Source of the DNA: Clostridia bacterium
GTDB taxonomy: Bacteria > Bacillota > Clostridia > Oscillospirales > Butyricicoccaceae
Assembly (NCBI GenBank): GCA_017407765.1
Contig: JAFQVZ010000302.1
Span: forward strand, 1 to 10,251
Length of the DNA: 10,251 nucleotides
Reading direction: 5' to 3'
This document shows positions 1 through 10,251 of the stretch, one piece after another (position 1 is the first letter of the stretch; the number at the start of each line of letters is the position of its first letter). Both the position numbers and the translations under genes were made by a program. The notes below the pieces were generated by a model. It made no database searches and had not been told where the DNA came from. It saw only the letters and a list, made by a program, of their open reading frames with translations.

Positions 1-1272
1 GACCCCAACCTGCTGATGCAGAAGCTGATGAAGATGACTCCTCTTATGGACAGCTTCTCCTGCAACTTTAATATTCTCATCGGCGGAACTCCCCGAGTAA
101 TGGGCATTCGCGAGATCCTCACCGAATGGACGGCCTGGCGCAGCGAGAGTATCCGCCGCCGCATCCATTTTGACCTGACCAAAAAGGAAGCTAAGCTGCA
201 CCTGCTGCAGGGCCTTAAGAAGATCCTTCTCGATATCGACCGTGCCATCGCCATCATCCGCGAGACCGAAGAAGATGCCGAGGTCATCCCCAACCTGATG
301 ATCGGCTTTGGAATAGATCAGGATCAGGCCGAGTTTATCGCCGAAATAAAGCTGAGAAATATCAATAAGGAGCATATTCTCAATCGCCTTAAAGAGGTTG
401 AAAATCTTGAGAAGGATATCAAGAAGCTCAAGGGCATCCTTAAAGACCCCAGAAAGATCGAAGGCATAATCATCGACGAGCTTGAGAAGATCATCAAAAA
501 ATATCCCACAACCCGCAAGACTGCCATTATCTCTGAGAGCGAGATCGAACACTACGACGAAAACGAGAACATCGAGGATTATCCCGTCAACATTTTCCTC
601 TCGCGAGAGGGCTACTTCAAAAAGATCACTCCCCTTTCCCTCAGAATGGGCGGCGATCAGAAGTATAAAGAGGGCGATGGCCTCCGAATGACTATGGCAT
701 CCTCCAATAAGCAGGAGATCATCTTCCTCACCGACAAGGCCCAAGCCTATAAGGCAAAGCTCCACGAGTTTGACGACAGCAAGGCCAGCGTGCTGGGTGA
801 TTATCTGCCTCAGAAGCTTGGAATGGAGGAAGGCGAAACGCCCATCTTTATGTTCCTGCCCGGAAACTACGATGGCTTCCTGCTCTTTGCCTATGAAAAC
901 GGCAAGATCGCCAAGATCGAAACTGCAGCCTATAACACCAAGTCCAACCGCCGCAGGCTTACCGGCGCATACAGCGATAAGGCCCCCCTTGCTGCTGTGC
1001 TTCATCTTCCCGGCGACACAGAGGTGGCTCTTTACACCCAAAACCGCCTGCTGATATTTGATACGGCTATTACGGCTGCCAAGGCTACACGCTCGGTCCA
1101 GGGCGTTGCCGCCTTCGCCCTCAAACGCGGCCAGACAGTAGTCGCCGCAAAGACGGTAGGCGAAGCCGATATAAAGAACCTAAGCCGCTATCGTGTAAAG
1201 ACTCTTCCCGGCGCAGGTGCCCTCACCAAAGAAGAGGATGCTCTCGAGCGCCAGATATCTCTTTCTGAATGA
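1..1272 (+). CDS. Type IIA DNA topoisomerase subunit A (GyrA/ParC family), C-terminal part
   Basis: This is the 3' part of a DNA gyrase/topoisomerase IV A subunit, the strand-cleaving and DNA-wrapping subunit that changes DNA supercoiling or decatenates chromosomes. The reading frame is open from base 1 (D-P-N-L-L before the first Met), so the start and the catalytic tyrosine lie upstream of the window. About 423 residues are visible. The first ~60 contain the family segment 'KMTPLMDSFSCNFNILIGG' leading to the 'REIL' helix. A charged coiled-coil follows, ending near visible residue 170. From about residue 190 a beta-pinwheel begins, with blade-like repeats such as 'NIFLSREGYFKKI' and 'EIIFLTDKAQAYKAKL'. 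I do not see a canonical GyrA box (QRRGGKG), and the pinwheel is only about 230 residues, which fits a ParC-like or divergent second A subunit better than GyrA. The family is clear; the choice between ParC and GyrA is not. It ends at a TGA just before a strong terminator. Confidence 0.9.
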   Translation, partial: DPNLLMQKLMKMTPLMDSFSCNFNILIGGTPRVMGIREILTEWTAWRSESIRRRIHFDLTKKEAKLHLLQGLKKILLDIDRAIAIIRETEEDAEVIPNLMIGFGIDQDQAEFIAEIKLRNINKEHILNRLKEVENLEKDIKKLKGILKDPRKIEGIIIDELEKIIKKYPTTRKTAIISESEIEHYDENENIEDYPVNIFLSREGYFKKITPLSLRMGGDQKYKEGDGLRMTMASSNKQEIIFLTDKAQAYKAKLHEFDDSKASVLGDYLPQKLGMEEGETPIFMFLPGNYDGFLLFAYENGKIAKIETAAYNTKSNRRRLTGAYSDKAPLAAVLHLPGDTEVALYTQNRLLIFDTAITAAKATRSVQGVAAFALKRGQTVVAAKTVGEADIKNLSRYRVKTLPGAGALTKEEDALERQISLSE

Positions 1273-1279
1273 TCCAAAT

Positions 1280-1317
1280 AAAACAGGTGCTGTCCAAACC
1301 GAACAGCACCTGTTTTT
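1280..1317. terminator. Bidirectional intrinsic terminator between convergent genes
   Basis: A perfect 14-bp stem (1280-1293 paired with 1303-1316, core ACAGGTGCTGT/ACAGCACCTGT) encloses a 9-base loop. On the plus strand the 3' arm runs into TTTTT. On the minus strand the other arm is followed by TTTTATTT. It lies between the convergent topoisomerase and YitT genes and can stop transcription from both sides. Confidence 0.9.
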
Positions 1318-1323
1318 GTATAT

Positions 1324-1920
1324 TTATTCCTTTCCAAACTTCTGAACAAAGCTTATCACCTGAGATGAAAGAGTCACCGTTATCAGCGAATAAAAAATCC
1401 TTCTGAACGGGATATAAGTAAGTGAAAGGCTCAGCACCAGCAGATCGGTGAACATATATGCCCATGCTATGTCGACCTTCATCACCTTGGATATAGTCAT
1501 GGCAAGAGCATCATCTCCTCCCGCAGCACCGCCTATGCGAACACACAATCCTACACCTACTCCGACGAATAAAGCGCCAACAAACGCTGCCATCAGCGGA
1601 TATGGAGTAAGGTCGGGCATGATATATCCCACAGTTTCAGCAAGGCGGTAGTTGACCGAAAATCCAAGGCTTGCCGCAAGCGAATACCTGGCAAAGTCCC
1701 AGCCGAGGAAACGAAAGCCTACAGCATAGCAGCTCAGGTCAAGGACGATATTGGTCACAGACGGCGACCATCCGAACCAGTTTTCAAGAAGCAGGACCCC
1801 GCCCAGAACTCCGCCTTCGGTGACGGCACACCTTGCATGTATGTTAAAAAGCCCGAATGACAATATGAATGTACCTATATAGATTATCAGATAATTGCGC
1901 ATTTCACGCTTTATATTCAA
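1324..1920 (-). CDS. YitT-family (DUF161) multi-pass membrane protein, short form
   Basis: This 198-residue integral membrane protein belongs to the YitT/DUF161 family, whose transport or signalling role is not established. Hydrophobic segments are visible at about residues 10-27, 36-50, 55-74, 108-127, 151-170 and 177-194. The family's glycine-rich motifs are present: 'TEGGVLGGVLLL' (34-45) and 'GGAAGGDDALA' (130-140). Many Firmicutes YitT proteins are near 280 residues and carry a cytoplasmic C-terminal DUF2179 domain. Here the protein ends right after the last membrane helix, so that domain is absent. I chose the TTG start at 1918-1920 because AAGAAGGGA sits five bases upstream of it; the in-frame ATG six codons later has no ribosome binding site. 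A consensus promoter lies just upstream. The gene is monocistronic and convergent with the topoisomerase gene. Confidence 0.85.
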   Translation of the reverse strand: MNIKREMRNYLIIYIGTFILSFGLFNIHARCAVTEGGVLGGVLLLENWFGWSPSVTNIVLDLSCYAVGFRFLGWDFARYSLAASLGFSVNYRLAETVGYIMPDLTPYPLMAAFVGALFVGVGVGLCVRIGGAAGGDDALAMTISKVMKVDIAWAYMFTDLLVLSLSLTYIPFRRIFYSLITVTLSSQVISFVQKFGKE

Positions 1921-1942
1921 AATATCCCTTCTTTCTCACGAA

Positions 1943-1971
1943 AGTATAACCCAGCATCCCAAAACTGTCAA
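1943..1971 (-). promoter_or_regulatory. Sigma-A promoter of the YitT gene
   Basis: On the minus strand, TTGACA (1966-1971) is followed by a 17-base spacer and TATACT (1943-1948), a near-perfect housekeeping promoter. The predicted start point, near 1936, leaves a leader of about 15 bases before the TTG start at 1920. Confidence 0.88.
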
Positions 1972-2003
1972 CTCAATTATGAAAACCCTTGTTTCAAAAC
2001 GAA

Positions 2004-2024
2004 TGTAAAGTAATAACCTTTACA
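2004..2024. promoter_or_regulatory. Inverted repeat, possible operator in the YitT/amidase divergent region
   Basis: TGTAAAG (2004-2010) and CTTTACA (2018-2024) form a perfect 7-bp dyad around TAATAAC. It lies upstream of both divergent genes, 33 bases from the -35 box of the YitT gene and just ahead of the likely amidase promoter. It has no T-tract in either direction, so it is a better candidate for a protein-binding site than for a terminator. I cannot name the regulator. The arms are spaced too widely for a catabolite-response element. Confidence 0.4.
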
Positions 2025-2036
2025 GCATCCGCGGCA

Positions 2037-2042
2037 TATACT
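2037..2042 (+). promoter_or_regulatory. Candidate -10 box for the amidase gene
   Basis: TATACT matches the sigma-A -10 consensus at five of six bases and would start transcription near 2049, leaving a leader of about 25 bases before the ATG at 2074. No good -35 box lies 16-18 bases upstream. That position falls on the right half of the TGTAAAG dyad, which would suit an activator- or repressor-controlled promoter. An alternative is TTGTTT (1989-1994), 16 bases, TAATAA (2011-2016). Confidence 0.3.
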
Positions 2043-2073
2043 GATGTTAAAAACATCTCCGGAGGAAACTGCT

Positions 2074-2574
2074 ATGCCTAATATCATCCCCTATGACCGC
2101 GCCTCTGCCGTTGAATATGCCAGAAAATGGGCCTATTTCCGCAATCCCAAATATTTCAATTTTGAGAATATAGGCGGCGACTGCACAAACTTTGCCAGCC
2201 AATGTCTTTTTGCCGGCAGCGGAGTTATGAACTATACTCCCGTATACGGCTGGTTCTACCGCTCGGCCAGCGACCGCACGCCATCCTGGACAGGAGTGCA
2301 GTTCTTCTACAATTTCCTCATATCAAACAATGGCACGGGCCCCTTCGGCATCGATGCTCCGATAAATATGGTCGAACCGGGCGACTTTGTCCAGTTTGCC
2401 ACCGTCCGTCCCGACTTCCACCACACCCCGGTGATCGTTTATATCGACGGCACTCCATCCCCCGAAAGCATTTATGTAGCTGCCCACTCCAATGATGCCG
2501 ATATGCGGCCTCTTTCATCCTATGGGCCGTTCCGAAAGCTGCGTTTTATCCATATTGAAGGTGTCAGAAACTGA
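2074..2574 (+). CDS. Amidase_6 domain protein (putative cysteine amidase), no signal peptide
   Basis: This 166-residue single-domain protein of the 'putative amidase domain' family (Pfam Amidase_6, NlpC/P60-like fold) would be a cysteine hydrolase acting on amide bonds; its substrate is unknown. The N-terminal helix 'YDRASAVEYARKWAYFRNP' (7-25) leads to the signature 'GGDCTNFASQC' (34-44), with C37 as the likely nucleophile. 'EPGDFVQF' (101-108) and 'HHTPVIVY' (116-123, H117 the likely general base) follow, then 'AAHSNDADMRPLSSY' (136-150). These are the expected family blocks in order, and the length is that of the isolated domain. The start at 2074 is supported by GGAGG at 2061-2065, eight bases upstream. 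An ATG at 2044 is in frame, but its extra codons run across that ribosome binding site. Neither start gives a signal peptide or membrane anchor, so the protein appears cytoplasmic. It is monocistronic, closed by a terminator seven bases after the stop. Confidence 0.82.
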   Translation: MPNIIPYDRASAVEYARKWAYFRNPKYFNFENIGGDCTNFASQCLFAGSGVMNYTPVYGWFYRSASDRTPSWTGVQFFYNFLISNNGTGPFGIDAPINMVEPGDFVQFATVRPDFHHTPVIVYIDGTPSPESIYVAAHSNDADMRPLSSYGPFRKLRFIHIEGVRN

Positions 2575-2580
2575 TCTCGC

Positions 2581-2603
2581 ACGGCCCGAAAGGGCCGTTT
2601 TTT
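2581..2603 (+). terminator. Intrinsic terminator of the amidase gene
   Basis: ACGGCCC (2581-2587) pairs perfectly with GGGCCGT (2592-2598) across a GAAA tetraloop and is followed by a run of T to 2603. It lies six bases past the amidase stop codon. Confidence 0.92.
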
Positions 2604-2615
2604 CATTGCTTACGG

Positions 2616-2629
2616 TGAATATTTATTCG
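2616..2629. promoter_or_regulatory. ARG-box-like palindrome upstream of the LysR promoter
   Basis: TGAAT-ATTT-ATTC-G differs by one base from the half-site arrangement of ArgR/AhrC boxes (TGAAT-WWWW-ATTCA), and GAATA/TATTC forms a perfect dyad. It lies 23 bases upstream of the -35 box of the LysR gene. No arginine gene is nearby and AT-rich palindromes arise by chance, so ArgR binding is only a possibility. It could equally be an upstream LysR recognition site. Confidence 0.22.
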
Positions 2630-2652
2630 CGCATCACTATCTCAAGATCAAG

Positions 2653-2681
2653 TTGACTTCCGTTAAGCAAAAAGTTATGAT
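2653..2681 (+). promoter_or_regulatory. Sigma-A promoter of the LysR-family gene
   Basis: TTGACT (2653-2658), a 17-base spacer and TATGAT (2676-2681) give five of six matches in each box. The start point is expected near 2688, about 35 bases before the ATG at 2723. Confidence 0.82.
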
Positions 2682-2695
2682 ATTTACAATAACTT
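2672..2695. promoter_or_regulatory. Inverted repeat over the -10 box, possible autoregulatory operator
   Basis: AAGTTAT (2672-2678) and ATAACTT (2689-2695) are perfect inverted arms ten bases apart. The left arm overlaps the -10 box at 2676-2681, and the right arm covers the expected start point. A protein bound here would block the promoter. LysR-type proteins often repress their own genes, so the product of the 2723 gene is the natural candidate. The site also fits no terminator, since no strong T-run directly follows the right arm. Confidence 0.45.
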
Positions 2696-2722
2696 AATTT
2701 TTAGGTAATACGGAGGTTTATA

Positions 2723-3601
2723 ATGACAAGCCGCAATCTTGAAATATTTGTTGCTGTTGCCGAATACGGCAAAATGAGTCTTGCCGCACGCCATCTTTAT
2801 ATAACTCAGTCTTCGGTGAGCCAGGCTATCTCCGAGATCGAGAAGGAATACGGAGTCCTTCTCTTCGAGCGCCTTTCACGCAGGCTTCACCTTACCGACA
2901 CAGGCCGCGACTTTCTTGAATATGCAAAAAAGACCCTTGCCCTTCAGCAGGAGATGGATAATTTTCTTCGCGACACCTCCCACCGCAAAAAAGTCCGTAT
3001 CGGAGCGACTCTCACAGTCGGCGCCAGCGTAATAAGCCCCATTATAAGCCGCCTTAAGGCAATCGACCCTGATATCATGCCTGAGGTGACCGTTGCCAAC
3101 ACCCATATTATTGAGGAAAAGCTGCTAAGGAGCCAGCTTGATATAGGTTTTGTTGAAGGCATGATAAAACACCCCGATATCATCGTCGAGCATGTTATGG
3201 ATGACGAAATGACCTTTGTCTGCGGACCGGGTCACCCCCTCTACGGACGAACTTCCATTTCTATCAAAGAGCTTGACGGCATGCCACTCATACTGCGAGA
3301 ACATGGAAGCGGCACACGCTCGCAGGTGGAAACAGCCATGAAGACCCACCATCTCGAGCTGAACTCGCCCTGGGAGTGCAGCACGGCCGATGCCATTATC
3401 AGCGCCGTCATGCACAGCCATGCCGCAACTATAATCTCTCACCGACTTGTTCGGGAGCATGCTGAAAACGGCCTCGTCTGGAGCTGCCCTATTCCCGATG
3501 TGGATTTTAACCGCTCATTCTCTCTTGTATACCATAAGGACAAGCTTATAACCGCAGCAATGGCTCAGTTCATGAAGGTATGCCGCAATTTTGAGCATTG
3601 A
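2723..3601 (+). CDS. LysR-family transcriptional regulator, possibly sulfur-responsive (CysL/CbbR-like)
   Basis: This is a full-length (292-residue) LysR-type regulator, a cytoplasmic DNA-binding protein that usually acts as a tetramer and senses a small molecule. The N-terminal winged helix-turn-helix spans about residues 1-60, with the recognition region 'ITQSSVSQAISEIEKEYG' (27-44), 'LLFER' (46-50) and 'LTDTG' (57-61). A linker helix follows to about residue 88, then a two-lobed effector domain from about 90 to 290 that begins 'KVRIGATLTVG'. The effector domain carries 'LREHGSGTR', a segment I associate with CysL/CbbR-type LysR proteins; CysL activates sulfite reductase genes in Bacillus subtilis. 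The ATG at 2723 has GGAGG six bases upstream. Its position directly upstream of, and in the same direction as, the flavoprotein and siroheme reductase genes suggests that it controls them. The family is certain; the target and ligand are inferred. Confidence 0.9.
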   Translation: MTSRNLEIFVAVAEYGKMSLAARHLYITQSSVSQAISEIEKEYGVLLFERLSRRLHLTDTGRDFLEYAKKTLALQQEMDNFLRDTSHRKKVRIGATLTVGASVISPIISRLKAIDPDIMPEVTVANTHIIEEKLLRSQLDIGFVEGMIKHPDIIVEHVMDDEMTFVCGPGHPLYGRTSISIKELDGMPLILREHGSGTRSQVETAMKTHHLELNSPWECSTADAIISAVMHSHAATIISHRLVREHAENGLVWSCPIPDVDFNRSFSLVYHKDKLITAAMAQFMKVCRNFEH

Positions 3602-3611
3602 TCCCCGATTT

Positions 3612-3636
3612 AACATTAGCTTTTACTAATGTTTTT
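3612..3636 (+). terminator. AT-rich hairpin with T-run after the LysR gene; could also be a LysR operator
   Basis: AACATTAG (3612-3619) pairs perfectly with CTAATGTT (3626-3633) across a six-base loop, followed by T to 3636. It begins ten bases after the LysR stop and would work as a modest terminator. The same sequence, ATTAG-N6-CTAAT, satisfies the T-N11-A dyad rule of LysR boxes (T3617, A3629). It sits 35 bases upstream of the next gene's likely -35 box, so it may also or instead be a regulator-binding site. Confidence 0.6.
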
Positions 3637-3653
3637 CTGTAGATAATTTGTAG

Positions 3654-3682
3654 TTTAAAAATACATCCATCGGTGGTATTAT
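3654..3682 (+). promoter_or_regulatory. Likely promoter of the flavoprotein-siroheme reductase operon
   Basis: TTTAAA (3654-3659) and TATTAT (3677-3682) are separated by 17 bases. The -10 box is good (five of six) and the -35 box weak (four of six), a pattern common in promoters that need an activator such as a LysR protein. The expected leader is about 55 bases. I saw no S-box, T-box or other riboswitch fold in 3602-3742. Confidence 0.5.
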
Positions 3683-3742
3683 TAAAGTAATTATGTTCCC
3701 TTTTTAATCCAGCCTATTTTTCGATAGAAAGGACGATTTGAA

Positions 3743-5374
3743 ATGAAGATCCTCATTATCGGCGGTGTTGCCGCCGGCACAAAGACTGCGGCCAAGCTCA
3801 AGCGCGAAGCTCCCGATGCCGAAGTCACAATCATCACAAAGTCTGCCGACATCTCCTATGCAGGCTGCGGCCTCCCCTATTATGTAAGCCAGGTCATCGA
3901 GCATCGCTCCGAGCTGTTTGTAAACACTCCCGAGAGCTTTGAAGCCCTGACCGGTGCAAAGATCATCAACGAGACCGAAGTTACTGCCGTAGACCGCGCA
4001 AACAAGACGGTCACTGCCGTTTCGAGATCGGGCGAGACCTCCACACACAGCTATGACAAGCTGGTCATCGCAGTAGGCGCCTCGCCTATCGTCCCCAACT
4101 GCGAGGGCGTTGACCTTGAGAACGTATTCTATATGGGTTCTCCCGAAGATGCCGATAAGCTGAGAGCAGCCGTTGACTCGGGCGAGATCAAGCGTGCAGT
4201 TGTTGTCGGCGCAGGCCTTATCGGCCTCGAGGTCGCCGAGAACCTTAATCACCGTGATGTTAAGACATCGGTCATAGATATTGCACCTCAGATCCTCCCC
4301 AACCTGCTCGATGCCGAAATGGCAGGCTATCTCGAGAATGTGATCGCCGGCGAAGGCATCATGCCCTTCACAGGAGTTGGCCTTGAAGCTATCCTCGGCG
4401 AGACAAAGGTCGAAAAGGTCAAGACAAGCAAGCGCGCCATGAAGGCCGATGCATGCATCCTCGCCCTCGGCTTCCGCCCCAACACAGCCTTCCTCGCAGA
4501 AAGCGGCCTTGAAATGATCAAGGGTACCCTGGTCGTAAACGAATATATGCAGACAAACGACCCCGATATCTATGCCTGCGGCGACTGTGCCATCGTAACA
4601 CACCGCGTGACCGGCGCACGCCGCTGGTCGGCAATGGGCTCGACAGCCAATATCTGCGGCAGACTGGCCGCAAGAAGCATCGCCGGCAAGAACTCGACAC
4701 CCTACCCCGGCGTTCTCAGCACAGCAGTTGCCAAGATGCCCGGCATCAACTTTGCCCGTACCGGCCTTGGCGAGAAGGAAGCCATCGAGTGCGGCTATGA
4801 TGTCGAAACTGTTATCACGGTTTCCGACGACAAGGCTCATTACTATCCCGGCTCCAACCCCTTCATCATCAAGATGATCGCCGACAAGGCCACACACAAG
4901 CTGCTGGGCCTTCAGGTATTCGGCAAGGGCAATGTAGATAAGATCGTCGATGTAGCCGTTACAGCCATCTCCCTCGGCGCTGTTCTTGAAGACCTGCAGT
5001 ATTGCGACTTTGCATACGCTCCCCCCTTCTCTACAGCCATCCATCCCTTTGAAACAGCCGTCAATATCCTGCTCAACAAGCTTGAGGGCGAATATGAGAC
5101 CATCACTCCCGCTCAGCTCATGCGCGGCGAGCATGAGGGCTACCGCATCGTCGACACCTCCATCCAGCCTCAGCTCAAGGCTCACCCCTACATCGAGCTG
5201 ACAAAGGTAAACGGCGAAGTCGAAGGCTTCGGCAAGGACGAAAAGCTCCTGCTGGTCTGCAACAAGGGCAAGCGCGCTTACCTGCTGCAGAACCGCCTGA
5301 AGCACTATGGCTACACCAACACACGCGTTCTCGAAGGCGGCACCACCTTCAACACAAGCCTTCTTGAAGACTGA
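3743..5374 (+). CDS. FAD-dependent CoA-disulfide/persulfide reductase with C-terminal rhodanese domain
   Basis: This 543-residue cytoplasmic flavoprotein matches the CoADR-RHD type (CoA-disulfide reductase, NAD(P)H-dependent polysulfide/persulfide reductase). Such enzymes use NAD(P)H to reduce CoA disulfide or CoA persulfide and polysulfide, releasing thiol or sulfide. The FAD-binding start is 'ILIIGGVAAGTKTA' (3-16). The single redox cysteine of this family is C42 in 'SYAGCGLPYY'. The NAD(P)H Rossmann motif is 'VVVGAGLIGLEVAENL' (153-168), the second FAD motif is 'DPDIYACGDCA' (273-283), and the dimerisation domain carries 'YAPPFSTA' (425-432). A rhodanese domain fills about 452-543, with the active-site loop C506-N-K-G-K-R511-A. 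It lacks a recognisable GHIPGA-type segment and is compact, but the sulfur-carrying cysteine is kept. AAAGGA at 3728-3733 supports the ATG. The siroheme reductase gene follows after 41 bases with no terminator between, so the two are probably co-transcribed. The gene contains no TTA, CTA or TCA codons, indicating strong codon bias and perhaps high expression. Confidence 0.9.
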   Translation: MKILIIGGVAAGTKTAAKLKREAPDAEVTIITKSADISYAGCGLPYYVSQVIEHRSELFVNTPESFEALTGAKIINETEVTAVDRANKTVTAVSRSGETSTHSYDKLVIAVGASPIVPNCEGVDLENVFYMGSPEDADKLRAAVDSGEIKRAVVVGAGLIGLEVAENLNHRDVKTSVIDIAPQILPNLLDAEMAGYLENVIAGEGIMPFTGVGLEAILGETKVEKVKTSKRAMKADACILALGFRPNTAFLAESGLEMIKGTLVVNEYMQTNDPDIYACGDCAIVTHRVTGARRWSAMGSTANICGRLAARSIAGKNSTPYPGVLSTAVAKMPGINFARTGLGEKEAIECGYDVETVITVSDDKAHYYPGSNPFIIKMIADKATHKLLGLQVFGKGNVDKIVDVAVTAISLGAVLEDLQYCDFAYAPPFSTAIHPFETAVNILLNKLEGEYETITPAQLMRGEHEGYRIVDTSIQPQLKAHPYIELTKVNGEVEGFGKDEKLLLVCNKGKRAYLLQNRLKHYGYTNTRVLEGGTTFNTSLLED

Positions 5375-5415
5375 TCCAGACATTCAAACAGATCACATAA
5401 AGGAGAAATATACTT

Positions 5416-6363
5416 ATGGCAAATCTTACACCCGAAGTAAAAAAGGCTCTTAAGGGCCGCGGCTATGTCATCACAAACGATGGCGAGCATTTTATCGCAA
5501 GAGTAATCACAGTTGACGGCACACTGACAGCCGAAGAGATGAACAAGCTCTCGGAAGCTGCCGTCAAGTTCGGCAACGGCACAGTTGCCATGACATCCCG
5601 TATGACAGTCGAAGTCCAGGGCATCCCCTATGAGAATATCGAGGCTTTTGACGAGTTCATCGGCGAAGCCGGCCTCTACACAGGCGGCACAGGCGCACGC
5701 GTCCGCCCCATCGTTCCCTGCAAGGGCACAGTCTGCATCCACGGCCTCATCGACACACAGGCTCTGGCACGCGAGCTGCACGAGACCTTCTATAAGGGCT
5801 GGTATGATGTCAAGCTGCCCCACAAGTTCAAGATCGGCGTTGGCGGATGTCCCAACAACTGCATCAAGCCCGGCCTGAATGACTTCGGCATCATGGGCCA
5901 GCGCGTTCCCGAGTATGAGCAGGACGACTGCATGGGCTGCAAGAAGTGCGGCGTTATCGACGTCTGCCCCATCAAGGCTGCTTCTATGAACGAAGATGGC
6001 GTTATGGAGATCAACAAGGACCTCTGCAACAACTGCGGCAAGTGCATCGATGCATGCCACTTTGACTGCATCTCTGAGAAGAAGGTCGGCTATAAGATCA
6101 TGGTCGGCGGTATCTGGGGCAAGCGCCAGCGCCTGGCTACAGTTATCGACGAGGTCTATACAAAGGAAGAGCTCTTCAAGATGGTCGAGAAGGCTCTGCT
6201 GCTCTATCGTGAGCAGGGCGAGACCGGCGAGCGCTTCGGTATGTTCATCGAGCGTATCGGCACAGAGAACTTCATCGCTCAGCTGAAGAGCGACGATGTC
6301 CTTGAGCGCAAGGAAGCTATCCTCGCAGCTGATCTGCATACAAACAGCAAGGCTACCTGCTAA
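5416..6363 (+). CDS. Small siroheme/4Fe-4S sulfite (or nitrite) reductase with two ferredoxin clusters, AsrC-like
   Basis: This 315-residue one-subunit reductase belongs to the nitrite/sulfite reductase superfamily and resembles AsrC; it would reduce sulfite to sulfide (six electrons) or a similar oxyanion in the cytoplasm. The ferredoxin-like half-domain (about 15-85) ends in 'TSRMTVEVQGI', with R62 a likely substrate-site arginine. 'TGGTGARVRPI' (89-99) follows. The siroheme-linked 4Fe-4S ligands appear to be C102 and C107, then C145 and C149 ('GGCPNNC'), with K137 and K139 of 'LPHKFKI' matching the lysines that contact sulfite in this superfamily. An inserted two-cluster ferredoxin has C172-C175-C178-C184-P and C204-C207-C210-C214. 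The first cysteine pair is CX4C rather than the usual CX5C. AGGAG at 5401-5405 lies ten bases before the ATG. No asrA or asrB gene is present, so the upstream flavoprotein or a free ferredoxin may supply electrons. TTA, CTA and TCA codons are absent up to at least 6339. Substrate is not proven by sequence; the fold is. Confidence 0.87.
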   Translation: MANLTPEVKKALKGRGYVITNDGEHFIARVITVDGTLTAEEMNKLSEAAVKFGNGTVAMTSRMTVEVQGIPYENIEAFDEFIGEAGLYTGGTGARVRPIVPCKGTVCIHGLIDTQALARELHETFYKGWYDVKLPHKFKIGVGGCPNNCIKPGLNDFGIMGQRVPEYEQDDCMGCKKCGVIDVCPIKAASMNEDGVMEINKDLCNNCGKCIDACHFDCISEKKVGYKIMVGGIWGKRQRLATVIDEVYTKEELFKMVEKALLLYREQGETGERFGMFIERIGTENFIAQLKSDDVLERKEAILAADLHTNSKATC

Positions 6364-6378
6364 GCTTAAAACAAAACC

Positions 6379-6405
6379 AAAGGCTCCCCTCGGGGAGCCT
6401 TTTTT
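6379..6405 (+). terminator. Strong intrinsic terminator of the sulfur operon
   Basis: AAAGGCTCCC pairs with GGGAGCCTTT (10 bp, 6379-6388 with 6393-6402) across a CTCG tetraloop, with a T-run to 6405. It lies 15 bases after the siroheme reductase stop and separates that unit from the 6472 gene. Confidence 0.93.
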
Positions 6406-6406
6406 G

Positions 6407-6435
6407 TTGTAAAAAGTCGTTTACTATGCTAAACT
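6407..6435 (+). promoter_or_regulatory. Possible promoter of the 6472 gene, abutting the terminator
   Basis: TTGTAA (6407-6412), a 17-base spacer and TAAACT (6430-6435) match the sigma-A boxes at four of six bases each. TATGCT at 6425-6430 is another -10 candidate. A short dyad GTTTA-N6-TAAAC (6419-6434) covers the same place and could be an operator. Some promoter must lie here because the preceding terminator is strong, but the exact boxes are uncertain. Confidence 0.38.
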
Positions 6436-6471
6436 GTATTCATCCCCATCGCATAAAGGAGAAAAAACACA

Positions 6472-7818
6472 ATGGCTGTTAATATAGAGATCCCCTTTGA
6501 TCCCGATAATATGCCCGATCTTTCGATCGCGGCTCTTGCCGCCTTCGAAAACCTCAGCTACGGCACATTAGACCAGAACTATTGCCTTCAGATCGGGGTG
6601 ACCGGCGATCACAACGTCCTCTACAGCGAAGAACGCATAGGACGCGGCTTTGACCTCACCGTCGAGTTCGACCATATCCATATTTCCCTCGCCCTGCCCA
6701 ACACTCCTCATGATATCGAACTGGCCTATCGCTTCACCCTTAAGCTGTGCGAATACACCGGCACCGACAGCTTCTTCCGTGACAATGAAGAGATTTTTAT
6801 TGATGAAGCCCAGGGCCTTGTTACTCTTGACCTACAAGCAAGCATAAATGCCATGAACAAGATGGCAGGCGACGTTATATCGGGCGAAAAGGACAATATG
6901 GGCGTTTTCGGCGCTCTCTATCCCATCTTTCTCGGCCGCAAAGAGCTTGAGCTGGTGGGCGGCACCCTTCAGGGCCTCGAGGAATACCTACATGCGGTTC
7001 AGGCAACCGACATTTTCTATGCCGGTCCCCGATTCTATAAAATGAAAAGCGGCGATATCGTCGGCCTTTACTTTGTTGGTGAAAACATAGAGACTGTTAT
7101 CCCAACAAATCCCCTCCCGCCCTTCTATAAGATGGACGATGTAAGAGCCTACTATGTTCACCTGCCCGACGCCATAAACGTGCCTTTCGAGGCCGTGATC
7201 AACCATGTGCGTGATGCCGATTTCTTCGACTTCAACCACATCAGGATAAAGCTGGATGCCCATGATATTGCAAAACTGGCGGGCGAAAGTGCAGTGGATC
7301 TCAATACCGGCGACCCTATAGAAGTAAAATACTGGGGCAAGCCCTTTGACAACGGATTTGACCATCTCCATAAGATCCATGAGATGAGACTGATGACCCC
7401 CGAGCTGTCGGCATGGAGCCATCTTGCAGTATTTCTGCGCTGGAGCTATGAAAAAGGCCTGCTCAGCCAAGCCCTGCTGGAGGCTCTGCCCGAGCTTCCC
7501 GAGATCATAGAGAGCAGGACCGTCGACCTCAGAAGTATAATCTGCGAGAATCCCGTATTCGGCGGAGGACTCAAGACAATGCATTTTTCCGACGAGGCTC
7601 TGCCCTTTGTAAAGAAGTTTTATTCTTTCAGCAATAACGGTTTCCCTGCCTGCGTCGACGCTCACGCAGAGGCAGTCCTCGGCAGCATCAAATACCACTG
7701 CGCCGAATATCAGAATGAAGCCTATCTCTTTGTCCCCTATGGCGAGGCCTTTCACGAAGGTCTCGCAGCCTATATCGAAAAGGCATGGGACGAGTTTAAT
7801 TCAGATAAACAGAAATAA
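6472..7818 (+). CDS. Uncharacterised 448-residue cytoplasmic protein, immunity/DUF-like architecture
   Basis: I do not recognise a function. The protein is soluble and acidic, with no signal peptide, membrane segment or catalytic signature. It seems to have two parts. Residues about 30-240 include 'GRGFDLTVEFDHIHISLAL' and alternating strands and helices that weakly recall DUF4299-type proteins. Residues about 285-405 include 'WSHLAVFLRWSYEKGLLS' (315-332), which resembles the helix block of DUF7832-type domains ('HIGMFLAWCI..GLIS' pattern). Such domains often occur among polymorphic-toxin immunity and stress proteins. Both likenesses come from memory of motif patterns and could be wrong. AAGGAG at 6456-6461 lies ten bases before the ATG. 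The peptidase gene begins 19 bases after the stop with no terminator between, so the two are probably one operon. Codon use looks like that of its neighbours, and nothing suggests recent transfer. Confidence 0.8.
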   Translation: MAVNIEIPFDPDNMPDLSIAALAAFENLSYGTLDQNYCLQIGVTGDHNVLYSEERIGRGFDLTVEFDHIHISLALPNTPHDIELAYRFTLKLCEYTGTDSFFRDNEEIFIDEAQGLVTLDLQASINAMNKMAGDVISGEKDNMGVFGALYPIFLGRKELELVGGTLQGLEEYLHAVQATDIFYAGPRFYKMKSGDIVGLYFVGENIETVIPTNPLPPFYKMDDVRAYYVHLPDAINVPFEAVINHVRDADFFDFNHIRIKLDAHDIAKLAGESAVDLNTGDPIEVKYWGKPFDNGFDHLHKIHEMRLMTPELSAWSHLAVFLRWSYEKGLLSQALLEALPELPEIIESRTVDLRSIICENPVFGGGLKTMHFSDEALPFVKKFYSFSNNGFPACVDAHAEAVLGSIKYHCAEYQNEAYLFVPYGEAFHEGLAAYIEKAWDEFNSDKQK

Positions 7819-7837
7819 CCCTGACCGGAGGTAAAAA

Positions 7838-10251
7838 ATGGACACAAACAAGATCATTCACGGCTTTCGCCACATTGCTGACCGTCAGATAAGCGAGCTC
7901 AAGGCTGTACTCAGGCAGTTTGAACATGAAAAAACCGGCGCACGCCTGCTGTGGCTCGACCGCGACGACGAAAACAAGACCTTTGCCATTGCTTTCCGCA
8001 CCCTGCCCGAAGACGATACCGGTGTTTTCCATATCCTCGAACATTCGGTCCTGTGCGGCTCGGAGCGCTATCCCACAAAGGAACCCTTTGTCGAGCTGCT
8101 CAAGAGCTCGATGCAGACCTTCCTCAACGCTTTCACCTTCCCCGACAAGACGGTCTATCCCGTTTCCAGCCGAAACGACCAGGATTTTCTCAACCTGATG
8201 CGCGTTTATCTCGATGCCACCCTGCATCCCCTCATCTACCGCCGCCCCGAGATCTTCCATCAGGAGGGCTGGCACTATGAGTTCGACGAGAATGGACAGC
8301 CCTCTTATAAAGGTGTTGTTTTCAACGAGATGAAGGGCGCTTTTGCCTCGCCCGACAACCCCGTTGAAAACGAGACCTTCCGCCTGCTCTTCCCCGATAA
8401 CTGCTACCGCTATGATTCGGGCGGAGACCCCGAGCATATACCCGAGCTTACATACGAGCAGTTCCTTGACTGCCACCGCCGCTGCTATCACCCCTCCAAT
8501 TCCTATATCTTCCTCGACGGCAGAATAGACCTTGATAAGGCCCTCTCGGTCATTGGCGGCGAATATCTCGATGGCTTCGAGCGCCGCGACGACCAGCCTC
8601 AGTTTGTCATGCAGGCTCCCGTCTGTCCCGAACCGGCAACAGCCTATTACGAGATCTCGAAAAATGACGATGAGACTGACCGCGCAAGAATGGTGTGGGG
8701 CTATGTTATCGGCGACCATACGAGCCGCGAGACCGTGATCGCAATGAATCTTCTTGCCGATGCCATCTGCGGCAACAACCAGGCTCCCCTTACACAGAAG
8801 CTCCTGTCGGAAGGCCTCGCGCAGGATGTTTCGATCTCGGTCATGGACGGCCTGCTGCAGCCCTATGTTATCCTTGATGTAAATAACATGAAGGAAGAAA
8901 ACGCTGCCCTTGTTGAAAAGACGGTGCGTGAGGAGCTTGAGCGCCTTGCAAACGAAGGCCTCGACCACAGCAATATTGCTGCTGCCCTTGCAAATATGGA
9001 GTTCAACCAGCGCGAACATGACTTTGGCTATTTTACTCAGGGCATCGGCTTTGCCCTCAGTGCCCTTGACAGCTGGCTATATGGCGGCGACCCTGCGCAG
9101 AATCTCGAGATCGGAGATGTATTTGACCACCTCAATGCCGAACTGGAAAAGGGCTATTTTGAAAACCTGCTCAGAAAGGTCTTCCTTGAAAACGACCACT
9201 CCTGCCAGGTGACCATCCTCCCCTCCAAGACCCTCGGCGACGAGACCCGCGAGAAAGAGGCTCTGCGCCTCAAGGCCGCAAAGGAAAGCTGGACTTCCGA
9301 TGAAGAAAAGGCACTCCATGTACTTCAGGCAAAGCTCGAGGCCTTCCAGCAGGCAAGCGACAGCCCCGAGGACATTGCCAAGCTGCCTAAGCTCAGCCTT
9401 AGCGACATTGCCCCTCAGCCCGAGAACTTCCCCATCAAGGAAACCACCCTTGATGGCCATACTCTGCTTCTCCATCCTATCGCAACCAGCGGCATCGACT
9501 ATATCAATCTCTATTTTGATGTCAGCGACCTGCCTCAGGACAAGCTCAGCCTGCTTTCGTTCATGACCGGCCTGCTGGGCAAGCTTCCAACAAAGGTACA
9601 TGATGCCTCCGAGCTCCAGCGCCTCAGCAAGCTCTATTTCGGCGGCCTTTCCTTCTCGGTAGAATCCTATAATAAGGTAAATGATCCCGAAAGCTGCAAG
9701 ACATATCTCTGCGTTTCGATGAGCGCCCTTGAAACCAAGCTCTCCGACGCTGCCGCCATCGCAGCCGAGATCCTTACCTCCACTCTCTTCACCGATGATG
9801 CCATGATCCACGAGCTGCTTAATCAGGCGCACACAGCCATTGAACAGTCGATCATCCGCTCGGGCAGCAGCTATGCCACCGTCCGCGTTTCGGCTGGCTA
9901 TTCGGCCACCGGCTTCGTTCAGGAGCATACCGCAGGCTTCACTTATTGCCAGTGGCTCAAGGAGCTCAAGGGCAGCTTTGAAGAACGTGCAGCCTCGCTG
10001 CGCAGCGAGCTCGACGAGCTGGCCGGCGCTGTATTCGAGAGCGCACGACTTACCCTTTCCATCACCGGCACCGATGCAAGCGCTTCCGAAAAGCTTGCAT
10101 CTCTCATCAAGGCCCTTCCCGAAGGCGAAAAGAAGGAGTACGTCTCCTCTGTCGCTCCCTGGGGCCTGCGCCATGAGGGTATCGTTATTCCCGCCGATAT
10201 TTCCTTTGCCGTTATCGGTGGAAGTCTCCTCGACCACGGCGGCCGCTATGA
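7838..10251 (+). CDS. Insulinase-family M16C metallopeptidase (presequence protease-like), C-terminus cut off
   Basis: This zinc peptidase of the M16C group (PreP/falcilysin-like) degrades peptides inside a closed two-half chamber; bacterial members are thought to clear free peptides. The inverted zinc motif HXXEH is at 65-69 ('HILEHSVLCGS'), with H65 and H69 as ligands and E68 as catalytic base. The third ligand is probably E164 in 'VVFNEMKG', 95 residues after H69, close to the spacing in mitochondrial PreP. Other M16C blocks include 'SSMQTFLNAFTFPDKTVYP' (90-108) and 'PEIFHQEGWHYEF' (137-149). A long helical linker follows around residue 480, then the start of the second half ('YINLYFDVSDLP'). 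About 804 residues are visible; the family is usually near 970, so some 150-200 are missing at the right edge, where the frame is still open. The ATG at 7838 has GGAGG six bases upstream. No signal peptide is seen, so it is cytoplasmic. It follows the 6472 gene closely. Confidence 0.92.
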   Translation, partial: MDTNKIIHGFRHIADRQISELKAVLRQFEHEKTGARLLWLDRDDENKTFAIAFRTLPEDDTGVFHILEHSVLCGSERYPTKEPFVELLKSSMQTFLNAFTFPDKTVYPVSSRNDQDFLNLMRVYLDATLHPLIYRRPEIFHQEGWHYEFDENGQPSYKGVVFNEMKGAFASPDNPVENETFRLLFPDNCYRYDSGGDPEHIPELTYEQFLDCHRRCYHPSNSYIFLDGRIDLDKALSVIGGEYLDGFERRDDQPQFVMQAPVCPEPATAYYEISKNDDETDRARMVWGYVIGDHTSRETVIAMNLLADAICGNNQAPLTQKLLSEGLAQDVSISVMDGLLQPYVILDVNNMKEENAALVEKTVREELERLANEGLDHSNIAAALANMEFNQREHDFGYFTQGIGFALSALDSWLYGGDPAQNLEIGDVFDHLNAELEKGYFENLLRKVFLENDHSCQVTILPSKTLGDETREKEALRLKAAKESWTSDEEKALHVLQAKLEAFQQASDSPEDIAKLPKLSLSDIAPQPENFPIKETTLDGHTLLLHPIATSGIDYINLYFDVSDLPQDKLSLLSFMTGLLGKLPTKVHDASELQRLSKLYFGGLSFSVESYNKVNDPESCKTYLCVSMSALETKLSDAAAIAAEILTSTLFTDDAMIHELLNQAHTAIEQSIIRSGSSYATVRVSAGYSATGFVQEHTAGFTYCQWLKELKGSFEERAASLRSELDELAGAVFESARLTLSITGTDASASEKLASLIKALPEGEKKEYVSSVAPWGLRHEGIVIPADISFAVIGGSLLDHGGRY

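Follow-up and report, generated by a model that had tools for sequence, protein, structure and literature searches.

A flavoprotein-siroheme reductase pair of Clostridia and a candidate siroheme importer in relatives lacking siroheme synthesis

Introduction

Cells are usually assumed to synthesise the iron-containing cofactor siroheme for themselves. Here, we ask what reaction is served by a three-gene module of a gut-type Clostridia bacterium, which encodes a LysR-type regulator, a CoA-disulfide reductase-rhodanese flavoprotein (CoADR-RHD) and a one-subunit siroheme reductase (SIR), and from where its siroheme is obtained. The window, i.e., the whole stretch of DNA that was analysed, comprises 10,251 nucleotides of contig JAFQVZ010000302.1 from assembly GCA_017407765.1, a genome that is 83% complete and distributed over 378 contigs. 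We favour, with a probability of roughly 0.6, a two-protein, NAD(P)H-driven sulfite-type reductase under LysR control, which in relatives would be supplied by siroheme import; gene content, conservation, gene fusion, co-distribution and a permease clade are observed, and the likely substrates, electron path and regulation are inferred.

Organization of the locus

The LysR, CoADR-RHD and SIR genes were confirmed, all on the + strand between positions 2723 and 6363, and the key residues assigned to them in the original prediction were borne out by Pfam domains and codon positions. The locus contains the following features:

2581..2598, + strand: terminator-like hairpin belonging to Amidase_6, the preceding gene, and forming the upstream border (terminator scan)
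2653..2681, + strand: LysR promoter-like site, TTGACT-17-TATGAT (pattern match only)
from 2672, + strand: perfect inverted repeat with 7 bp arms and a 10 bp gap, overlapping the LysR -10 (pattern match only)
2723..3601, + strand: LysR-type regulator (PF00126 and PF03466), YeiE-like by best family score, below the YeiE family cut-off
3612..3633, + strand: A+T-rich hairpin with a trailing T run in the LysR/flavoprotein gap, a possible LysR terminator (inverted repeat; absent from the terminator-scan list)
3654..3682, + strand: promoter-like site of the flavoprotein gene, TTTAAA-17-TATTAT (pattern match only)
from 3660, + strand: inverted repeat AATAC-N11-GTATT overlapping the promoter-like site of the flavoprotein gene (pattern match only)
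3743..5374, + strand: CoADR-RHD flavoprotein, 543 aa, with FAD/NAD(P)H disulfide-reductase domain and C-terminal rhodanese (Pfam, alignment)
5416..6363, + strand: SIR, 315 aa, a siroheme/[4Fe-4S] reductase whose insert is a two-cluster ferredoxin (Pfam, alignment to Fsr)
6379..6402, + strand (also scored on minus): terminator-like hairpin ending the CoADR-SIR pair (terminator scan)

The module had been proposed to lie between two terminators. Hairpins were indeed found at both borders, each with 6 G-C pairs, the highest number in the scan list; however, single sites are weak evidence, since 21 terminator-like sites were detected compared to 10.0 in shuffled sequences, and 19 promoter-like sites compared to 8.3. 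Moreover, because of the additional hairpin (3612) and promoter-like site (3654-3682) inside the module, LysR and the CoADR-SIR pair may form two transcripts. The inverted repeat from 2672 is a candidate autoregulatory LysR operator. A scan of viral contigs found no viral relatives.

For comparison, a sample of 113 SIR genomes was assembled, consisting of 77 named loci and 36 family genomes. Left out of the counts were divergent SIR loci (L068-L071, at most 35% identity), duplicates on the same contigs as L032 and L034 (L072 and L073), and L139, which stems from the same genome as L138.

The flavoprotein and the siroheme reductase

CoADR-RHD combines Pyr_redox_2 (197 bits) and dimerisation (57 bits) domains with a Rhodanese domain (24.2 bits, cut-off 22.2). 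As predicted, a CoA-disulfide reductase cysteine, C42 (codon 3866-3868), and a rhodanese cysteine, C506 (codon 5258-5260), occur in the same protein, and they are invariant in 68/68 and 69/69 aligned SIR-linked rows, respectively, the window and fused proteins included. FAD/NAD(P) domains, a rhodanese domain and both active cysteines place the protein among CoADR-RHD/NPSR enzymes, and the cut-offs of the NCBIfam CoA-disulfide reductase models were not reached (TIGR03385, 384.6 of 578.8; PRK09564, 365.6 of 458; PRK13512, 238.4 of 394).

SIR scored above the cut-offs for NIR_SIR (108.4 bits) and NIR_SIR_ferr (42.5 bits), and Pfam domains confirmed that it has its own two-cluster ferredoxin (C172, C175, C178, C184, C204, C207, C210 and C214). 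Both domains together with four siroheme-cluster cysteines (C102, C107, C145 and C149), which are invariant in 15 aligned SIR sequences, assign it to the siroheme sulfite/nitrite reductase superfamily. The basic residues R62, R97, K137 and K139 are likewise invariant in 15 aligned SIRs and align with those of the sulfite reductase Fsr. The proposed lack of AsrA/AsrB partners holds for the window, where neither the ORFs inspected by eye nor the scanned proteins included an AsrA- or AsrB-like gene. Selenocysteine was considered for SIR homologues, some of which have in-frame TGA codons, and was dropped; the plus-strand codon (L021) coincides with the extreme end of the match.

Proposed reaction and regulation

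We propose that CoADR-RHD would take electrons from NAD(P)H and handle sulfane sulfur via C42/CoA and the rhodanese C506, and that SIR would reduce sulfite to sulfide at its siroheme. Thiosulfate could be split by the rhodanese domain into protein persulfide and sulfite, the former being reduced by the CoADR half and the latter by SIR; thiosulfate reduction would be the simplest division of labour, because it uses both invariant cysteines. A point against this scheme is that CoADR enzymes perform two-electron thiol chemistry and, to our knowledge, are not established as one-electron donors to Fe-S proteins.

The LysR protein reached 183 bits against the YeiE family NF040889, below the cut-off of 480. 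In Salmonella, YeiE is described to bind sulfite and to control YeiH (PMC12880088), and 17/77 named loci have, within 6 kb, a gene whose product is related to L119's PF03601 (YeiH-type) protein. The dyad ATAG-N7-CTAT was found in 22/38 divergent LysR-CoADR gaps, compared to 0.4 expected from simple shuffling; it is absent from the window's own gap. Judged from these sequence features, the LysR of the window probably controls the CoADR-SIR pair in a sulfite-responsive manner.

Both the YeiH-type neighbours and the YeiE-like LysR point to sulfite, and a close alternative is that plain sulfite is the only substrate, with the invariant C506 (or CoA) acting as a DsrC-like sulfur acceptor and the CoADR half freeing sulfide from the persulfide/trisulfide. 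However, thiosulfate splitting by a rhodanese together with a sulfite reductase has a described precedent in Halanaerobium (PMC5497025), and we regard a restriction to sulfite as possible but doubtful.

Siroheme synthesis is apparently missing from the genome

No HemB, HemC, CobA or CbiK was found in the window's genome and SirC only as a partial gene, which therefore leaves no apparent route to siroheme. HemB, HemC, CobA, SirC and CbiK are all absent from the sisters G060-G062 (98% completeness) as well, and the window's genus seems unable to make siroheme, as far as its gene content tells. Close relatives, sister species included, encode a FecBCD-type ABC importer (PF01497, PF01032 and ABC ATPase; loci L034 and L043) in the same operon as SIR, which the window lacks. 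In these relatives, the importer would be dedicated to bringing in siroheme or, where SirC or CobA is kept, a late precursor instead. The three genes of the original prediction could by themselves reveal neither siroheme auxotrophy nor the importer in the module of relatives.

The window's species appears to be without the importer, since its genes are missing from the locus and a genome-wide FecCD search found none elsewhere in the 83%-complete genome. It is conceivable, though we doubt it, that both importer and biosynthesis are absent merely due to an incomplete or misassembled MAG: besides the overall fragmentation, the partial SirC breaks off where its contig ends (L159), and at this place an SBP-SirC pair (L160) is found in the sister G058. 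Yet the locus is contiguous and free of importer remnants, its gene order otherwise matches that of sisters (Amidase_6, LysR, CoADR, SIR and genes labelled here YitT and gyrA), and the same siroheme genes are missing from the 98%-complete sisters. In the one case of a SIR-less sister, G057, FecCD was detected only as fragments at contig ends (60-98 bits compared to references).

Pairing and fusion across relatives

Non-conservation of the gene pairing had been named as a refutation of the coupling. Instead, CoADR-RHD adjoins SIR in 63/77 named loci, and natural fusions exist, which occur in 6 named loci and 2 family genomes and are counted among the adjacent cases. Conservation is lower in the family genomes, where only 9/36 have the adjacent CoADR and the sequence identity of SIR beyond the genus mostly ranges from 45 to 53%; a LysR gene within 6 kb together with an adjacent CoADR was found in 41/77 named and 7/36 family loci. 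Among 2901 matches, all 120 fused proteins listed carry SIR and flavoprotein domains, most of them with 860 aa, and those from Blautia and others are named 'FAD-dependent oxidoreductase' in databases; 3 fused proteins reached no NCBIfam cut-off.

Conserved pairing and single fused polypeptides strongly support that CoADR-RHD and SIR are working partners, as far as comparative genomics can indicate; at this genomic level, adjacency, fusion and invariant cysteines give good support to the proposed coupling, in which electrons or persulfide may be passed directly. It is unlikely that the two proteins instead work separately within one sulfur-stress regulon, CoADR-RHD as a persulfide/CoA-disulfide reductase and SIR as a ferredoxin-fed enzyme. 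NPSR-type CoADR-RHD proteins are indeed described as independent NADH-persulfide reductases (PMC7969121), SIR has its own two-cluster ferredoxin, and CoADR is absent beside SIR in 14/77 named loci and 27/36 family genomes, on contigs that are in some cases short; however, natural fusions have kept both flavoprotein cysteines, with SIR domains that are intact by Pfam.

An importer accompanies the loss of siroheme synthesis

HemB was scored over all 113 SIR genomes, 40 of which are HemB-negative and 73 HemB-positive, and further siroheme genes were searched in 79 chosen genomes (HemB-negative genomes known by then and HemB-positive controls). An importer was considered present if FecCD of at least 200 bits or SBP of at least 150 bits was encoded within 6 kb of SIR; L078 and L121 were counted as positive by the binding protein alone. 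Accordingly, an importer adjoins SIR in 30/40 HemB-negative genomes, but in only 1/73 HemB-positive genomes (Fisher p 1e-17, uncorrected for kinship). About 8 independent pairs in the SIR tree, nearly all of them concordant, gave a median p of 0.008 (range 0.008-0.07) in a test in which importers located away from SIR are included and HemC, too, is taken as evidence of the pathway. Since most genomes are MAGs, each single absence is weak.

HemB predictions had been made beforehand: 8 of 9 loci predicted as HemB-negative held, with L130 failing (G145, the one genome with pathway and importer together), as did 24 of the other 30, predicted as HemB-positive, while 6 proved HemB-negative (L112, L121, L132, L137, L138 and L143). 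L121 had been flagged beforehand for a binding-protein fragment.

None of the five siroheme genes is found in 19 SIR genomes, 18 of which carry the importer. Among the 38 HemB- and HemC-negative SIR genomes, 34 have an importer, recognised in 32 from a permease and in 2 (G093 and G136) solely from a binding protein next to SIR; the genome of the window is one of the other 4. Of the 10 HemB-negative genomes in which no importer adjoins SIR, 3 have HemC (G040, G090 and G157), 4 encode a clade importer elsewhere (G095, G098, G124 and G152) and 3 are unexplained. No clade importer was found among the FecCD loci fetched for the pathway-lacking G127, G147 and G153 (3 of 4 matches for the latter).

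Among solved structures, the binding protein is closest to FeuA by profile, and a fold search with its predicted structure (mean pLDDT 85.9) leads to HtsA and FecB without singling out one ligand; most of the nearest entries bind siderophores or ferric citrate, and binders of heme and B12 rank further down. Together with the several Fe-S clusters that SIR requires, this would suit uptake of an iron-siderophore for an iron-rich enzyme, which we nevertheless judge to be quite improbable, as iron supply leaves unexplained both the near-exclusive link to HemB/HemC loss and the presence of SirC and CobA in the operon: at L076, L081, L082, L084, L087 and L097, all in genomes without HemB and HemC, SirC adjoins the importer, followed by CobA.

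In the permease tree, all 29 SIR-linked permeases fall into one clade of 33, which excludes six B12-riboswitch-linked permeases. A cobalamin riboswitch (Rfam) was found at 0/21 SIR-linked importer loci, a sample leaving out 8 with permease and 2 with binding protein alone, compared to 7/27 comparison loci, two of which (L167 and L194) carry a clade importer. The seventh riboswitch-linked permease (L170) branches near the SIR-linked clade and lies downstream of CbiK and a tetrapyrrole methylase gene in its operon, in a genome without HemB, HemC, CobA and SirC. B12 transport as the main reading of the importer was rejected on this riboswitch result, and a cobalamin (BtuFCD) system of the same superfamily, trivially co-distributed with missing HemB, whose loss abolishes B12 synthesis too, and placed beside SIR by chance or co-regulation, is very improbable given the riboswitch counts, the permease tree, the operon of L170 with CbiK, the six operons with SirC and CobA, and importer-SIR proximity recurring in several gene orders.

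We lean slightly toward a dedicated siroheme importer in many gut and digester Clostridia that have entirely lost siroheme synthesis but retain a siroheme-dependent sulfite/thiosulfate reductase, frequently in a pair or fusion with its NADH-flavoprotein. Its substrate may have stepped down the pathway as auxotrophy deepened, from a uroporphyrinogen-type compound (with CobA and SirC) through sirohydrochlorin (with CbiK or SirC) to siroheme (with none of them).

Implications

If Clostridia import siroheme, it becomes a traded cofactor alongside B12 and heme. With synthesis lost and the reductase kept, part of the gut community would need cross-fed siroheme in order to produce sulfide, and genome-based predictions of gut sulfite/thiosulfate reduction would have to weigh supply besides gene presence. 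An exact-phrase literature search on siroheme uptake, transport and salvage returned a fungal siroheme mutant as its sole match.

Comparison with known systems

Salvage of tetrapyrrole precursors is described for bacteria, mostly Firmicutes, that lack early tetrapyrrole genes (PMC6461909); in contrast to the import proposed here, that account concerns cobamides, apparently names no importer and does not use the word siroheme in its main text. BtuFCD/FecBCD importers share PF01497, PF01032 and the ABC ATPase with the SIR-linked importer, which differs in its separate permease clade, in being free of a cobalamin riboswitch where examined and in its link to SIR and siroheme genes.

The window flavoprotein resembles NPSR/CoADR-RHD enzymes (8a56, 6pfz, 3icr and 3nta) in its full-length match and two cysteines, but stands next to a siroheme reductase and, in some relatives, is fused to one; the text on NPSR (PMC7969121) does not use the word siroheme. 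The best-scoring solved relative of SIR is the C-terminal half of Fsr, the F420-dependent sulfite reductase of methanogens (7npa and 7np8; 134 bits, residues 21-291), which likewise has a siroheme cluster, a two-cluster ferredoxin insert, matching basic residues and a flavoprotein partner joined to the sulfite reductase. Only Fsr residues 348-613 match SIR significantly, with no match to the N-terminal half: the partner in Fsr is an F420H2 oxidase instead of a CoADR-rhodanese (NAD(P)H-dependent by family) usually encoded by a second gene, and the first siroheme-cluster cysteines are spaced C-X5-C, compared to C-X4-C in SIR (C102 and C107), one residue shorter. SIR is also alike to AsrC of AsrABC over residues 10-289 (TIGR02912, 95.8 bits, below the cut-off of 324.1); the Dsr-LP group III, which includes AsrC, is described with the same cluster set (PMC3448663).

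NirB, the large subunit of NADH-nitrite reductase, has the same module order, with the flavoprotein part preceding the siroheme domain in a single chain, and its model TIGR02374 is matched in separate parts by the two window proteins (160 and 62 bits, cut-off 578); SIR differs in its two-cluster ferredoxin insert, and we know of no rhodanese in NirB. If, as the fusions suggest, a single chain unites NAD(P)H oxidation with a siroheme centre and a rhodanese that carries persulfide, this would amount to a new and compact design for sulfide formation.

Gene organization of the window

The LysR regulator, the CoADR-rhodanese flavoprotein (CoADR-RHD) and the siroheme/[4Fe-4S] reductase (SIR) of the original prediction are all present in the window, and codons for both flavoprotein cysteines, C42 and C506, were found. 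The features are listed below.

1-1272: putative gyrA, labelled from our reading of the sequence
1324-1920, minus strand: putative YitT, labelled from our reading of the sequence
2723-3601, plus strand: LysR, from domain and family searches
From 3612, plus strand: A+T-rich hairpin and trailing T run in the LysR-CoADR gap
3654-3682, plus strand: promoter-like site, between LysR and the flavoprotein gene (pattern match only)
3743-5374, plus strand: CoADR-RHD, from domain and family searches
3866-3868, plus strand: C42 codon
5258-5260, plus strand: C506 codon
5416-6363, plus strand: SIR, from domain and family searches
7838 to end: putative M16 peptidase, labelled from our reading of the sequence

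The three genes had been proposed to form a single set between two terminators. Flanking terminator-like hairpins are indeed seen, but the additional hairpin at 3612 and the promoter-like site may set LysR apart, so that a separate LysR gene with a CoADR-SIR pair behind it fits the arrangement better. Terminator-like sites in the window are approximately double those in shuffled sequences (21 versus 10.0), and a single one proves little. The draft genome of the window (G000; 1.76 Mb, 378 contigs, 83% complete) encodes one NIR_SIR protein. Upstream of LysR lies a gene for a 176-aa Amidase_6 protein (2044-2574), the place of which is kept in several sister genomes, and 3' of the module lies a gene for a 448-aa protein (6472-7818) that has DUF4299 and DUF7832 domains but matched nothing in NCBIfam; a shorter relative with 40% identity occupies the matching position in L032.

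Pairing and fusion of CoADR-RHD with SIR

In many genomes, CoADR-RHD and SIR are one genetic unit in which both flavoprotein cysteines are kept. The pairing, defined as CoADR-RHD within 700 bases of SIR and put forward for checking in the original prediction, is conserved in 63 of 77 named loci, including 6 fusions that form one protein of approximately 860 aa. These loci are the best 80 of at least 586 confirmed stretches, after removal of two duplicates and of a second locus from one genome; the sample is biased toward relatives of the window SIR within a wider family of 3721 proteins. Among the genomes of the same family with a good SIR match (n = 36, window excluded), 9 have the pair, 2 of these as a fusion. 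C42 is kept in 68/68 and C506 in 69/69 paired or fused rows, with the window included as one row, one row lacking the C42 region, and identical rows and rows of up to 480 aa removed. A search with only the SIR portion of one fusion retrieved 2901 proteins, and the 120 listed all combine SIR with flavoprotein domains; most are 860 aa long, and some are shorter and probably partial. By name, the sources among the matches listed are Blautia, Hominisplanchenecus, Ruminococcus sp. 5_1_39BFAA, "Lachnospiraceae bacterium" and "Clostridia bacterium". Three fused proteins compared with NCBIfam matched no model at its cut-off.

In three loci (L129, L137, L145) the CoADR-RHD or SIR frame is split in two, through either sequencing errors or decay; in L129, a 561-aa ORF holds the last part of CoADR-RHD together with SIR. 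A CoADR-SIR pair is also found on a 9.5-kb contig of a record titled Clostridioides difficile strain 173070 (L079), where contamination is possible.

An importer adjoins SIR in relatives

In relatives of the window, SIR is adjoined by a FecBCD-type ABC importer, consisting of a binding protein, a FecCD permease and an ABC ATPase; these families were assigned by Pfam on L034 and L043 and by similarity in the remaining loci. In the five sister genomes G058-G062 and in G086, LysR, permease, ATPase, CoADR-RHD and SIR form one co-directional series, with the binding protein divergent from LysR in four of the six (G060, G061, G062, G086). The operon FecCD is the only one in each of the five sisters. 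Five further genomes (G069-G071, G077, G078) carry SIR, binding protein, FecCD and ATPase arranged differently, the G071 contig ending within FecCD, and the named loci contain additional gene orders. In nine loci (L076-L078, L081, L084, L087, L095, L105, L151; some on short contigs), the importer adjoins SIR with no CoADR-RHD beside it, and the importer therefore goes with SIR itself rather than with the flavoprotein.

The surroundings of the module in the window are syntenic with the sisters, but binding protein, FecCD and ATPase, as well as remnants of them, are absent from it, and no FecCD was found anywhere in the G000 assembly. Since binding protein and SirC lie on a separate contig in G058 (L160), and G000 has a SirC gene at a contig end (L159), it is possible that the importer moved elsewhere in the window's genome.

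The importer accompanies loss of siroheme synthesis genes

Across the seven genomes searched in the window's genus, HemB, HemC, CbiK and CobA above its cut-off were found in none, and SirC only in G000 (a fragment at the contig end) and G058; the SIR-bearing members G060-G062 reach 98% completeness. The genus thus seems to have no siroheme synthesis of its own. In 14 control genomes, HemB, CobA and HemC each exceeded the cut-off in 11, SirC in 9 and CbiK in 2.

Among 113 SIR genomes (window excluded), 30 HemB-negative genomes have an adjacent importer and 10 do not, compared to 1 and 72 HemB-positive genomes, respectively (Fisher p 1e-17, kinship ignored). Among the 69 loci flanked on each side by 4.5 kb or more, the corresponding numbers are 10 and 4 versus 1 and 54. 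Independent pairs drawn from a quick SIR tree, with HemC counted as pathway evidence and importers counted anywhere in the genome, yielded 8 supported pairs with a mean of 7.7 concordant (median p 0.008, range 0.008-0.07), while strict adjacency and HemB alone yielded 10 pairs, of which 6.6 were concordant and 3.4 showed no difference (median p 0.016, range 0.008-0.125). Furthermore, a prediction fixed before the second HemB batch was right for 8 of 9 loci expected to be HemB-negative and 24 of 30 expected to be HemB-positive, the wrong ones being L130 among the former and L112, L121, L132, L137, L138 and L143 among the latter.

Of the 10 HemB-negative exceptions without an adjacent importer, 3 have HemC, which makes assembly gaps the likely cause of the missing HemB, in 4 an importer of the SIR-linked permease clade lies on a different contig or beyond a contig break, and 3 are unexplained. 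When both HemB and HemC are absent (38 genomes), an importer is found in 34, by its permease in 32 and by an adjacent binding protein alone in 2 (G093, G136); none was found in G000, G127, G147 and G153. Where HemB, HemC, CobA, SirC and CbiK are all absent, 18 of 19 genomes have the importer, in each case by permease. G145 (locus L130) was the sole genome found with HemB, HemC, CobA, SirC and a SIR-linked importer, reflecting either a recent gain or two supply routes in one genome.

Candidate substrate of the importer

In L081, L082, L084, L087 and L097, the importer operon is extended by SirC and CobA. SirC was classified in L082, L084 and L097; CobA is fused to HemD in L081, L082 and L084 and stands alone in L097, while both genes were placed from coordinates in L076 and L087. 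HemB and HemC were found in none of the six genomes with SirC and CobA by the importer. A SirC-like gene within 6 kb of SIR also occurs in L116, L117 and L146, the genomes of which are HemB-positive and have no adjacent importer. In a permease tree (64 rows, quick method, midpoint root), all 29 SIR-linked permeases fall into one clade of 33 (SH-aLRT 98); the other four members, L161 (beside SirC), L163, L167 and L177, account for four of the exceptions. No cobalamin riboswitch was found in 21 SIR-linked loci, with 8 loci with permease and 2 with binding protein alone outside the scan, compared to 7 of 27 comparison loci, which include the clade-importer loci L167 and L194.

An importer branching near this clade is encoded in L170 (4645-11724, minus strand), where a cobalamin riboswitch is followed by CbiM, CbiK, a tetrapyrrole methylase and FecBCD; its genome, G136, has no HemB, HemC, CobA or SirC. 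Since CbiK acts on sirohydrochlorin, this importer most simply supplies that compound, and the operon looks like B12 synthesis from imported sirohydrochlorin. Together, the SirC/CobA linkage, the single permease clade, the riboswitch absence and L170 point to siroheme-pathway tetrapyrroles as the cargo of the SIR-linked importer. Against this, the nearest solved relatives of the binding protein are mostly siderophore or ferric-citrate binders, which does not fix the ligand. Its residues R205, K212, K214 and K303 (L043 numbering) are invariant or nearly so in 31 sequences and would be compatible with a polycarboxylate ligand.

Two further FecCD importers placed next to the SIR clade (L185, L186; G146) are clustered with other ABC genes; L186 also has a gene for a CobW-type GTPase behind the permease.

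The LysR regulator

The window LysR scores highest against the YeiE family, yet under the YeiE cut-off. YeiE of Salmonella is described as binding sulfite and driving YeiH for sulfite resistance (PMC12880088), and 17 of 77 named loci, compared to 0 of 36 family loci, have a PF03601 (YeiH-type) relative of the L119 protein no more than 6 kb from SIR. These features would fit sulfite as the substrate of SIR. The dyad ATAG-N7-CTAT occurs in 22 of 38 divergent LysR-CoADR loci versus 0.4 expected from mononucleotide shuffling, a count inflated by related sequences; it was not found in the window's own LysR-CoADR gap.

The LysRs of G058, G059 and G061 share 78-86% identity among themselves but only 60% with the window LysR, whereas the SIRs of these genomes match the window SIR at 85-93%; the LysR promoter region of the window differs as well. 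In G060 and G062 LysR has diverged to a similar degree, though SIR there is at 76%. Divergence of the window LysR seems to have accompanied importer loss.

Proposed reaction and comparison with known systems

We favour a thiosulfate/sulfite reductase as the activity of CoADR-RHD and SIR. From NAD(P)H, electrons would enter CoADR-RHD at FAD and C42/CoA and move on to SIR, directly or via the two-cluster ferredoxin insert that SIR carries, and C506 would be the carrier of sulfane sulfur. The rhodanese domain would split thiosulfate, with the persulfide reduced by CoADR and the sulfite by SIR. A near alternative is that C506 plays a DsrC-like role. A thiosulfate route by rhodanese and anaerobic sulfite reductase is reported for Halanaerobium (PMC5497025), and NPSR-type enzymes are described as reducing persulfides with NADH by themselves (PMC7969121).

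Among solved relatives, SIR scores highest against the sulfite-reductase half of Fsr (134 bits; DsrB at most 54 bits). SIR residues R62, R97, K137 and K139 are invariant among 15 aligned relatives and match Fsr in the alignment; the first two siroheme-cluster cysteines (C102, C107) are separated by four residues rather than the five of Fsr, a one-residue alignment gap. Dsr-like group III proteins, AsrC among them, are described with the same cluster set (PMC3448663); SIR falls far short of the AsrC cut-off (95.8 versus 324.1 bits).

An exact-phrase literature search for siroheme uptake, outside subscription papers and preprints, returned only a paper on a fungal siroheme mutant, and the word siroheme is absent from the main text of the cobamide survey that defines tetrapyrrole-precursor salvagers (PMC6461909). 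Within the same bounds, no literature joining CoADR, rhodanese, sulfite reductase and siroheme was found, and none of the papers on three of these terms mentions CoADR among the matches listed. The enzyme is a new variant built of known parts, and the substrate of the importer, if confirmed, would be new.
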